DNA from: Pleurocapsales cyanobacterium LEGE 10410
GTDB taxonomy: Bacteria > Cyanobacteriota > Cyanobacteriia > Cyanobacteriales > Xenococcaceae
Length of the DNA stretch: 64,000 bases
Assembly: GCA_015207195.1 (NCBI GenBank)
Contig: JADEXJ010000010.1
Location: 1 to 64,000 of the forward strand
Direction: 5' to 3'
In this document: positions 1 through 64,000 of the stretch, piece after piece
Numbering within the stretch: position 1 is the first letter of the stretch
Layout: the number at the start of each line of letters is the position of its first letter
The notes under the pieces: generated by a model
What the model was told of the DNA's origin: nothing
The model's database searches: none
Seen by the model: only the letters and a program-made list of their open reading frames with translations
Made by a program: the position numbers and the translations under genes

Positions 1-247
1 CATCAAAAAATCTAGAGTTAATATTAAATAGTTAACCTAAACCCAGCCCAAAATTCATCCCATCGCACAAAGGCGCATAGTTAGCCGCATGTACGCGAGG
101 GTCTTCTTTTGGAAGAAAAGATAAAAAATAAGCAAACTACAAAACAATAATATTTTCTACTATTCTTGTTAAAACCTGTTTGGTAACTATAGCCAAGCAA
201 ATGGGAATCATATTAGTAATTCTGTTTTATTAATATTGGTTCCTGTC

Positions 248-2830
248 ATGTTCTTCAAGCTCAGACAGCGCAGTTTGTTGCTATTCGTTTTCGGATTGTC
301 GATCAGCTTATTTTTGAGTACTTACAATATTCCTTCTGTTTTAGCCACAACTCCCTCTGCTCTGGTGATAGTAGATAAAAATGCTGCAAAGCTTGAGAGC
401 TTGGGGAAATATTACTACACAACTGGTCAATTCGAGCAGGCAGCCAATTTATGGCAACAGGCGGTTGAGATCTATGTCCAGTCTGAAGATCCCCTTAGTC
501 AAGGACGAGTGTTGAGTAATCTTGCTTTAGCCTACAGCCAATTAAATAATTGGTCAGAAGCCAGCCAAAATATTGTTGCTAGTTTGGATTTAGTAAATCA
601 TTCTCAAGCTACTTCTAGTGACAAAATTCGCGCTCTGGCACAAATAGTAAACAATCAAGGAATTTTGCAGCTAAACCAAGGTAAAGAGGAACGGGCGATC
701 GCCACTTGGGAACAAGCAAAAATTTATTATCAACAAGCAGGAGAGGAAATAGGGGTAATCAGAGCTTCGATAAATCAAGCCAGTGCTTTTAAACAGTTAG
801 GATTTTATCGCCGTGCCTTAAAAACTTTAACTGAGGTAGAGGAGCTTTTGAGGCAACAGCCAGATTCACCGATTAAAGTAGCAGGACTTAGAAGTTATGG
901 TAAGATATTGCGTCTTGTCGGTCAGGTAACAAGATCCCAAGAGATTTTAGAACAAAGTTTAACCATTGCCTCCCGTTTAGAATTACCCAACGAGCAGATC
1001 AAGATTCTTTTGGAGTTGGGCAACACCTACAAAGCCAATAAACCAGGGCAAGCCTTAGAGCTGTACGAACAAGGCTTGAACATTTGTCAACAGCAGTCAA
1101 GCTGTTTGAATACCGAGCTATCTCTACAGGCTTATCTAGCTAAGTTAAATGTTTGGACAAAAACAAGCTCTGAGCAATATACAGATTTGATTGCAGCAAT
1201 TGAGACTAAATTTGAAGATTTACCCGTCAATCGAGTCAATATCGACAGAAAAATTAATTTTGCTCACAGCTTAATTGAATTGCGCGATCGCTCAGAAACC
1301 CTCAAAAGTGCAGAAATATCGCAGTTGTTAGAAGATATAATTCAGCAGGCTCAAGCCATCAAGTATAAAAAAGGTCAGTCCTATGGTTGGGGTTTGCAGG
1401 GGCAAATTGAGGAAGAATTAAATAATTGGTCTGATGCCCAGAAATATACTGAACGGGCTTTGATTTTGGCTCAGAGTCTTAATACTCCAGAAGTTAGCTA
1501 TCTTTGGCAATGGCAGCTTGGGAGAATTTATCAAGCTTTGGGCGATCGTCTAGGAGCGATCGCTTATTATTCTCAGGCAGTAGACTTACTCAAATCTTTG
1601 AGTAGAGACTTGGTAGCTATCGACCCTGATGTGCAGTATTCTTTCCGCGATGGTGTCGAGCCAGTGTATCGGGGTCTGGTCAGTTTGTTGCTGGCAAATG
1701 ATTCTCAACAAGAAGTTAGTCAGACCAATTTGGAGGTAGCCAGAGAAGTAATTGAATCTTTACAGTTGGCTGAATTAAATAACTTTTTTCGAGAAGCTTG
1801 TTTAGATGCTCAAACCGTTGACATAGACAATATAGATCGCCAGGCAGCAGTAGTTTATCCAATTATTTTAAGCGATCGCCTGGAAGTAATTGTAAGTTTG
1901 CCCGACCGACCCTTAAAGCATTACACGACTCAAATTTCTCAAGAACAGTTGGAATTGCTCATCGAACAGTTTCGCTATAACCTTGTCGTGCGTAGTCGTC
2001 GCGATTTTTACCGTCCAGCACGCCAGCTATACGATCTGGTGGTTCGCCCCGCCTTAAATGATTTGGCTGATAGTCAGGTAAAAACTTTGATATTTGTTCC
2101 AGATGGAGCGTTTCGTAATATTCCATTAGGAGCTTTATATGATGGTGAGCGATACTTGATCGAAGATTATAGTATTGCCCTGACTCCTGGGCTACAATTA
2201 CTCAACCCGCGTCCTTTGGAACAGGTGAAATTAAAAACAATTGCTGCGGGTTTGACTAAAGGCATACGGGGTTTCTCTGCTCTCAACTATGTGTATAAAG
2301 AGTTAGAGCAAATTGAAGATACGGTTAGTAGCGTCGTTCTCCTCAATCAGGATTTCACTAGCGAAGCTCTTAAAAAAGAAATTAAATTTTCCAACCGCCC
2401 CATTGTTCATATTGCCACCCACGGACAGTTTAGCTCTTCTATTGAAAATACGTTTCTTTTGGCTTGGGATGAACGAATCAATATTGACGAGCTAGATAAC
2501 ATTTTACAAACAAGAAACCCCAGTCAGGAAAATGCGATTGAACTTTTGGTTTTGAGTGCTTGCGAAACGGCAACGGGAGATGAACGGGCTGCTTTGGGGT
2601 TAGCAGGAATGGCAGTGCGTGCGGGAGCAAGGAGTACTTTGGCTACCCTCTGGTCGGTTAACGATCGCGCTACCGCTCAATTAATGAGCGATTTTTATCA
2701 CGAACTTTCAGATAAGCAATTGCCCAAAGCCGAAGCAGTACGTCAAGCACAACTATCTTTACTTAAAGATCCCTGGCATAAACATCCGTTTTATTGGGCT
2801 CCTTATGTACTCCTAGGTAATTGGCTATAG
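248..2830 (+). CDS. Exported TPR-repeat protein with C-terminal CHAT protease domain
   Basis: The protein has a signal peptide or N-terminal anchor (hydrophobic stretch after basic residues, ending near VLA), then helical TPR-like repeats over roughly residues 35-480, then a CHAT (caspase-like) domain over the last 330 residues. The expected catalytic dyad is visible: His in HIATHG and Cys in LSACETATGD. The typical C-terminal block ATLWSVND is also present. I prefer the ATG at 248 because it places the basic-hydrophobic signal directly at the N terminus; a TTG at 236 is in frame. TPR-CHAT proteins are common in filamentous and colonial cyanobacteria and are presumed to be proteases. The substrate is unknown. 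It converges on chlD with a 67 bp gap and has no obvious partner. Confidence 0.85.
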   Translation: MFFKLRQRSLLLFVFGLSISLFLSTYNIPSVLATTPSALVIVDKNAAKLESLGKYYYTTGQFEQAANLWQQAVEIYVQSEDPLSQGRVLSNLALAYSQLNNWSEASQNIVASLDLVNHSQATSSDKIRALAQIVNNQGILQLNQGKEERAIATWEQAKIYYQQAGEEIGVIRASINQASAFKQLGFYRRALKTLTEVEELLRQQPDSPIKVAGLRSYGKILRLVGQVTRSQEILEQSLTIASRLELPNEQIKILLELGNTYKANKPGQALELYEQGLNICQQQSSCLNTELSLQAYLAKLNVWTKTSSEQYTDLIAAIETKFEDLPVNRVNIDRKINFAHSLIELRDRSETLKSAEISQLLEDIIQQAQAIKYKKGQSYGWGLQGQIEEELNNWSDAQKYTERALILAQSLNTPEVSYLWQWQLGRIYQALGDRLGAIAYYSQAVDLLKSLSRDLVAIDPDVQYSFRDGVEPVYRGLVSLLLANDSQQEVSQTNLEVAREVIESLQLAELNNFFREACLDAQTVDIDNIDRQAAVVYPIILSDRLEVIVSLPDRPLKHYTTQISQEQLELLIEQFRYNLVVRSRRDFYRPARQLYDLVVRPALNDLADSQVKTLIFVPDGAFRNIPLGALYDGERYLIEDYSIALTPGLQLLNPRPLEQVKLKTIAAGLTKGIRGFSALNYVYKELEQIEDTVSSVVLLNQDFTSEALKKEIKFSNRPIVHIATHGQFSSSIENTFLLAWDERINIDELDNILQTRNPSQENAIELLVLSACETATGDERAALGLAGMAVRAGARSTLATLWSVNDRATAQLMSDFYHELSDKQLPKAEAVRQAQLSLLKDPWHKHPFYWAPYVLLGNWL

Positions 2831-2897
2831 AAAGTTAAAGTTCAAAAAGATGCCAAAGGCTAAAAAGTTATCTTTGATTTTCTTGGCAGAGGTTTAA

Positions 2898-4919
2898 CTA
2901 CATCTGAGAAATTGCCCCTCTTGCCATCTCGGCGATCGCCCGATCTGTTGCTTTGGGTAGATGGTAGTATGTTCCTCCTGCTTGTTTGGCTAATTCTTTG
3001 GCAAAACCCGTAGAGACGAAACGGCTTTCTGTATCGATTACTAGTAGTTTCATCCCCAGACCTCGTATTTTACCCGCAATATCGAGCAATTCCTCTTTAA
3101 TTTTAGGTTTCTCGGCTCCTTCTTCTGGGGGTTCTCCTAGGGAACGAGCTAAAGGTATATTGCCCCGACCATCGGTAATTGCCACAATTACTACCTGTCC
3201 GATGTCACCCGACATTTGCGCGTTGATGCCGACGTTTACCGCCTGAGTCAAACCATGGGATAGGGGTGAGCCACCACCGCAGGGAAGACTTTCTAGTCTG
3301 CTTTTTGCCATGGTAATTGAACGGGTGGGGGGTAATAGTACATCTGCACGTTCGCCACGGAAGGGAATTAGGGATATTTGGTCGCGGTTTTCATAGGCTT
3401 CGGTCAATAAGCGCATCACCGCACCTTTAGCCGACTGCATCCGATTCAAAGCCATCGAACCAGAAGCATCAACGACAAAGACAATTAATGAACCAGCCTT
3501 CCTTGCCATGCGTTTGGAGCGAAAGTCGCTTTGTTCGATAATTACTTTACGATCTGGGTTGCGTTCCCGTCGGGCTTTTTGATAGGGGGCAGCACTACGC
3601 AAAGTAGCATCAACCGCAATTCTTTTAACCTTCCCTTTGGGAATCATTGGCTTAATATACCGCCCACGATCCTCGGAATAAATTAAACTCCGCGCCCCAG
3701 ATTTACCCTGACGCTGCATGGTTTGAGCAAAAGTCAACACTTGGGGATCTAATACTACTCCTTCAATATCAAAGACAAACTCATCGGGAATAGCAGGGGG
3801 TTCTTGTTCCTGTTCTTGCTCCTCTTCTGGTTCGTCGTCTTCTTCTTCTTGGTCTGGTTCATCCTCAGACTGCTGCTGTTGAGGCGGTGGTGGAGGGGGT
3901 TGGGGAGCATCTTCTGGTGGTGCTTCGATAGTAGTAGCGCGGGGAATAATAACTAATTCTACCGCTTTGCGCAGATCGTCGGCGGTGACATGATCTCGTC
4001 CATCTAAAGCAGCACAGGCTTTGGCTACTCTGACGGCGAATAGTTCCGCTCGATGTCCTTCTACTGTTCCCCTGACTGCTTCTTGTACCAGATACAATAT
4101 TTGGTCGTGAGTAATTTTGACTTCTTTGAGCCATTCTCGCGCCAGGATAATATCCGTCTTGAGGCTATCAAGATCGTCTTCATAGGCATTGATAAAGTCT
4201 TTGGGAGAGTTGGTAAAGTCAATTACCTGGTTGACCGCCTCTACTCGTTGTTCGAGAGATAACACACTGTCTGCCGAAAGCGCGATCGCAATCCGATCTA
4301 AAAGATGTTCTCGCAATACTCCTTCTTCAGGGTTGTAGGTAGCAATCAAAATTGGTTTGCAAGGATGCTGAAAGCTAATTCCTTCTCGCTCGATGACGTT
4401 TCGTCCATCGGTTAAAACCGTTAACAACTGATTGGCAATTTGGTCGTCTAACAGGTTGATTTCATCGATGTACAAAACACCGCGATGTGCTTGAGCGAGT
4501 AATCCTGGTTGAAAAATCGGCTCGCCACGCTTAACCGACTCCTCTACGTCTACCGAGCCTAACAGCCGATCTTCTGTCACTCCTAGAGGGATCTGAACGA
4601 AAGGAGCGGGAATAATTTGAGTGGGAATATCTTCTGTAGCGGTATCGCCGTATTGAGCGACAGTATCATCATCCCAATCTTGAGGCTTGCTAGAGTCGCA
4701 GTTGTAGAGAGAACCCTCAATGATTTCTATTGGTGGCAAAAGACTGTAAATCGCCCGTGCCATGACCGATTTAGCCGTTCCCCGACGACCAGCTATCGCC
4801 ACTCCTCCTAGTTCTGGATCGACAGCAGCTAATAGTAGAGCTAGCTTGATTGCCTCCTGTCCGACAATAGCAGTGAGGGGAAAATTCAAGTTTTTCGGTG
4901 TAGTAGTTGCAGCAGCCAT
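2898..4919 (-). CDS. chlD: Magnesium chelatase subunit D (ChlD)
   Basis: ChlD is the AAA+/VWA subunit of the ATP-dependent chelatase that inserts Mg into protoporphyrin IX, the first committed step of chlorophyll synthesis; it works with ChlI and ChlH. The N-terminal AAA+ module has the degenerate Walker A of ChlD (GRRGTAKS) and a Walker B region (LYIDEINLL). A linker near residues 340-385 is rich in Pro, Gln and acidic residues, as is typical. The C-terminal von Willebrand A domain has the MIDAS motif DASGS. Length (673 aa) matches cyanobacterial ChlD. It is a single gene, divergent from the CcsA-like gene. Confidence 0.97.
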
Positions 4920-5312
4920 GGCGATCGCCTTTTAAATCCTGGTAGTTAATCAGACCTGGACTTTTTACTTTAATCTATTTAGGGAACTCAAAGAAATTAT
5001 TTTACGGTAAAAATTTAAATTGTTTCCCAAGACATTTCATGACAGAGAAATCTGCGACTGGATGAGTGCCGAAAGAATACCCAATTTTAAAGATTGATTT
5101 TGTTTATTCTCAGCCAGACAAAGTAACTATCGATACAGAAATGCCCGACCCAAAATTAGGTAAATAAAGTAACTAGGAAGATTCGTCATCTTTCTCCAGT
5201 ATTAATTAATAGAAATTAATAGAGAAATTTTTACTCAAATCATCACAGCAATAACATCGCAATTCTTCAAGCAAACTTAACTCTTAATTTTTACTCCAGT
5301 CGTAATTAACAT
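4920..5312. other. Intergenic region between divergent chlD and ccsA-like genes
   Basis: This 393 bp A+T-rich stretch must carry the promoters of both divergent genes. It has a HIP1-like site next to the chlD start. I see no convincing ORF, RNA structure or operator in it. Confidence 0.6.
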
Positions 5313-7028
5313 ATGAAAATCATTAAATTTACTGTCGGACTCATATTAGGAATTTTGGTTTTAGTAATTCCTCTAAATCAATATCAAACTTCACCCGTAG
5401 AACCTTTGCAAGAATTAGCCGTCCAGTTAGACGGACGAAAGAAACCTTTAGACACGGTTGCCAGAGAAACTGTCGCTCAAATACACGGTAAAACTAGCTA
5501 TACAACAGCAAATGGTGAAAAACTAGATTATCTGCCAACTTATTTGTCTCTGTGGTTTAATAATCGCGATTGGAATCAAGAACCATTTATTTTATTTAGC
5601 TATCGTCCTTTAAAAGAACAGTTAAGACTAGATCCAGATCGTAAGTATTTTTCTTTCGCTGAACTCATGAAGTCCGATCTTGGTTCAGTAATTTTAGCTG
5701 CTAGAGAGAAGCAAGCAAAAAAAACCGATCTTAGTCGGGATGAAAGGGAAGCTTTAACCATTGAAGACAGACTTGCTTTAACTATTGCTACCGTAGAGGA
5801 TTCCCAGTTACCTTTAGTTCCTCACCCCACAGATCTTAAAGGTGCTTGGGTAGGAATTGAGGAGACGGAACAGTTCTATAGTTCTGCGCGAGCTGCTACA
5901 GTACAAGAAGATTATCAACAGCTCAAGCAAACTTATCGCAACGCTCCCCAAGACGAAGCTAACCTAGGCGCGATCGCCTCAAAGCTAAAAACAGAATTAG
6001 CTTCTTTAAGTGCCGACATATACCCCAAACCCTCCACTCTAGCTAGAGAAGTAAGATTTTATAGTTTGCATCCCTTTGCTAAAGCCTGGATGCTGTATGG
6101 CTTGGCATTTATTGTCATGCTAATTGTCACGCTCTTCAAATCTGTAGATTTCTACTGGGGTGCTGTAGGAATTTTTGGTACGGGGTTGTTAATACATGGC
6201 TATGGCTTCCTAGAAAGAATGCAAATCGCAGGTAGACCGCCCGTAACTAATATGTATGAGTCGGTAATCTGGGTTGGCTTTGGCATTAGTGCGATCGCTT
6301 TGCTATTTGAATTGATCTACCGCGCCAAGTATTACTTATTGGCTGCTGCACCGCTATCTATAGTTTGTTTAATTCTCGCCGATAGTCTTCCTGCGATTCT
6401 CGATCCCACAATTAAGCCCCTTGTCCCCGTATTACGGGATAACTTCTGGCTGAGCATTCACGTTCCAACAATTACTTTAAGCTATGCTAGTTTTGCCCTC
6501 GCCTTGGGTTTGGGTCATATTATTTTAGCCAACTATCTACTAGCATCAGATAATAAAAAACGAATTCGCAGTCTTGCCAAATGGAACTATGGCGTATTGC
6601 AGGTGGGAGTGCTGTTACTCACTACTGGCATTATCTTGGGGGGAATTTGGGCGCATTTCTCTTGGGGACGCTTCTGGGGTTGGGATCCCAAAGAAACTTG
6701 GGCATTAATTGCTTTGATGTGTTACGTCGTTCCCTTACACGGACGTTTAGTCGGCTGGCTGGCAGACTTTGGCATGGCTGTTACTAGCGTAGTTGCGTTT
6801 AATGCTGTGTTGATGGCTTGGTATGGCGTAAACTTTGTTCTCGGTACGGGTTTACATAGCTACGGTTTTGGTACGGGTGGTTCGACAGTATTTATTGCTG
6901 GTTTTGTCGGCTTAGATTTACTGTTCGTTCTGGTTACCGCAGCTAAATATAAAGGCTGGTTTAGATCTGATGAAGAGTTAATTGAAATCGATGCCCCAGC
7001 AGAACCGATGATGCCTGTAGAGAGATAG
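5313..7028 (+). CDS. CcsA-type cytochrome c biogenesis protein with an N-terminal extension
   Basis: The C-terminal 300 residues are a CcsA/CcmF-like haem-handling membrane protein: many hydrophobic segments and the tryptophan-rich motif WGRFWGWDPKETWALI, which presents haem to apocytochromes in system II maturation. The first 240 residues are not typical of cyanobacterial CcsA (about 320-350 aa). They start with a membrane segment, followed by a soluble region containing LDGRKKPLDTVARE, which resembles the N-terminal part of fused CcsBA-like proteins of Bacteroidetes. Length is 571 aa. It is monocistronic, downstream of a long intergenic region. The normal cyanobacterial ccsA may lie elsewhere, so this could be a second or acquired copy. 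Confidence 0.85.
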   Translation: MKIIKFTVGLILGILVLVIPLNQYQTSPVEPLQELAVQLDGRKKPLDTVARETVAQIHGKTSYTTANGEKLDYLPTYLSLWFNNRDWNQEPFILFSYRPLKEQLRLDPDRKYFSFAELMKSDLGSVILAAREKQAKKTDLSRDEREALTIEDRLALTIATVEDSQLPLVPHPTDLKGAWVGIEETEQFYSSARAATVQEDYQQLKQTYRNAPQDEANLGAIASKLKTELASLSADIYPKPSTLAREVRFYSLHPFAKAWMLYGLAFIVMLIVTLFKSVDFYWGAVGIFGTGLLIHGYGFLERMQIAGRPPVTNMYESVIWVGFGISAIALLFELIYRAKYYLLAAAPLSIVCLILADSLPAILDPTIKPLVPVLRDNFWLSIHVPTITLSYASFALALGLGHIILANYLLASDNKKRIRSLAKWNYGVLQVGVLLLTTGIILGGIWAHFSWGRFWGWDPKETWALIALMCYVVPLHGRLVGWLADFGMAVTSVVAFNAVLMAWYGVNFVLGTGLHSYGFGTGGSTVFIAGFVGLDLLFVLVTAAKYKGWFRSDEELIEIDAPAEPMMPVER

Positions 7029-7084
7029 GATTTGACGTTCGTTTACAATTTTACAATTGATAGAAATTAACGAGCTTTGGCACT

Positions 7085-7124
7085 AAAAAACGGGGATCTA
7101 ACACTTAAGTGATCGATCCCCGTT
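7085..7124 (-). terminator. Rho-independent terminator of sigA
   Basis: A perfect 10 bp stem (AACGGGGATC at 7089-7098 with GATCCCCGTT at 7115-7124) encloses a 16 nt loop. Read on the minus strand it is followed by a run of six T. It lies just downstream of the sigA stop codon. Confidence 0.9.
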
Positions 7125-7159
7125 GCACTATCTGACTAATGACAGATTACCTGAGCTGT

Positions 7160-8281
7160 TTAGCGGATGTATTCTTTGAGTATGCTATTGCGATTAGGGT
7201 GACGCAATTTGCGTAGTGCCTTGGCTTCAATTTGACGGATGCGTTCGCGAGTGACATTAAAGATTTGTCCAATTTCTTCTAATGTTTTCATGCGTCCGTC
7301 ATCCAAACCATAGCGTAAGCGTAGAACATCCCGTTCGCGAGGACTAAGAGTGTCTAGTACGCTTTCCAAGTCTTCTCTAAGTAAACTTTTGGATACCTGG
7401 TCTTCTGGAGTTTCGCCATCAGCCTCGATAAAATCGCCCAAACGGGAGTCTTCTTCTTTACCGATGGGAGTTTCTAAGGATATAGGTAATTGAGCGGATT
7501 TAGCAATAAATCTAAGTTTTTCGATGGTCATTTCCATACGAGTAGCAATCTCTTCTTCTGTAGGCTTGCGTCCTCGTTCTTGAGAAAGTAATTTAGTAGT
7601 TTTTTTAATACGAGAGATAGTTTCATAGAGGTGAACTGGAAGGCGAATAGTTCGAGACTGATCGGCGATCGCTCTAGTAATTGCCTGTCTGATCCACCAG
7701 GTAGCATAAGTAGAAAATTTGTAGCCTTTTTCGTGGTCGAATTTTTCAGCTGCTCTAATCAAACCCAAAGACCCTTCCTGAATTAAATCTTGGAAAGATA
7801 AACCACGATTCATGTATTTTTTGGCGATCGATACAACCAAACGTAGATTGGACTGTACCATCTTGTCTTTAGCTCTTCTGCCGATAAAGAGGCGACGGCG
7901 GAATTTGCGATATTCCATATCGACTTCTCTTGCCCATTCTTCGTCGGTGGCTTCTCTACCCAAACCGTCTTCTAAACTATCTTTAAGTCTTTCTAGCTCT
8001 AGTAAATCGGCAATTTGACGAGCTAACTCGATCTCTTCTTCTGCCCTTAATAGTCTAATGCGACCAATTTCTTGTAAATAAATACGAATAGAATCTTCTG
8101 TATAGGGTTTCTTTCTCCCTCGTTCAGCCCGTCGAGCTGGGGTGGCTTTTTTCTTTTTACCTTTTACGGCTGACTTGACGTTAACATCGTCTGGGTTTTT
8201 TTTGGTATCTTCTTCGATCAGGCTCTCCCAATCGTTTCCAGGATTGGCGATCGTTGCTAGAACTTGATTAGCTTGGGTCAT
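7160..8281 (-). CDS. sigA: Principal RNA polymerase sigma factor (SigA/RpoD1)
   Basis: This group 1 sigma-70 directs housekeeping transcription. Region 1.2 ([13 protein letters not shown]), region 2 ([23 protein letters not shown]; the -10 recognition helix [16 protein letters not shown]), region 3 and region 4 (the -35 helix [20 protein letters not shown]) are all intact. The Lys/Arg-rich N-terminal segment (residues 40-60) is usual for cyanobacterial SigA. The length of 373 aa fits the cyanobacterial RpoD1 class. It has its own strong terminator. Confidence 0.96.
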
Positions 8282-8826
8282 GCCGTTTTTCCTTGCTCCT
8301 TCAGTGAAAAAATTAATAGTATTTACTTTTAGTTAAGTTTAGTTAAGTAAAACCTAACTGGTGTCTAATTACACTTGTTCAAATCTGCGCTGGGTAGGAT
8401 GGGTTATTTGTTGAAAAACAACGTTATTATCCAGAGCGATCGAGTTTTAGATGAACTATCTAGTGAGTGTTATCAACTAGAAATTAGTAATTATTTTCCG
8501 ATTTTAGCCTCGATTGTTGTGACTTTGGTGAAGATCGGACAGAAATTAAGAAATTTATCTCTAAGATTCATCAAGAAATCACAAAGTTTTCTGTAATTTT
8601 TGCTCCTATGGCATTGTAAGCAATTTGGCGGAAAATAACACGGATTAGGTTTTTAAGTAAAGAAAAGTTACTCTAGGAAAAATTACTCACTCGAAAGTTA
8701 AATTTCGCTACAAAATCTTACATAATGCCCTCCTGGGGGATTGAAAAGCACGTCTAAAATTCATTATTACTAAAGAAGAGCAAAAAATCCAGAATCTAAA
8801 TTTTCTCAGAGTCAGACACAAATAAT
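8282..8826. other. Intergenic region upstream of sigA and of the metal-transport cluster
   Basis: This 545 bp stretch separates the divergent sigA and the exported-protein gene. It contains only a short unconvincing reading frame (8399-8596). No cobalamin-riboswitch consensus could be recognised, although one might be expected before a cobalt importer. Promoters for both sides presumably lie here. Confidence 0.55.
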
Positions 8827-9663
8827 ATGAATAAGGTACGTATAATTACTTACGGGATAATTCTTGGTTCCGTAATTCTGAGTGGTTTTAGTCGGAGTGA
8901 GAAGCAAACCATAGCAGCTACAGAAGAGGGAACATTAACGCTAGTTGCCAACGGAGAAGATTTTGTTAGGCAAGGTTTTGTCAGTAAAGATGGCTGGAGA
9001 ATAGACTTTGATCGCTTGTATGTAAATTTTTCTGCTGCCACTGCCTACTCTACTGAGTCATCTTTTGAACCTCAAAAAGGAGACACCAAAGAAAGTATCG
9101 AATATCAACATAGGATCGAGTTTTTTGATGGTGCGACAACAGCCGACTTAGCTGCGGGGGAAGCAAATGCAGAACCAATTGTGGTTGCCCAAGCTGATGT
9201 TCCTACGGGTTTTTATAATGCCTTAACCTGGAAAATAAGTACTGCCGAAGGTGATAGTCCGATCGCTGGAAATACTATTGCCCTACTCGGACAAGCAACT
9301 AAAGACGGACAAACTATTAATTTTGATTTAGGTTTTAATCAGCCAGCGGAGTATATCTGTGGCGAATTTGTGGGGGAATCACGCCAGGGAATAGTAACAG
9401 CAGACACTTCAGGACAGGTAGAAGCTACGTTCCACTTCGATCATATTTTTGGTGATGCCGATACCCCCCCAGAGGATGCTTTAAATCAAGACGCTTTGGG
9501 ATTTCAGCCTTTAGCCGAACTGGCTAGCAATGGAACGCTACAGCTTGATGATGCCGAGTTAGCCAGTCAGCTATCAGAGCAAGAATATCAACAATTAACC
9601 GAAGCAGTTTCTGGTTTAGGTCACGTTGGCGAAGGACACTGCATAGTTAGCACCGCCGAATAA
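8827..9663 (+). CDS. Exported protein of unknown function linked to the Ni/Co importer
   Basis: The 278 aa protein has an N-terminal hydrophobic segment (ITYGIILGSVILSGF) that looks like a signal peptide. The rest is acidic and probably periplasmic. It holds several His/Cys pairs that could bind metal: FHFDHIF near residue 205 and GLGHVGEGHC near the C terminus. I cannot assign a family. Its place directly before a NikL/CbiL-like protein and cbiMQO suggests a metal-binding accessory, analogous in position to NikK of NikKMLQO systems, but this is inference from context. Confidence 0.7.
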   Translation: MNKVRIITYGIILGSVILSGFSRSEKQTIAATEEGTLTLVANGEDFVRQGFVSKDGWRIDFDRLYVNFSAATAYSTESSFEPQKGDTKESIEYQHRIEFFDGATTADLAAGEANAEPIVVAQADVPTGFYNALTWKISTAEGDSPIAGNTIALLGQATKDGQTINFDLGFNQPAEYICGEFVGESRQGIVTADTSGQVEATFHFDHIFGDADTPPEDALNQDALGFQPLAELASNGTLQLDDAELASQLSEQEYQQLTEAVSGLGHVGEGHCIVSTAE

Positions 9664-9784
9664 GAACGATGGGAAAACTAATGCTAACTCGAACAAAGTT
9701 GAGATTCTTGAGAAAATTAGGAGAAACCTGATTTAGGTTGCTCAAAAACATTACAATTTTTGATCGGTAGCCCTACAGTAATCT

Positions 9785-10258
9785 ATGAACAAGCTTTACT
9801 TTATTTTAAGTCTCTTGGTATTAACCACAGTACCCAAACAAGTTTTGGCTCATGGCGCAAATATCGAGTATCGCGAAACTTCCGCGATTAATATCCAAGC
9901 AAAATATGACGATGGTACGCCAATGGCAAACGCTCAGGTAGTAATTTATGCTCCAAGCGATCGCACTACTCCTTGGCTCAAAGGCACGACCGATCAATCT
10001 GGTAATTTTACTTTTGTCCCCGATACTAATGCCGAAAATATTGGTAATTGGGATGTCAAGGTGCGTCAGTCTGGACATGGCGATATTACTAGTATTCCAG
10101 TGAGCAAAGAAGCGGAAAACGCTGCGATTACTCAGCTGTCATCTGATGGTAGTGATTATACTTCGGCACAAAAAGCAGTCATGGCAGCAGCTGGTGTCTG
10201 GGGTTTTATCGGAACAGCCTTGTTTTTTTCGCGTTCCAAGTCTTCTAAACTAGATTAA
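9785..10258 (+). CDS. NikL/CbiL-like accessory protein of an ECF nickel/cobalt transporter
   Basis: The 157 aa protein has a signal peptide cleavable after VLA, an Ig/CNA-B-like beta domain (TPMANAQVVIYAP...DQSGNFTF) and one C-terminal membrane helix (VMAAAGVWGFIGTALFF). This layout matches NikL/CbiL proteins, which sit beside CbiM/NikM and help deliver or gate metal. The predicted mature N terminus would be His-Gly-Ala-Asn, a His that could itself bind Ni or Co. It ends 10 bp before cbiM, so co-transcription is likely. Confidence 0.75.
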   Translation: MNKLYFILSLLVLTTVPKQVLAHGANIEYRETSAINIQAKYDDGTPMANAQVVIYAPSDRTTPWLKGTTDQSGNFTFVPDTNAENIGNWDVKVRQSGHGDITSIPVSKEAENAAITQLSSDGSDYTSAQKAVMAAAGVWGFIGTALFFSRSKSSKLD

Positions 10259-10268
10259 TTTTCTCTCA

Positions 10269-10907
10269 ATGCACATTCCTGATGGCTTTCTTTCTCCTAG
10301 CGTTTGTATTACTGGTTATGCTTTGACTGGTGGCGTTACCTGGCAATGTCTGCGCCAGATCGACCGCGATCGCGATATTCAAGCAAATATCCCCAAAGCT
10401 TCTTTGCTAACCGCAGCTTTTTTTGTCGCTTCTTTAATCAATATTCCTATCCCCCCCACCAGTATCCACTTAATTTTTAATGGCTTGATGGGCGCGCTTT
10501 TAGGTTACTATGCCTTTCCTGCCATCTTAATTGGTTTGTTTTTTCAAGCAGTGATGTTTCAGCATGGTGGAATGTCTACTTTAGGGGTCAACGCCATCAT
10601 TTTGGGTACGCCAGCGATCGCAGCTTATTATCTATTTCAACAGCGTCATCTTTTACGGGACAAAAAACCATTTTTGACTACCATTTTATCTTTTGCCTCA
10701 GGTGCAGGAGCATTATTATTATCGGCAACAATGTTTGCTATTCTGCTGGTAACCAATATCTCCCCCGATATGGATATTAACGCCGAAAGAACCGCAATTT
10801 TTATCTCCTTGGGGGGCTATGGTATTCAAGCTGTCATTGAAGGTGTATTTACCGTAATGTTGATTTCTTTTTTAGAGAGAGTCAAACCCGAACTATTAAA
10901 CTCTTAA
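10269..10907 (+). CDS. cbiM: Cobalt/nickel ECF transporter substrate-binding membrane protein CbiM
   Basis: This is the S-component of a metal ECF importer. It begins MHIPDGFLS, the conserved N-terminal motif whose His2 enters the metal site in CbiM/NikM structures. About six or seven hydrophobic helices follow, with IPIPPTSIHLIFNGLMGALLG and a His-containing segment FQHGGMSTLGVN typical of the family. Length 212 aa is normal. The sequence alone does not decide between Ni and Co. It lies in the order exported protein, nikL-like, cbiM, cbiQ, cbiO. Confidence 0.95.
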   Translation: MHIPDGFLSPSVCITGYALTGGVTWQCLRQIDRDRDIQANIPKASLLTAAFFVASLINIPIPPTSIHLIFNGLMGALLGYYAFPAILIGLFFQAVMFQHGGMSTLGVNAIILGTPAIAAYYLFQQRHLLRDKKPFLTTILSFASGAGALLLSATMFAILLVTNISPDMDINAERTAIFISLGGYGIQAVIEGVFTVMLISFLERVKPELLNS

Positions 10908-10977
10908 CTGTGAACAAGTTGCGCTCTAATTAGCAAACACAGAAATGCGGTAGTAATCACTAATTTATAGTTATTTA

Positions 10978-11766
10978 ATGAAATTAATCCTCGATCGATA
11001 TGCTTATTTAGATTCTCCCCTACATCGCTGGCAGCAGGGCTATAAGCTCATAGGTTTATTAAGTTTGATTTTTGCTTTTGCCGTTATTCAAAATATCTGG
11101 TTATTACCATTGATGGTGATAATTACCTGGGTTTTATTTAGCCTTTCGGAGATCCCTGTGGGATTTTTGATTAAGCGATTGCGTTATCCTAGCTGGTTTA
11201 TTTTTGCGGTAGTTATTTTGCTGCCTTTAATCTCAGGAACCACGCCAATTTTGCAATTGGGATATTTGACTATTAAACAGGAAGGCAGTTGGCAGGCAAT
11301 CTTAATTTCAGTGCGTTTTTTCTGCATTTTAACCGTGAGCTTAGTTTTATTTGGTACGGCTCCGTTTTTGAACAGTATTAAAGCGATGCGTTCTTTTGGT
11401 ATGCCCAGAGTAATTGTCGATATGACTTTGTTGTCTTATCGTTATCTAGAAGAACTAGGAGAAATGCTAACCACTATGCAGCGAGCCATGAAATTAAGAG
11501 GCTTTAAAGCTAGAGGTTTTAATCGCCGAACTTTAAAAGTTTTTGCTCAATTAACTGGTAGTATTTTAATTAGGAGCTATGAGCGGTCTTCAAGAATTTA
11601 CCAGGCAATGATTCTACGAGGTTACGGTAGCCAAATATCTAAAAAAAAGCAGAAAAAAATTGAATTTGACCAGAGCGATCGCTACAGTTTACGAGCGACA
11701 ATCACAGTAGTTACCATGGCAATTCTTTTAATTGTTCTCGAAGCAATTTTACCAAGCTTTCCATAA
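10978..11766 (+). CDS. cbiQ: ECF transporter transmembrane (T) component CbiQ
   Basis: This energy-coupling transmembrane protein links CbiM to the ATPase. It has N-terminal hydrophobic helices and the two Ala-Arg-Gly-type coupling motifs of T-components in the C-terminal half: MKLRGFKARGF and MILRGYGS. Length 262 aa is usual. It follows cbiM after 70 bp and precedes cbiO by a short gap, consistent with one operon. Confidence 0.94.
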   Translation: MKLILDRYAYLDSPLHRWQQGYKLIGLLSLIFAFAVIQNIWLLPLMVIITWVLFSLSEIPVGFLIKRLRYPSWFIFAVVILLPLISGTTPILQLGYLTIKQEGSWQAILISVRFFCILTVSLVLFGTAPFLNSIKAMRSFGMPRVIVDMTLLSYRYLEELGEMLTTMQRAMKLRGFKARGFNRRTLKVFAQLTGSILIRSYERSSRIYQAMILRGYGSQISKKKQKKIEFDQSDRYSLRATITVVTMAILLIVLEAILPSFP

Positions 11767-11793
11767 TTTTTTTGAACATTGTTGGATGAATTA

Positions 11794-12564
11794 ATGACAA
11801 ACTTAATAGAAACAGCAGAGCAATTATCTATTAAAACCAAAGCAGTTTCTCTGAGAAATCTATGCTTTAGTTATGAACAAGAAAGAGCAATTCTAACAGA
11901 TATTAACTTAGAGATTGCTTCAGGGGAAAGCGTGGGGTTGATTGGAGCCAATGGTGCGGGTAAAACTAGCTTGTTTTTAGCAGTTTGTGGAATTTTAAAA
12001 CCTACTTATGGTGAGATCAAACTGTTTGAGCGTCCCATACAAACAGGGGAATTCAATCCCGAAATTGGCTTGGTTTTCCAAAATCCCAGCGATCAGCTAT
12101 TTTGTCCTACAGTAAGAGATGATATTGCCTTTGGCTTAGAAAATATCGGACTCGATCCAGAGGAAATCAAAGCGCGGATCGCTTCCGCTTTATCTTTAAC
12201 TGGGGTAACTCATCTAGCCGAGCGGATTTCTCATCAGCTTTCTGGCGGTGAAAAATGTATGGTGGCGATCGCTGCTGTGTTGGCGATGCTGCCCCAGATT
12301 GTCCTGTATGATGAACCTAGCGCAAATTTAGACATGAGAGCCAGGCGTAGATTGATTAAGTTTTTACAATCTTCCCACGAAACAACCGTGGTTTCCTCTC
12401 ACGACCTAGAATTAATTATTGAGGTATGCGATCGCGTAGTGATGCTGAACCAGGGAAGAATTGTTGCCGATGGTACTCCCGAAGAAATTATGAGCAATAC
12501 AAGTCTTATGGAAGCTAACGGGTTAGAAGTGCCTCATTCTCTAACTCACTCTCATCGGAGATAA
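11794..12564 (+). CDS. cbiO: ECF transporter ATP-binding protein CbiO
   Basis: This ABC ATPase powers metal uptake with CbiM and CbiQ. Walker A is GANGAGKTS, the Q-loop VFQNPSDQLF is the form typical of ECF ATPases, the signature is LSGGEK, Walker B is IVLYDEPSANLD, and the switch His is in VVSSHD. The ATG at 11794 is chosen; an upstream in-frame TTG at 11779 is less likely. It is the last gene of the putative operon. Confidence 0.95.
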   Translation: MTNLIETAEQLSIKTKAVSLRNLCFSYEQERAILTDINLEIASGESVGLIGANGAGKTSLFLAVCGILKPTYGEIKLFERPIQTGEFNPEIGLVFQNPSDQLFCPTVRDDIAFGLENIGLDPEEIKARIASALSLTGVTHLAERISHQLSGGEKCMVAIAAVLAMLPQIVLYDEPSANLDMRARRRLIKFLQSSHETTVVSSHDLELIIEVCDRVVMLNQGRIVADGTPEEIMSNTSLMEANGLEVPHSLTHSHRR

Positions 12565-12596
12565 AGAATTCTTAGAAGCGCGAGACTAAAATTAAG

Positions 12597-13673
12597 ATGA
12601 ATAATATTCCACAGGATAGCCAAGAAAAAATATCAGAAGCAGCAGCACAAGAGTTGATGCGATCGCTACTACACAAAGAAGGTACTTGGGTAGAGTGGGG
12701 GCAAACCTGCCAAAAGCTACAACAGGCTGGATATAGTACCCAACAGATTTTTGAAGACACTGGATTTCAAAACAGCCAGCAGAATTTGGTGATTGTCGCT
12801 GCTCAAGTGTTTGATAATTTAGTGGAGGCAAACGTCGCTCCCGAAATTTTGGCTTATTTTAAAGGTCCTCGCAGCGATGTATTATATGAGTTTCGGGTAC
12901 TCAACCAAAAGCAACGGGTAGACGCTAGTTTGTTGGCTTACGATAAGCGAATTGACGTAGATGGAGCGCATTTAGTGGCAAAGGCAATCAAAGATGTGTC
13001 ACGGATGTCGCAATTGCCAGAAGCTTTTACCGAGCATCCTGGCGACTGGGTAGCTTATTTATCTTGGAAACGAGCCAAGAGTCAAAAAGATTTACAACAG
13101 CGATCGCGCTTAATTGCCCAGGGATTAAAGTTTGCTCACTCTGCTACTGCCAGATCGGCGATCGAACAGCTCTTAAGCGATTTTAGCGTGGTTAAAAGTG
13201 TCGCCGAACCCCTGCTGCCTATCTATCGCTTGGAAGTAGAAGAAGAACTACCCCGTATTGTCCCCTTAGCTGGCTCCTATCCCCTCAATAGCCAAGAAAT
13301 AGTAGCGGTAGATCGGGTAGACATCCAACAGCCCTTCAGCCAGATAACGGTCGATCGCGGTACTTATGTGCCGATTCCTGGGTGGCAGGTAGTACTAAAA
13401 GCAGAAGATCCCGTAGCTTATTTATGTCCCAGCGATCTTCTACCCAAATTTCTGGGGGGAAAAGTCGAAGAAGTTTTGGTAATTTTGGATCGTGCCAGCA
13501 AAAATTGGGACGTTAATAGCTATTTTGTCGTGGAAATAGAGGGCAAGTTAGAACTACGCTGGTTTGAAACCGAACCACAAGAGCCAATTGTCGGTCAACT
13601 GGTATTGATCTTGCGTCCTAAGAAAATTTTGGATGAAGGTAATCTTACCCAACCCTGGCAAATGGACGATTAG
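12597..13673 (+). CDS. raf1: Rubisco accumulation factor 1 (Raf1)
   Basis: Raf1 is a dimeric chaperone that binds RbcL dimers and promotes assembly of the Rubisco holoenzyme. The 358 aa length, the N-terminal helical domain (SLLHKEGTWVEWGQ, YSTQQIFEDTGF, then VYDNL-like VFDNLVEA) and the C-terminal beta dimerisation domain (PLAGSYPLNSQEI; PIPGWQVVLKAEDPVAYL) match cyanobacterial Raf1. It starts 32 bp after cbiO and converges with tilS, with stops only about 2 bp apart. Confidence 0.93.
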   Translation: MNNIPQDSQEKISEAAAQELMRSLLHKEGTWVEWGQTCQKLQQAGYSTQQIFEDTGFQNSQQNLVIVAAQVFDNLVEANVAPEILAYFKGPRSDVLYEFRVLNQKQRVDASLLAYDKRIDVDGAHLVAKAIKDVSRMSQLPEAFTEHPGDWVAYLSWKRAKSQKDLQQRSRLIAQGLKFAHSATARSAIEQLLSDFSVVKSVAEPLLPIYRLEVEEELPRIVPLAGSYPLNSQEIVAVDRVDIQQPFSQITVDRGTYVPIPGWQVVLKAEDPVAYLCPSDLLPKFLGGKVEEVLVILDRASKNWDVNSYFVVEIEGKLELRWFETEPQEPIVGQLVLILRPKKILDEGNLTQPWQMDD

Positions 13674-13675
13674 AT

Positions 13676-14671
13676 TTAACTGTTACCTACTGTATCTTGT
13701 TGCTCAAAAACAATCCATTCTCCAGCAACTTCAGCGATCGCCCCACCTGGTAGAGTAGAAGTACGGCTTTTGTTAGGCGCGGTAATCAAATTGACTACTG
13801 CTTCAATTTGGGTAAAATTTGGCTGTCTGGTCATGACAGTGGGCAAAAACTGACGGACTGCTCGACGTTGGATTGCTAACGGAGCTTTGCTTAAGATCGA
13901 GCGATTTAGCCTGTAGCTGTCGGCTACTCGCGCCTGCTGCAAAAGTTGCTGGGCGAGGGATTCCAAATATTCTACATCTGCCCGTAACAATTCCGCAGTT
14001 TGAGCCAAGGAATTTTCTACTTGAGGATTAAAATTGTTTTGCAGGTAGGGAATTAACTCGCCACGAATTCGATTACGAGCATATCGATCGTTCTGATTAA
14101 CCACATCAAACCAGATAGGTAGGTCGAACTGATGGCAGAAGGCTAAGGTTTCTCGACGGTATACATTTAAAATTGGACGCACTAAAGTAATCTCTTCGGC
14201 TAGAGGACGTTGCCAGTCGAGGGCAGCTAATCCATCTGCCCCCGCACCACGGACAAGATTATACAAAAAAGTTTCGGCGCGATCGCTTTTGGTATGTCCC
14301 GTAACAATATATTTAAATTCCTGTTCTCTGGCAATTTCTATCAAAGCCTGATAACGCCACTGGCGCGCCGATGCTTCGGTTTCTTTGAGAACCCTGGCGA
14401 TTTTGAGATAAAACGGTAGTTGCCAACTATCGGCTACCTGAGACACTCGTTCGGCAATTCCCGCATCCGTTGACCACTGATGATCGCAATGAGCGATCGC
14501 CAATTGCCAATTCCATTTTGAGCGCAAATCCAAAAGTAACTTACCCAAACACAAAGAGTCTTGTCCTCCAGATACAGCAATCAAAATCTTGGCTTTTGAA
14601 GGTAAAAGCGATCGCTGGCGTAGGGTTTTATGTAATCTAGTATGGAGTGAAGTCCAATAGACTTTGGACAT
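13676..14671 (-). CDS. tilS: tRNA(Ile)-lysidine synthetase TilS
   Basis: TilS converts C34 of the CAU anticodon of tRNA(Ile2) to lysidine so that it reads AUA; it is essential. The N-type ATP pyrophosphatase P-loop SGGQDSL is at residues 34-40, with the downstream HCDHQW and GHTKSDRAET motifs. At 331 aa it is the short, cyanobacterial-type form, lacking the full C-terminal domain of E. coli TilS. Confidence 0.95.
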   Translation of the reverse strand: MSKVYWTSLHTRLHKTLRQRSLLPSKAKILIAVSGGQDSLCLGKLLLDLRSKWNWQLAIAHCDHQWSTDAGIAERVSQVADSWQLPFYLKIARVLKETEASARQWRYQALIEIAREQEFKYIVTGHTKSDRAETFLYNLVRGAGADGLAALDWQRPLAEEITLVRPILNVYRRETLAFCHQFDLPIWFDVVNQNDRYARNRIRGELIPYLQNNFNPQVENSLAQTAELLRADVEYLESLAQQLLQQARVADSYRLNRSILSKAPLAIQRRAVRQFLPTVMTRQPNFTQIEAVVNLITAPNKSRTSTLPGGAIAEVAGEWIVFEQQDTVGNS

Positions 14672-15068
14672 AGATGTTAAAGGTAAACAGCTAGGCGATC
14701 GTCGCTAAACTAAGAATACAGTCTAACTGGAGCTTAGCGAAGTCGTTGACCGAGAAGCTTACTGAAATATTTGTCTGAGGTATAGTCCGAGCTAACACTT
14801 TTTATAAATATTGTCAATTTGACATCTAGAATTTGTGGCAATCTGCGATGGAGTTAGGCTGCATAGATCTAAAACGTTCAGTAGTTTGATGGCAAATTTA
14901 TCTTAACCAACAAAATATCTCTAACCTCGCAGCGTAAAGATTCGATAAAGAAATTTCCATAGAAAAGAACCGTAGGTAATTATATATAGGTAATTACTAG
15001 TACCGAAAAATACCGAGTTAGTTTCTGGTTTCTAGTGGAGTTAATAACTTTTTTAATTAATTTTTAAG
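14672..15068. other. Intergenic region between tilS and the pseudo-receiver gene
   Basis: The two flanking genes diverge across 397 bp. It is A+T-rich, with no ORF or strong hairpin that I can support. Promoters for both sides are expected. Confidence 0.5.
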
Positions 15069-16130
15069 ATGATTCGTGTTTTATTAGTTGATGACCAAAA
15101 GTCAGTTCGAGAAGCGTTGAAAATTTCCCTCAAACCAGAAACAGACATCGAGGTAGTTGGCACGGCTGACAATGGTATTACGGCGATCAAGCAAGTAGAA
15201 ACTTTGCAGCCAGATATTGTAATTATGAACGTAGAAATGCCTGGTATGGATGGAGCGAATGCCACGAGACAAATTGTCGAACGCTTTCCCAATACTAAAG
15301 TCTTAATTTTTACTTCTTATGATAGTGACGAATATATCACCAAGTCCTTTGCCATGGGTGCTAAAGGCTACCTTCTAAAAAGCTTAGAGACGAAAGAGTT
15401 GGCGGGGGCTATTCGCAATATTTACAAGGGTTATACTCAAATTGCTCCTGGTTTGTTGGAAAAATTGTTGGTTTACACCGACTCAGGGGTAGTTTTGAGC
15501 AAGCTAAAAGCTCCAGTCTATTCTTCGCGACAAAACATCGGCAGCAGACATCTAGCCAAATCCCAAAAAACCATCTCAGGCTTGCAAGTCGCCGTTCGTC
15601 AACAGCAAGAAGAAATTGCTCAACTGCGTCGCAGTCTAGATATTAGTAAACAAGAATTACCCAGAATTAGGAAAAACCTTTCTACCCATTCGAGGCACAT
15701 CAAGCTTATTTCATTACTGTGGTTAGTATCTTTACCTCTATTGGGAGTGTTCTTGCTCAGGCTTTACGCTCAAGCAAATGACCTTCAATTAAGCGTTATT
15801 CCTACTGAAAGAATTGGTTTATATGGCGAATTCAACCTCAGCGGGATTGCCCAAAGGGTAGCTAAAGAGTTTGAAGCAGATCCCATACTAAGTGATGTTT
15901 CTAGCGTTTATGTGGCGCAAGAAGGCGATGCCATAGTTCTCAAAGGAACTATTGCCGATTCTGCTCTGTTAGAGCGAATGACAAATATCGCCATGGAAGT
16001 AACAGGGGTGAACAAAGTGTATACCAGTCAAGTGGCAGTTCAAACGGAATTTAGAGGAGATATTTCAGGAGTAGCAGAACCAAGATTCACTCCAGTGTGT
16101 AACGAACAAGCCTGTTACGATCGCTGGTAA
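15069..16130 (+). CDS. Membrane-anchored receiver-like protein with a BON domain
   Basis: Residues 1-122 are a NarL-type receiver fold: acidic pocket DD at 8-9, Thr in LIFTSY and Lys in GAKGYLLKS. The usual phospho-acceptor Asp is Asn54 (VIMNVEMPG). The region that normally carries a DNA-binding HTH is missing. Instead there is a basic coiled-coil stretch (about 165-210), one membrane helix (LISLLWLVSLPLLGVFLL) and a BON-like domain (about 260-335, VYVAQEGDAIVLKGTIAD...LERMTNIAMEVTGVNKVY). BON domains bind membranes or peptidoglycan-side ligands. It cannot act as a classical response regulator; a structural or signalling link across the membrane is inferred. Usual product-name pipelines would call it a response regulator. 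Confidence 0.85.
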   Translation: MIRVLLVDDQKSVREALKISLKPETDIEVVGTADNGITAIKQVETLQPDIVIMNVEMPGMDGANATRQIVERFPNTKVLIFTSYDSDEYITKSFAMGAKGYLLKSLETKELAGAIRNIYKGYTQIAPGLLEKLLVYTDSGVVLSKLKAPVYSSRQNIGSRHLAKSQKTISGLQVAVRQQQEEIAQLRRSLDISKQELPRIRKNLSTHSRHIKLISLLWLVSLPLLGVFLLRLYAQANDLQLSVIPTERIGLYGEFNLSGIAQRVAKEFEADPILSDVSSVYVAQEGDAIVLKGTIADSALLERMTNIAMEVTGVNKVYTSQVAVQTEFRGDISGVAEPRFTPVCNEQACYDRW

Positions 16131-16207
16131 AATTTAAGAAAATTTGCCGTTCGGCAAGACAATGCAGTAACTTGTGAATATTGATAATTTAAAATTGAAA
16201 CGTTGCT

Positions 16208-17095
16208 GTGTCTAAAAACTGGTTAATTTCTTTAATAGCTTGCGCTGGCATTTCTAGCATATCTTTGCCAGTCAGAGGGCAAGCTGTATTACCATACGTA
16301 CCCAAACTAGATTCGGAAAAATTAGAGTTACAAGGGTTGCAACTGCTTCAAGATGCTGTACAACTAATTCGTTTCCAACAATACGATTTGGCATTTCCTA
16401 GAGCAGAGTTGGCAACTCAACTAGCTCCTAGTAATTATGAAGTCTGGTTTATTTTAGGCAGTTTGTACATTCAGCAAGAAAAAATAGACCAAGGAATTGA
16501 GGTTCTAGAAAAAGCAGAGAACCTAGCCCCAGAACAGGAAGGCGTTTTATTTAGATTGGGTAATGCCTACTTTCAAAAAGGCGATTATGAAACAGCTAAA
16601 GACAAGCTAGAAGCAGGATTGGACATAGAAAGCGATGCTCCTGATGCCCTATTCGATTTGGGAAATACTTATCTTAAGCTAAATGAATTTGACGATGCCA
16701 TAGATTCTTACGAAGAGGCTTATGCCCTAGAAGCAACTTTTTGGCCCGCCTTAAACAACGTAGGACTGGTAGAATACGAGCAGGGCGATCGCGATGAAGC
16801 AATGGAAAAATGGCAGTCGGTGATTGAAGTAGATGGCGAACAGGCAGAACCCCAGCTGGCACTAGCCGTAGCTCTATTTGTCGAGGGTGAAGTTGAACGG
16901 GCGATTGAATTGGGTAAAGCTGCTTTAGAACTCGATAGTCGCTATGCGAATATTCAGTTTCTCAAGGATAACCTCTGGGGAGAGAGCTTAATTGAAGATA
17001 CCCGTGAGTTCTTGAGCAATCCTCAAATACAGGAAATCGTCTCTAATTATGAAGAATTTTCTCCAGAAGATTTAGAACTCCCTACTATTCCCTAA
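16208..17095 (+). CDS. Exported TPR-repeat protein
   Basis: A GTG start gives a signal peptide (LISLIACAGISSISLPVRGQA), then five or six TPR repeats over residues 50-260, with clear examples such as VLFRLGNAYFQKGDYETAKDKL and ALFDLGNTYLKLNEFDDAIDSY. TPR arrays act as protein-binding scaffolds; the partner is unknown. It starts 77 bp after the pseudo-receiver gene in the same direction, so co-transcription is possible. Confidence 0.88.
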   Translation: MSKNWLISLIACAGISSISLPVRGQAVLPYVPKLDSEKLELQGLQLLQDAVQLIRFQQYDLAFPRAELATQLAPSNYEVWFILGSLYIQQEKIDQGIEVLEKAENLAPEQEGVLFRLGNAYFQKGDYETAKDKLEAGLDIESDAPDALFDLGNTYLKLNEFDDAIDSYEEAYALEATFWPALNNVGLVEYEQGDRDEAMEKWQSVIEVDGEQAEPQLALAVALFVEGEVERAIELGKAALELDSRYANIQFLKDNLWGESLIEDTREFLSNPQIQEIVSNYEEFSPEDLELPTIP

Positions 17096-17125
17096 TCGAG
17101 GTTCAATTTGAGCTTATCGGGGAGA

Positions 17126-17170
17126 AGGGACACAGACAACCTGATCAAATTGCTAGTTGTCCTTGTCCCT
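17126..17170. terminator. Hairpin between convergent TPR and pirin genes
   Basis: AGGGAC-ACA-GACAAC (17126-17140) pairs with GTTGTC-CTT-GTCCCT (17156-17170), two 6 bp stems around a 3 nt internal loop. There is no clean T-run, so termination strength is uncertain; its placement suggests it serves both convergent genes. Confidence 0.55.
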
Positions 17171-17180
17171 CGTTGGTTGT

Positions 17181-17885
17181 TTATTGTGCCAAATCGAAGA
17201 GCAACATTTCGCTATCTTGGCTGTTCCCCGCGACCGCTATCTGAGCTTCGTCAACTATAGCAGCACCATCTCCAGCTTCCAACAAGCGTTCATTTACCAT
17301 AATTGCTCCTTTGGTTACCTGTAGCCATACAGCACGACTATCTTCTATTTGATAGGTAAGGCGATCGCTTGGTGCTAAAGAAGCCAAGTAGAGATTGACA
17401 TCTTGATGAATCGTCACCGAATCATCTCGTCCATCTCGCGAACCTACCAGCCTTAACTTGCCTTGCTTTTCTTCGGAGGCAAAGTTTTTCTCTTCATAGC
17501 TGGGTTGTAGTCTTCTTTGTTCTGGCATAATCCAAATCTGTAAGAAATGAACTGGATTTGTATCAGAAGCATTAAATTCGCTGTGTCTCACTCCCGTACC
17601 AGCGGACATTCTCTGTACATCCCCAGGGCGAATTACCGAGCCGTTGCCCATACTGTCTCGATGTGCTAGTTCTCCTGAAAGGACATAAGAAATAATTTCC
17701 ATATCTTGATGCCCGTGGGTACCAAAACCTTGAGCGGGTAACACTTTGTCTTCATTGATTACTCGCAGACTGGCAAAACCCATATGCTGAGGATCGTAAT
17801 AATTACCAAAAGAAAAAGTATGTCTACTATCTAACCAACCAAAGTTAGCAACGCCTCTTTCATCTTTGGGACGAATAGTAATCAT
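17181..17885 (-). CDS. Pirin family protein (cupin, possible quercetin 2,3-dioxygenase)
   Basis: Bicupin of 234 aa. The N-terminal cupin carries the pirin metal ligands in FGTHGHQDMEIISYVLSGELAHRDSMG and in TGVRHSEFN (His, His, His, Glu). Pirins have been shown to degrade quercetin or to act as redox-sensing regulators; which applies here is unknown. A strong ribosome-binding site (AAGGAGG) precedes the ATG. It diverges from a LysR-type gene across a perfect inverted repeat, which suggests control by that regulator. Confidence 0.92.
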   Translation of the reverse strand: MITIRPKDERGVANFGWLDSRHTFSFGNYYDPQHMGFASLRVINEDKVLPAQGFGTHGHQDMEIISYVLSGELAHRDSMGNGSVIRPGDVQRMSAGTGVRHSEFNASDTNPVHFLQIWIMPEQRRLQPSYEEKNFASEEKQGKLRLVGSRDGRDDSVTIHQDVNLYLASLAPSDRLTYQIEDSRAVWLQVTKGAIMVNERLLEAGDGAAIVDEAQIAVAGNSQDSEMLLFDLAQ

Positions 17886-17950
17886 TCAGTTTTACCTCCT
17901 TGGCTTTAGTTTATTTCCTATATATTTATTATGAATTAGATTTAAATAAA

Positions 17951-17982
17951 AGACAATATGATATTTATTAGACATATTGTCT
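17951..17982. promoter_or_regulatory. Perfect 10 bp inverted repeat, candidate LysR-regulator operator
   Basis: AGACAATATG at 17951-17960 is exactly repeated in inverse as CATATTGTCT at 17973-17982, with a 12 bp spacer. It sits in the gap between the divergent pirin and lysR-type genes, 18 bp before the preferred lysR start. LysR-type regulators usually bind such dyads in shared divergent promoters. Confidence 0.75.
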
Positions 17983-17999
17983 CAAATAATTCTACAATA

Positions 18000-18887
18000 A
18001 TGGACAAATTTGCCAGTATGCGCGCCTTCACTCAGGTAATAGAATCGGGGGGATTTGCAGCAGCAGCGAGAACCATGGGCGTATCGCGCTCGACAGTAAA
18101 TAAGTTGGTGATCAACTTAGAAGATGAGCTAAAGGTACAGCTATTGCAGCGTAGCACTCGTCAAGTCAATCCTACCCCAACGGGATTAGCTTTCTACGAA
18201 CGGTGTGTAAATATTCTGGCGGAGGTAGAAGCAGCAGAACTAGCCGTATCTCAGCTACAAACAGAACCTAAAGGAACGCTTAAAATAAATGCACCGATGT
18301 CTTTTGGTACTTTACATCTGGGAAAGGCGATCGCCGAATTCATCACGCAATATCCAGAGTTGCAGGTACAGCTAACCCTAGACGATCGCTTGATCGATCC
18401 GATTGCTGAAGGCTACGACCTAACTGTTAGAATCTCCCAACCAGAAACATCCCCTAGTTTGGTCTGTCAGGCGATCGCCCCCGTTGCCAGAGTTCTTTGC
18501 GCTTCTTCTACTTATTTAGCCAAACACGGTGTTCCCCAACATCCTGAGGAGTTAACAGAGCATTCTTGTCTGCATTATGGACAAATTGTTACGGGAAACC
18601 AATGGCAGTTGAGCGATCGAGAACAAGAGTATCGAGTAACGGTAAAAGGAACGCTCTGTTCTAATAATGGGGAAGTATTGAGAGATGCAGCAGTACGGGG
18701 TTTGGGAATTGCTTTACTACCCACCTTTATTATCCAACAGGAGTTAGATCGAGAAACCCTGGCGATCGTCTTACCCAACTACCAACCACCAGCACTTTCT
18801 CTCTGTCTGATCTATCCTTTAAATCGGCATTTGAATACTAAGATTAGGCTTTTTACCGAGTTTTTGCGACAGAAGTTCGGGCTGTGA
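18000..18887 (+). CDS. LysR family transcriptional regulator
   Basis: N-terminal winged HTH ([35 protein letters not shown], quoted as two parts: residues 6-20 and 21-40) followed by the periplasmic-binding-like effector domain ([36 protein letters not shown]). I prefer the ATG at 18000 because the upstream in-frame ATG at 17958 would place the operator palindrome inside the gene. About 295 aa, normal for the family. It most likely controls the divergent pirin gene; the inducer is unknown. Confidence 0.93.
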
Positions 18888-19004
18888 TTTAATGCTAGAT
18901 TTGAGTGAGTTTAATTGTTTTGCTTGATAAGTTCGATGATTTCTTTTATTTGTTGCTGGAATTGATCGTGGATATTTGCAACCTCCTAAGACAATTAAAA
19001 TAGC

Positions 19005-19035
19005 GTCCACAGATAAACACAGATGAACGCAGATG
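19005..19035 (+). repeat. 31 bp dispersed repeat, copy 1
   Basis: Three imperfect 10 bp units of the type ACAGATAAAC. It matches the reverse complement of 30714-30744 at 29 of 31 positions by eye. It lies in the 293 bp gap between the lysR-type gene and the photolyase; nothing else was recognised in that gap. Confidence 0.7.
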
Positions 19036-19180
19036 GATGGATCGGCTTTTCTACAAGTTGAATTGTGCTATGTATTAATTAGTTGTGCAAAAGGCTGTAG
19101 AAAACATTGTAAGGAAAAGGTTTGAAAAGAGTTTGAATAAAGTTCGGCATTGGAGAATTTCTGATCTAAGCGAAATTATT

Positions 19181-20611
19181 CTAATCTTTCTGCTGCTTGT
19201 ATAGTTCTTTGAACTTCCGCTGCTGTTGCTTATGATCGACGATTGGCTGGGGGTAACCGTAACTTTCTCTTTCTTCTGGGGGGATTTTGCCCGTTACTAA
19301 GTATTCTGTATCCATCGAGCTTATTTCCGATACCCATTGACGAATATATTCGCCATCGCGATCGTATTTGGCAGCCTGGGAAGCGGGATTGAAAATACGT
19401 AGGGGTTTGGGATCCATCCCGCTAGAAGCACTCCACTGCCAACCACCATTATTAGCTGACAAATCTCCATCGTAGAGTTTTTGCATGAAGTATTTTTCGC
19501 CCCAACGCCAGTCGATAATTAGATCTTTGGTTAAAAAGCTGGCAACAATCATCCGACAGCGGTTGTGCATCCAGCCAGTTTCGTTTAGCTGTCGCATTGC
19601 TGCATCGACGATAGGATAACCCGTTTTTCCTTCACACCATGCCTGAAATTTGGCTTCGTCGTTTTCCCAAGGAAAGTCTTTTAATTCGTCGCGGTAAGAA
19701 CCTTCTGCTAGTTCGGGGTAGAAAAACATACAGTGTTGATAAAATTCTCGCCAGGCTAGTTCTTTTTGCCAAGTTATTACTCCTTCTTTGGCTTCATCGC
19801 TACGACAATCATCCAAAACATCTAGAGTTGCCTGCCACACGGTACGAATGCCGATCGCCCCAAACTTGAGGGCAGCACTTAACTGAGATGTACCATCTAG
19901 ATCGGGAAAATTACGATCTTCGTCGTAACTATAAATAGCGCGATCGCAAAACTCTTCTAGCTTGTCTTTAGCTGCGGTTTCCCCTGGCGATGTTAACAAA
20001 GGAGTGTCCCATTCATAACCTAAATCTTTGGCAGAAGGTAGAGCGATCGCCCCTGCTTTCTCCGCCGTTTTGGTTTCCGACTTGGATAAACCTGCTAACT
20101 TATCGATCTCTTGAGTGACACCTGGTTTATCTTGCTGACTCCAGCTACGCCAAAACGGAGTATAAACCTTGTAAGGTGAATCGGAAGACTTGGTTAGAAT
20201 ATCTCCTGGGGCGTGCAATAGCTGATCCCAAAAGTTTTTTACCCCGATACCTTGTTCTTTTAGGGCATCGCTGACGGCGCGATCGCGTTTTTTGGCATAG
20301 GGTTCGACATCCAGATTCCAGAAGACTGCTTTTGCCTCAAGTGCTGCTGCAAGCTGAGAAATGGCTGTTTCGGGTTTACCTTGAATAATTAGCAGTTGAC
20401 TGCCTAACTTTTGATAATTTTTTTGTAACTCAGACAAACAGCCAATCATGTAGGTAACTCTGGCTGGTGCAATATCATCTCCGTCGAGAATACCAGGGTC
20501 TAAACAAAACAAACCGACTAGCTTAGAAGTCTGTTGGGTTGCTGCTGACAGTCCCAGGTTATCGGAAATTCGTAAATCGCGACGATGCCAAAAAAGTATT
20601 AAATCGGACAT
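19181..20611 (-). CDS. phrA: Deoxyribodipyrimidine photolyase (class I CPD photolyase)
   Basis: Light-driven repair enzyme for cyclobutane pyrimidine dimers in DNA. The N-terminal antenna domain begins LILFWHRRDLRISDN; the C-terminal FAD domain has WQKELAWREFYQH, GYPIVDAAMRQLNETGWMHNRCRM and WQWSASSGMDPKPLRIFNP, with the conserved FAD- and DNA-contacting residues. At 476 aa it matches the cyanobacterial 8-HDF-type photolyases. It is transcribed alone. Confidence 0.95.
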   Translation of the reverse strand: MSDLILFWHRRDLRISDNLGLSAATQQTSKLVGLFCLDPGILDGDDIAPARVTYMIGCLSELQKNYQKLGSQLLIIQGKPETAISQLAAALEAKAVFWNLDVEPYAKKRDRAVSDALKEQGIGVKNFWDQLLHAPGDILTKSSDSPYKVYTPFWRSWSQQDKPGVTQEIDKLAGLSKSETKTAEKAGAIALPSAKDLGYEWDTPLLTSPGETAAKDKLEEFCDRAIYSYDEDRNFPDLDGTSQLSAALKFGAIGIRTVWQATLDVLDDCRSDEAKEGVITWQKELAWREFYQHCMFFYPELAEGSYRDELKDFPWENDEAKFQAWCEGKTGYPIVDAAMRQLNETGWMHNRCRMIVASFLTKDLIIDWRWGEKYFMQKLYDGDLSANNGGWQWSASSGMDPKPLRIFNPASQAAKYDRDGEYIRQWVSEISSMDTEYLVTGKIPPEERESYGYPQPIVDHKQQQRKFKELYKQQKD

Positions 20612-20718
20612 GAGTTATTAGATGCTTTTCCGTTGTTTATCTTAGCGTTTTTTTAGTTCAGATGAACTTATTTAGATCTGTCTGATACCATCATCTCGCA
20701 GCGGTTTGTTGTTTCCAA

Positions 20719-20746
20719 CAACTAACAACTAACAACTAACAACCAA
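20719..20746 (+). repeat. Heptanucleotide tandem repeat (CAACTAA)x3 + CAACCAA
   Basis: Four 7 bp units in the gap between the divergent photolyase and SpoIIM-like genes. Short tandemly repeated heptamers (STRR) are known from cyanobacterial intergenic DNA; related CAACTAA-type units occur at 32422-32449. Confidence 0.85.
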
Positions 20747-20847
20747 CAACGTCACCATCCCTAAAGGGATACACTTCGCTATATGCGGTGGCTCCCCTAA
20801 CAACTAACTACTTCTGCTATAACTGACTTAGTTTTAAGCAAAACGTT

Positions 20848-21825
20848 ATGAATGTTCAACGGTGGATTGCCAGAAGAGAACCAAATTGGAAGCGTTTGGA
20901 TGAGTTGCTACAGCAAGCAGAGAAGAAAGGAATTAAATCTCTCGCTGCCAAGGAAATAAAAGATTTAGCCAGCCTCTATCGTTCGGTTTCGGCAGATTTA
21001 GCCAGGGCGCGTACCAACAAAGTCGGCAGTATGCTGACTCAAGACTTACAAAAGCTAACTTCTCGCGGTTACAATCAAATTTATCAGGGTTCGCAACGTC
21101 AAGAATGGCAACAGGTTAAAGAGTTTTACCTTTGGGGATTTCCTAGAGTAGTTCGAGAAAGTTGGAAATATATTGCGATCGCCACAGGAATCTTTTTTCT
21201 CATGGCACTGATTGCCTGGTGGTATGCTTGGCGCGACCCCGTATTTGTTGCGATCACCGTCCCCGAACATATAATCCAAATCGTAGAAGAAGACGGAGAA
21301 CTCTGGATGGGTTCAATTGTCGGAATCGAACCGTTAGCCTCAAGTAGTATTACCATCAATAATCTTTCGGTTTCTTTTGGCGCGATCGCAGGGGGAATTA
21401 CCGCAGGACTCTATACCATCTTTATTATGGGATTAAATGGTTTATCAATTGGCGCGATCGCTACTTTAGTAGGAAAAAATAATTTGGCTTATCCCTTCTG
21501 GGCATTTGTCTTTCCTCACGGTTCGTTGGAACTTCCCGCTATTTTTCTAGCTGGCGGTGCGGGTTTACTAATTGGTAAAGCGATGATCTTTCCAGGTAAG
21601 TATCGACGACTCGATGCTCTAAAATTAAACAGCATCAAAGCAGCACAACTTCTATTTGGGATTATCCCGATGTTGATTATCGCAGGAACTATTGAAGGTT
21701 TCTTTTCTCCTAGTCCCGTAATTCCTAATATAATTAAGTACTTAGTAGGAACGGGTTTGTTTTGTCTGCTGGTTTTATATTGCTCTCGCGATCGAGAAAT
21801 AGGGAGTAGAAATATCGGTGATTAA
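20848..21825 (+). CDS. SpoIIM/DUF95 family membrane protein
   Basis: The cytoplasmic N-terminal third starts MNVQRWIARREPNWKRLDELL, the typical beginning of stage II sporulation protein M-like proteins of non-sporulating bacteria. Five or six hydrophobic helices follow, including NNLSVSFGAIAGGITAGLYTI and FPHGSLELPAIFLAGGAGLLIG. The family is linked elsewhere with RDD, MoxR and DUF58 genes, none of which is adjacent here. The molecular role in cyanobacteria is unknown. The downstream gene overlaps it by 8 bp. Confidence 0.88.
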   Translation: MNVQRWIARREPNWKRLDELLQQAEKKGIKSLAAKEIKDLASLYRSVSADLARARTNKVGSMLTQDLQKLTSRGYNQIYQGSQRQEWQQVKEFYLWGFPRVVRESWKYIAIATGIFFLMALIAWWYAWRDPVFVAITVPEHIIQIVEEDGELWMGSIVGIEPLASSSITINNLSVSFGAIAGGITAGLYTIFIMGLNGLSIGAIATLVGKNNLAYPFWAFVFPHGSLELPAIFLAGGAGLLIGKAMIFPGKYRRLDALKLNSIKAAQLLFGIIPMLIIAGTIEGFFSPSPVIPNIIKYLVGTGLFCLLVLYCSRDREIGSRNIGD

Positions 21826-22531
21826 TCGGCATTGTTTTCCATATTGGGTCGCTATGGCGATCGCTCTAAGCTTGCAGTTAAAAATCGGGGCGCAGGTCGA
21901 GTCCCCTACAGAAGCCCTACCCGACAATTTTCCAGAGCGTTTAGTTTCAGAATGGGAAAATGCAGTACTAACTCGTGTTTTTTCCTCAAATACAGAAATT
22001 GACACAATTAGATTTAGTCCCGATGGCAAAGTAATAGCGACGGTGGATGCTAATGTGGGAGAACCAAAACCAACTAATCAGATTCAACTATGGCAACTAG
22101 ATGAAGCACCAGCTTGGCTAAATACTCTTGATGGTCATGCCAACAATATTGCCCAGCTAACAAAACTACCAAATACCAGAGCAAACTACCGCTCTATTCC
22201 TATTACCGAATACTGGGGCGATCGCTCCTCACCCATCGGTCAAGATCCCATAGCGATCGCTTTATCTGCATTGGGCTTAAAGGATCGAGAGTCAGAAGTC
22301 GAAACCAAACAAGAAGTCGAACTAGACTATCCTTGCGACAACCTAGCGACTGTAACGATTACTCAAACTAATCTACTGGATGATTCCGTAGCAGATATTC
22401 GTTATTTAGTTGAACTTGCTCCCTATGGTGATGAAGCTGCCGAACAATGGCAAGTAATTTGGGCTGGACAACAGTTTAGATGTCGGATCAATCGCGGTCA
22501 TCAAGACTGGGGTAAGGATTTATGTCAATAA
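21818..22531 (+). CDS. Exported hypothetical protein with one WD40-like blade
   Basis: GTG start overlapping the SpoIIM-like gene by 8 bp, implying translational coupling. The N terminus is hydrophobic (WVAMAIALSLQLKIGAQ), a likely signal peptide. Residues 55-110 hold a single WD40-type blade (IDTIRFSPDGKVIATVD...IQLWQL...LDGH); one blade cannot close a propeller. The C-terminal half, with YPCDNLATVTITQTNLLDDSVADIRYL, resembles no family I know. Either a remnant of a larger WD40 protein or a lineage-specific fusion. Confidence 0.65.
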   Translation: MINRHCFPYWVAMAIALSLQLKIGAQVESPTEALPDNFPERLVSEWENAVLTRVFSSNTEIDTIRFSPDGKVIATVDANVGEPKPTNQIQLWQLDEAPAWLNTLDGHANNIAQLTKLPNTRANYRSIPITEYWGDRSSPIGQDPIAIALSALGLKDRESEVETKQEVELDYPCDNLATVTITQTNLLDDSVADIRYLVELAPYGDEAAEQWQVIWAGQQFRCRINRGHQDWGKDLCQ

Positions 22532-22561
22532 TAGATAAACTGCTCGCTAAATTAAGACACT

Positions 22562-22831
22562 ATGCCTAAATACATTATCTGGGGAAGTTACTGCGACAAT
22601 GCCCTAGAAAAACGCACTCCCTATCGTCAAGCCCACTTGGATGGTCTGGCAAAGCAACAAGAACGGGGAATATTAATTACTTTAGGACCGACTAAAGACA
22701 ATACCAAGGTTTTTGGGATCTATCAAGCCGAAGCAGAAGACCATGTTCGCCAGCTCATCGAATCCGATCCCTACTGGCAAAACGTCATTTGGACTGAATA
22801 TGAAGTTAAAGAATGGATTCAAGCTTTTTGA
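22562..22831 (+). CDS. YciI-like family protein
   Basis: Small ferredoxin-fold protein (89 aa). It begins PKYIIWGSYCDNALEKRTPYR and contains the YciI hallmark His-Asp/Gly pattern HLDGLAKQQERGILITLGP. YciI-like proteins are assumed to be small enzymes or dehydrochlorinase-related; the substrate is unknown. It starts 30 bp after the preceding gene in the same direction. Confidence 0.85.
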   Translation: MPKYIIWGSYCDNALEKRTPYRQAHLDGLAKQQERGILITLGPTKDNTKVFGIYQAEAEDHVRQLIESDPYWQNVIWTEYEVKEWIQAF

Positions 22832-22958
22832 ATGTAGTTCCCAGATTAAGTTGATTCAAACAAATTGATGTTTGTGCGATCGCCTATGACTATGGTATTT
22901 TTGTTCTAAACAGCAAGTCGCTCTTGCCCTAGTGCAGTCGTTTTTGAAAAGAAATCCC

Positions 22959-23417
22959 ATGACTTTTAATCAATTATTCGCTCTAGCCAATCTTTATATT
23001 TTGCCATTTTGGACAATTATGATTTTGTTCCCTAAATGGAACGTTACCAAAAAAGTGATGGGTTCTTATTTGCCCTTTTTACCCTTAATCGGTGCGTATA
23101 TTTATTATCTAATAGTTACCACCGCAGCCGATCCCGATGCTGCTGCTGCTTTAGCCAATCCTCAGCTGACAGATATCGCTCGCTTTTTTGGTGAAGAAGG
23201 TGCTGCGGGTGCAGGATGGATGCACTTTCTAGTGATGGATTTGTTTGTTGGGAGATGGATTTATTGGCAAGGACAAGAAAAGCAGGTCTGGACGATTCAT
23301 TCTTTGATATTGTGCCTGTTTTTTGGTCCTGTAGGCTTACTTTCCCATATTATTACTGCTGCGGTATTTAATAAAACCGACGAGGTGTCAGATAAAACTA
23401 ATGCTGCGGTTTCTTAA
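22959..23417 (+). CDS. ABA4-like (DUF4281) membrane protein
   Basis: Four predicted membrane helices with the family features FALANLYILPFWTIMILFP, DPDAAAALANPQLTDIARFFGEE (split by position) and WMHFLVMDLFVGRWIYW. Plant ABA4 is needed for neoxanthin synthesis; cyanobacterial homologues are of uncertain role, perhaps in carotenoid handling. The ATG at 22959 is preferred over an in-frame GTG at 22932. Its stop codon overlaps that of the convergent downstream gene. Confidence 0.85.
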   Translation: MTFNQLFALANLYILPFWTIMILFPKWNVTKKVMGSYLPFLPLIGAYIYYLIVTTAADPDAAAALANPQLTDIARFFGEEGAAGAGWMHFLVMDLFVGRWIYWQGQEKQVWTIHSLILCLFFGPVGLLSHIITAAVFNKTDEVSDKTNAAVS

Positions 23418-23980
23418 GTAAATAGGTAAAAGCGAAAGTAGCCAAGTAAATAAAACAGATCGATCGCAATCACAATTCCCTTTGTCCAGGGTGAATCAAG
23501 CAAACTGATTACTATTGGATTAACTGCTAAGACTAAAGCCATCTCGACTAAGGAGACAATTTTGCCGTGATGGTTGATATCCCAATAGGAAAAGGGACTG
23601 ATAAAACGATAATTACTCAAAGGGAAAAAGTGACGGTGAGCATCATCGTTATGTACTGGCAAATCTAACAGGGAATGAAATACCATACTGACACATAAGA
23701 TGATTCCTAGCTTCCAGTCTAGATAGTAGAAAACAACTGCACCAATCAAAGCCAGAGGAATCGAATGAAATAGGGCGACAATATTTTGCCACAAAGGTTC
23801 GTAATAAGCCTCTGACCAAATTTTACCTTCGGGCATTTTATAAAAATGTTTGGCAACGAAGTAAAAAATAAAGATCGGAACATCGGGAAGCATTGCCCCG
23901 ATAGCGATCGCGCCAAGATTTTGCGGAGCAACATTTCCTAGCAAAGCTAAATTGAGAATATAATGTCCAGGTGTATTCAC
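23414..23980 (-). CDS. Predicted membrane-bound metal-dependent hydrolase-like protein
   Basis: 188 aa membrane protein starting from GTG. It has MNTPGHYILNLALLG, GAMLPDVPIF, FHSLLDLPVHNDDAHRHFFPLSNYR (shown by segments) and several helices, the His/Asp layout of the YdjM/DUF457-like group that is predicted to be a metal-dependent hydrolase in the membrane. Function unknown. Convergent with, and overlapping by a few bases, the ABA4-like gene. Confidence 0.75.
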   Translation of the reverse strand: MNTPGHYILNLALLGNVAPQNLGAIAIGAMLPDVPIFIFYFVAKHFYKMPEGKIWSEAYYEPLWQNIVALFHSIPLALIGAVVFYYLDWKLGIILCVSMVFHSLLDLPVHNDDAHRHFFPLSNYRFISPFSYWDINHHGKIVSLVEMALVLAVNPIVISLLDSPWTKGIVIAIDLFYLLGYFRFYLFT

Positions 23981-24173
23981 TGACTAAACCTCATAAAAAT
24001 CTCTTGAGTACCTCCACCTTATTAAACCTTCTTATTTCTAAGATGGTCGTATCTACCAAAATTTTTTCTGACTTGGTTGATGAATAAAGATTAAAAATAA
24101 GCACAATCTTAAAAGCGAGTAGCCGTAAAACCTTAAGTTAGAACAATAGTGATCGGCAAACTTGAGGAATAGG

Positions 24174-25475
24174 ATGCAACACCAAGACGATACCGCTTCT
24201 TTACTATCTGATGCGAGTAAAAGATTAGATCGAGCTTTAAAATACGTCAATATATCGGAAGATGCGATCGCTCGTTTACAGCATCCCAAGACAAGCCTGA
24301 GCGTTTCTATACCTGTAAGGATGGATGATGGCAGGCTAAAAGTATTTTCTGGCTATCGTGTACGTTACGAGGACACCAGAGGTGCGGGAAAAGGGGGTGT
24401 TCGCTATCATCCTCATGTCAGTCTAGATGAGGTGCAGTCACTAGCTTTTTGGATGACTTTTAAATGTGCTTTATTAGATTTACCCTTTGGTGGTGCTAAG
24501 GGAGGTATTACCGTTAATCCCAAAGAATTGTCTAAGGCAGAGTTGGAAAGATTGAGTCGCGGTTATATAGATGCGATCGCCGATGCTATTGGGATAGATG
24601 TTGATATTCTTGCTCCCGATGTCTATACTAATGCAACGGTTATGGGTTGGATGATGGATCAATACAGCATTATTCAGCGCAAGTTATGTCGAGGAGTAGT
24701 AACAGGCAAGCCTTTAGAGTTAGGAGGTAGTAAAGGCAGAGATACGGCGACGGCAACGGGGGCATTTATTGTAATTCAAACTATGTTACCTAAATTCAAG
24801 CTGACCCCTTCAGAAACTACTGTCGCGGTTCAGGGTTTTGGTAATGCAGGTTCTGCCATAGCAGCATTATTGGCACAGGCGGGATACAAAGTAGTTGCTG
24901 TCAGCGATTCTCAGGGCGGTATTTATGCACCTCAAGGTTTGGATATTGCCAGCGTTAAAGAACACAAAGATCAGAGTCGCGAAATGAAAGCTGTATATTG
25001 TCAGGATACTGTATGCAGTATTGTGGAACACCAGACTATTACTAATCAAGAATTGCTAGCTTTGGATGTAGATATCCTAATTCCCGCAGCCCTAGAAAAT
25101 CAAATAACTAAAGACAACGGAGCGAATGTTAAAGCTAAGTATATCTTTGAAGTAGCTAACGGTCCAGTTAGCTCGGATGCCGATGAAATTCTCAACTCAA
25201 AAGGTGTTTATATCTTTCCCGATATTCTGGTTAATGCTGGAGGCGTTACCGTGAGCTATTTTGAGTGGGTACAAAATCGTAGCGGTTGGTACTGGACATT
25301 AGAAGAAGTCAATCAACGTTTGAAAATGAAAATGCGCCAAGAGGCAGAAGAAACCTGGAACATCAGTCAGGAATTCTCAATAAGTCTCCGTACCGCAGCC
25401 TATGTTCATGCTCTCAATCGCTTGGGAACTGCTTTGGATGCTAAAGGAACAAGAAATTATTTTGTTAAGAGTTGA
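24174..25475 (+). CDS. gdhA: Glu/Leu/Phe/Val-type dehydrogenase (probable glutamate dehydrogenase)
   Basis: NAD(P)-dependent amino-acid dehydrogenase interconverting an amino acid (probably glutamate) and its 2-oxo acid plus ammonium. Substrate domain motif GAGKGGVRYHP and catalytic-Lys motif LPFGGAKGGI; Rossmann motif VAVQGFGNAGSAIA. C-terminal FPDILVNAGGVTVSYFEWVQN is typical. The ATG at 24174 follows a GAGG-containing ribosome-binding site; a TTG at 24162 is the alternative. About 433 aa, family length. A HIP1-built terminator follows. Confidence 0.92.
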   Translation: MQHQDDTASLLSDASKRLDRALKYVNISEDAIARLQHPKTSLSVSIPVRMDDGRLKVFSGYRVRYEDTRGAGKGGVRYHPHVSLDEVQSLAFWMTFKCALLDLPFGGAKGGITVNPKELSKAELERLSRGYIDAIADAIGIDVDILAPDVYTNATVMGWMMDQYSIIQRKLCRGVVTGKPLELGGSKGRDTATATGAFIVIQTMLPKFKLTPSETTVAVQGFGNAGSAIAALLAQAGYKVVAVSDSQGGIYAPQGLDIASVKEHKDQSREMKAVYCQDTVCSIVEHQTITNQELLALDVDILIPAALENQITKDNGANVKAKYIFEVANGPVSSDADEILNSKGVYIFPDILVNAGGVTVSYFEWVQNRSGWYWTLEEVNQRLKMKMRQEAEETWNISQEFSISLRTAAYVHALNRLGTALDAKGTRNYFVKS

Positions 25476-25503
25476 CAATCTCATGATCTGAATTACCAAC
25501 TGA

Positions 25504-25545
25504 AAAGCGATCGCCCTATAAACTAAGGCGATCGCTTTATTTTTT
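25504..25545 (+). terminator. Terminator after gdhA, stem made of HIP1 palindromes
   Basis: AAAGCGATCGCC (25504-25515) pairs fully with GGCGATCGCTTT (25527-25538) around an 11 nt loop, followed by ATTTTTT. Each arm contains a whole HIP1 octamer. Four T also follow on the minus strand, so it may serve the convergent desaturase gene as well. Confidence 0.9.
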
Positions 25546-25562
25546 ATAATGTAAGTTGTTTG

Positions 25563-26408
25563 TTAAGACACTATTTTCTTAGCCAATCCCAAACTTTGCA
25601 ATACTCGAATTGCTCCCCAAGTAGCGTCTATTTCCCACCAACGTTGCCCTGCTTTGGCAACACGAGGATTAAAGTGGTGGTTGTTGTGCCAACCTTCACC
25701 ATAAGCGAGTAAACCTACCCACCAGAGGTTTAGAGAACCATCTTCACACTCAAAGTTTTTGTAACCCCAAAAGTGTGTCGCGCTGTTGACAAACCAGGTA
25801 CAGTGCCACAAAGTTACCGCTCTAACAAAAACGCCGTAGACAACCCAAGACCAACCGCCCAAAGCATACAAAGCCAGACCCAAAATAATCTGCAACAGAA
25901 TAAAATTGCTGTTTAACCAGCGATAGTAAGGATCTCGATCAACTCGGAGTGCGTATTTCTTATATTGGTCGTAGTTGAAATATTTATCCTGCTTATACAT
26001 CAACCAACCCATGTGACTCCACCAAAAGCCTCTTTTCGCCGAGTATGGGTCTTTATCATTATTTTCAGTATGGGCATGGTGCAGATTATGTCCCGCTACC
26101 CAGAAAATAGGACCACCCTGTATTGCCAGTGCGCCACAGGTAACCAAGATTCTTTCCAGCCATTTGGGTACTTCTAAACTACGATGAGTTAGGATGCGAT
26201 GGTATGCCAAGCAGATCCCGATACTACCAGTTAGCCAGTGAAGGAAAACTGCTACACCTAAACCAGACCAGGAAAAAAACCAAGGTGCTGCCAACAGTGC
26301 TATCACATGAAAAGAACCAAAGAAAACAATATTAACCCAGTCAAGTTTTAACTTTTCTTCTGGTTGAGTCGATGGCTGTACCTTGGGAGCAATTAATTGC
26401 TGTGTCAT
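25563..26408 (-). CDS. desC: Acyl-lipid delta-9 desaturase (DesC type)
   Basis: Membrane di-iron desaturase that introduces the first double bond into C16/C18 acyl chains of membrane lipids. All three His boxes are present: HRILTHRS, HNLHHAH and HNNHH. Four hydrophobic segments and the 281 aa length fit cyanobacterial DesC. It diverges from an unusual TetR-type gene with a palindrome in the shared gap, so lipid- or stress-responsive control by that regulator is possible. Confidence 0.92.
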   Translation of the reverse strand: MTQQLIAPKVQPSTQPEEKLKLDWVNIVFFGSFHVIALLAAPWFFSWSGLGVAVFLHWLTGSIGICLAYHRILTHRSLEVPKWLERILVTCGALAIQGGPIFWVAGHNLHHAHTENNDKDPYSAKRGFWWSHMGWLMYKQDKYFNYDQYKKYALRVDRDPYYRWLNSNFILLQIILGLALYALGGWSWVVYGVFVRAVTLWHCTWFVNSATHFWGYKNFECEDGSLNLWWVGLLAYGEGWHNNHHFNPRVAKAGQRWWEIDATWGAIRVLQSLGLAKKIVS

Positions 26409-26752
26409 TGTTAAATTCGTCCTAAAAATGTTGTAAAGTCATAGATTGCTTGAACCTGGGGAATTGCGCCCTAGCATAGCCTAGAAGATTCTCGCTAATA
26501 CAGTCTCAAATAACTTTTGCAAGTGACGCTTACATTTCTCAGTCTAACAATTTTTGATTTTTGGTGCAAGCGGTACTTACATTATTTTTAGATTAGCTTA
26601 AACTTTGAGCTGCCAAAGAAGTTTATCTATCTAAAATAGATACAAAGTAAGATTGATCAAATCAGGATAGATGATAATGAGGCTTTGCTGATTCTGATCT
26701 GTCCATAGTTGTTTAGCATTACTGAGTTTGCCCGAATATCGACCTAATCTTT
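26409..26752. other. Intergenic region between divergent desC and tetR-type genes
   Basis: This 344 bp stretch carries the promoters for both genes. It contains the 15 bp palindrome listed separately; no ORF or RNA gene was seen. Confidence 0.6.
26628..26642. promoter_or_regulatory. 15 bp palindrome, candidate TetR-type operator
   Basis: TATCTA-AAA-TAGATA is a perfect 6-3-6 dyad 111 bp before the tetR-type start. Size and position suit an autoregulatory TetR operator, but an A+T-rich palindrome could also arise by chance. Confidence 0.4.
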
Positions 26753-27976
26753 ATGTCTAGTCCCCGAAAGTCTACTAAAGCACGACTAATAGAAGCTGCC
26801 TTAGATTTATTTGCCGAAAGAGGCGTTACGGAAACTACTACCAAAGCCGTCGCAGAACGCGCCCAGGTGAACGAAGTTACCCTGTTTCGCAACTTTGGCA
26901 ACAAGTACCGCTTGCTTTTAGCAGTAATTGAAGATTCGGCAGTATTTGCTAAATTGGTTCATGCTCTGATAGAACAAGCTAATGGCAAAGACAATGTAGC
27001 AGAATTCTTGCAGGAATATGCTAGGGAAAGCTTGCGTACTTTAGACAAAGCACCAGATTTAGTTCGTTCGATTGTGGGAGAAGCAGGCAATTATCCGATA
27101 GAAAATCGGATAGCATTGGGTAAAGGTTTGAGTGAAGCCAATCGTTATGTGGCTGAGTACTTAGAAGAAGCGATCGCCACAGAAAATCTAGAAAGCAATT
27201 TGACTGGCGAACAGATAGTCAACTTGCTCAATTTTTTGCTCTTGGGTTATTTTGTGGTTGAATCGAGTACCGAAGGCTATAACTATTGGGAAGAACAAGA
27301 CCTTTTTTTAGACAGTATAGTTAGCTTATTTTTACAGGGGGCTTTTACCTCATCTAGCCCCAAGATTGCCGAAACTAGCATTGTCAAGGTGAAAACCGAA
27401 GAAATAGCCGATCTGCCTGCTAGTTTAGTGCGATCGCTATTCCGCAAGGCAAAAAAAACGGGCAAGCAAGAATATGCTTTAATCTATGTCCTATTTGGTG
27501 CTGGCTTATCCGCCTCAGAAGTCTTACACCTACAGCGATCGCATTCGGTAGTAGAACCACAGCAACATATTTTACAGGTTAATTATGGTGTAGAGCGACA
27601 AGTACCCCTCAATCACTGGGTAATGGGCTATCGTTATGGAACGACTAGCATCAATCCTTTGATTCAGTGGCTCAAGAGTCGTAAAGATGAGCAGTCGGCA
27701 ATTTTTATTAACGATGCAGGCAAAGCAATTACAGAAGCCGAACTACAAACAATTTGGCAAAATCTAACCGCAGATCTATTAACTCCTCAAGGAAAAGTTC
27801 CCACCATCAATCGGGCAAGACAAACCTGGTGTGTCGAGATGTTGATGCGAGGAATAGAATTAGAGGACTTAAGTATTCTTAGCGGGATGGATATCAAGCA
27901 TCTACGGCAATATGCCCAAAGAGCGAGAAATAAAGCAGCATTAGAATCGGCAGCAAGGCTGGACAAGAAAACTTAA
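26753..27976 (+). CDS. TetR-type regulator fused to a degenerate tyrosine-recombinase-like domain
   Basis: Residues 1-60 are a TetR HTH (ARLIEAALDLFAERG; TTKAVAERAQVNEVTLFRNF), followed by a TetR ligand/dimer region to about 200. Residues 215-400 resemble the catalytic domain of a phage-type integrase: LYVLFGAGLSASEVLHLQ-like entry (first Arg replaced by Ser), then INRARQTWCVEMLMRGIELEDLS corresponding to HxLRHTFAT..., and LRQYAQRARN at the Tyr box. The second Arg and the Tyr survive, but the first Arg and the His residues do not, so recombination is unlikely. At 407 aa it is about twice normal TetR length. It diverges from desC, a likely target. Confidence 0.8.
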   Translation: MSSPRKSTKARLIEAALDLFAERGVTETTTKAVAERAQVNEVTLFRNFGNKYRLLLAVIEDSAVFAKLVHALIEQANGKDNVAEFLQEYARESLRTLDKAPDLVRSIVGEAGNYPIENRIALGKGLSEANRYVAEYLEEAIATENLESNLTGEQIVNLLNFLLLGYFVVESSTEGYNYWEEQDLFLDSIVSLFLQGAFTSSSPKIAETSIVKVKTEEIADLPASLVRSLFRKAKKTGKQEYALIYVLFGAGLSASEVLHLQRSHSVVEPQQHILQVNYGVERQVPLNHWVMGYRYGTTSINPLIQWLKSRKDEQSAIFINDAGKAITEAELQTIWQNLTADLLTPQGKVPTINRARQTWCVEMLMRGIELEDLSILSGMDIKHLRQYAQRARNKAALESAARLDKKT

Positions 27977-28033
27977 AGAGTCAAAAGCAAAAGTTACATG
28001 ACCTTAACAGCTTTTAACTAAAAGCTCAAACTA

Positions 28034-28387
28034 TTACATAGCTATGATGATACTGGCTAAGATAATCAAGGCGATCGCCATGATTCCTCGATGGCGATAT
28101 AACCAATTCTTAATTCCCATCCAGCCTAGTTGATTAGCAGGTGGCTCTTCTGCCACCAAAGGCAGAGAAGCATCGTGAAACATAGTACAGCTTTTGGCAT
28201 AGGGACGTTGAGGAAAATTACAGGTATCATCCAAATGATAGGTACAGCGATCGCACAGCCAAGAATCCCCTGCTGACTGATACAGGGGTATACCAGGATG
28301 ACCAAAAGCTTTTAAAGGATTATTACAGTAAGGACAAGTTACTGCCTGTGAATCTACAGGCTGTTTGCATTTGGGGCAGCTAGGCAT
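28034..28387 (-). CDS. Zinc-ribbon membrane protein
   Basis: 117 aa. Two CxxC pairs (CPKCKQPV and CPYCNNPL) form an N-terminal zinc ribbon; a second cluster (WLCDRCTYHLDDTCNFPQRP, CTMFH) may bind another metal. One C-terminal membrane helix (GIMAIALIILASIIIAM). Common in cyanobacteria, function unknown. Convergent with the tetR-type gene; a small AGCTTTT/AAAAGCT hairpin at 28009-28026 lies between them. Confidence 0.8.
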   Translation of the reverse strand: MPSCPKCKQPVDSQAVTCPYCNNPLKAFGHPGIPLYQSAGDSWLCDRCTYHLDDTCNFPQRPYAKSCTMFHDASLPLVAEEPPANQLGWMGIKNWLYRHRGIMAIALIILASIIIAM

Positions 28388-28419
28388 TATTTAAATCGAG
28401 GATGAGAAGAGATGGCTAG

Positions 28420-28740
28420 TTACTGTTTAGCAGGAAACTTACGAATCTGAAACTCTTTACTTTCTATCATTTTATAATCAATATTCATTTTCTTCATAAC
28501 GGCAGAAAATCTTTGTTCAATCTTCGCCAAGTCTTCAGCAGGAATTGATTTCCACTGCTCTCTTGTTTGCCAACGGATAGTAAAAATTACTCGACCTGGG
28601 GCGTTGGGTTCAATCCAAACTTCTTTACCCAAAAAACCAGGGTAAGTTGACAGGGAAGCAGTCCAAATTGCTTCATCTTGCTGAATGAAACGCTCTCGTG
28701 ATTGAGAATCTACTCGAAATTTGAGCCATTCAATAACCAT
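28420..28740 (-). CDS. TIGR03792 family protein (ABM-like ferredoxin fold)
   Basis: About 106 aa. It starts MVIEWLKFRV at the ATG at 28740; a TTG at 28752 is the upstream alternative. The pattern RFIQQDEAIWTASLSTYPGFLGKEVW and VIFTIRWQTREQWKSI matches the cyanobacterial TIGR03792 group, related to antibiotic-biosynthesis monooxygenase folds. No catalytic function is known. It lies 33 bp upstream of the zinc-ribbon gene on the same strand. Confidence 0.8.
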   Translation of the reverse strand: MVIEWLKFRVDSQSRERFIQQDEAIWTASLSTYPGFLGKEVWIEPNAPGRVIFTIRWQTREQWKSIPAEDLAKIEQRFSAVMKKMNIDYKMIESKEFQIRKFPAKQ

Positions 28741-28826
28741 ATAATTTTGCAAAAAGATCGATAATATTTATATTGGGCTATTCTACGATTTAATAGCATA
28801 GTAAATAAACCTAGGAAAATAAGACA

Positions 28827-29150
28827 ATGGACAGTAAAGACTGGCTCAGACAACTATTGATGCTTGGTGTAGGTACAACTTCTTTGGTGGCAGAAAAAAT
28901 CAGAGAAGTTAGCGACGAGTGGGTAAAAGATGGAAAAATTAATCCCGAACAAGCAAAATCTTTTGTAGACGATTTAATGTCTCAAATTAATACTGAATCA
29001 GGCGGTGTTCAAAAGCAAGCAGAGCGACAAATGAAAAATATGCTGCAAGATTTAGGAGTTCCCCGTCAGGCAGAAATGGATGAACTACGGGGACGGATTG
29101 ATCGTTTAGAACGCCAGCTAAGAGACTTGGAAAACAAAAATTGGCGTTAG
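28827..29150 (+). CDS. Phasin-like coiled-coil protein
   Basis: 107 aa, mostly helical and charged. An N-terminal amphipathic stretch (WLRQLLMLGVGTTSLVAEKI) is followed by a heptad-like helix ending DELRGRIDRLERQLRDLENK. This is the layout of polyhydroxyalkanoate-granule phasin-like proteins and of many small cyanobacterial coiled-coil proteins. No PHA synthesis gene is in the window, so the granule role is unproven. Confidence 0.75.
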   Translation: MDSKDWLRQLLMLGVGTTSLVAEKIREVSDEWVKDGKINPEQAKSFVDDLMSQINTESGGVQKQAERQMKNMLQDLGVPRQAEMDELRGRIDRLERQLRDLENKNWR

Positions 29151-29352
29151 CATTTTGTTGCATTTCACAGCTTTGTTGTCCGATTGAAGAAAAAAAGGGA
29201 CACAATTGTTGCTATCGGCTAGTATTGATCTAAATTTGACGATGTTTGTACTTTCCCAATTAAAGTGCGACAGATATAAAGATGTTTTAAATCTATTAGA
29301 AACAGAAATCTGTTTTTTGGAAACTTAAAATATCAATGCTGGAGACAGATTT

Positions 29353-29742
29353 GTGATCACATTAACTTTATTACATCCTCTTCAATCAGTAGCAATTCAA
29401 AGCTGGACGTTTAATAACGAACCAAGTATCAGAATTGGTCGTGCAACAGATAATCAGGTAGTACTTTATAGTGCTGTCGTATCTCGCCATCATGTTGAAA
29501 TCAGAAACACGGGTGCATCATGGCAGGTTATTAACTTAAGCCCCAACGGTACCTACGTTGAGGGGAAGCCGATTGAGCAAACCCCAGCTTTGGACGGCAT
29601 GATTTTTCGCTTGGCTATCTCTGGTCCCCAAATTTTGGTCAAAATTGAATCAGAATCTGATGAGATGCAGTGGGACTACCTGGAGAATCAACCAAAAACC
29701 AAACTACTGCCCAAGAACGCCAAAGATACTCTGATCAGCTAA
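29353..29742 (+). CDS. FHA domain protein
   Basis: 129 aa with GTG start. One forkhead-associated domain with the phosphothreonine-binding residues: RIGRATDNQVVL (Arg, Gly), VSRHHVEI (Ser, His) and NLSPNGTYVEGK (Asn, Gly). It is likely an adaptor for Ser/Thr kinase signalling; no kinase is adjacent. Confidence 0.9.
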   Translation: MITLTLLHPLQSVAIQSWTFNNEPSIRIGRATDNQVVLYSAVVSRHHVEIRNTGASWQVINLSPNGTYVEGKPIEQTPALDGMIFRLAISGPQILVKIESESDEMQWDYLENQPKTKLLPKNAKDTLIS

Positions 29743-29756
29743 AAAACTTGAGTACG

Positions 29757-29785
29757 GTGGGTAGCCGATTTAAAACCCACTTTCT
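29757..29785 (+). terminator. Hairpin after the FHA gene
   Basis: GTGGGT (29757-29762) pairs with ACCCAC (29775-29780) around a 12 nt loop, followed by TTTCTT. Moderate rho-independent terminator candidate. Confidence 0.6.
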
Positions 29786-29798
29786 TCCTAAATTGTCT

Positions 29799-30428
29799 TT
29801 AGTCTTTTGATAATAGCTTTTTTTGTCCATACTCCCAAACAATTGGAGTTAAGGCGATGGCGATTACTAACAACAGGGCAGCTACTCCTGCCTGAGCAAT
29901 CCAGCTAACAATTTGTTCCAAAGAAACTGCTTGTCCGAGAACAAAAGCAATGCTGACGATGGTAGTTGCCCAAACGGCAGCACCACCAAGATTACAAAGT
30001 AAAAACTGTCGATAAGGCATTTGAGTAATACCAGCCAAAGGACCAGCAAAAATTCTTAATAAGGTAATAAAACGACCAAAAAAAACAGCACGAGCAGCAT
30101 TATTACTGTAGCGGTCTTTTGCTTGCTCCAACTGTTGCTCTTGAATCCGAAAAATGCTTCCTACCCTAACTAAAAGCTGCCAGCCCCCGACTCTACCGAC
30201 CCAGTAACCGAAATTGTCTCCTAAAACAGCTCCAGCGATCGCACTACTCAAAACTAGCCAGTAGTTCAATTCTCCACTTCCTGCTAGAAAACCGCCAACG
30301 ATGACGATGCTTTCTCCAGGCAAAGGAATTCCCATATTTTCTACAGCAATCCCGACAAAAACCGCCCAGTAACCATAAAGGCGAGCCAGTTCTTGCAAAG
30401 TATCTAAAGTAAATAGCTCAGTTGACAT
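29799..30428 (-). CDS. DedA family membrane protein
   Basis: SNARE-associated/DedA fold of 209 aa, with the family motifs ENMGIPLPGESIVIVGGFLAG, GDNFGYWVGRVGG and FFGRFITLLRIFAGPLAGITQMP (described by pieces). DedA proteins are thought to flip lipids or undecaprenyl phosphate across the inner membrane and need proton motive force. It is transcribed alone. Confidence 0.93.
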   Translation of the reverse strand: MSTELFTLDTLQELARLYGYWAVFVGIAVENMGIPLPGESIVIVGGFLAGSGELNYWLVLSSAIAGAVLGDNFGYWVGRVGGWQLLVRVGSIFRIQEQQLEQAKDRYSNNAARAVFFGRFITLLRIFAGPLAGITQMPYRQFLLCNLGGAAVWATTIVSIAFVLGQAVSLEQIVSWIAQAGVAALLLVIAIALTPIVWEYGQKKLLSKD

Positions 30429-30778
30429 TCAAAGTCTTAACGAAGATTAACCCTGATTCTTATCTTGGCGCGAATCTGGTAAGAGTGTCAACAACAGCAC
30501 AAGCGAAAACTAGGTCAACTAGAGATTATCATTGGTTCTCTTCGCGTTACCTACAGTTGCTTTGGAGATTAAAATTATTAAGTGATTTACCAAGCAGACT
30601 AACTTTAACTACTGGACTGACACAGCTCAAATAGTGCAATAAACGAGCGGGAAAAACTAAGGACTATCTGCTGCATCTCAACAACCCAATCATTTGTTGG
30701 TAAGCAAGCAAATCATCTGTGTTTATCTGTGTTTATCTGTGGACTTTAATTACGCAACATTTAAGGCGTGTCAGTCCA
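30429..30778. other. Intergenic region between dedA-type gene and ycf34
   Basis: 350 bp. It carries the inverted copy of the 31 bp repeat at 30714-30744. A short frame at 30422-30634 is not credible. Nothing else seen. Confidence 0.55.
30714..30744 (-). repeat. 31 bp dispersed repeat, copy 2 (inverted)
   Basis: The reverse complement matches 19005-19035 at 29 of 31 positions. Made of near-perfect 10 bp units GTTTATCTGT. It lies just after ycf34. Confidence 0.7.
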
Positions 30779-31027
30779 CTACGTTGGTACAGCCTCACCT
30801 GGGCGTAACTTCGACCATTTGCCTGTTTCTTGAACAAAGCTTTGGCAGCCTACTACATCCCATTCCATTTCAATGGTGTCGCCTTGGGTGCGAATATTAA
30901 CATTGATGCTGGGTTCAATTGGCTCGAAAGTAGGATTTTCGGTTAAATGAGGTTGTTGATGTTGTGTTTCTACCGCATTGTAAGTTTGGCAGCGATCGAC
31001 ATAGTGGCAGTTAATACAGATACACAT
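30779..31027 (-). CDS. ycf34: Ycf34 family iron-sulfur protein
   Basis: 82 aa starting MCICINCHYVDRCQTY, the conserved Cys-rich N terminus of Ycf34, with further VETQHQQPHL. Ycf34 of Synechocystis binds an Fe-S cluster and affects photosynthetic electron transport and photosystem levels. It is a plastid-genome-conserved cyanobacterial protein, supporting the assignment of the host. It diverges from the cca gene by 81 bp. Confidence 0.93.
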   Translation of the reverse strand: MCICINCHYVDRCQTYNAVETQHQQPHLTENPTFEPIEPSINVNIRTQGDTIEMEWDVVGCQSFVQETGKWSKLRPGEAVPT

Positions 31028-31108
31028 ATTTTTCCAACTGAGCTTCGTGCTTTAATTGTTAATCTAACAAACGGGGCAACATATTGAAATTTATTTAAAC
31101 AAACTTAA

Positions 31109-32347
31109 ATGGTTGTAGAACAAATCAAGTCATATTTGGCGACTGTAGATCTTCCTTGCGATTTAAAGCAATTACCCTCTTGTGCTTATTTAGTTGGAGG
31201 TTCAGTACGAGATGCCTTGTTGCAACGCTATAGAAACCCGATCGACTTAGATTTTGTCTTACCTAAAAAAGCGATCGCCACGGCTCAACAGGTTGCCAAT
31301 TTTTATCATGGTGGCTTTGTGGTTCTAGACCGAGAGAGAGAGATTGCCAGAGTAGTGTTTCCTCAAGGAACTTTAGATTTAGCCCAACAAGAAGGAGCGA
31401 GTCTGGAACAGGATTTGAGAAGACGAGACTTTACTATTAATGCGATCGCCTACAATGTACAATCACAAAAACTAATCGATCCTTTGGGAGGATTGAGCGA
31501 TCTCAAGCAGGGAATTTTACGCATGGTTTCCTCGGAAAATCTAGAGGAAGATCCTTTAAGATTGCTAAGGGCATACCGTCAGGCAGCACAATTAGACTTT
31601 ACAATTGAAGCCGAAACCAAAATAGCTATCAAAGAACGTTGCGCTCTATTAAAAACTGTTGCTGCTGAAAGAGTTCAAGCTGAATTAAACTATATCTTTA
31701 CTGCACCACAGGGAAACAAATGGCTGATATCGGCTATAGAAGAGGGTTTATTACAGTTTTGGTTACCCACTATCGATCGAGCAAAAATAGAGCAGTTAGG
31801 CACTATAGAACGGGGGATTGAGTTTTGTCTGAAGTCTGGTGTACGCTTCTCTTCCGTCAAGGATACCTCGGAATTAACTATACTCGCCAAACTAGCTACC
31901 CTGGTCGCCCTAGAACCTGCTACCGCAGAAGCTGAGTTAACTCAACTTAAGTATTCCCGCGCTCAAATCAAGGCTGTAACCAAAACCGTCAAATCTCTCC
32001 CTCAGTTGCAGCAAATGACCGAGCAGATGAATTTACGAGAACAGTATTTTTGGTTTTTAGAAGTTAAAGATATTTTTCCTATCTTGATCGCTAGGGCGAT
32101 CGCGACGGGAGTATCTCTAGCAATGATCATTCCTTTAGTGCAGCGTTATTTAGATCCCAGCGATCGGGTTGCTTATCCCCAGCCTCTGGTTACGGGTAAC
32201 GATTTAATCCGCGAATTGAATCTCAAACCCTCGCCCCTGATCGGCAAATTGCTCACGGAGATTCAAATAGCTCATATCGAATCAAAAATATCAACACCCC
32301 AACAGGCGATAGAATTTGCTGGTTCTGTATTGCGATCGATAGAATAA
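31109..32347 (+). CDS. cca: CCA-adding tRNA nucleotidyltransferase (or A-adding)
   Basis: Class II nucleotidyltransferase with head motif YLVGGSVRDALL and the metal-binding pair in IDLDFVL, followed by RRDFTINAIAYN and EEDPLRLLRAYRQAAQL (motif D/E region). Adds or repairs the 3' CCA of tRNA; the window's own tRNA-Leu has no encoded CCA and would need it. 412 aa. Some cyanobacteria split the CC- and A-adding jobs between two enzymes, which the sequence alone does not decide. Confidence 0.92.
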   Translation: MVVEQIKSYLATVDLPCDLKQLPSCAYLVGGSVRDALLQRYRNPIDLDFVLPKKAIATAQQVANFYHGGFVVLDREREIARVVFPQGTLDLAQQEGASLEQDLRRRDFTINAIAYNVQSQKLIDPLGGLSDLKQGILRMVSSENLEEDPLRLLRAYRQAAQLDFTIEAETKIAIKERCALLKTVAAERVQAELNYIFTAPQGNKWLISAIEEGLLQFWLPTIDRAKIEQLGTIERGIEFCLKSGVRFSSVKDTSELTILAKLATLVALEPATAEAELTQLKYSRAQIKAVTKTVKSLPQLQQMTEQMNLREQYFWFLEVKDIFPILIARAIATGVSLAMIIPLVQRYLDPSDRVAYPQPLVTGNDLIRELNLKPSPLIGKLLTEIQIAHIESKISTPQQAIEFAGSVLRSIE

Positions 32348-32358
32348 TAAATTGCTAC

Positions 32359-32369
32359 TATAGTCATTC
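32359..32369 (+). repeat. Half of an ITR-like repeat, TATAGTCATTC
   Basis: Identical to the core of the terminal repeat of the element at 52956-53092, and likewise followed about 50 bp later by heptamer repeats. Only one end is present here. Confidence 0.5.
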
Positions 32370-32421
32370 CAAAAAAAACCAAAGGTATCATCGACTGAAC
32401 CAAAATCTTTTTTAGCCCTAC

Positions 32422-32449
32422 CAACGACCAACGACTAACAACTAACAAC
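32422..32449 (+). repeat. Heptanucleotide tandem repeat (CAACGAC)x2 (TAACAAC)x2
   Basis: Four 7 bp units in the gap between cca and the convergent GTPase gene, of the same type as at 20719-20746. Confidence 0.8.
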
Positions 32450-32466
32450 TCAATTATTATTTCGCC

Positions 32467-33843
32467 TTAAACCATTTGCCGTAATAACTCTTGTCTTAAA
32501 CGATAAATGATTGTATTTGGTTCAACCTGAGATAAAATCTCTTTGATTAAGGTCGAAGCTCCCATTTCTCCCCAAGTGCAGCCTTGTTCTAAATATACTT
32601 GGGCAACTCTACCGATTACATAAGTCCCGTATCCTGCGATCGCCCCCTGTATGCTAGCAGTAAATAAATAAGCCCCCAATGCTCCAGAACTTTTAAACCC
32701 ACCAGTCACAATCGCGCCACTTTTACCGACTCCTAACATCAAGCTGCTGCCTAGTTCTGCTAGCAGCAAGCCTCCAGAACTAGCGATAATTCTGCGTAAT
32801 AGATTTCCTGCCTCGTAAGTAGTGATCGGTAAGCCATATAGCTTTGATAAAGAGCGAATCAAGGTCAAATCTGCTATTAGACCACCAATCAAATCCAAGA
32901 CAATAATCGGATTAGCAGCCACGGCGATCGCTTTATAACGAGCATAGCGATCAATGATTTCTCGCGCTTCTTGCTGACGCAGTTTGATCGTTTTGCGAGC
33001 AATATTTAGTTCGGCATCTCTAGCTTGCACCAGAGCATTTAACGCTAGTAAAGATTTACCCTCCTGTTGCAGAATTTGTGCTATTGCCTCCTGTAATTCT
33101 TCAATTTGGGGTTCTGGGTGTTCCCAACTAGTTTCAATCCTACCGTCAGAGGCTTCTATTCTTACTTGTATTGGCTGAGGCTTGGCAGCTACCATCACAA
33201 TTTCATGAGGTGCGATCGGATTTTGTAGACCACCCATACTCTGCTCTGCGTTTAGCTGTTGCAGTTGGCGATAAATCTGTTGGCGATCGCGATCGGGATA
33301 GAGATCGACCTTATTAAAGACCAGAATCAACGGCTTTTGGGTACTTCTCAATTCGCACAAAGCCTCGTACTCAGTTCGAGTAATATCTCCTGCTACTACA
33401 AACAAAATTAGATCTGATTTTTGGGCAATTTGCCTCGCCATAGTCGATCTGGCTTCTCCTGCAACTTCATCCAAACCAGGAGTATCGATCAACTCGACAT
33501 TGAGTCCCCGATCTGGGAAAGGATCCCAATGTAAGATAGTTAAAGATTGAGTAACGCCGTGAAGTGGTCCAGTGGCTACTACTTCTTCTTCTAAAAGAGC
33601 GTTGATTAAGGATGATTTACCGCAGCTAACCAAACCAAAGGTGGTGATGCGAATTGCTTTGCTGTCTAGCTTATCCAGTGCGCTCTGCAAAGACTGTAGA
33701 TCTTGTTTGACGCAAGCTTGGAGACGAGCATCAGGGGGAGAATTGCCATGGCGACGAAAGCCAGAATACCAGGAAATCGCCTGCTGTAGACTAGCATGAG
33801 CCTGATTTAAATGAGCTTCTTGCCTTAATATTTTCTTACTCAT
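32467..33843 (-). CDS. Era/dynamin-like GTPase with C-terminal DUF697
   Basis: 458 aa. The G domain has G1 LVSCGKSSLINALL, G3 DTPGLDE and G4 NKVD. The C-terminal third has hydrophobic segments (NPIIVLDLIGGLIADLTLIRSL; GGLLLAELGSSLMLGVG) typical of DUF697. Such proteins are found throughout cyanobacteria and are presumed to act at membranes; the target is unknown. Confidence 0.88.
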   Translation of the reverse strand: MSKKILRQEAHLNQAHASLQQAISWYSGFRRHGNSPPDARLQACVKQDLQSLQSALDKLDSKAIRITTFGLVSCGKSSLINALLEEEVVATGPLHGVTQSLTILHWDPFPDRGLNVELIDTPGLDEVAGEARSTMARQIAQKSDLILFVVAGDITRTEYEALCELRSTQKPLILVFNKVDLYPDRDRQQIYRQLQQLNAEQSMGGLQNPIAPHEIVMVAAKPQPIQVRIEASDGRIETSWEHPEPQIEELQEAIAQILQQEGKSLLALNALVQARDAELNIARKTIKLRQQEAREIIDRYARYKAIAVAANPIIVLDLIGGLIADLTLIRSLSKLYGLPITTYEAGNLLRRIIASSGGLLLAELGSSLMLGVGKSGAIVTGGFKSSGALGAYLFTASIQGAIAGYGTYVIGRVAQVYLEQGCTWGEMGASTLIKEILSQVEPNTIIYRLRQELLRQMV

Positions 33844-33952
33844 ATTTAACGTCGATGGAATAATTACAAAATTAAGATAGTCGATTAATAACGAAAAGCC
33901 TAGCCGATCGGATCTTCGGATCTGTTGGATCGATCTAGATTATTCCTTTACT

Positions 33953-36436
33953 CTACTTATGTCTTTTGCTTCGGTTAGATGTTGAATCTAAAGCACCTTT
34001 GGGATAGACAATACGCTTGTGGTTAAACTGTTCCCAAACGCTAATAAAGACCTCGGCAATAACTGGTAGCTCATCGTAGTTCAATCCACTGTCAATTAAC
34101 TGCCCATCTTGCCAGCGAGATTTAAAGATCTTTTGTACTGTAGCCAAAGCCTGTTTGTGACTTACATCTTTAAGCGATCGCAATGCTGCTTCACAGCCAT
34201 CTGCCAGCATTAAGATTCCTGCCTCCCTCGATTGGGGAACTGGACCAGCGTAGCGAAAATCTGACTCTAATACCGTGGTTCCGTCTAGTGCAGCCTTCTG
34301 TTTTGCTTGATAGTAGAAATAGGCAATTAACAAAGTTCCTTGATGTTCGGGGATAAAATCACGAATTGCTTTGGGCAAACCGTATTTACGAGCCATTATT
34401 AATCCTTCACTAATATGCCTTCTAATGATTTCAGCACTAATCCAAGGATTGTCAATTTCGTCATGCTTGTTCAATCCTCCCATCTGGTTTTCAATAAACC
34501 CCACAGGATCGTGCATTTTGCCTATATCGTGATATAAAGTTCCTGCTCTAACCAATTCAACATTACAATTTAATTTTCTGGCAGCAGCTTCGGCTAAAGA
34601 AGCAACAAACATCGTGTGTTGAAATGTCCCTGGTGCTTCGGTTGCCAAACGTTTGAGTAGGGGCAAATTAGGATTGGATAATTCTGCAAGACGAATCGGA
34701 GTAATCAGATCGAAAAAGCGTTCGAGATAGGGAGATATCCCAATAGCCACAACGCTCCAAGCCACCCCAAACAAGCCACAGACCAGTGCATCGGGGAGAA
34801 TTGCCGACCAGATAGTAGCAGGACTGGCACTTAAAATCAAATTGATAATCAAATATACTCCTACCTGTGCCAAGCCTACAGCGAGTCCCAATTTTGCCAT
34901 GGCTTCGCGCGATCGCAATCGACCAGCACAAATAGCTGCGATTAATCCTCCGACAAACCCCGCCAGCAGATAAGTAGAAGCTGATGACTGATTGCTAAAC
35001 ATCACTAATGCAGTTACCAAGGTAACTTCACAAACGGCAAGACTAGGAGTATAAAAACTACTAATCAACAGTCCGATCGCTGGCAAACTAGTGTAGGGAA
35101 TTTCAAAAACGCTCAACAAGGGTGCGCTCAAACCCAGTAGGCACAACAGCAGGTAATCGCGATGGCGAATAGATGTATAAACTTTTCTTTGAATTACTAA
35201 AAATAAACCGACAATTGTACCTACGACAACTGCCGACAATCCCAATCCCCGCCAGTTAATACCTCGCCGACTCAGTTTAAACCCGTCTAGAAGCACAAAA
35301 TCTGCCTGTGTAATTCTTGCTCCTTGCTCAACAATAACTTCTCCTTGTTCTACCTCTACCACTACTGAATTAATTGCCATAGCAGCTTTTTCGGCAATAT
35401 TACGGGTAGCATTTTTGTCTTCCACCAGATTGGGCTGGAGAATTTCTAATAATAGGTTGCTTGCTAAACGTTCTGTCGCTTTGGGTATATCAGGATTTAG
35501 CTGTGCTACTACCGCCTGTTCTAAAAGGTTAGAAGGCATTCCTAGAGGAATTCCCTGAGTCAATATACGGTCTACAGCTAAAGAAAGCGTATTTTTTGTT
35601 GCCTGCCAGTCTTTTTCCGTCAAATCCAATAATACAGCTAGCTCTTTTTTGTCTAGATGGGTTGTTTTTTCTTGGTCTAGTTTCTTCCAAGCCTGGGAAT
35701 AACGATAACGAGTTAAGGTAATCTGGGCTATTAAAGTATTAAATTCGGTTTCTGAGATTTGTTCTCGGTATGCCTGTAGCTCTGAAGCAGCTTTTTGCAG
35801 CCTAATATTAAAGTCTGGTCTTTTTTCTAAAGACAGATTGTTTTCACTGTTAGCAGAATTATTGCTGAGGTTTTGGGCGACTGAAGCCAAAATTGCTTTA
35901 AATTCTGATTCTGGACACAAACGAATATATTTTTGACTAGGTAGTGAAAGAATTTCTGGATCGAAGAAAGGGAAAGGAGCAGCTGCTTTTCTGATTTGAT
36001 CGATACTATTTAAATAGAAATTTAACTTACTTTGAATTTCGGCAGTTAAATCCTGATTTTGCTTTAGAATTGGAATAATTCCTGTCTGTACTTCCTTGCG
36101 TTTTTCGGAGGTAGTTTTGTGGTCTTCAAATTGTGCTGAAAAAGGAGCTCTAATAGTTAATGGAGAAATTTTGCCGACGGTTAGCTGTGGCTGATTATAG
36201 TAACGATAGCCAACAACGCTAGTCAAGGCAATAATGCTCAAGACCAACATTACTAAAAAATCCCTAACTTTAGTTCGATTATTTTTTCTTCGTAGCTGAC
36301 CAAAGCTATAATTACTGGCAAATTTGAGCGGATTAATTTTAATCGGGCTTTTTTTTTCCAAAGAACTGCGATAGGGTTGATATTTCTGTCGCCATCCCTC
36401 AAATTTTTGAATTAGTAAATGCCAGCTTTTAATCAT
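33953..36436 (-). CDS. 7TMR-HD phosphohydrolase (PgpH-like)
   Basis: About 827 aa from ATG 36436 (an upstream TTG at 36481 is possible). The order is one N-terminal membrane helix, an extracytoplasmic 7TMR-HDED region (residues about 100-390), seven helices and a cytoplasmic HD domain with FQHTMFVASLAEAAA, AGTLYHDIGK and IRRHISEGLIMARKYGLP. HD members of this group (PgpH) degrade cyclic di-AMP. The His-Asp metal residues are present, so activity is plausible. Confidence 0.9.
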   Translation of the reverse strand: MIKSWHLLIQKFEGWRQKYQPYRSSLEKKSPIKINPLKFASNYSFGQLRRKNNRTKVRDFLVMLVLSIIALTSVVGYRYYNQPQLTVGKISPLTIRAPFSAQFEDHKTTSEKRKEVQTGIIPILKQNQDLTAEIQSKLNFYLNSIDQIRKAAAPFPFFDPEILSLPSQKYIRLCPESEFKAILASVAQNLSNNSANSENNLSLEKRPDFNIRLQKAASELQAYREQISETEFNTLIAQITLTRYRYSQAWKKLDQEKTTHLDKKELAVLLDLTEKDWQATKNTLSLAVDRILTQGIPLGMPSNLLEQAVVAQLNPDIPKATERLASNLLLEILQPNLVEDKNATRNIAEKAAMAINSVVVEVEQGEVIVEQGARITQADFVLLDGFKLSRRGINWRGLGLSAVVVGTIVGLFLVIQRKVYTSIRHRDYLLLCLLGLSAPLLSVFEIPYTSLPAIGLLISSFYTPSLAVCEVTLVTALVMFSNQSSASTYLLAGFVGGLIAAICAGRLRSREAMAKLGLAVGLAQVGVYLIINLILSASPATIWSAILPDALVCGLFGVAWSVVAIGISPYLERFFDLITPIRLAELSNPNLPLLKRLATEAPGTFQHTMFVASLAEAAARKLNCNVELVRAGTLYHDIGKMHDPVGFIENQMGGLNKHDEIDNPWISAEIIRRHISEGLIMARKYGLPKAIRDFIPEHQGTLLIAYFYYQAKQKAALDGTTVLESDFRYAGPVPQSREAGILMLADGCEAALRSLKDVSHKQALATVQKIFKSRWQDGQLIDSGLNYDELPVIAEVFISVWEQFNHKRIVYPKGALDSTSNRSKRHK

Positions 36437-36789
36437 GAGTGGGATTATTAGACGATATAAAATTACCTTGTTGATTTTCAATCAGTTTAACTAATAATTT
36501 TGCGAGAAAAAGTTCTCAGGACAAATATTTGGCGAAAAAAAATCTTATTTATACAATTTTAGACAATACTGTTGAATAGGCTTGATTCTGGAAACAATAA
36601 AATAAAATTTTATTAGTTAATCATTCTAATTTGAGCTTTTAATCGGTAAATATCAGATTTTTTGGATTAAAGAACCACTCTTTTATCGAGTTGCCCAAGA
36701 GGAAACACCAGACTTTGAGACTGGGAAAATTGCTATAGAACTATTCTTAAACTACTAGCTAATTTTTGATTAATCAATATATTACAAAT
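36437..36789. other. Intergenic region between two minus-strand genes
   Basis: About 350 bp of A+T-rich DNA. Promoter for the HD gene expected; no ORF, hairpin or repeat recognised. Confidence 0.5.
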
Positions 36790-37833
36790 TTAAAATAATT
36801 TCTGGGAAATGATTCTTAGAGCAGAGCGAGGTTGAATTATCTTAGGAGGGGCGACAGCATGAACTTCTGGATTGTATAAAAATTGCTTGCTGTCTACTGA
36901 ATATATTCCAAGCCAAGCCTGGAATAGCTTAACTATCGTTTGATTTGCTGATTGATAGGTCAAGTTATGATTAGCCATCGCCCTCCAATTTCTAGGAATT
37001 CCTGCTATACCATTATATGCTCCAGATACAGTACCTGTGAGAGCAGTCGTCAACCAGGCTAGCTGTGGCTCTAGGCTAGCAGCTCTTTTAATCGACAGTC
37101 TGAAATCTTGAGGAGTAGTAGCAAAGCAGTAAACAGATAGGGCGATCACCGTCGATCTAATATGATCTTTTGGTAACAATTCCCGTAGTTGATATAGGCT
37201 GATTCCTTGCTCCCAAGCTTCGGCAACTATGTTCAACTTTGCTGTTAATGAAGTCTGTTTCACCCGCGCACCCGTCAAAATTTGTCTTACTATCAAACTA
37301 ACATTCGTATCTGATGACAATCTATTGTTTATAGCTAAAGTTAACAAATAGCCCCATGATAATATGTCTTCGATATAGTCTGTATTCTCTTGAGAATTAG
37401 CTAACTTTAAATTACATTGATTAATTACTTCTGTAAATAAATTTTGATCGCTTCCATAAAAGATAATTAAAGGTAACATCGCAAGTATTTTGCTACTGTA
37501 TTCAAGCGATCTATTTTCCGCTATCCCATTATCTAAAAAAGACTGATTAAAATCTTTAATCAGTGAAAATTCCCAGGAATTAGCCCAATCACCATCTTGC
37601 GAATCGATATTGTTCGTACTCTTGAAAATTTCTGCTAATTGATCGGCAAGATAGCTTACCTCCAACCTTTCCGTTTCGAGCAATGTTTCAGCTATCTGAT
37701 CTCTAGCAGCAAGCCATGAAGGTTGATAGTTAATAATTTTGCTAGGTTCACTAAGATTTTTATTAGCTAAAGCTTGTCCAATTATGCTGCCCAACCAAAT
37801 CCCTTGAAATTGGTCGAAGGTACTATAGCTCAT
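36790..37833 (-). CDS. ADP-ribosylglycohydrolase-like protein, probably inactive
   Basis: 347 aa, all-helical. The end of the fold is recognisable in TALTGTVSGAYNGIAGIPRNW, which matches the GAxxGAxxGxxxIPxxW signature of ADP-ribosylglycohydrolases. The metal-binding acids are missing: the N-terminal G-D motif reads GSIIGQALA, and the DxDT before the C-terminal signature reads LEPQLAWLT. The protein may have lost hydrolase activity. Not clearly part of an operon. Confidence 0.7.
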   Translation of the reverse strand: MSYSTFDQFQGIWLGSIIGQALANKNLSEPSKIINYQPSWLAARDQIAETLLETERLEVSYLADQLAEIFKSTNNIDSQDGDWANSWEFSLIKDFNQSFLDNGIAENRSLEYSSKILAMLPLIIFYGSDQNLFTEVINQCNLKLANSQENTDYIEDILSWGYLLTLAINNRLSSDTNVSLIVRQILTGARVKQTSLTAKLNIVAEAWEQGISLYQLRELLPKDHIRSTVIALSVYCFATTPQDFRLSIKRAASLEPQLAWLTTALTGTVSGAYNGIAGIPRNWRAMANHNLTYQSANQTIVKLFQAWLGIYSVDSKQFLYNPEVHAVAPPKIIQPRSALRIISQKLF

Positions 37834-38010
37834 ATGAAATATAAAAATAAATTTACCACAGACTAACAGGCTACACGTGAGTTACATACGCTCAAGATTG
37901 CGTGACATCAGCGTCCAAAGAACTTATATTCCTAATGTCAAAAAGAAACAAATTACCCTTTCCCCCTTTCCCCTTAACCTTTACCCAGTCTCAACAGATT
38001 AATTTGTTTC

Positions 38011-38934
38011 TTAGGAGTTGTTAATTGTTGATCGCTGCCGAAGGTTTGGTAATTTTAAACCGAGACTTTGAAAATATGCCGTACCGACTGTTGCGAGGAA
38101 AGAAACATATGCCACAATTTGTCCTAAATAGAGAGTCTGTCGGTAGCCAAACAGAGCTTTAAGCACGATACCAGGAAACTGTTTATCGGGTAATAGATTT
38201 GAGCCATCCCATACTTGAGTACCCAGGATACAAGAGTCATTACTCCAACACCAACTGTTAGTAGATAGCTGAGATAATAAAGTCAATGCAGCATCAAAAT
38301 GCTTGAGCGCACCCATCACCAAACCACCAACAATAAGTAATAAAAATATTCCCATCACCTGAAAAAATAGGCGAATATTAATTCTTACCCCCAAAGAAAA
38401 CAATCCTAACCCCATAATCGTCGCAAGAGTTAAACCTGCCACTGCGCCGATAGATGGCAGTGTCCAATCCTGCTGAAATTTTGCCAGAATAAACAAGACG
38501 GTTTCAAAACCTTCTCGCACTACCGCAATAAAGATCAAGATAAACACCGCTTTTCCAGCATTATTATCGTTTAAGGCGGTGCTAATTGCCCCTTCAACTT
38601 CTCCTTTAAGAGATTTTGCCTGTTTGGTCATCCACAGCAGCATCCAACTCAGCATAGCGATCGCCACTACGCCAAATATACCTTCGAGCAATTGTTTGAC
38701 CACAGGCGCATATATTCCTCCAGCAGCATCTACTCCAGAGATCGCACCAGCCAATAAAAAGCCCACGGCGACACTGGCAACGATTCCGCCAAAAATGCCT
38801 AGATAAACCCAGCGATATAGTTGCGTTTGCTCGGCTTTTTTCAGACAAGCCATCACAATCCCGACGACTAAAGCAGCTTCAAATCCTTCCCGTAGAGTGA
38901 CGATAAAAGTTGGTAAGGCAGCAGTAAGATCCAT
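38011..38934 (-). CDS. FTR1 family iron permease
   Basis: 307 aa with about seven helices. Two REGFE motifs (LREGFEAALVVGI near residue 16 and VREGFETVLFIL near residue 135) are the iron-binding REXXE motifs of FTR1/EfeU. It imports ferric iron, or ferrous iron after oxidation by a partner. No EfeO/EfeB homologue is adjacent. A heptamer repeat lies directly in its 5' leader. Confidence 0.92.
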   Translation of the reverse strand: MDLTAALPTFIVTLREGFEAALVVGIVMACLKKAEQTQLYRWVYLGIFGGIVASVAVGFLLAGAISGVDAAGGIYAPVVKQLLEGIFGVVAIAMLSWMLLWMTKQAKSLKGEVEGAISTALNDNNAGKAVFILIFIAVVREGFETVLFILAKFQQDWTLPSIGAVAGLTLATIMGLGLFSLGVRINIRLFFQVMGIFLLLIVGGLVMGALKHFDAALTLLSQLSTNSWCWSNDSCILGTQVWDGSNLLPDKQFPGIVLKALFGYRQTLYLGQIVAYVSFLATVGTAYFQSLGLKLPNLRQRSTINNS

Positions 38935-38941
38935 TCTATTA

Positions 38942-38976
38942 AGTAAGAAGTAAAAAGTAAAAAGTAAGAAGTGAAA
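38942..38976 (+). repeat. Heptanucleotide tandem repeat AGTAARA x4 + AGTGAAA
   Basis: Five 7 bp units (AGTAAGA, AGTAAAA, AGTAAAA, AGTAAGA, AGTGAAA) starting 8 bp upstream of the FTR1 start codon. On the mRNA strand this reads as a pyrimidine-rich leader. Confidence 0.85.
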
Positions 38977-39029
38977 TTGAATAGTAACTAGCTTTAGTGT
39001 TCTTTGAGGTTAGAGAGCGAAAACTATGA

Positions 39030-39509
39030 TCAATTGATAACGAGATTCCAAAACCAGGTAACGGTAAAGAAGGCGATCGCTGCTAGTCCCAAAACAATTA
39101 AAGCAAGCACTAAGATTAAGCCGATCAGGAACAGGGTATTGCTTTTACTTTCTTTAGCAATATCTAAATGTTTTTCTAACAGTTCAATATTTTTGATATT
39201 AGCTTTCCAACCGACATCAAATAGATCTCCAACTACTGGAATAGTCCCAGCAAAAGAATCGAGTAAAATATTACCGACCATCTTGTACAAAACGTCACGA
39301 GGTAAGCCCATCCTCGCAGCCTCCACCACGATATATGCCGATATTCCTCCAGTGATGGTATCGCCACCCCCAGGAAGCAACCCCAAAATCGGATCTAGCC
39401 CAAAGCGAATTTTAGTACCAGGTAGGGGAATAGCATTGTCTAGTAGCCGACTGATACGGCGAAGCCGATTGACTTTGGCAACTTGTTTGGCAGGTATAGA
39501 TGCTTTCAT
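39030..39509 (-). CDS. DUF4112 domain protein
   Basis: 159 aa. The block LDNAIPLPGTKIRFGLDPILGLLPGGGD and NILLDSFAGTIPVVGDLFDVGWKAN (seen in pieces) is the DUF4112 core, and there is one or two membrane helices near the C terminus. Function unknown. It lies upstream of the FTR1 gene on the same strand. Confidence 0.88.
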   Translation of the reverse strand: MKASIPAKQVAKVNRLRRISRLLDNAIPLPGTKIRFGLDPILGLLPGGGDTITGGISAYIVVEAARMGLPRDVLYKMVGNILLDSFAGTIPVVGDLFDVGWKANIKNIELLEKHLDIAKESKSNTLFLIGLILVLALIVLGLAAIAFFTVTWFWNLVIN

Positions 39510-39631
39510 TGAGAAGATAAATAAAAACTGATATCTTTTTAGTGTAGTTAACCCAAGAATCAGATCTATCGATTGAGCGATAGAATTTTGAAAATTAAAA
39601 AGTTTTATTTGAATCTTGCTTTTAGATAAAC

Positions 39632-39688
39632 AAAATAGGGACTGAAAAATAGTTGTTTACTTGCAACTTTTGAAGTTCTCAATCCCTA
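39632..39688 (-). terminator. Terminator of the DUF1499 gene
   Basis: TAGGGACTGA (39636-39645) pairs with TCAATCCCTA (39679-39688) with one mismatch. On the minus strand it is followed by TTTTG. It is 61 bp past the DUF1499 stop. Confidence 0.6.
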
Positions 39689-39748
39689 AATATTTTTAGG
39701 ATGCCAAATTTTAAACCAGACGAAGTTTAATTACTCGTTCTCGATCGT

Positions 39749-40252
39749 TCAAACACCTAGATCTTGCATTGCCAAACGAATCTGTTCGATGCGTCGGCGA
39801 TTGACACCCAGATCTGACTCTCCTACCCGCGATGCCGATCTGACGTGAATTACGTTTTCATCTTCGGGAAGATAAAATTCTACATCATCGACAAATTTGA
39901 AAATACGGCTGGTAGATTCACTACGGATATAATTACCTGTTTGTTCGATTACTTTAGTTCGGGGAACAACAGACAGAACTTTTAACAGACTTTCTCTAGC
40001 ATTAGCGCGATCGCCTTGATAAGCAATCGGTTCAATCTCATGATCCTCATCGCCATCTTGACCAACGGTCAGAGCAGGCTCCGTCGTTTCACGGCGGAGT
40101 AATCTCTGACTGATTACACAATTCGGAGAACTAGGACAAGGTTCTAAATAACCATTGTCGATCCCGATGGCTAATGCAGGAACAGAATAAATTAGGCTAC
40201 TAGATACGGTAATAATTAGACCGAGAATAATTGATAAAAAACGGGACACCAT
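39749..40252 (-). CDS. DUF1499 domain protein
   Basis: 167 aa with a signal peptide (FLSIILGLIITVSSSLIYSVPALA). The family start YLEPCPSSPNCVISQ and the C-terminal VEFYLPEDENVIHVRSASRVGESDLGVNRRRIEQIR (by pieces) are diagnostic. Probably exported; role unknown. It diverges from murD. Confidence 0.9.
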   Translation of the reverse strand: MVSRFLSIILGLIITVSSSLIYSVPALAIGIDNGYLEPCPSSPNCVISQRLLRRETTEPALTVGQDGDEDHEIEPIAYQGDRANARESLLKVLSVVPRTKVIEQTGNYIRSESTSRIFKFVDDVEFYLPEDENVIHVRSASRVGESDLGVNRRRIEQIRLAMQDLGV

Positions 40253-40447
40253 AACTCAACTCTCTAACAAAATACTCTTTATACTATAGAGTTATTTTTA
40301 ACTTTTATTAAGTTAGACCCAAAAGTAAAGTTAGCTGCTCGATACTTTTGGCGATCGCCGTTTAATGTCGGCATAATTGCCGAAAATAGGTTACCCAGAA
40401 GCAAAAATGAGATAACATTCTATGGGAATCGTTACAGTACAGAATTT

Positions 40448-41845
40448 ATGCCCAAAGGCGAGATTATCGGATTAGGAAGATCGGGAATTGCTGCTGCAAG
40501 ATTACTCAATCGAGATGGTTGGCAGGTTACTTTAGTAGACTCAGCAACAGAATCGCAAATAGCCTCAAGATCTAACGCCAAACAACTACAGGCATCAAGA
40601 CAACAATTACAAGAAGAAGGAATAACCGTTAAACTCAGCAGCAGTGTAACTTTAAAACCAGAGGACGCTCCAGATTTAATTGTAGTCAGTCCTGGTGTTC
40701 CGTGGGATATTGAAGCTTTGGCAACCGCCAGAAAACAAGGTATTGAAACACTCGGCGAGATTGAATTGGCTTGGCGTTACTTAAATCAGGTTCCCTGGGT
40801 AGGTATTACGGGAACCAATGGCAAGACTACAACTACCGCTTTGGTTGCAGCAATCTTTCAAGCTGCCGAGCTAAACGCCCCTGCCTGTGGCAATATTGGT
40901 AATGCTGCTTGTGAATTAGCAATTGAGAATTTGACTACGCCTAGTAACAATTTTGATTGGATTATTGGCGAATTAAGCAGTTATCAGATCGAGTCTTCTG
41001 TCGAATTATCACCGCAAATTGGCATAATGACTACCTTCACCCCAGATCACCTCAGTCGGCACAAAACTTTAGAAAACTATTATCAAATCAAAGCGTCTTT
41101 AATTCGGCGTTGTCGGCAAAAAATTATTAACGGAGACGATCGCTTTCTACAAAGATCTGGCTTAGAATTTGGTCAAGATGTTATTTGGACGAGTATTAAA
41201 GGAAAAAACAGCTTCGATGATAATCGCCGTGTCGAAGTTTATCTTGAGGACAGTTGGATCGTAGCCTTTGGCGAACTTATTGCCCCCGTGTCCCTGTTCA
41301 AAATGCCAGGAGAACACAATTTACAAAATCTTTTATTAGCAGTGGCAGCAGCCAGGTTAGCGGGAATTGATAAAAGTGCGATCGCTAAAGCTATTACTTC
41401 TTTTCCTGGGGTAGAACACCGTCTAGAGTATGTCCGTACTTACCAGGGAGTCAAATTTATCAATGACAGCAAAGCAACCAACTACGAAGCAGCGGAGGTA
41501 GGTTTAAGCTCGGTTGAAGCACCAGTAATTCTCATTGCGGGAGGACAAGCTAAAGCAGGAGATGATACGGTTTGGATTGATCGCATCAAGGCTAAAGCTA
41601 GTACGGTACTATTGATTGGCGAAGCAGCACCAGTTTTTGCCCAACGATTGAGCGATCGCGGTTTTGATAACTATAAGATTGTCGAGACAATGGCAAATGC
41701 TGTAACTCAAAGTGTGACCATAGCTCAACAACAACAGGCAAAGGTTGTGTTACTTTCTCCTGCCTGCGCTAGTTTTGACCAGTATCTTAGCTTTGAGGCT
41801 AGAGGAAATGATTTTAAGCAACTGTGTTTGGCAATGGAGAATTAA
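40448..41845 (+). CDS. murD: UDP-N-acetylmuramoylalanine--D-glutamate ligase (MurD)
   Basis: Cytoplasmic ligase adding D-Glu to UDP-MurNAc-L-Ala in peptidoglycan synthesis. N-terminal Rossmann-like nucleotide site GLGRSGIAAARLL, ATP-binding GITGTNGKTTTTALV, and FINDSKATNYEAAEVGL near the C-terminal domain. Length 465 aa is normal. Start ATG 40448. Confidence 0.96.
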   Translation: MPKGEIIGLGRSGIAAARLLNRDGWQVTLVDSATESQIASRSNAKQLQASRQQLQEEGITVKLSSSVTLKPEDAPDLIVVSPGVPWDIEALATARKQGIETLGEIELAWRYLNQVPWVGITGTNGKTTTTALVAAIFQAAELNAPACGNIGNAACELAIENLTTPSNNFDWIIGELSSYQIESSVELSPQIGIMTTFTPDHLSRHKTLENYYQIKASLIRRCRQKIINGDDRFLQRSGLEFGQDVIWTSIKGKNSFDDNRRVEVYLEDSWIVAFGELIAPVSLFKMPGEHNLQNLLLAVAAARLAGIDKSAIAKAITSFPGVEHRLEYVRTYQGVKFINDSKATNYEAAEVGLSSVEAPVILIAGGQAKAGDDTVWIDRIKAKASTVLLIGEAAPVFAQRLSDRGFDNYKIVETMANAVTQSVTIAQQQQAKVVLLSPACASFDQYLSFEARGNDFKQLCLAMEN

Positions 41846-42026
41846 ACCTCTTTCATTTCAACTAGTACCGCTTCGCTCAAGTAGCGAGTAGCAAGTATCG
41901 CTAAAACAATTTAGCTTCAGCTATATTTCTGGCTGGTGAGCAATAATATACGAAGTGAGATTTTCATTGACTAGGGTTGTTGTTTGCTCACCCTACGAAG
42001 GCGCATAGCACAAATCACTTATGTTT

Positions 42027-42722
42027 CTAGATTATCTCTGTTGATCGCAGTGCGGTCAGATCCAATGCTTGTAATTGTTCGTAAGCACTGTCAATATAGC
42101 CCGTACCCCGAAGATAGCCCGTATTTGCTCCAGGAATAATATACTTTAGGGTATCGCTAGAAAAGCGATCGCGTAGTTTGGCGATACTATCTAACTGTCG
42201 CCACCAATGAAAGGTTTTGGCAGTTTTTAAAGGAACAATTTCGGTTTGAGATTTGGGTAACAGATGTCTCCCTGTAAACAAAATTCCTCCCTGATGTTGC
42301 CAATACAAACAAGATGAACCAGGAGAATGACCAGGAGTCCAAATAAGCTCTAGTTCGGGGCTGAGATTTGAGTTGTCGGTGAAAGATGTAACTTCAACTT
42401 CTGGTAGTAGATAGGCTTCCTGTTCTTGTATGATTACCGAGCAAGCAAAGGTTTGTTGCATTTGCCAGACATTTTTGCCAATCCCTCCCCGATGAGTGAT
42501 AACTAAGGAATTAATTCCACCATGAGACTTGAGAAATTCTTGATTAAATTCATGCCAAGCAGGGCAATCGAGGAGAATATTGCCACTTTTATTTACAATT
42601 AAATAAGAGGTAGCACCTAAAGTATCTCGATTGGGAGCAAACGCAAATATTCCTGGCATAATAGGTCGAGGAGATTTAGCGTTTCCAGGGCTTGCAGTAA
42701 TTTCTGTAGAGCTTTGGGGCAT
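42027..42722 (-). CDS. MBL-fold protein lacking the metal motif
   Basis: 231 aa with the metallo-beta-lactamase fold order (TSYLIVNKSGNILLDCP; ELIWTPGHSPGSSCLYW; GGILFTGRHLLP). The HxHxDH motif is replaced by H77-RGGIG (VITHRGGIGKN), and the later FTGD reads FTGR. The metal site is therefore probably gone. I believe this variant motif recurs in cyanobacterial homologues, so it is likely a conserved non-catalytic or altered family, not a fresh mutation. Confidence 0.8.
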   Translation of the reverse strand: MPQSSTEITASPGNAKSPRPIMPGIFAFAPNRDTLGATSYLIVNKSGNILLDCPAWHEFNQEFLKSHGGINSLVITHRGGIGKNVWQMQQTFACSVIIQEQEAYLLPEVEVTSFTDNSNLSPELELIWTPGHSPGSSCLYWQHQGGILFTGRHLLPKSQTEIVPLKTAKTFHWWRQLDSIAKLRDRFSSDTLKYIIPGANTGYLRGTGYIDSAYEQLQALDLTALRSTEII

Positions 42723-42851
42723 TCTATAAGTTGAGGTACTTTAAATAATTGTTCTATTATATATATCTTTATTTTATATTCAGATACTTAATCCACAGTC
42801 CAAAATAGTTATAGGAAAAGAATCCTCAAAACAGATTCGGAAAGCTTTTTT

Positions 42852-44345
42852 ATGAAACTCTGGTTGATTTTAATTATCCTAAGCCCCATTGCCTACTATA
42901 TTGTCGATCGCAGCGTAAGAAACAAAACCACTACGCCAGTATGGTTGTGCTGGTTGGTAATCATGCTGCCATCATTTATTTGGACTATCTGGACTTATGT
43001 TTTTGGCGAAGAGCAGCCTTTACCTTTACCAGTATTTCTCTTTCCTCTAATTTTATGTCCTCTGCTGTATGGCTGGCTAGTCCAGCGGGGTAAACTAGAC
43101 AAAGTTGTCAAGAATGAGGATAGTACCACAGAAAAGGGCAAGCCAGACTTGACTAAGCCTGTAGCTGTCGCACCAGCACCGCGACTGATCGACAGCCAAG
43201 AGGAAACTACTCTACGCAATTGTTTTCCCTGGAATATTTACTATCTACAAAATATTGACAATAAGCCTCAGGCAATTTTCTGTCGGGGAAAGCTAAAAAC
43301 CATTCCAGAGAAAGCCTATAACGAAATCAAAGATAATATCGAACGGGCATTTGGCGATCGCTTTTTCTTAATTTTCCAAGAAAGCTTTAAAGGTAAACCA
43401 TTTTTTGCCCTCGTTCCCAATCCCGAAGCCAAAGCAACAAAAAAAGCCAGCGTTCGAGATGATTTACGGATTGGGTTTGCCACACTCATGTTTTCGATCA
43501 CTCTGTTAACTACCACGGTAGCGGGAGTGAGTATTGAGGGCGCGTCTTCAGAAGACTTGCTATCAACTCCAGGATTGCTGATTTCTGGACTTACCTATAG
43601 TTTGCCATTGCTGCTAATTATTGCAGTACAGAAGTTTGGTAATTATTTCGTTGCGGGTTATTACAATATTCGTACTACTCTGCCCTATTTTATTCCCTTT
43701 CCTTTTTTATTAGACAGCTTTTCCTTGGGAACTTTGGGAGCAATTGTTCAGAGGCGATCGCCTATTCCCCATCGCAAAGCCTTGTTTGATACTGCCATTG
43801 TCGGTTCTTTGCTGAGTCTATTAATTATTGTTCCTGTCTTGATCTGGGGTTTGTCTCTTTCAGAGGTTGTTCCCTTGGATGAATCATCTACGTTAAATAT
43901 TCAGGCTCAAGATCCGCGTCTGTCCTTCTTGCTCAGCCTACTCGCCAAATTAGCTTTGGGTTCTTCTCTAACCGCAGGAATGGGAATTCAGCTTCATCCT
44001 TTAGCCACCTCTGGCTGTGTCGGCTTGTTTATCACAGCAATTAATTTGATGCCAATCGGACAGCTAGATGGAGGTCATATTATTCATGCCGTGTTTGGAC
44101 AAAAAACCGCGATCGCCGTCGGACAAGTCACTCGTATTCTGGCTTTGCTGTTTGCTTTAATACATCCCTATTTCTGGATTTGGACGATTGTTTTGTGGTT
44201 AATTCCTTTGATCGATCAGCCTGCTCTCAATGATGTTACCGAACTTGATAATAAACGTGATTTTCTGGGACTATTGACTTTGGCTTTATTGATTATAATC
44301 GTGTTGCCCCTTCCTGGTGTTGTCGGTAGCTGGCTGAGTATTTAA
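42852..44345 (+). CDS. Site-2-protease-like membrane protein (EGY-type), catalytic HExxH lost
   Basis: 497 aa. N-terminal membrane helices and a soluble domain, then an M50 core: TTLPYFIPFPFLLDSFSLGTLGA, then RSPIPHRKALFDTAIVGSLL and C-terminal NLMPIGQLDGGH (third zinc ligand region intact). At the place of HELGH the sequence is QKFGN (residues 260-264), so both zinc His and the catalytic Glu are absent. It resembles plant EGY3, a pseudoprotease. True S2Ps cleave membrane-bound regulators; this one may compete or scaffold. Confidence 0.88.
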   Translation: MKLWLILIILSPIAYYIVDRSVRNKTTTPVWLCWLVIMLPSFIWTIWTYVFGEEQPLPLPVFLFPLILCPLLYGWLVQRGKLDKVVKNEDSTTEKGKPDLTKPVAVAPAPRLIDSQEETTLRNCFPWNIYYLQNIDNKPQAIFCRGKLKTIPEKAYNEIKDNIERAFGDRFFLIFQESFKGKPFFALVPNPEAKATKKASVRDDLRIGFATLMFSITLLTTTVAGVSIEGASSEDLLSTPGLLISGLTYSLPLLLIIAVQKFGNYFVAGYYNIRTTLPYFIPFPFLLDSFSLGTLGAIVQRRSPIPHRKALFDTAIVGSLLSLLIIVPVLIWGLSLSEVVPLDESSTLNIQAQDPRLSFLLSLLAKLALGSSLTAGMGIQLHPLATSGCVGLFITAINLMPIGQLDGGHIIHAVFGQKTAIAVGQVTRILALLFALIHPYFWIWTIVLWLIPLIDQPALNDVTELDNKRDFLGLLTLALLIIIVLPLPGVVGSWLSI

Positions 44346-44663
44346 TTAACTGATACTCTGTTTAAAAGTGTACTTTGGTAATCGGATTTAGTATTATAGA
44401 TTTGACTGGGTAACTTGGAGAACAGGGGACTAGGGGAATGACGAATCGTTATTCTACTTAAACGCTTAGTGTGAATTAGCTTCGTTGAAAAGTTATTAGC
44501 TATCAGCTATTAGCTATTAGCCATTAGCTTTTAAACCGACTCAAGAATACAATTATTCATTCTTTGATTTATGTAATTGCTTAATTTCAAAGCTACGCTG
44601 TGAGTCATTTTAATTCACACTAGACGTACTTAAATCACTCCGTAACTATACAGCTTGCATTGA
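44346..44663. other. Intergenic region with heptamer repeats
   Basis: 318 bp between convergent genes. It holds the six-unit heptamer array at 44491-44532. Nothing else is recognisable. Confidence 0.6.
44491..44532 (+). repeat. Heptanucleotide tandem repeat, AGCTATT type, six units
   Basis: Units AGTTATT, AGCTATC, AGCTATT, AGCTATT, AGCCATT, AGCTTTT. It is the longest heptamer array in the window. Confidence 0.85.
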
Positions 44664-45452
44664 TTATTGCTCCAACCTAGTAAAGACTAAATCTTGCTCG
44701 CCAGATAATTCTGCATTAAAACTATAGCCAGCCTGATTAAAGTTTTTTAAATCTGCAACCTTGTCAAGGCGATTTTTAATAATATAGGCTGTCATCATTC
44801 CGCGGGCTTTTTTGGCATAGAAACTAATTATTTTATACTTGCCGTTTTTCCAATCTTTAAAGACGGGAGTAACAATCTTGCCTGCTAATAACTTGGGCTT
44901 TACTGCTTTGAAATATTCGTTAGAAGCCAAATTAACTACAGTGTTATGGTTCAGTTTTTCTAACTGCCGATTAATTGCCTGAGTCAGCTTGTCCGCCCAA
45001 AATTCATAGAGATTATCAGCCGACAAATCTTGTAATTTGGCATGAGCTAATTTTGTTCCCATCTCTAAACGATAGGGTTGAATCAGATCCAAAGGTCTAA
45101 GTATTCCATACAACCCTGACAAGATTCGCAGATGTTCTTGGGCAAAGTCGAAGTCTTGTTGTGTAAAACTGTCTACATCTATTCCCTGATATACGTCTCC
45201 TCGAAAAGCGAGCAAAGCTTGTTTGGCATTGATATGATCGAAGACTGGTTGCCATGTCCGATAACGAGATGCGTTTAACTCTGCTAACTTATCGCTAATC
45301 TTCATCAGCGATGAAATCTCTTGCGCCGATAGGGTTTGTAGTTGTTTAACTAATATTTTAGCGTCGGATAAAAAATCTGGTTGAGACGAGCGATTGATGC
45401 TTGGCGGGGTTTCAAAGTCTAGAGTTTTGGCAGGGGAAATTAATATCAGCAT
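44664..45452 (-). CDS. yaaA: Peroxide stress protein YaaA
   Basis: 262 aa, DUF328/UPF0246. It begins MLILISPAKTLDFETPP and contains LLAFRGDVYQGID, LSGLYGILRPLDLIQPYRLEMGTK (by parts) and FYAKKARGMM, all family signatures. E. coli YaaA lowers free iron during peroxide stress. An iron permease lies in the same broad region but not adjacent. Confidence 0.94.
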   Translation of the reverse strand: MLILISPAKTLDFETPPSINRSSQPDFLSDAKILVKQLQTLSAQEISSLMKISDKLAELNASRYRTWQPVFDHINAKQALLAFRGDVYQGIDVDSFTQQDFDFAQEHLRILSGLYGILRPLDLIQPYRLEMGTKLAHAKLQDLSADNLYEFWADKLTQAINRQLEKLNHNTVVNLASNEYFKAVKPKLLAGKIVTPVFKDWKNGKYKIISFYAKKARGMMTAYIIKNRLDKVADLKNFNQAGYSFNAELSGEQDLVFTRLEQ

Positions 45453-45559
45453 TGGTCTTACTCAATAGCGTCTTATCTATGAATAATTACACCAATCATC
45501 TATTTTAGGCAAAAAAATGAGCTAGATTAAATAAACCCAAGACATACAGAACGAACAAC

Positions 45560-47365
45560 TTGAATTCCAGAAGACGATTCCAAGACATCTTGGTAAACAT
45601 TTCCCTACTGCTGCGTCTCGTATGGCAAGCCACTCCACTTTATTTATTTTTATCTCTGGCGGTAACGGGGCTTCAATCCACAACGCCAGCCTTGATGCTA
45701 GTCATCAACAAGGCAATTGTAGATCTGGTGATTGCCAACTGGGGGAATACTAATTTTGTCTGGCGACCCTTAATTATTTTAGTATTGCTGCGGTTTGGGG
45801 TCAGTCTGCTGCGAGCAGTTTTAAATCAGACTAATCTTTATGTCGGGCAGATATTTAACGATCGCCTGATGCTGCATACTAAGTATGTCTTGTTGGAAAA
45901 GTCAGCTCAACTAGATTTGGCTCATTTTGAATCTTCGGAATTTTATGACACCCTATCCCGCGCCCAAGATAGCGGTAGTAATTATCCCGTAAGAGTAATT
46001 CAAACCTTTACCAATTTGTTCGGTCAGGGAATCAATTTGATTAGTTTGTTGGGAATATTATTGCAGTTTAATGCTGCCATCGTCCCCCTGCTGGTTGTTA
46101 CCGCCTTGCCTGCCTTTTGGACAAGCGTGGTCTATTCTGGTAGACGATTTTGGATGACGCGCATGGAAACCGAAAGCGGGCGGGTATCTAACTATATCCA
46201 GCGAGTATTAACTAATCCCGAATTTGCCAAGGAAGTACGCCTGTTTAATTTAGGCAAACATCTTTTGGGTCAGTGGTCGGGTATTCGGACGGATTTTAAC
46301 CGCAAATCGGCAGCGATCGCTGCTGAATACGCTAGAATGCGTGGATTGTCAGGAATTTTGGTTAATAGTGGCTTTTATCTTGCCTATGGCTGGACGTTGA
46401 TTAAAACCATTGCGGGTCAGATTACCGTAGGTGACTTCACCATGTATACGGGAGCATTTAGTCAGGCGCAGCAGCTATTGCCTTCAATTCTGGAAAATCT
46501 GGCAAAAATTTATGAATCTAACCTGTATGTTTCTCAATACTTTGAATTTCTAAATCTTAAGCCCAGAGTGACTGACGCACCCCGCCCCCAACCATTCCCT
46601 CAACCCATCAAACAGGGATTATCAATTAAAGATGTCACCTTTACCTATCCAGGAGCAACTCAACCCACCCTGCGTAACCTCAATTTACAGATCGAGCCAG
46701 GGGAAAGTATTGCTTTAGTTGGTTTAAACGGTGCGGGCAAAACTACTTTGTTAAAGCTGCTGACCAGATTATATGATGTTGATTCTGGCATGATTACCAT
46801 TGATGGCATACCCCTGCAAGAAATTAAGCTATCTGAGCTACACGCCAATATTGGAGTATTAAACCAAGATTTTGCTCGCTATCAACTCAGTGCTAAAGAT
46901 AACATTGGTTTTGGTAATTTGAAAGAGCGAGAAAACCAATTCCGTATTGAACGAGCAGCAGTAGATTCAGGAGCCGATTTGGTAGTGAAAACTCTCAATA
47001 AAGGCTATCAAACTCGCTTGGGAAAAATGTTCAAAGGAGGGGTAGATCTTTCAGGTGGACAATGGCAAAAAATTGGTATGGCAAGAGCCTTTATGACCGA
47101 TGCACCCATCCTGATTTTAGATGAACCAACCGCTGCCTTGGATGCGATCGCCGAATATGAATTGTTTGAAAAATTTCGAGCATTAACCGCGGGTAAAATG
47201 ACCTTTTTTGTCAGTCATCGCTTCTCCACCGTACAGCTTGCCGATCGCATTGTAGTCTTAGAAAATAGCAACATTATTGAAGTCGGTTCTCACCAAGAAT
47301 TAATCTCACAAAATGGACTATATGCCGAGATGTTTCGCCTCCAGGCATCTAGTTACGATCTATAG
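45560..47365 (+). CDS. ABC transporter, fused permease and ATP-binding domains
   Basis: 601 aa half-transporter, TMD then NBD: about six helices in residues 15-320 and an ATPase with Walker A VGLNGAGKTTLLKLL, signature LSGGQWQK, Walker B PILILDEPTAALD and switch His FFVSHRFS. It dimerises to export an unknown lipid, peptide or drug. The start codon appears to be TTG; the next in-frame ATG is far inside the first helices. Confidence 0.92.
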   Translation: MNSRRRFQDILVNISLLLRLVWQATPLYLFLSLAVTGLQSTTPALMLVINKAIVDLVIANWGNTNFVWRPLIILVLLRFGVSLLRAVLNQTNLYVGQIFNDRLMLHTKYVLLEKSAQLDLAHFESSEFYDTLSRAQDSGSNYPVRVIQTFTNLFGQGINLISLLGILLQFNAAIVPLLVVTALPAFWTSVVYSGRRFWMTRMETESGRVSNYIQRVLTNPEFAKEVRLFNLGKHLLGQWSGIRTDFNRKSAAIAAEYARMRGLSGILVNSGFYLAYGWTLIKTIAGQITVGDFTMYTGAFSQAQQLLPSILENLAKIYESNLYVSQYFEFLNLKPRVTDAPRPQPFPQPIKQGLSIKDVTFTYPGATQPTLRNLNLQIEPGESIALVGLNGAGKTTLLKLLTRLYDVDSGMITIDGIPLQEIKLSELHANIGVLNQDFARYQLSAKDNIGFGNLKERENQFRIERAAVDSGADLVVKTLNKGYQTRLGKMFKGGVDLSGGQWQKIGMARAFMTDAPILILDEPTAALDAIAEYELFEKFRALTAGKMTFFVSHRFSTVQLADRIVVLENSNIIEVGSHQELISQNGLYAEMFRLQASSYDL

Positions 47366-47496
47366 ACTTTTAGACTACTACCAATCTCGATCGAGATTAG
47401 CAGCAGGATTGAAAATACTGTCCAGAAAATTGTTGATAGGTCAGTAATTTCCGATAGATATAAGTATAAGTATAAAAAAGTATCGTTCGGAGTCCC

Positions 47497-49543
47497 ATGC
47501 AGCAAGATATATATCCTAAGGATTTATCAGTATCCTTGGATAAGTTTGTACGACAGATGCACCGACTAAATAGAGCGGAAAACCCTAGATTGGTGTTTCA
47601 AATCATCACTAAGTGGACTAAAGGTCAACCTTTGCTAACTAAAAAACTTTCACAGTACGTCCTAGAATCTAAACAAAAAATTGCTCTGGGTGACGAAGCC
47701 TCTACCGTAGAAACAATCGTGCGCAATCGCTTGCTCAAAGAGTTCAAACAAGATGAATTGACTCTGCACATTAGAAAACTACTTTATGTCAAAGATTTAA
47801 GCGTGCTGCTTGAAAAAACCCAGGGCAAGATAACGAATAGGAAAAAAATTTATTTACAAAGTTTGCAAACTGAATTGGGCTTATCAGATCGACAATGCCG
47901 AACGATCAATAGCCATTATTTAGCTTTTAATTCAAGATCGAGCAATAGTTTTTCCTTACCGAGCGATAACAAAATTACCAAGATCAATCCAGAACAAGCA
48001 GACGATTATCGAGATTTAATCTCACTACTTGAAAGTTCTCCTGTAGATGGTCAGTTGGATATTGCCGATCGCACTATAAGTTTTGATTCTCAAAAGCCAG
48101 TTGCTAAAAGTTTATTAAAAACTAGAAAGTTTTGGCTGGGAATGACAACTTGTTTATTCACAATCTTATTAACCAAGTATTTGATTGGTAAAAAAAACTG
48201 GCAAAATGTTACTGCCGTAAATGTCGGGCAAACAGAAACTGGCTGCACCAATTCAATTAATCGTGAGTCGCCACGAATGAGCTGGGGAGAAAAGTTATTA
48301 GCGCAAAAACACAACAATCTTCTACCTTCAAGCAAAATTGCCTTGTATGAAGCTACCGCAGCTTTTGCCCAGTGCAAATATTCAATTGCCGAAAACAAAT
48401 TCCGAACAGCTTTAGAATTAGAAAAAAATAATCCTGAAGCTTTAATCTATCTAAATAATGCTATGGCACTCGGTCGAGATCGCCTTAAAATAGCTGTCAG
48501 CGTCCCTTTGGGAAACAAGCCAGAAATTGCTCGCGAAATTCTGCGCGGTGTGGCGCAGGTGCAGACAGAAATTAATCAGCAAGGTGGAATTAGAGGCAAT
48601 TTACTCCTGGTACAAATTGTCAACGATGATAATAACCCTGAGATTTCTCGTCAGGTAGCCAGAAAGCTAACGGCAGATCGCGATATGTTAGCGGTTATCG
48701 GACATAACGATAGCGATGCGTCTCTTGCTGCCTCAGATATTTACCAACAGCAAGGGTTTAGTGATGATTTCTCCTACTAGCTCTAGCATGGAGTTATCGG
48801 GTGTTGGTAGCTACATTATGAGAACAACGCCTAGCGTGGCGGTTTTGGCTAATGCTTTGGCAAGTTATGCTTTAGTTAGCGACTATAGTAAAGTCGCTGT
48901 CTGTTCCGATTCTAGTAGTTCTGCTAGTAGTTCTTTTGCTCGGCAATTTGTTACTGAAATTATCAAAGATAGCGGGGAGATCTTGCCCGTTGAGTGTGAC
49001 TTCGCACGAGAAGACTTGAATCCCATACCTATTATCGAACAGGCAATTGCTCAAAACGCTGATGCTTTACTCTTAGCCCCTTCTCTAGGCAAAAATTATC
49101 GAGCGATCGCGATTGCTCAGGCAAACCAACAGCGTTTACCCCTACTAGGTAATCATTCTCTTTATACCTATGAAACAATCCATGGGAAGGAGGCAGTTGC
49201 GGGAATGGTTTTAGCTGCTCCTTGGTTACCAGAGGCAACACCCAACAACGACTTTGAGCGGTCAACTATCAAATTCTGGGGTGGCAAAGTCAATTGGCGT
49301 ACAGCAATGGCTTATGATGCTGCCAAAGCTATTGTTGAAGGGTTGAAACAGTCTGATACTCGCGCTCAACTTCAGTCAGCGATGACTCAGCTCGATTTTC
49401 AGGTAGACGGGGCAACGGGTAAATTTCGGTTTAAGCAGGGCGATCGCGCTGGCAAAGTTCAGCTTGCCTACATTGCCCCACCCGACCAAAATCACTCTAA
49501 ATACTGGTTTGCCAAGCTAAATATTAACGGCAAAATCAAGTAA
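47497..49543 (+). pseudogene. Membrane-anchored amino-acid-type ABC substrate-binding protein, frameshifted
   Basis: The upstream frame (427 aa, 47497-48780) carries an N-terminal cytoplasmic region, similar by eye to the winged-helix part of AAA-like NTPases (WTKGQPLLTKKLSQYV), a membrane helix (FWLGMTTCLFTILLTKYLIG), and the first half of a Peripla_BP_6 domain (ISVPLGN-like AVSVPLGNKPEIAREIL; VIGHNDSDASLAASDIYQQQG). The second half continues in the +1 frame (LVMISPTSSSMELSG to the stop at 49543). One extra base, most likely in GGG at 48754-48756, would account for it; removing one G gives a 681 aa protein. Mutation or assembly error; both halves otherwise look conserved. Confidence 0.85.
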
Positions 49544-49974
49544 TCTTTACCCTGACTTAAACTCCTGTCCCAAAAAACCGCTGCGCTCAAAAACTTGAGC
49601 CAAATTTTTGGTGATTGCCCACGATTACCTGTGATAGTGATAGTCTTAAATCTAGGAGATCGCTGATGGCAATCCGAGGATATTTATGGATCAATTTGTC
49701 AGCAATTCGTTATTTCTAGCTACTATTACAAAGGACGCTTAATTCCTGTTCAAAATCTTTTGTTGAGGAATTTCCTAGTCGGCATTTGAGAATTCATAGA
49801 ATTAGATGTAGGCGAAGAAATATTGAAACAGCGTTTTGATTACCATAGACTTGCAAAAAAAGTGTTGCTATAAAATTTTCTTAATTTTTTTGTGGAGCTA
49901 TGTTAATTTAATTTAAGCAGGGAATTGCAAAGCCCTGATTGATATTGCAAATACCGTTTCTCTCGGAATAAATA
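49544..49974. other. Intergenic region upstream of the sugar-phosphate cyclase
   Basis: 431 bp. It has a weak terminator (49585-49608) for the upstream gene and two ATTGCAAA direct repeats, 49924-49931 and 49944-49951, 20 bp apart, close to the cyclase start. A tiny frame near 49666 is not credible. Confidence 0.55.
49585..49608 (+). terminator. Weak hairpin terminator
   Basis: GCTCAA-AAAC-TTGAGC followed by CAAATTTTT, 42 bp after the substrate-binding protein gene. Confidence 0.5.
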
Positions 49975-51735
49975 ATGACAAAGACAACCTCAGCAGTTAA
50001 GGTGTTTATCTCCACGTATAACTGTAAATCTCTAGCGTCTCAAAATTTAGAGAACGCTGTAGAAGCTGTCTGTAACAGCGAGCAATTTAAAAACTTGTTG
50101 CTTTCCTTGATCGACAGCCCCGCCTTTTCCGAACAACTGGGTCGAGAGTTTGCTTTAGCTGAAGCGGTAGAAGGACTATCTGCCTGTCGTAAGCTTCGCA
50201 GCAGTCTCAACCTCTCCTTGAGTAACTTTTTTGGTGTGTTGGCTGAACTTATTACTGCCTTTGATAAAACTGCTGGAAAGGAATGGTATACATTTGCCAA
50301 TAGAATACACTCTACTGAATTAGGCAAAATCAAACTTTTGGATCGCCTGTTGAACAGTTCAGAGCGAGATTTCTATCAAGATTTAGCCGAACGTCTAGTA
50401 GCAGAAAATCCTCATGCAATATATCCTACTTCCAACTACCGAGAAAGTCGCGGTTATGTTGAAAGTACCGCCGATGACCAAACCATCGAAGCAGTAGTGA
50501 GGTCTAGTACTTTTACCTCAGTAAAAGTTATCGACAATTCTCTCAACCACGAACAGTTGATGTTAAGAGATATTTACATCTCTCACGGACGCTGTGTCTG
50601 TTTAGTCGATCGCAATGTAGAGCGTTACTTTGGTGAGAAAATCGAACATTATTTCGACTATCACGGTATCAAATTGGAAAAGCTAGTATATCGTGCAATG
50701 GAAGTAGACAAAGGCATCTACACCGTTGAAAAAATGCTCGGCGACTTTAAGCGTTTGGGTGTATCTCGCAATGAACCCGTGTTAATCGTCGGTGGTGGTG
50801 TATTAGCGGATACTGGTGGACTTGCCTGCGCTTTATACCATCGCAACACGCCTTACATCATGCTATCGACATCAATCGTAGCTGGCATCGATGCAGGACC
50901 ATCCCCTCGAACCTGCTGTGATGGTTTTGGCTATAAGAATCTCTTTGGTGCCTATCACCCGCCAGTCGTGTCAATTACCGATCGTTATTTCTTCAAAACC
51001 TTAAGAGAAGGATGGTTGCGTCATGGCATTATTGAGATTATTAAAATGGCTGTAACCAAAGATGCAGAACTATTTAGCTATTTGGAACAGGCAGGACCAG
51101 ACCTGATTCAAACCCGCTTTGGTACTGTAGACTGCGAGCCAGAAGATGAGATCAACGATCTGTCTCAGAAAATTTTGGGGGCTGCTCTACGAAGCTATGT
51201 CGCTGCTGAATACGACAATATGTATGAAACACATCAATGCCGTCCTCACGCTTATGGTCATACCTGGTCACCTGGATTTGAAATCGAAGCTGGCTTACTA
51301 CACGGACACGCAGTTTCTATCGGCATGGGCTTTGGAGCTTATTTGAGCTATCGCTTGAACTGGATTGATCGAGAACAATTCCACAGAATTATGCGTTTGA
51401 TTAGCTCTTTTGGGCTGAGTCTCTGGCACGACATCATGCTCAAAACCGAAACTCTTTGGGGGTCTCAAGTGAAGATTATCCAAAAGCGTGGCGGTAATTT
51501 GGCTGCACCGTTACCTAAAGACGAAATTGGTCAATGTGGCTATCTCAACTCTCTAACTCGCGAAGAACTCGATAGCGCGATCGCCGAATATCGAGAAATT
51601 TGCGCTGAATATCCCAGAAAAGGTCTGGGTATAGAACCACACTGTAGCGATGTAGGACTAGAAGATCCTTCTACAGTAGCTCAAGCCCCAGCAGAATCTA
51701 ACCCTGTATCAGAACAAACATTATCAGCCGTGTAA
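49975..51735 (+). CDS. Sugar-phosphate cyclase (dehydroquinate-synthase-like, C7-cyclitol type)
   Basis: 586 aa. The first ~175 residues are a helical N-terminal region without a known family. Residues 180-560 form a DHQS-like cyclase: NAD loop VGGGVLADTGGLA, active-site region DAGPSPRTCCDGFGYKNLFGAY, and metal-binding Glu in HGIIEIIKMAVTKDAELF and His in AYGHTWSPGFEIEAGLLHGHAV. By eye alignment the DHQS Lys of GGKT is Arg312, while the later Lys-Asn (YKN) is kept. This points to a sedoheptulose-7-phosphate cyclase (EEVS or DDGS relative), not the shikimate-pathway enzyme. Product not predictable. It is followed 43 bp later by a DUF6492-like gene. Confidence 0.85.
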   Translation: MTKTTSAVKVFISTYNCKSLASQNLENAVEAVCNSEQFKNLLLSLIDSPAFSEQLGREFALAEAVEGLSACRKLRSSLNLSLSNFFGVLAELITAFDKTAGKEWYTFANRIHSTELGKIKLLDRLLNSSERDFYQDLAERLVAENPHAIYPTSNYRESRGYVESTADDQTIEAVVRSSTFTSVKVIDNSLNHEQLMLRDIYISHGRCVCLVDRNVERYFGEKIEHYFDYHGIKLEKLVYRAMEVDKGIYTVEKMLGDFKRLGVSRNEPVLIVGGGVLADTGGLACALYHRNTPYIMLSTSIVAGIDAGPSPRTCCDGFGYKNLFGAYHPPVVSITDRYFFKTLREGWLRHGIIEIIKMAVTKDAELFSYLEQAGPDLIQTRFGTVDCEPEDEINDLSQKILGAALRSYVAAEYDNMYETHQCRPHAYGHTWSPGFEIEAGLLHGHAVSIGMGFGAYLSYRLNWIDREQFHRIMRLISSFGLSLWHDIMLKTETLWGSQVKIIQKRGGNLAAPLPKDEIGQCGYLNSLTREELDSAIAEYREICAEYPRKGLGIEPHCSDVGLEDPSTVAQAPAESNPVSEQTLSAV

Positions 51736-51778
51736 GTCGTATAAACTAGCAGTTCGAGATTGATACTAAATAAAAATT

Positions 51779-52810
51779 ATGTCCCTAGAAGTATTTGACT
51801 TTGTTATCCCTCTTTACCGCGTACGTTGGAATACCAGAGCCGTTTTAGAGGGCATTACTACCCATTATCAGCCGAGATCGATTCATGTGATCGCTCCTGC
51901 TACTCAGGTAGAAAAACTCAAACAAGAATCTCAGAACTGGAAAATTTCTCCCCTTTATCTGTATGAAGAAGAAACTTTTTTCAATTCCGACGATTTAACT
52001 AAGGAAAAAATTTGTGCAAAACTCGATTTGGAACAGTCTCTTTATACTCCTGGTTGGTTCTATCAACAGCTATTAAAATTAGGTGCGTTTGAAGGGATTG
52101 AGAACCTCAGTGAATGGTATGTTGTTTGGGATAGCGATCTGCTTCCCGTCGATGCCTGGTCTTTGACCAAGAAACAACAACAGGCTGTTCAATACTCGTT
52201 TGCTTTACTGCAACACAATGGCTGGGGTAACGATAGCATCGTAGCTAAATGGGATAAATGGATTTCTTGCGTGCTTGGAGTTGAAGCTCAAAAAGACCAC
52301 GAAGGAACTTTTATTCCCCATCATATGTGGTTTAAACAGGAGCATCTTAAATCATTTGCCCGTCAGGTCAATAAGTACTATCAATCAAAGGAACATTGGC
52401 TTTTGTTAATAATGGATTCTGCCAACGAGTTTGGCACTTTTAGTGAATACTGGTCTTATGTATCTTGGGTAGCTGCTCACGCTCCACAAGATCTCTCTTT
52501 TCATCCTTACGAAAGCTATGGAGAAACTTCCGAAAGATTTTTTGACGACGGTACTGGTCTCTTTTCGGCAGCTTTAAAACAGCACGTGATACCTACTTCT
52601 GAAGCTGATTACTTTTATCCGTCCTACGCGGAAATAGCCTCATTTATTGAAGCAGAGTATGGTTCTGATGCCTTGCCGTCCTCTCTATCTTTTGAAAGTA
52701 GTCCCCGACATCTCAAGAAGGATGAAAAGAATATGCACATTGAGGAATTACGCTCTCGCTGGAATCCTAGAGATACAGACACAGCAGAATCTGAGCGAAA
52801 TGTAGCTTAA
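51779..52810 (+). CDS. DUF6492-like, glycosyltransferase-like protein
   Basis: 343 aa, soluble. It starts LEVFDFVIPLYRVRWN, continues with a central WYVVWDSDLLPVD (a DxD-like acidic motif) and contains PHHMWFKQEHL and FGTFSEYWSYVSWV. The pattern fits the DUF6492 group of nucleotide-sugar-using proteins. It lies 43 bp after the cyclase, so it probably modifies the same product. Exact family membership is by eye. Confidence 0.7.
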   Translation: MSLEVFDFVIPLYRVRWNTRAVLEGITTHYQPRSIHVIAPATQVEKLKQESQNWKISPLYLYEEETFFNSDDLTKEKICAKLDLEQSLYTPGWFYQQLLKLGAFEGIENLSEWYVVWDSDLLPVDAWSLTKKQQQAVQYSFALLQHNGWGNDSIVAKWDKWISCVLGVEAQKDHEGTFIPHHMWFKQEHLKSFARQVNKYYQSKEHWLLLIMDSANEFGTFSEYWSYVSWVAAHAPQDLSFHPYESYGETSERFFDDGTGLFSAALKQHVIPTSEADYFYPSYAEIASFIEAEYGSDALPSSLSFESSPRHLKKDEKNMHIEELRSRWNPRDTDTAESERNVA

Positions 52811-52955
52811 ACAAGTTGAGATCTAGGCAACAGCGCCAGTTAATAGTTGCAAACAGGAAACTTATGTTTAAGGCTTAACTAGATTACTAAATACCAACTC
52901 GATTATCAATATTTAGATTTGGATGATAGCGATGGCTTGTTATCATCCATTTTGT

Positions 52956-53092
52956 TATATAGTCATTCTAAATAGAAACCATATTGATAATAGAAGCTGT
53001 AACAGTTAAGTGTAACCCATCTGCCATCTGCCATCTGCCATCTGCCTTCCATCACAGATAAACCTGCGGAAATTAATTGGAATGACTATATA
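52956..53092. mobile_element. Small MITE-like element with 13 bp inverted terminal repeats
   Basis: TATATAGTCATTC (52956-52968) is exactly inverted as GAATGACTATATA (53080-53092), bounding a 137 bp non-coding segment. It contains a heptamer array. No ORF. The TATAGTCATTC core recurs at 32359-32369. A non-autonomous element is likely but target duplication is not clear. Confidence 0.6.
53017..53044 (+). repeat. Heptanucleotide tandem repeat (CCATCTG)x4
   Basis: Four perfect 7 bp units inside the MITE-like element. Confidence 0.9.
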
Positions 53093-53262
53093 TGGATATT
53101 TTTAAGTGTGTATATCGTAAAGCTTAGAGTAATTGAAGCTCATTATTCAAAAATTAGCTTAACAATTATGTATTCTTAATTAAATACTATAAAATAGGGC
53201 AGTTTAGATTATTTATAATATCAAAACTTTTGCAAGGTAGGGTAGTAACAGTTATATAGTTA

Positions 53263-54234
53263 ATGAGATTTGAATTTGTAGACTTGTTCGCTGGTATTGG
53301 GGGCATGAGACTCAGTTTTGAAAACATAGGAGCAAAGTGCGTTTTCTCATCCGAATGGGATAAATACGCTCAAGATACATATGAAGCGAACTTTGGAGAA
53401 CGTCCCAATGGCGATATTACCAAAATATCTTCTAAAGAAATTCCTAAACATGATATTTTATTGGCTGGATTTCCCTGCCAGGCATTTAGCATTTGTGGCG
53501 AGCAAAAAGGTTTTTTAGATACTAGAGGCACTTTGTTTTTTAATATTGAAAAAATCATTAAAGCCCAAAAACCATATAGTTTTTTATTAGAAAATGTTAA
53601 AAATTTAAAATCTCACGACCAGGGAAGAACTTTTGCAACTATTATCAATCGTTTGGAAACTTTAGGATACTTTGTTCATCACAGTATTCTAAATTCCCTG
53701 GACTTTGGTATTCCTCAAAAAAGAGAAAGAACTATAATTGTAGGCTTTAGAGAAAATATTACATTCTCATTCCCTAAACCATTAACTATTAAACCAGATT
53801 TATCGACAATACTAGAAAATGATTCAGAAATTGATCCTAAGTTTTTTGTTTCTCCAGAAATAAAAAGAAAAAGATTTTCAAAAGTCAAACCCAACTATCC
53901 GACCCCCTCTATTTGGCATGAAAATAAAAGTGGTAATATTTCTGCGCTTGAGTACTCTTGCGCTTTGAGAGCAGGAGCATCTTATAACTATCTTTTAGTA
54001 AATGGAATAAGAAGACTAACTCCCAGAGAATTGCTTCGCCTTCAAGGTTTTCCCGATACATTTAAAGTTGTCGTTCCTTACAGTCAAATTAGAAAACAAA
54101 CAGGCAATAGTGTCACCGTACCTGTTATTCAAGCCGTAGCAGAACAAATGCTTGTGAGCATTGAATCAAAATTACCTGCTGCACCAAAGTATATACAGCA
54201 AGAATTATGGCAAACAGTTCGTCCAGTAACTTAG
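53263..54234 (+). CDS. DNA cytosine-5 methyltransferase (M.HaeII-like)
   Basis: 323 aa. All main m5C motifs are present: I DLFAGIGGMRLSFE, IV catalytic GFPCQAFS (Cys nucleophile), VI ENVKNL, VIII QKRERTIIVGF, and the C-terminal IX/X RLTPRELLRLQGFPD and RKQTGNSVTVPVI. Length and partner suggest the HaeII type (recognition RGCGCY), which is inference. Composition is lower in G+C than neighbouring genes, and it overlaps the nuclease gene by 28 bp. Confidence 0.9.
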   Translation: MRFEFVDLFAGIGGMRLSFENIGAKCVFSSEWDKYAQDTYEANFGERPNGDITKISSKEIPKHDILLAGFPCQAFSICGEQKGFLDTRGTLFFNIEKIIKAQKPYSFLLENVKNLKSHDQGRTFATIINRLETLGYFVHHSILNSLDFGIPQKRERTIIVGFRENITFSFPKPLTIKPDLSTILENDSEIDPKFFVSPEIKRKRFSKVKPNYPTPSIWHENKSGNISALEYSCALRAGASYNYLLVNGIRRLTPRELLRLQGFPDTFKVVVPYSQIRKQTGNSVTVPVIQAVAEQMLVSIESKLPAAPKYIQQELWQTVRPVT

Positions 54235-55310
54235 AAGATGCTCGACAGGCTCTTGATTCAATTATCAAAAAATCTAGAATACATTTTTACAAACCAATTC
54301 AAATTGCCGAAATTTTATTTGAACACAGAGTCAAAGGCAAAATCGATCTTAACAATTTAGAAGATTATAGAAACAATTCTAAAAAATGGCGTGATGGAAT
54401 CACTCAAAAGTTCCTCGGTCGAATTTGTACTTCAAGCGCAAAGTTTCAAGATAATTTGTTTGAAACTAATGCAATGCCTCCCAAACTACTTTCAATATTG
54501 GGTGATTTTAATCGACAAGGAAATGGAATTGTAGAAGCCCATATCTACAAATCATTCTCTGATAAATATCTACAATTAAATAGAGGATTAAACTATTGTC
54601 TTAATTCTTAACCTAATACATTTTATTTAGATGAATTTATTAATTTGTTTTGGAGTGAACCAGGATTAAAAAGATCTATCGATAAGGTATTTGAAATAAT
54701 TGTTTATTCGCTTTTTGAAACTATTGTTACTAGTGCAGCTATAAAAATTGAAATTAATGCTAAAGATCCCAATCGAATTTTAACGGAATTTCCAGAATTT
54801 GCTGAAAAAGTTCTGGGATTTGACAAGCAAAACCGTAATTTATCGCTCGATGCGCATTTTCATCGCGTAGGGGTAACCAATGCTGCTGATCGCGGATTAG
54901 ATATTTTCGCTAACTTTGGTTCTGTGGTGCAAGTTAAACATTTAAATTTATCTGAAGAAATAGCAGAAGGAGTAGCCGAAACAATTACATCCAACAAAAT
55001 TGTCATCGTGTGTAAAAATGTCGAGGCTAGAGTAATCAATTCACTATTAACTCAAATTGGATGGCGATCGCGTATTCAGGCAATAATTACTATTGAAGAA
55101 TTAACTGATTGGTACGAACGAGCCTTAATAGGTAACCGTTCTCATTTATTGGCGGATAAGCTACTAAGAAATATGAGAGAACAAATTCAATTAGAGTTCC
55201 CTTCAGTTGGCAATGATAAATTTGCTGATTTTATTAAAAGTAGAAACTATCATCGAGTTGATTATGCTGATTGGAAATCATTTTGCTCCGAGCAAAACTA
55301 CGGAACATAG
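54207..55310 (+). pseudogene. HaeII-like type II restriction endonuclease with an in-frame stop
   Basis: Start ATG at 54207 inside the end of the methyltransferase gene. The frame runs 134 codons to TAA at 54609-54611 (after RGLNYCLNS), then continues open in the same frame to 55310 (PNTFYLDEFINLFWSEPGLK onward). Removing the stop gives about 367 aa, close to HaeII-family length. The first part (QALDSIIKKSRIHFYKPIQIAEILFEHR) and the second (ADRGLDIFANFGSVVQVKHLN) look like a HaeII nuclease. The DxFxxxxxxVQVKH segment probably contains the catalytic acids and Lys. A single nonsense mutation thus separates the N terminus from the catalytic part. Confidence 0.8.
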
Positions 55311-55372
55311 ATTATTGTTCTATCAAAAACTTATCAAATTTTTGCCACTCACAATTTATAACCAGAGTAAAT

Positions 55373-55398
55373 AAAAAAAGTGGGCGATTAGCCCACTT
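55373..55398 (-). terminator. Rho-independent terminator of clpC
   Basis: AAGTGGGC (55378-55385) and GCCCACTT (55391-55398) form a perfect 8 bp stem with a 5 nt loop; on the minus strand seven or eight T-rich bases follow. It is about 26 bp after the clpC stop. Confidence 0.93.
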
Positions 55399-55423
55399 CA
55401 GTAATTAATCAATCTCAATCAAA

Positions 55424-57784
55424 TTAACGAGTTGCTTCGACTAAAGCCTGTTCTTTGACTGCCGTAACGGTAGTATTGCCGTCTTCGTCAATATCAACCA
55501 GAGCGTTGTCACCATCATTAACGCGACCAGAAAGAATCGCTTCGGCTAAACTGTCTTCTAGCAGACGCATAATGGCACGACGGAGAGGTCTTGCGCCATA
55601 GCTAGGATCAAAACCTTGGTCGATCACCTTATCTTCAAAAGCAGTAGTTACACCAAGAGTAATCTCCCGTTGTTCTTCTAATCTGATAGATATCTCGTCA
55701 AGCAAGATCCCAGCGATTTGTCTTACTTCTGGTTTGGTTAACTGACGGAAGACAATAATTTCATCAAGACGGTTGATAAATTCAGGACGGAAGTAGTTTT
55801 TCAGTTCCTGATTTACCAATTCTTTGATGCGATTGTATTGTGATTCTTCTTTATCACCAGAGAAATCAAATCCCAAACCACTACCACCTTTTTCAATGAC
55901 TTTAGAACCAATATTGGAGGTCATGATGATAATCGTGTTTTTAAAGCTTACAGTGCGTCCTTGAGCATCGGTAAGACGACCATCATCGAGCAACTGTAGC
56001 ATCAAGTTAAAGACATCGGGATGAGCTTTTTCAATCTCATCAAATAGCACAATAGTGTAAGGCTGGCGACGTACTGCTTCGGTTAGCTGTCCACCTTCGT
56101 CATAGCCGACAAACCCTGGAGGCGAACCGATCAGCTTAGATACGGTATGGGATTCCATATATTCGGACATATCTACACGAACGATCGCTTCTTCTGAACC
56201 AAACATTTGCGTAGCCAAGGCTTTAGCTAGTTCGGTTTTACCCACTCCAGTAGGACCAGAGAAGAACATACTGGCGATAGGACGATTGCGATCGCCCAAT
56301 CCAGAACGCGAACGACGTAGGGCGCGGGAAACGGCTTTGACAGCCTCATCTTGACCGATTACCCGCTCGTGCAGATTATCTTCAAGATACATCAAGGCTT
56401 CCGATTCGGTTTCCGTCATTTTAGTAACGGGTACGCCAGTCCAAGCAGCGACAATTTTGGCGATCGCCTCTTCATCTACTACGGGAGTTAACGCCTGAGG
56501 ATTAATTGTCGGAACATCAGATTTTTCTTCATCCTGCTGTAAACAGTGATTGAGGTGTGTCCGAGAACCAGCCTCGTCGATTAGGTCGATTGCCTTATCG
56601 GGTAAGAAACGGTCGGTGATATATCTTTCGGAGAAAGTTACCGCAGTTTCAATAGCTGCATCGGTATATTTGACTTTGTGAAAGTCTTCGTAGGTTTTGC
56701 GTAATCCCTTGAGAATGTCAATCGCATCTTCTACCGAAGGTTCGCCTACCATCACTTTTTGGAAACGACGTTCTAAAGCTGCATCCCGTTCGATGTGTTG
56801 GCGATACTCGTCTAAAGTAGTGCTACCGAGACACTGAATTTCACCTCTAGCTAAGGCTGGCTTGAGCATATTAGCAGCGTCCATCGCGCCACCCATAGCA
56901 CCTGCGCCAACAATAGTATGAATCTCGTCGATTACTAAGATAATATTACCCGCAGCGCGGACTTCTTCGACGATCGACTTGAGACGTTCTTCAAATTCGC
57001 CTCTAAACTTGGTTCCTGCCAGCAGCGAACCCATATCCAGGCTAATTACTTCTTGGTCAGCCAATAGAGAAGAAACGTCGCCATCAACGATTCGTTGGGC
57101 TAATCCTTCAGCGATCGCGGTTTTCCCTACCCCTGGTTCACCTACCAAGATGGGATTATTTTTGGTACGTCTACCTAAAATCTGAACTGCTCGTTCGATT
57201 TCTGGATATCTCCCGATTACGGGGTCGAGTTTACCTTCTCTGGCTAACTCAGTAAGATTGATACTAAATTCTTTGAGCTTTGTCTGCTTTTCTCTACCGC
57301 CACCAAAACCAAAAGGATTTTCTTTAGCAGCAGCAGCAGCAACTACCTCTGCCTCGCCTAACTTTTTAATCAAATCTGTCCGTAACTGTCTGAGATCTAC
57401 GTTCTGCTTGGTCAATAGCTTGACCGCCATATTATCTTTCTGCTTGATAATTGCTAACAGAATATGTTCGGGACTGATAAAATTATTTTTAAGCTGACGG
57501 GCTTCGTTAAAAGCTTGTTCTAGAATTCTTTTTGCTTTGGGTGTAAAGGGAATATTTGCTGGAATAAATCCAGAACCTTTACCCACAACGTCAATTGCTA
57601 ACTCTCTGGTTTGTTCTAGTTCGACACCGCGAGTTTTTAGTAATTCTGCTGCTGTAGATGTTCCCTCCCCAATCACCCCCAATAAAATATGCTCTGTCCC
57701 CACAAGATTGTGTCCAGTGTTTCTGGCTTCCTCTTGAGCAAGCACGACATTTTTTATGGCTTTTTCATTGAAGTATTCAAACAT
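55424..57784 (-). CDS. clpC: ClpC-type AAA+ chaperone without a full M-domain
   Basis: 786 aa from ATG 57784 ([11 protein letters not shown]..., with AAGGGGAG upstream); an in-frame TTG at 57856 is less likely. Double Clp N-repeat (residues 5-150), D1 with [15 protein letters not shown] and [13 protein letters not shown]2 with [15 protein letters not shown] and [12 protein letters not shown]. Between D1 and D2 the segment [22 protein letters not shown] is only some 40 residues, without the UVR/coiled-coil motif found in ordinary ClpC. ClpC unfolds substrates for ClpP. This may be a second ClpC paralogue. Confidence 0.9.
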
Positions 57785-57931
57785 AGTTTGGACAACTCCC
57801 CTTCTTGTTAATATTTCTTTATCTTCTGTATCTAATTTATCGTTTTTAGTTGTCAAGCTGTAGTGGTAAAAGCCGTATCTGCACCGTATTTCTCATAATT
57901 TTAGTAAAATCTATAGTCTGAGCTATATCTA

Positions 57932-58534
57932 ATGATTGATGAAGGGTATATTAAATATCGCTGCTACTGGAGCCAAGTACCAGCGATCGCCGAAACGGAA
58001 ATTGCCGAGTTAAACCAGTGGCGAACCAAATTTTATCAGTTGGGTTTAATTGGCGAATATGACAGCGGTATCGGTTTTGGTAATATCAGTATTCGCCTTG
58101 ATCGATTTTCCCAGCTAATTATCTCAGGAACGCAAACAGGAGGCATCGCCAATTTAACGGCGCAGCACTATACTAAGGTTGTTGATTTTGACTGGCAAGA
58201 AAATTACGTTGTCTGTGAAGGTTTAATCAAAGCTTCTTCTGAGACTTTAACTCATGCTGCGATCTATGCTGCCAATCCCTCGGTAAATGCGGTAGTTCAC
58301 GTTCATCATCGGCAGCTATGGCAGAAATTGTTAGACCGCGTTCCCACTACCAATCCCAACTGTGCCTATGGTACGCCAGAAATGGCAGAAGAAATTATTC
58401 GATTATGCCAGCAACCTTCAACTCAGCAGCAAAAAATTATCGTCATGAGTGGACACGAAGAAGGGATCTTGACTTTTGGCAAAAGCTTAGGCGAAGCAAG
58501 TAATGTTTTGTTGCAATATTTCGCTGCTCTTTGA
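57932..58534 (+). CDS. Class II aldolase/adducin family protein (possibly MtnB-like)
   Basis: 200 aa, zinc-dependent fold: GIGFGNISIRLD, SGTQTGGIANLT, the catalytic Glu region EGLIKASSETLTHAAIY and the metal His pair HVHHRQLW. Similar proteins are aldolases or the methylthioribulose-1-phosphate dehydratase MtnB, but no other methionine-salvage gene is adjacent. Diverges from clpC. Confidence 0.85.
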   Translation: MIDEGYIKYRCYWSQVPAIAETEIAELNQWRTKFYQLGLIGEYDSGIGFGNISIRLDRFSQLIISGTQTGGIANLTAQHYTKVVDFDWQENYVVCEGLIKASSETLTHAAIYAANPSVNAVVHVHHRQLWQKLLDRVPTTNPNCAYGTPEMAEEIIRLCQQPSTQQQKIIVMSGHEEGILTFGKSLGEASNVLLQYFAAL

Positions 58535-58642
58535 TTTTTCACGTCTAATAATATGTCTTGAATGACATGAGTATCGACTCACTAATGTCCGATCCGAGTA
58601 AAATAGGCGAAAACCAATTAGATTATTACAGGTTAATACAAG

Positions 58643-59296
58643 TTGATCAGCAAACTCTATCAGAAAAAAAATCGTTTTTTAGTGTTACCTGTATTGGCGA
58701 CGATCGCCCTAACGTTCAGCATTGTCTTTAGTCCCGTTGCCACAGCTAAACTTTTCGATGGTCCTGTGGATCGCCTTCCCTTAGAACAAAGAGTTTCCCT
58801 AAGAAGAGGAGAAGTTGTTTTTCTTGGTGAAGATGGCGACTATACCTGTCGCATCCTAGCTAAGTCTTCGATGGATAATGCTTGGCAGGTTTTAACTGAT
58901 TATGAAAATTTTGCTGAATTTCTGCCAGGAATTACGAGCATCGATCTAATTGAGAATAGTGGCGATCGCAAAGTATTTGAGCAGATTAATAAAATCAAAA
59001 CCCTAATTTTTAGCGTTGAATCGCGGGTACAGATTGCCAGTACAGAATTTTATCCAGAGGAAATTGCTTTTGAAGCAGTAGATGGCGATCTAGAAACGAT
59101 GAATGGGAAATGGACTTTAGAACCAGTATCTCCTTATCCTAGCGCGCCCCCCGATCAAGTCTTGATCGCCCATCAGGTTAAAGTAGAGCCTGCTGAAGTT
59201 CTGAGCGATGGTATTTTTTTTAATATTTATGAAAGCCGTCTAGAAGAAACTTTGATGGCAATTAAACAAGAGATCGAAAAGCGATCGAGCCAATAG
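58643..59296 (+). CDS. Exported SRPBCC (START-like, polyketide-cyclase-like) protein
   Basis: 217 aa. A TTG start gives a signal or anchor (FLVLPVLATIALTFSIVFSPVATA). The START-like fold follows: MDNAWQVLTDYENFAEFLPGI, IFSVESRVQI, FEAVDGDLETMNGKWTLEP. This family holds a hydrophobic ligand; the ligand is unknown. No ATG fits the N terminus, so TTG is the probable start. Confidence 0.82.
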   Translation: MISKLYQKKNRFLVLPVLATIALTFSIVFSPVATAKLFDGPVDRLPLEQRVSLRRGEVVFLGEDGDYTCRILAKSSMDNAWQVLTDYENFAEFLPGITSIDLIENSGDRKVFEQINKIKTLIFSVESRVQIASTEFYPEEIAFEAVDGDLETMNGKWTLEPVSPYPSAPPDQVLIAHQVKVEPAEVLSDGIFFNIYESRLEETLMAIKQEIEKRSSQ

Positions 59297-59317
59297 TTAT
59301 CTAAATTGTCAATTATT

Positions 59318-60148
59318 TCAATCCTGAGTGAGGCTAGGTGAGCGCAGCTGTCTTTTGGCTTCATAGAGCAATAAAGCCGTAGCAACCGCCACGTTCAGAG
59401 ACTCTACGCCATTCGCTAAAGGTATTGCCACTCGCTCATCAGCTAGCTCGATCAACTCCGTTGATAATCCCGCTCCTTCGTTACCCAATAAAATTAAGCT
59501 AGGACGGGTAAAATCCGTTTCCCAGTATGTTTTATCAGCTTTAGCAGCGGTAGCAATTACCCGTACTCCCAATTGTTGATATTGTTTAACTAACTGAGAT
59601 AAATCTTGGCTAGTAGCGATGGGCAGACGAAACCATTCTCCTGCACTAGCTCGTAATACTTTGGGGCTATAGAAATCTACGCTATCGGAGCTTAACCACA
59701 GGCGAGCGACTCCTGTAGCTGCTGCGGTGCGGATAATCGTGCCTAAATTGCCAGGGTCTTGTAATCTTTCTAAGACAATTCCCAACTGGAGTAAGTCTGG
59801 CTCTGGTCGAGCGGTAAGACGAGGAGCGATCGCTACCACTCCATCTGGATTAACCGTAGTGGCGATCGCCTTTAATACTTCTGAGCCAACCAGCTGAGTT
59901 TTAACATTATTGTGGGCAATTGTTTGGCACAACACCTGATGTCTTTCTTGCCAGCGTTCGGTGTAAAAAACCGTATCCAGCTTGTAATCTGCTTGGCAAG
60001 CTGCTGCGATCAAGTTAGTTCCTTCAATCAGCAGTAAATTTTGTTTGTGCCGTTCCTTCGCCTGATGCAGCTTACGAACCTGTTTGATTAAAGGATTTTT
60101 AATACTGGTTAAAATTATTTCCGCGCCTCTATTGACGAATCGTACCAT
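59318..60148 (-). CDS. TrmH/SpoU family RNA methyltransferase
   Basis: 276 aa SPOUT ribose 2'-O-methyltransferase. N-terminal substrate domain (SIKNPLIKQVRKLHQAKERHKQ), then knot motifs: VLERLQDPGNLGTIIRTAAATG, LILLGNEGAGLSTELI and VAIPLANGVESLNVAVATALLLYEA (by parts). The target (23S rRNA or tRNA) is not determined by sequence. It lies beside tRNA-Leu. Confidence 0.94.
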   Translation of the reverse strand: MVRFVNRGAEIILTSIKNPLIKQVRKLHQAKERHKQNLLLIEGTNLIAAACQADYKLDTVFYTERWQERHQVLCQTIAHNNVKTQLVGSEVLKAIATTVNPDGVVAIAPRLTARPEPDLLQLGIVLERLQDPGNLGTIIRTAAATGVARLWLSSDSVDFYSPKVLRASAGEWFRLPIATSQDLSQLVKQYQQLGVRVIATAAKADKTYWETDFTRPSLILLGNEGAGLSTELIELADERVAIPLANGVESLNVAVATALLLYEAKRQLRSPSLTQD

Positions 60149-60176
60149 TCAAAGTAATACTTTGGTTGCCCGATAA

Positions 60177-60261
60177 TGCGGAACTCGGGACTTGAACCCG
60201 AATGTTTTAAGCAAACACTAGAATCTGAATCTAGCGCGTCTACCAATTCCGCCAGTTCCGC
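60177..60261 (-). tRNA. tRNA-Leu(CAG)
   Basis: Read on the minus strand, the acceptor arms GCGGAAC/GTTCCGC pair; the D arm is TGGCGGAATTGGTAGACGC. The anticodon stem CTAGA/TCTAG closes loop TTCAGAT, giving anticodon CAG. A long variable arm follows, then T-loop GGTTCAAGTCC. A class II tRNA of 85 nt with discriminator A. The CCA end is not encoded. Confidence 0.95.
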
Positions 60262-60425
60262 ATCAAGAGAATATACACAGGTATTTATTATGATTGACTT
60301 TTATACTTGATGTCAAACTTCCAGACAAATCAGTAAAAACTAGCTTTTCGATTAAAGTTTCGGAGTTTATCTTAGTACTACCTAAAAGCTCAAATAAATA
60401 TATTTATTAGCAAGAGGATAAAGCC

Positions 60426-61769
60426 ATTAATTCTATCTCTAACCCAACTAAAATCTCTCCTCAAGCCCCTCAAGCCGTATTAGAAATCTGGGGTCGTACC
60501 TCGCTCCAAGGCAAGGTTAAAATCAGCGGGGCGAAAAACTCCGCCTTGGTCTTGATGGCTGGCTCGATACTCTGTCCTGGTAGTTCTACTCTCCGCAACG
60601 TACCTAACCTAGTAGACATCAAACGCATGAGCCAAATTCTCTTGGCTTTGGGAGTCAAGCTGCGTCGGGATGGCGATGTTATAGAGATCGATGCTACAAA
60701 CATAAATCCTAAGGAAGCTCCCTATGACGTAGTGTCTCAATTAAGAGCCAGCTTTTTTGTGATCGGTCCCTTGCTAACTAGATTGGGTATAGCTCGTGTG
60801 CCACTGCCAGGAGGATGTGCTATTGGTGCTAGACCTGTCGATCTGCACGTTCGAGGTTTACAGGCAATGGGTGCAAACGTATCTATTGAAGATGGTATTG
60901 TTCGCGCCAACCTAATTGGTAATAAACAGCGTTTACAGGGAACCAAAATCTATCTAGATTATCCTAGCGTTGGGGCAACAGAAACTATTTTGATGGCAGC
61001 AACTCTAGCAGAAGGGGAAACCAAAATTGAAAATGCTGCTCAAGAACCAGAAATCGTCGATCTGGCTAATTTCTGTAACCAGATGGGGGCAAAAATTAGC
61101 GGTGCAGGAACTAACACCATCACGATTCAGGGAGTCAAGGAACTCAAATCTATAGACTATAATGTCATTCCCGATCGCATCGAAGCAGGAACGTTTTTGG
61201 TCGCAGGAGCAATTACTAACTCAGAAATTACCTTGACTTCTGTAATTCCCGAACACTTGGCTCCAGTTATTGCCAAACTTGAAGAAATTGGTTGTCAGGT
61301 AATAGCTGAAGATGATGAGGGTAAAATATTTGGGGGGAATCTTCAATCAAAACGCCTGCGAATCATACCTGGAGAACTACGGGGAACTGACATCGAGACT
61401 CTACCCTATCCAGGCTTCCCCACGGATATGCAGGCTCAATTCACCGCTCTTTTGAGCATCAGTAAAGGGAATAGCGTAATTAGCGAAACCGTGTTTGAAA
61501 ACCGACTGCAACACGTAGCGGAACTACAACGCATGGGAACAAATATCCGCGTTAAGGGTAATCATGCGATCGTTCAAGGAGTTTCTTTCATTTCTGGCGC
61601 ACCAGTGATGGCAACGGATTTAAGAGCCTCTGCTGCCCTAGTTTTAGCTGGTTTGGCTGCTAGAGGTAAAACTACCGTCCATGGTTTACATCATTTGGAT
61701 CGGGGTTACGAAAACCTAGAAGAAAAACTGCGAGGTTTGGGAGCAAGGCTAGAACGCGTTGTTATTTAA
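60426..61769 (+). CDS. murA: UDP-N-acetylglucosamine 1-carboxyvinyltransferase (MurA), apparent ATT start
   Basis: First committed enzyme of peptidoglycan synthesis. Lys-Asn in [14 protein letters not shown], the PEP-reactive Cys in [27 protein letters not shown] and catalytic Asp in [10 protein letters not shown]. The reading frame is open back to 60411, but has no ATG, GTG or TTG before 60546, which would delete the conserved N-terminal [23 protein letters not shown] at 60426 is 8 bases after GAGG (AAGAGG), giving 447 aa. ATC at 60435 is the alternative. Confidence 0.88.
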
Positions 61770-61958
61770 AGTTCTTAGAATAAATTAATTGAGAGTTTAA
61801 GCGGTCGCTTTTCAAGAAAATTTTGAGGGGCGATCCTTTTTGTGCAAATAATCATCAGTCGTTTTTTACTTTTCTAAATTCTTGTTGCTTAATACCAGTA
61901 CTTTTTATGCGATAATTCATAAAAGAAAAATATTTTAATATTTGCTTAACATAAAGCA

Positions 61959-62342
61959 ATGAATGAGCCAGCTAAAGAAGAACAACCAGTACCAGAAGAA
62001 AGTCTAGCCAAAGAGAAAACCTTGGCAGAACAGGCTCCGCCGAGCTATGAATGTCGCTCTTGTGGCTATGTTTATGTGCCGTCGAAAGGAGACAATCAGG
62101 GTAATATTCCCGCAGGAACTCTGTTTAGCGATTTACCCGATGACTGGCGTTGTCCTGTTTGCGGAGTTCGCAAGACGCAATTTGTCAATGTTGGCGCACA
62201 GGGCGCACCCTCTGGCTTTGCCGAAAATTTGAACTATGGTTTTGGAGTGAATCGCCTGACTCCTGCCCAAAAAAACATTTTAATTTTTGGTGCTTTGGCT
62301 TTAGGCTTCCTATTTTTCCTTAGCTTGTACGGCTTAAACTAG
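61959..62342 (+). CDS. rubA: Membrane-anchored rubredoxin RubA
   Basis: 127 aa. The rubredoxin domain has four Cys ligands in YECRSCGYVY and WRCPVCGV, and one C-terminal membrane helix (ILIFGALALGFLFFLSLYG). RubA is needed for photosystem I and II accumulation in cyanobacteria. The order rubA-ycf48-psbE is conserved; it is followed by 272 bp then ycf48. Confidence 0.96.
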   Translation: MNEPAKEEQPVPEESLAKEKTLAEQAPPSYECRSCGYVYVPSKGDNQGNIPAGTLFSDLPDDWRCPVCGVRKTQFVNVGAQGAPSGFAENLNYGFGVNRLTPAQKNILIFGALALGFLFFLSLYGLN

Positions 62343-62614
62343 CAGTTATATCTCAATATTTATGCCAGGGAAAAAGATCTGGAAACCAATCTTTTTTCTT
62401 TTTTCTTGCTGTTTAGATGTCGATCGGCATTGATTTTATCTGTCTCAAAGTTTGCTAAGTCAGAGATTACTCCGTTGTCCGAAGGGATATGTTATGCCCT
62501 TGTGTTACACGAATATGCTCTGACCATTGGTCAAAGTACTGCTTTGAGCGTGAGACACGTTCCGTTGCACGGCGCAAGTGTAATCACGCTGTTGAGCAAA
62601 ATTAACTTACAAAA

Positions 62615-63628
62615 ATGCTTATGAATTTATCGATTAAAAAATTAAAGCAGGTAGCTGTATTAGTTGCAGTCTGTATATTTTGTATCAGCTGTAGTCGGGT
62701 ACCTTCTACCGTGACTAACCCTTGGAAAACTCTGACTTTACCAAGCGAGGCAATTTTTTCGGATATTGCCTTTACTAGCGATCCCGATCGTGGTTGGCTG
62801 GTTGGCACTCAAGCGACTATGTTTGAAACCACCGATGGCGGAGAAACTTGGTCACAAAAATCTCTCAATTTAGGGGAGGAAAAAGTAACCTTAGAAGCCG
62901 TTAGCTTTGACGGTAATGAAGGTTGGATTGTCGGTCAACCCTCTATCTTGCTGCACACAGAAGATGGTGGTGATAATTGGTCGCGTATTCTTTTAAGCTC
63001 AAAACTTCCTGGTGCGCCTCTTGATATTATTGCTTTGGGTAAATCTACCGCCGAAATGGTGACTAATTTGGGTGCGATCTACGAAACAGAAAATGGTGGC
63101 AAAAACTGGAAGGCTTTAGTAGAAGGTTCTGTAGGGGTGGCTAGAAGCATTCATCGTTCTGATGACGGTAGATATGTAGCGGTTTCTGCTAAGGGAAACT
63201 TCTTTTCTACTTGGGAACCTGGTCAAACGGAATGGACACCCCATCAACGGACTTCATCTCGTCGTTTGCAAAACATGGGCTTTAACGAGGATGGTAGTCT
63301 TTGGTTATTAGCCCGTGGTGGTCAGGTACAGTTTAGCGATACTGAAGATTATGATGAGTGGGGAGAACCTATTTATCCTGAATTTTCTGCTAGCTGGGGA
63401 TTTTTAGATGTTGCTTATCGTACTCCTGAAGAGATCTGGTTGGCAGGAGGAAGTGCTAATCTATTAGTCAGTCCCGATGGTGGTCAAACCTGGTCAAAAG
63501 ACCGTGACGTAGAGAATGCTCCCTCTAATTTTTACAAGATAGTTTTTGTTTCTCCCCAAAAAGGCTTTATTTTGGGCGAACGAGGAACGCTACTCAAATA
63601 TGTCCCCGAAGCTGGTGCTGCTGCTTAA
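62615..63628 (+). CDS. ycf48: Photosystem II assembly factor Ycf48 (HCF136)
   Basis: 337 aa. Lipobox FCISC with the modified Cys at residue 26 indicates thylakoid-lumenal or periplasmic lipoprotein. Seven-bladed propeller-type repeats: SDPDRGWLVGTQATMFET, GNEGWIVGQPSILLHTEDGG and related blades. Binds newly made D1 and precedes PSII reaction-centre assembly. The ATG at 62615 is 3 residues before another Met. Upstream of psbE as in most cyanobacteria. Confidence 0.95.
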   Translation: MLMNLSIKKLKQVAVLVAVCIFCISCSRVPSTVTNPWKTLTLPSEAIFSDIAFTSDPDRGWLVGTQATMFETTDGGETWSQKSLNLGEEKVTLEAVSFDGNEGWIVGQPSILLHTEDGGDNWSRILLSSKLPGAPLDIIALGKSTAEMVTNLGAIYETENGGKNWKALVEGSVGVARSIHRSDDGRYVAVSAKGNFFSTWEPGQTEWTPHQRTSSRRLQNMGFNEDGSLWLLARGGQVQFSDTEDYDEWGEPIYPEFSASWGFLDVAYRTPEEIWLAGGSANLLVSPDGGQTWSKDRDVENAPSNFYKIVFVSPQKGFILGERGTLLKYVPEAGAAA

Positions 63629-63721
63629 TTACTTTTGTTGGTTGTAGGCAGTTACCCTTGTTTCGTATTATGTAAACAGTAAATAGAATTTGAAAACTTT
63701 TAACAAGGAGAAATAGAACTC

Positions 63722-63967
63722 ATGGCAGGTGATACTGGAGAACGTCCATTTTCTGACATTATTACAAGTGTTCGCTACTGGGTAATCCATAGCATTACTA
63801 TTCCCATGCTATTTGTAGCGGGATGGTTATTTGTTAGTACTGGGCTAGCTTACGACGCTTTTGGAACACCCCGTCCCAACGAGTATTTTACTCAAGAACG
63901 GATCGAAGTTCCTGTGGTAAGCGATCGCTTTAATGCTAAAGAGCAAATTAAAGAGTTTAATCAATAA
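63722..63967 (+). CDS. psbE: Cytochrome b559 alpha subunit (PsbE)
   Basis: 81 aa with the haem-axial His23 in [11 protein letters not shown] and one membrane helix. Essential part of PSII; the partner PsbF supplies the second His. AAGGAG ribosome-binding sequence 13 bp upstream. First gene of the psbEFLJ operon. Confidence 0.98.
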
Positions 63968-63997
63968 GAATAATTAGACAAAAATAGGTAAAACAAG

Positions 63998-64000
63998 ATG
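63998..64000 (+). CDS. psbF: Start codon of psbF, cut by the window edge
   Basis: An ATG 30 bp after psbE ends the window. By conserved order this should start psbF, cytochrome b559 beta. Only the start codon is visible, so identity rests on context. Confidence 0.5.

Follow-up and report, generated by a model that had tools for sequence, protein, structure and literature searches.

Analysis of a 64,000-nucleotide stretch of the genome of Pleurocapsales cyanobacterium LEGE 10410 (contig JADEXJ010000010.1, positions 1 to 64,000; hereafter the window) revealed a two-gene locus that we read, with slightly better than even confidence, as a long and divergent MysA paired with a GT-A-fold transferase acting on its product, whereby the cyclase would also feed a mysB-mysC-OMT operon of the same genome. 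The first ORF encodes a sugar-phosphate cyclase of the MysA/DDGS branch (586 aa; 49975..51735, plus strand), assigned by its Pfam domains, its structural match to PDB entry 5tpr and its position in the tree. On the same strand, after a spacer of 43 bp (51736..51778; ORF coordinates), follows the gene of a DUF6492 protein (343 aa; 51779..52810, plus strand), a sugar or sugar-1-phosphate transferase of predicted GT-A fold according to Pfam PF20102 and a structure model. The initial annotation had described a glycosyltransferase-like gene 43 bp behind a DHQS-like cyclase, which the positions of both ORFs and the modelled GT-A fold bear out. Gene structure, predicted fold class, conservation and co-occurrence of the pair were observed as laid out below. 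Against the close relatives L037 and L033 the cyclase gave dN/dS values of 0.05-0.06, and the DUF6492 gene gave 0.08 against L037; all are rough because dS amounted to 1.3-1.9, and comparisons with L059 were saturated. A split substrate-binding-protein-like gene lies 5' of the pair, and a HaeII-type methylase and a split endonuclease lie 3' of it within the window.

The cyclase carries the Pfam domains DHQ_synthase and DHQS_C, and its nearest solved relative by sequence is the DDGS 5tpr (E 1.4e-77). Structural comparison of its model (mean pLDDT 85.3), with rows spanning residues 157-549, also ranked 5tpr first (Z 51.7; rmsd 1.9 over 380 residues; 35% identity), followed by the EEVS ValA (Z 45.4) and DHQS (Z at most 39.1). 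In an alignment of 32 long cyclases (A2), Glu354, His429 and His443, which align with positions that we take to be the metal ligands of sugar-phosphate cyclases, were identical in every sequence, as were A426, H429 and P433 of the motif AYGHTWSP (residues 426-433; 51250..51273, plus strand), which includes the presumed metal-ligand His429. A second aligned motif, DAGPSPRTCCDG (residues 306-317; 50890..50925, plus strand), is invariant at D306, R312 and D316 in all 32 members. The same stretch reads DA(S/G)(V/I)AIKVAVN in classic DDGS and DAGIGAKTGVN in ValA in the alignment; the long cyclase has PRTCCDG where classic DDGS has IKVAVN, and the lysine of KVAVN is replaced by the invariant Arg312. 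At the first fingerprint site, where we assume Ala for DDGS and Asp for EEVS, 32 of 32 members show Ala426 and hence the DDGS state, not the EEVS Asp. The second site, presumably Thr in DDGS and His in EEVS, is occupied by Lys504 in all 32 and so departs from the Thr of DDGS and the His of ValA. As Arg312 and Lys504 invariably stand in place of the Lys and Thr of DDGS, the product may differ. No report on the activity of any long cyclase was found in the literature searched.

Among up to three candidates scored per genome, 97 of 388 genomes of the taxonomic class contained a cyclase match at E <= 1e-60. According to class labels that we drew from the identity values of this search, 41 genomes hold the long class (67-100%), 11 an intermediate class of about 450 aa (43-47%), joined by the long class in one of them (G003), and 46 the classic class alone (35-39%). 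A tree of 67 sequences, from which the wrongly read ORF L144 was excluded, placed the long and intermediate classes as sisters with classic DDGS outside; the nearest cyclases to that of the window came from Myxosarcina and Pleurocapsa records, the closest being a Myxosarcina MAG. Adjacency to mysB/mysC was seen for all three classes. The cyclase represents a third class of the MysA/DDGS branch, the long one, and is new within a known enzyme kind. For searches of the genomes behind named loci, in which all candidates were scored, 46 of 58 public long-cyclase loci were taken (left out: L046, L050, L057, L065, L071, L073, L079, L081, L084, L087, L088 and L090). The only other clear MysA in these genomes was one intermediate gene in G412; further hits at E <= 1e-20, counted without sorting each into a class, were weak at 26-32% identity, and an N-domain remnant turned up in G415.

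The defining addition of the long class is an all-helical N-terminal domain (residues ~1-150; 49975..50430, plus strand) predicted by the structure model, in which it was modelled within the whole protein. The N-terminal extension reported in the initial annotation is present, although its length is about 150 rather than about 175 aa, since the alignment with solved cyclases begins at about residue 154-169. N-domains of three members had no Pfam match in searches at E up to 5, and a profile search against PDB sequences gave nothing usable (best E 0.29). For the alignment of this region (A3), 22 N-domains were used. With up to nine candidates scored per genome, the N-domain profile matched 41 of 388 genomes, exactly those with a long cyclase, and the only copy found apart from a cyclase was a decayed remnant in G223.

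That no mycosporine partner adjoins the pair, as the initial annotation stated, is true inside the window; MysC and MysB searches, on the other hand, located a mysB-mysC-OMT operon on another contig (C305) of the same genome, and the 14 kb fetched with this operon gave no match at 1e-12 to a long, intermediate or classic cyclase. The long cyclase is the only MysA candidate found in this genome. It groups with MysA, and 13 of the 58 public loci place a member of its class next to mysB and/or mysC, which speaks for the mycosporine link that the initial annotation had set aside for want of an adjacent mys gene. The 13 loci comprise two from cyanobacteria (L053 and L063), in which mysB-mysC-OMT follows directly after the long cyclase in the same order, ten labelled Proteobacteria or Planctomycetes, and L072 (labelled Flammeovirgaceae), in which mysB, mysC, mysD, the long cyclase and DUF6492 share one cluster; mysD, a HAD hydrolase or a TauD-type dioxygenase also occurs in nine of the 13. 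Hyella patelloides LEGE 07179 and Pleurocapsa CCALA 161 resemble the window genome in that the fetched mysB-mysC stretches are free of a cyclase and the long cyclase lies on another contig. The accessible part of PMC7826186 already mentions an additional OMT next to MysABC. According to the portions of PMC8472315 available to us, Pleurocapsales mys clusters lack mysA except in Myxosarcina sp. GI1, Stanieria and the query of that study, Hyella disjuncta PCC 6712, and mysA-like homologues lie elsewhere, their involvement being unsettled according to that paper. This missing mysA may well be the long cyclase.

A far more regular neighbour is the DUF6492 gene, which tblastn placed directly downstream of the cyclase and in the same orientation in 40 of the 58 public loci, with gaps of 3-827 nt (median 74); an ORF-based count (38 stretches, window included) had missed the DUF6492 genes of L054, L074 and L076 owing to overlaps. 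The conservation of the pair in other genomes, named beforehand in the initial annotation as a check, was thereby confirmed. Among up to five candidates scored per genome, this DUF6492 subfamily occurred in 37 of the 388 genomes, namely in 36 of the 41 with a long cyclase and in G368 (70% complete), and in none of the 56 genomes holding only other MysA classes. For MysC (up to four candidates scored per genome) the pattern was reversed, with matches in 55 of these 56 genomes versus 8 of the 41, one of the eight being a fragment. The 41 long-cyclase genomes divide into five with both partners, 31 with DUF6492 only, three with MysC only and two with neither (G312 and G059), in which the long cyclase is cut off in one and in pieces in the other. 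Of 42 genomes tested, seven showed a MysB of at least 59% identity, and all seven also have MysC. Here, absence of MysC means no match at 1e-60 in the 388-genome search or at 1e-40 in the 46-genome search, several genomes being incomplete. Leptolyngbya PCC 7375 and Xenococcus PCC 7305 are examples of strains that carry the pair and gave no MysC match.

Across the 46 named-locus genomes, DUF6492 adjoins the cyclase in 28 of 28 without MysC versus 5 of 18 with it (Fisher p 8e-8), a p value inflated by relatedness, as about six independent contrasts remain and the sign test over these is not significant (p 0.25-0.5). In the contrast table, L034 was entered as lacking DUF6492, though its contig ends 244 bases past the cyclase, and G412/L060 as MysC-positive on a 130-aa fragment (G003 likewise in the 41-genome count); dropping or moving L034 or G412/L060 left the direction of the pattern unchanged. 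Two genomes, G223 and G141, separate the partners: in each of them a single long cyclase was found, adjoining mysB and mysC, and the DUF6492 gene lies elsewhere. It is intact in both, 62-63% identical to that of the window and with a dN/dS of 0.11 between the two. Directly upstream of the G223 copy lies a decayed N-domain with stops, with no catalytic part in the 8.5 kb fetched, and no remnant was found in G141. Most simply, the cyclase of the pair would have been lost after the mys-linked copy had come to provide an identical product in trans; that DUF6492 stays intact on its own in genomes whose cyclase is mys-linked suggests that one cyclase product serves both partners.

The main rival explanation, for which the altered active-site residues give scope, is that the cyclase makes another C7 cyclitol, of the 2-epi-valiolone type or new, and that the pair is unrelated to mycosporine chemistry. 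The departure from the classic DDGS motif falls on invariant positions and no MysC was found in 33 of the 41 long-cyclase genomes, both of which suit this explanation. We nevertheless regard it as unlikely, though worth keeping in sight: searches of 11 of the 13 genomes with mysB and/or mysC beside the long class found no other MysA, the sister class carries the near-identical motif DAGPSPRTCTNG in 11 genomes that all have a MysC match, and the Asp typical of EEVS is replaced by Ala in the long cyclase. Less probable still, in our estimate, is a scheme in which the cyclase acts in trans as an ordinary MysA and DUF6492 tailors finished mycosporines by glycosylation. Glycosylated mycosporines and the transferases MysG and MysJ are known from the accessible part of PMC11378024, the window genome has both partners, and L072 unites all genes. 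However, such tailoring fits poorly with the 31 of 41 genomes that hold DUF6492 without a MysC match, with the scarcity of MysB, and with the 56 genomes of other classes, 55 of them with MysC, that carry none of this DUF6492.

What can be said of the DUF6492 protein comes from its fold and motifs. The window protein scored 35.8 bits against PF20102 (gathering cut-off 22.9), and in an alignment of 33 sequences (A1; the window protein and 32 of the 40 public DUF6492 genes) this family matched 32 members, other Pfam families matching one to three each. Other DUF6492 subfamilies are common in the taxonomic class, 48 of 291 genomes having some PF20102 match, this subfamily included. The model (mean pLDDT 84.8) adopts a GT-A fold and matched CpsY (Z 15.4), the GlcNAc-1-phosphotransferase GNPTAB (about 14) and GT-A glycosyltransferases (11.6 and lower); a profile search against PDB sequences gave no match up to E 1. 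The stretch D.DLLP is present in all 33 members, and its D.D, in the window protein DSD (residues 118-120; 52130..52138, plus strand), is presumably the DxD-type motif of GT-A enzymes. On these grounds, a transferase of sugar or sugar-1-phosphate is predicted. With CpsY and GNPTAB as nearest folds, the protein might instead be a cell-surface polysaccharide or stealth-type enzyme whose adjacency to the cyclase reflects shared regulation and not a shared pathway. We consider this improbable. The tetrapeptide C[LI]ND of CR4, a stealth-family motif according to the accessible part of PMC10668966, is missing in 33 of 33 members, so the protein was not filed as a stealth protein; moreover, it co-occurs almost perfectly with one cyclase class, and besides mys-type clusters no third gene family (families unannotated) recurs in more than 8 of 59 stretches. 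The seven neighbours of three other DUF6492 genes formed no clear sugar pathway, with hexapeptide proteins beside one. Finally, a role of the cyclase as an additional 3-dehydroquinate synthase in the shikimate pathway is very improbable despite the DHQS Pfam domains, given only 131.8 bits against the AroB model TIGR01357 (NCBIfam; cut-off 305), the grouping with DDGS, and the presence in the same genome of an AroB (404.6 bits) and a second DHQS-family gene (608 bits; cut-off 333). This separate AroB above the curated cut-off agrees with the C7-cyclitol-type cyclase proposed in the initial annotation.

Returning to the preferred reading of a divergent MysA with a transferase on its product, we infer the substrate, product, donor, acceptor and role of the pair as follows. 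Based on fold, tree and mys linkage, the NAD- and metal-dependent long cyclase would form desmethyl-4-deoxygadusol or a closely related C7 cyclitol from sedoheptulose 7-phosphate. The DUF6492 protein, as fold, adjacency and co-occurrence suggest, would then use a nucleotide sugar to attach a sugar or sugar-1-phosphate to this product. In the window genome the cyclase product would also enter the mysB-mysC-OMT route on the other contig, and one cyclase would thus serve two branches, mycosporines and a glycosylated cyclitol. Where DUF6492 occurs without MysC, as in 31 of 41 long-cyclase genomes, the window genome not among them, the pair would constitute a two-step route to an undescribed glycoside with a UV-absorbing, antioxidant or osmoprotective role. 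Against this explanation stand, from the results above, the invariant Arg312 and Lys504, the lack of any reported activity for a long cyclase, the few independent contrasts, the two genomes with neither partner and the neighbours of other DUF6492 genes; in addition, a GT-A fold fixes neither donor nor acceptor, and Myxosarcina sp. GI1 keeps mysA in its cluster, as the accessible part of PMC8472315 has it, yet the nearest relative of the window cyclase comes from a Myxosarcina MAG. A bolder version, which we put forward tentatively and with less than even confidence, holds that the two enzymes form a complete route that needs neither MysB nor MysC and yields a new class of natural products, i.e. 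glycosylated or sugar-phosphate-linked desmethyl-4-deoxygadusol of the gadusol type without an amino acid, with the N-domain steering the product to the partner. This route would extend across cyanobacteria resembling Leptolyngbya, Nodosilinea, Xenococcus and Pleurocapsa that gave no MysC match.

The conserved cyclase and its glycosyltransferase-like partner probably constitute an undescribed pathway, for which the initial annotation had named the pair as a candidate; if confirmed, this two-gene pathway would be new. In the open-licence PMC papers searched the term DUF6492 is absent, and in the accessible text of that literature no description of a long MysA or of its pairing with DUF6492 was found; the available parts of PMC9918943, PMC13131328 and PMC12967839 held nothing bearing on the long form. 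The findings point to a widespread first step of the sunscreen (mycosporine) type in cyanobacteria where the rest of the pathway was not found, so that screens for mysABC only would miss such genomes. Many cyanobacteria have the long cyclase next to a probable sugar transferase, and in many of these cases no further sunscreen gene was found; this hints at a sugar-linked compound not yet described. In addition, a candidate is offered for the mysA that the accessible part of PMC8472315 reports missing from most Pleurocapsales mys clusters. With two genes and one substrate, the hypothesis is cheap to test.

Compared with known systems, the long cyclase shares the fold, the aligned metal ligands and AYGHTWSP with the DDGS of Anabaena variabilis (MysA; Ava_3858, PDB 5tpr), and some of its relatives likewise adjoin mysB/mysC. 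It differs in the additional helical N-domain of about 150 aa, in having DAGPSPRTCCDG for DASVAIKVAVN, and in its usual partner, which is DUF6492 and not MysB/MysC. The MysA of about 450 aa from mysABC(D) clusters (L140-L149) forms the sister clade and resembles the long class in its motif DAGPSPRTCTNG and a Lys at the 504 position, whereas it has no N-domain match, is accompanied by a MysC match in 11 of 11 genomes, and meets a DUF6492 of the long-cyclase type only in G003, the holder of both classes. The window genome presents the same situation as the mysA-less Pleurocapsales clusters of PMC8472315, in whose accessible text the long form, its N-domain and the DUF6492 partner are not described. 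With CpsY and GlcNAc-1-phosphotransferase of the stealth type and with GT-A glycosyltransferases, the DUF6492 protein shares the predicted fold and the acidic D.D motif, while its identity to the stealth-type matches is 7-10% and C[LI]ND is lacking. MysG and MysJ are comparable in chemistry, as described in the available part of PMC11378024: sugar transfer in mycosporine-type chemistry is shown there for MysG1 and proposed here for DUF6492, which as a PF20102 protein is set apart by description from MysG1, a family 4 glycosyltransferase, and from MysJ1, a homologue of beta-1,6-N-acetylglucosaminyltransferase.

At one of the compared loci (L168), the DUF6492 gene is intact and is directly preceded on its 5' side by a decayed N-domain of the long cyclase, which contains stop codons (L168:4261-4668, minus strand). 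Around the pair in the window, the HaeII-type restriction-modification genes (53263-55310) comprise a methylase with an open reading frame and an endonuclease (PF09554) that is split by a TAA at 54609-54611 into two pieces in the same frame, and the periplasmic-binding-protein-like gene (47497-49543) is split into two overlapping ORFs in different frames.

The genome holding the window also carries a second DHQS-family gene (L002, contig C63 of G000), assigned to the PRK06203 family with 608 bits against a cut-off of 333. Within the 388-genome cyanobacterial set, MysC was matched in G037, G288, G306 and G318, for which a cyclase match at 1e-60 was absent.

Genes for a HAD hydrolase and/or a TauD-type dioxygenase recur in mys clusters (L072, L075, L078-L080, L083, L085, L088, L089, L144 and L172), and they accompany the long MysA class as well as other MysA classes. 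Loci L140-L149 encode an intermediate MysA of ~450 aa with the motif DAGPSPRTCTNG within mysABC(D) clusters. The literature passages searched offered no name for this intermediate class, which is distinct from classic DDGS.
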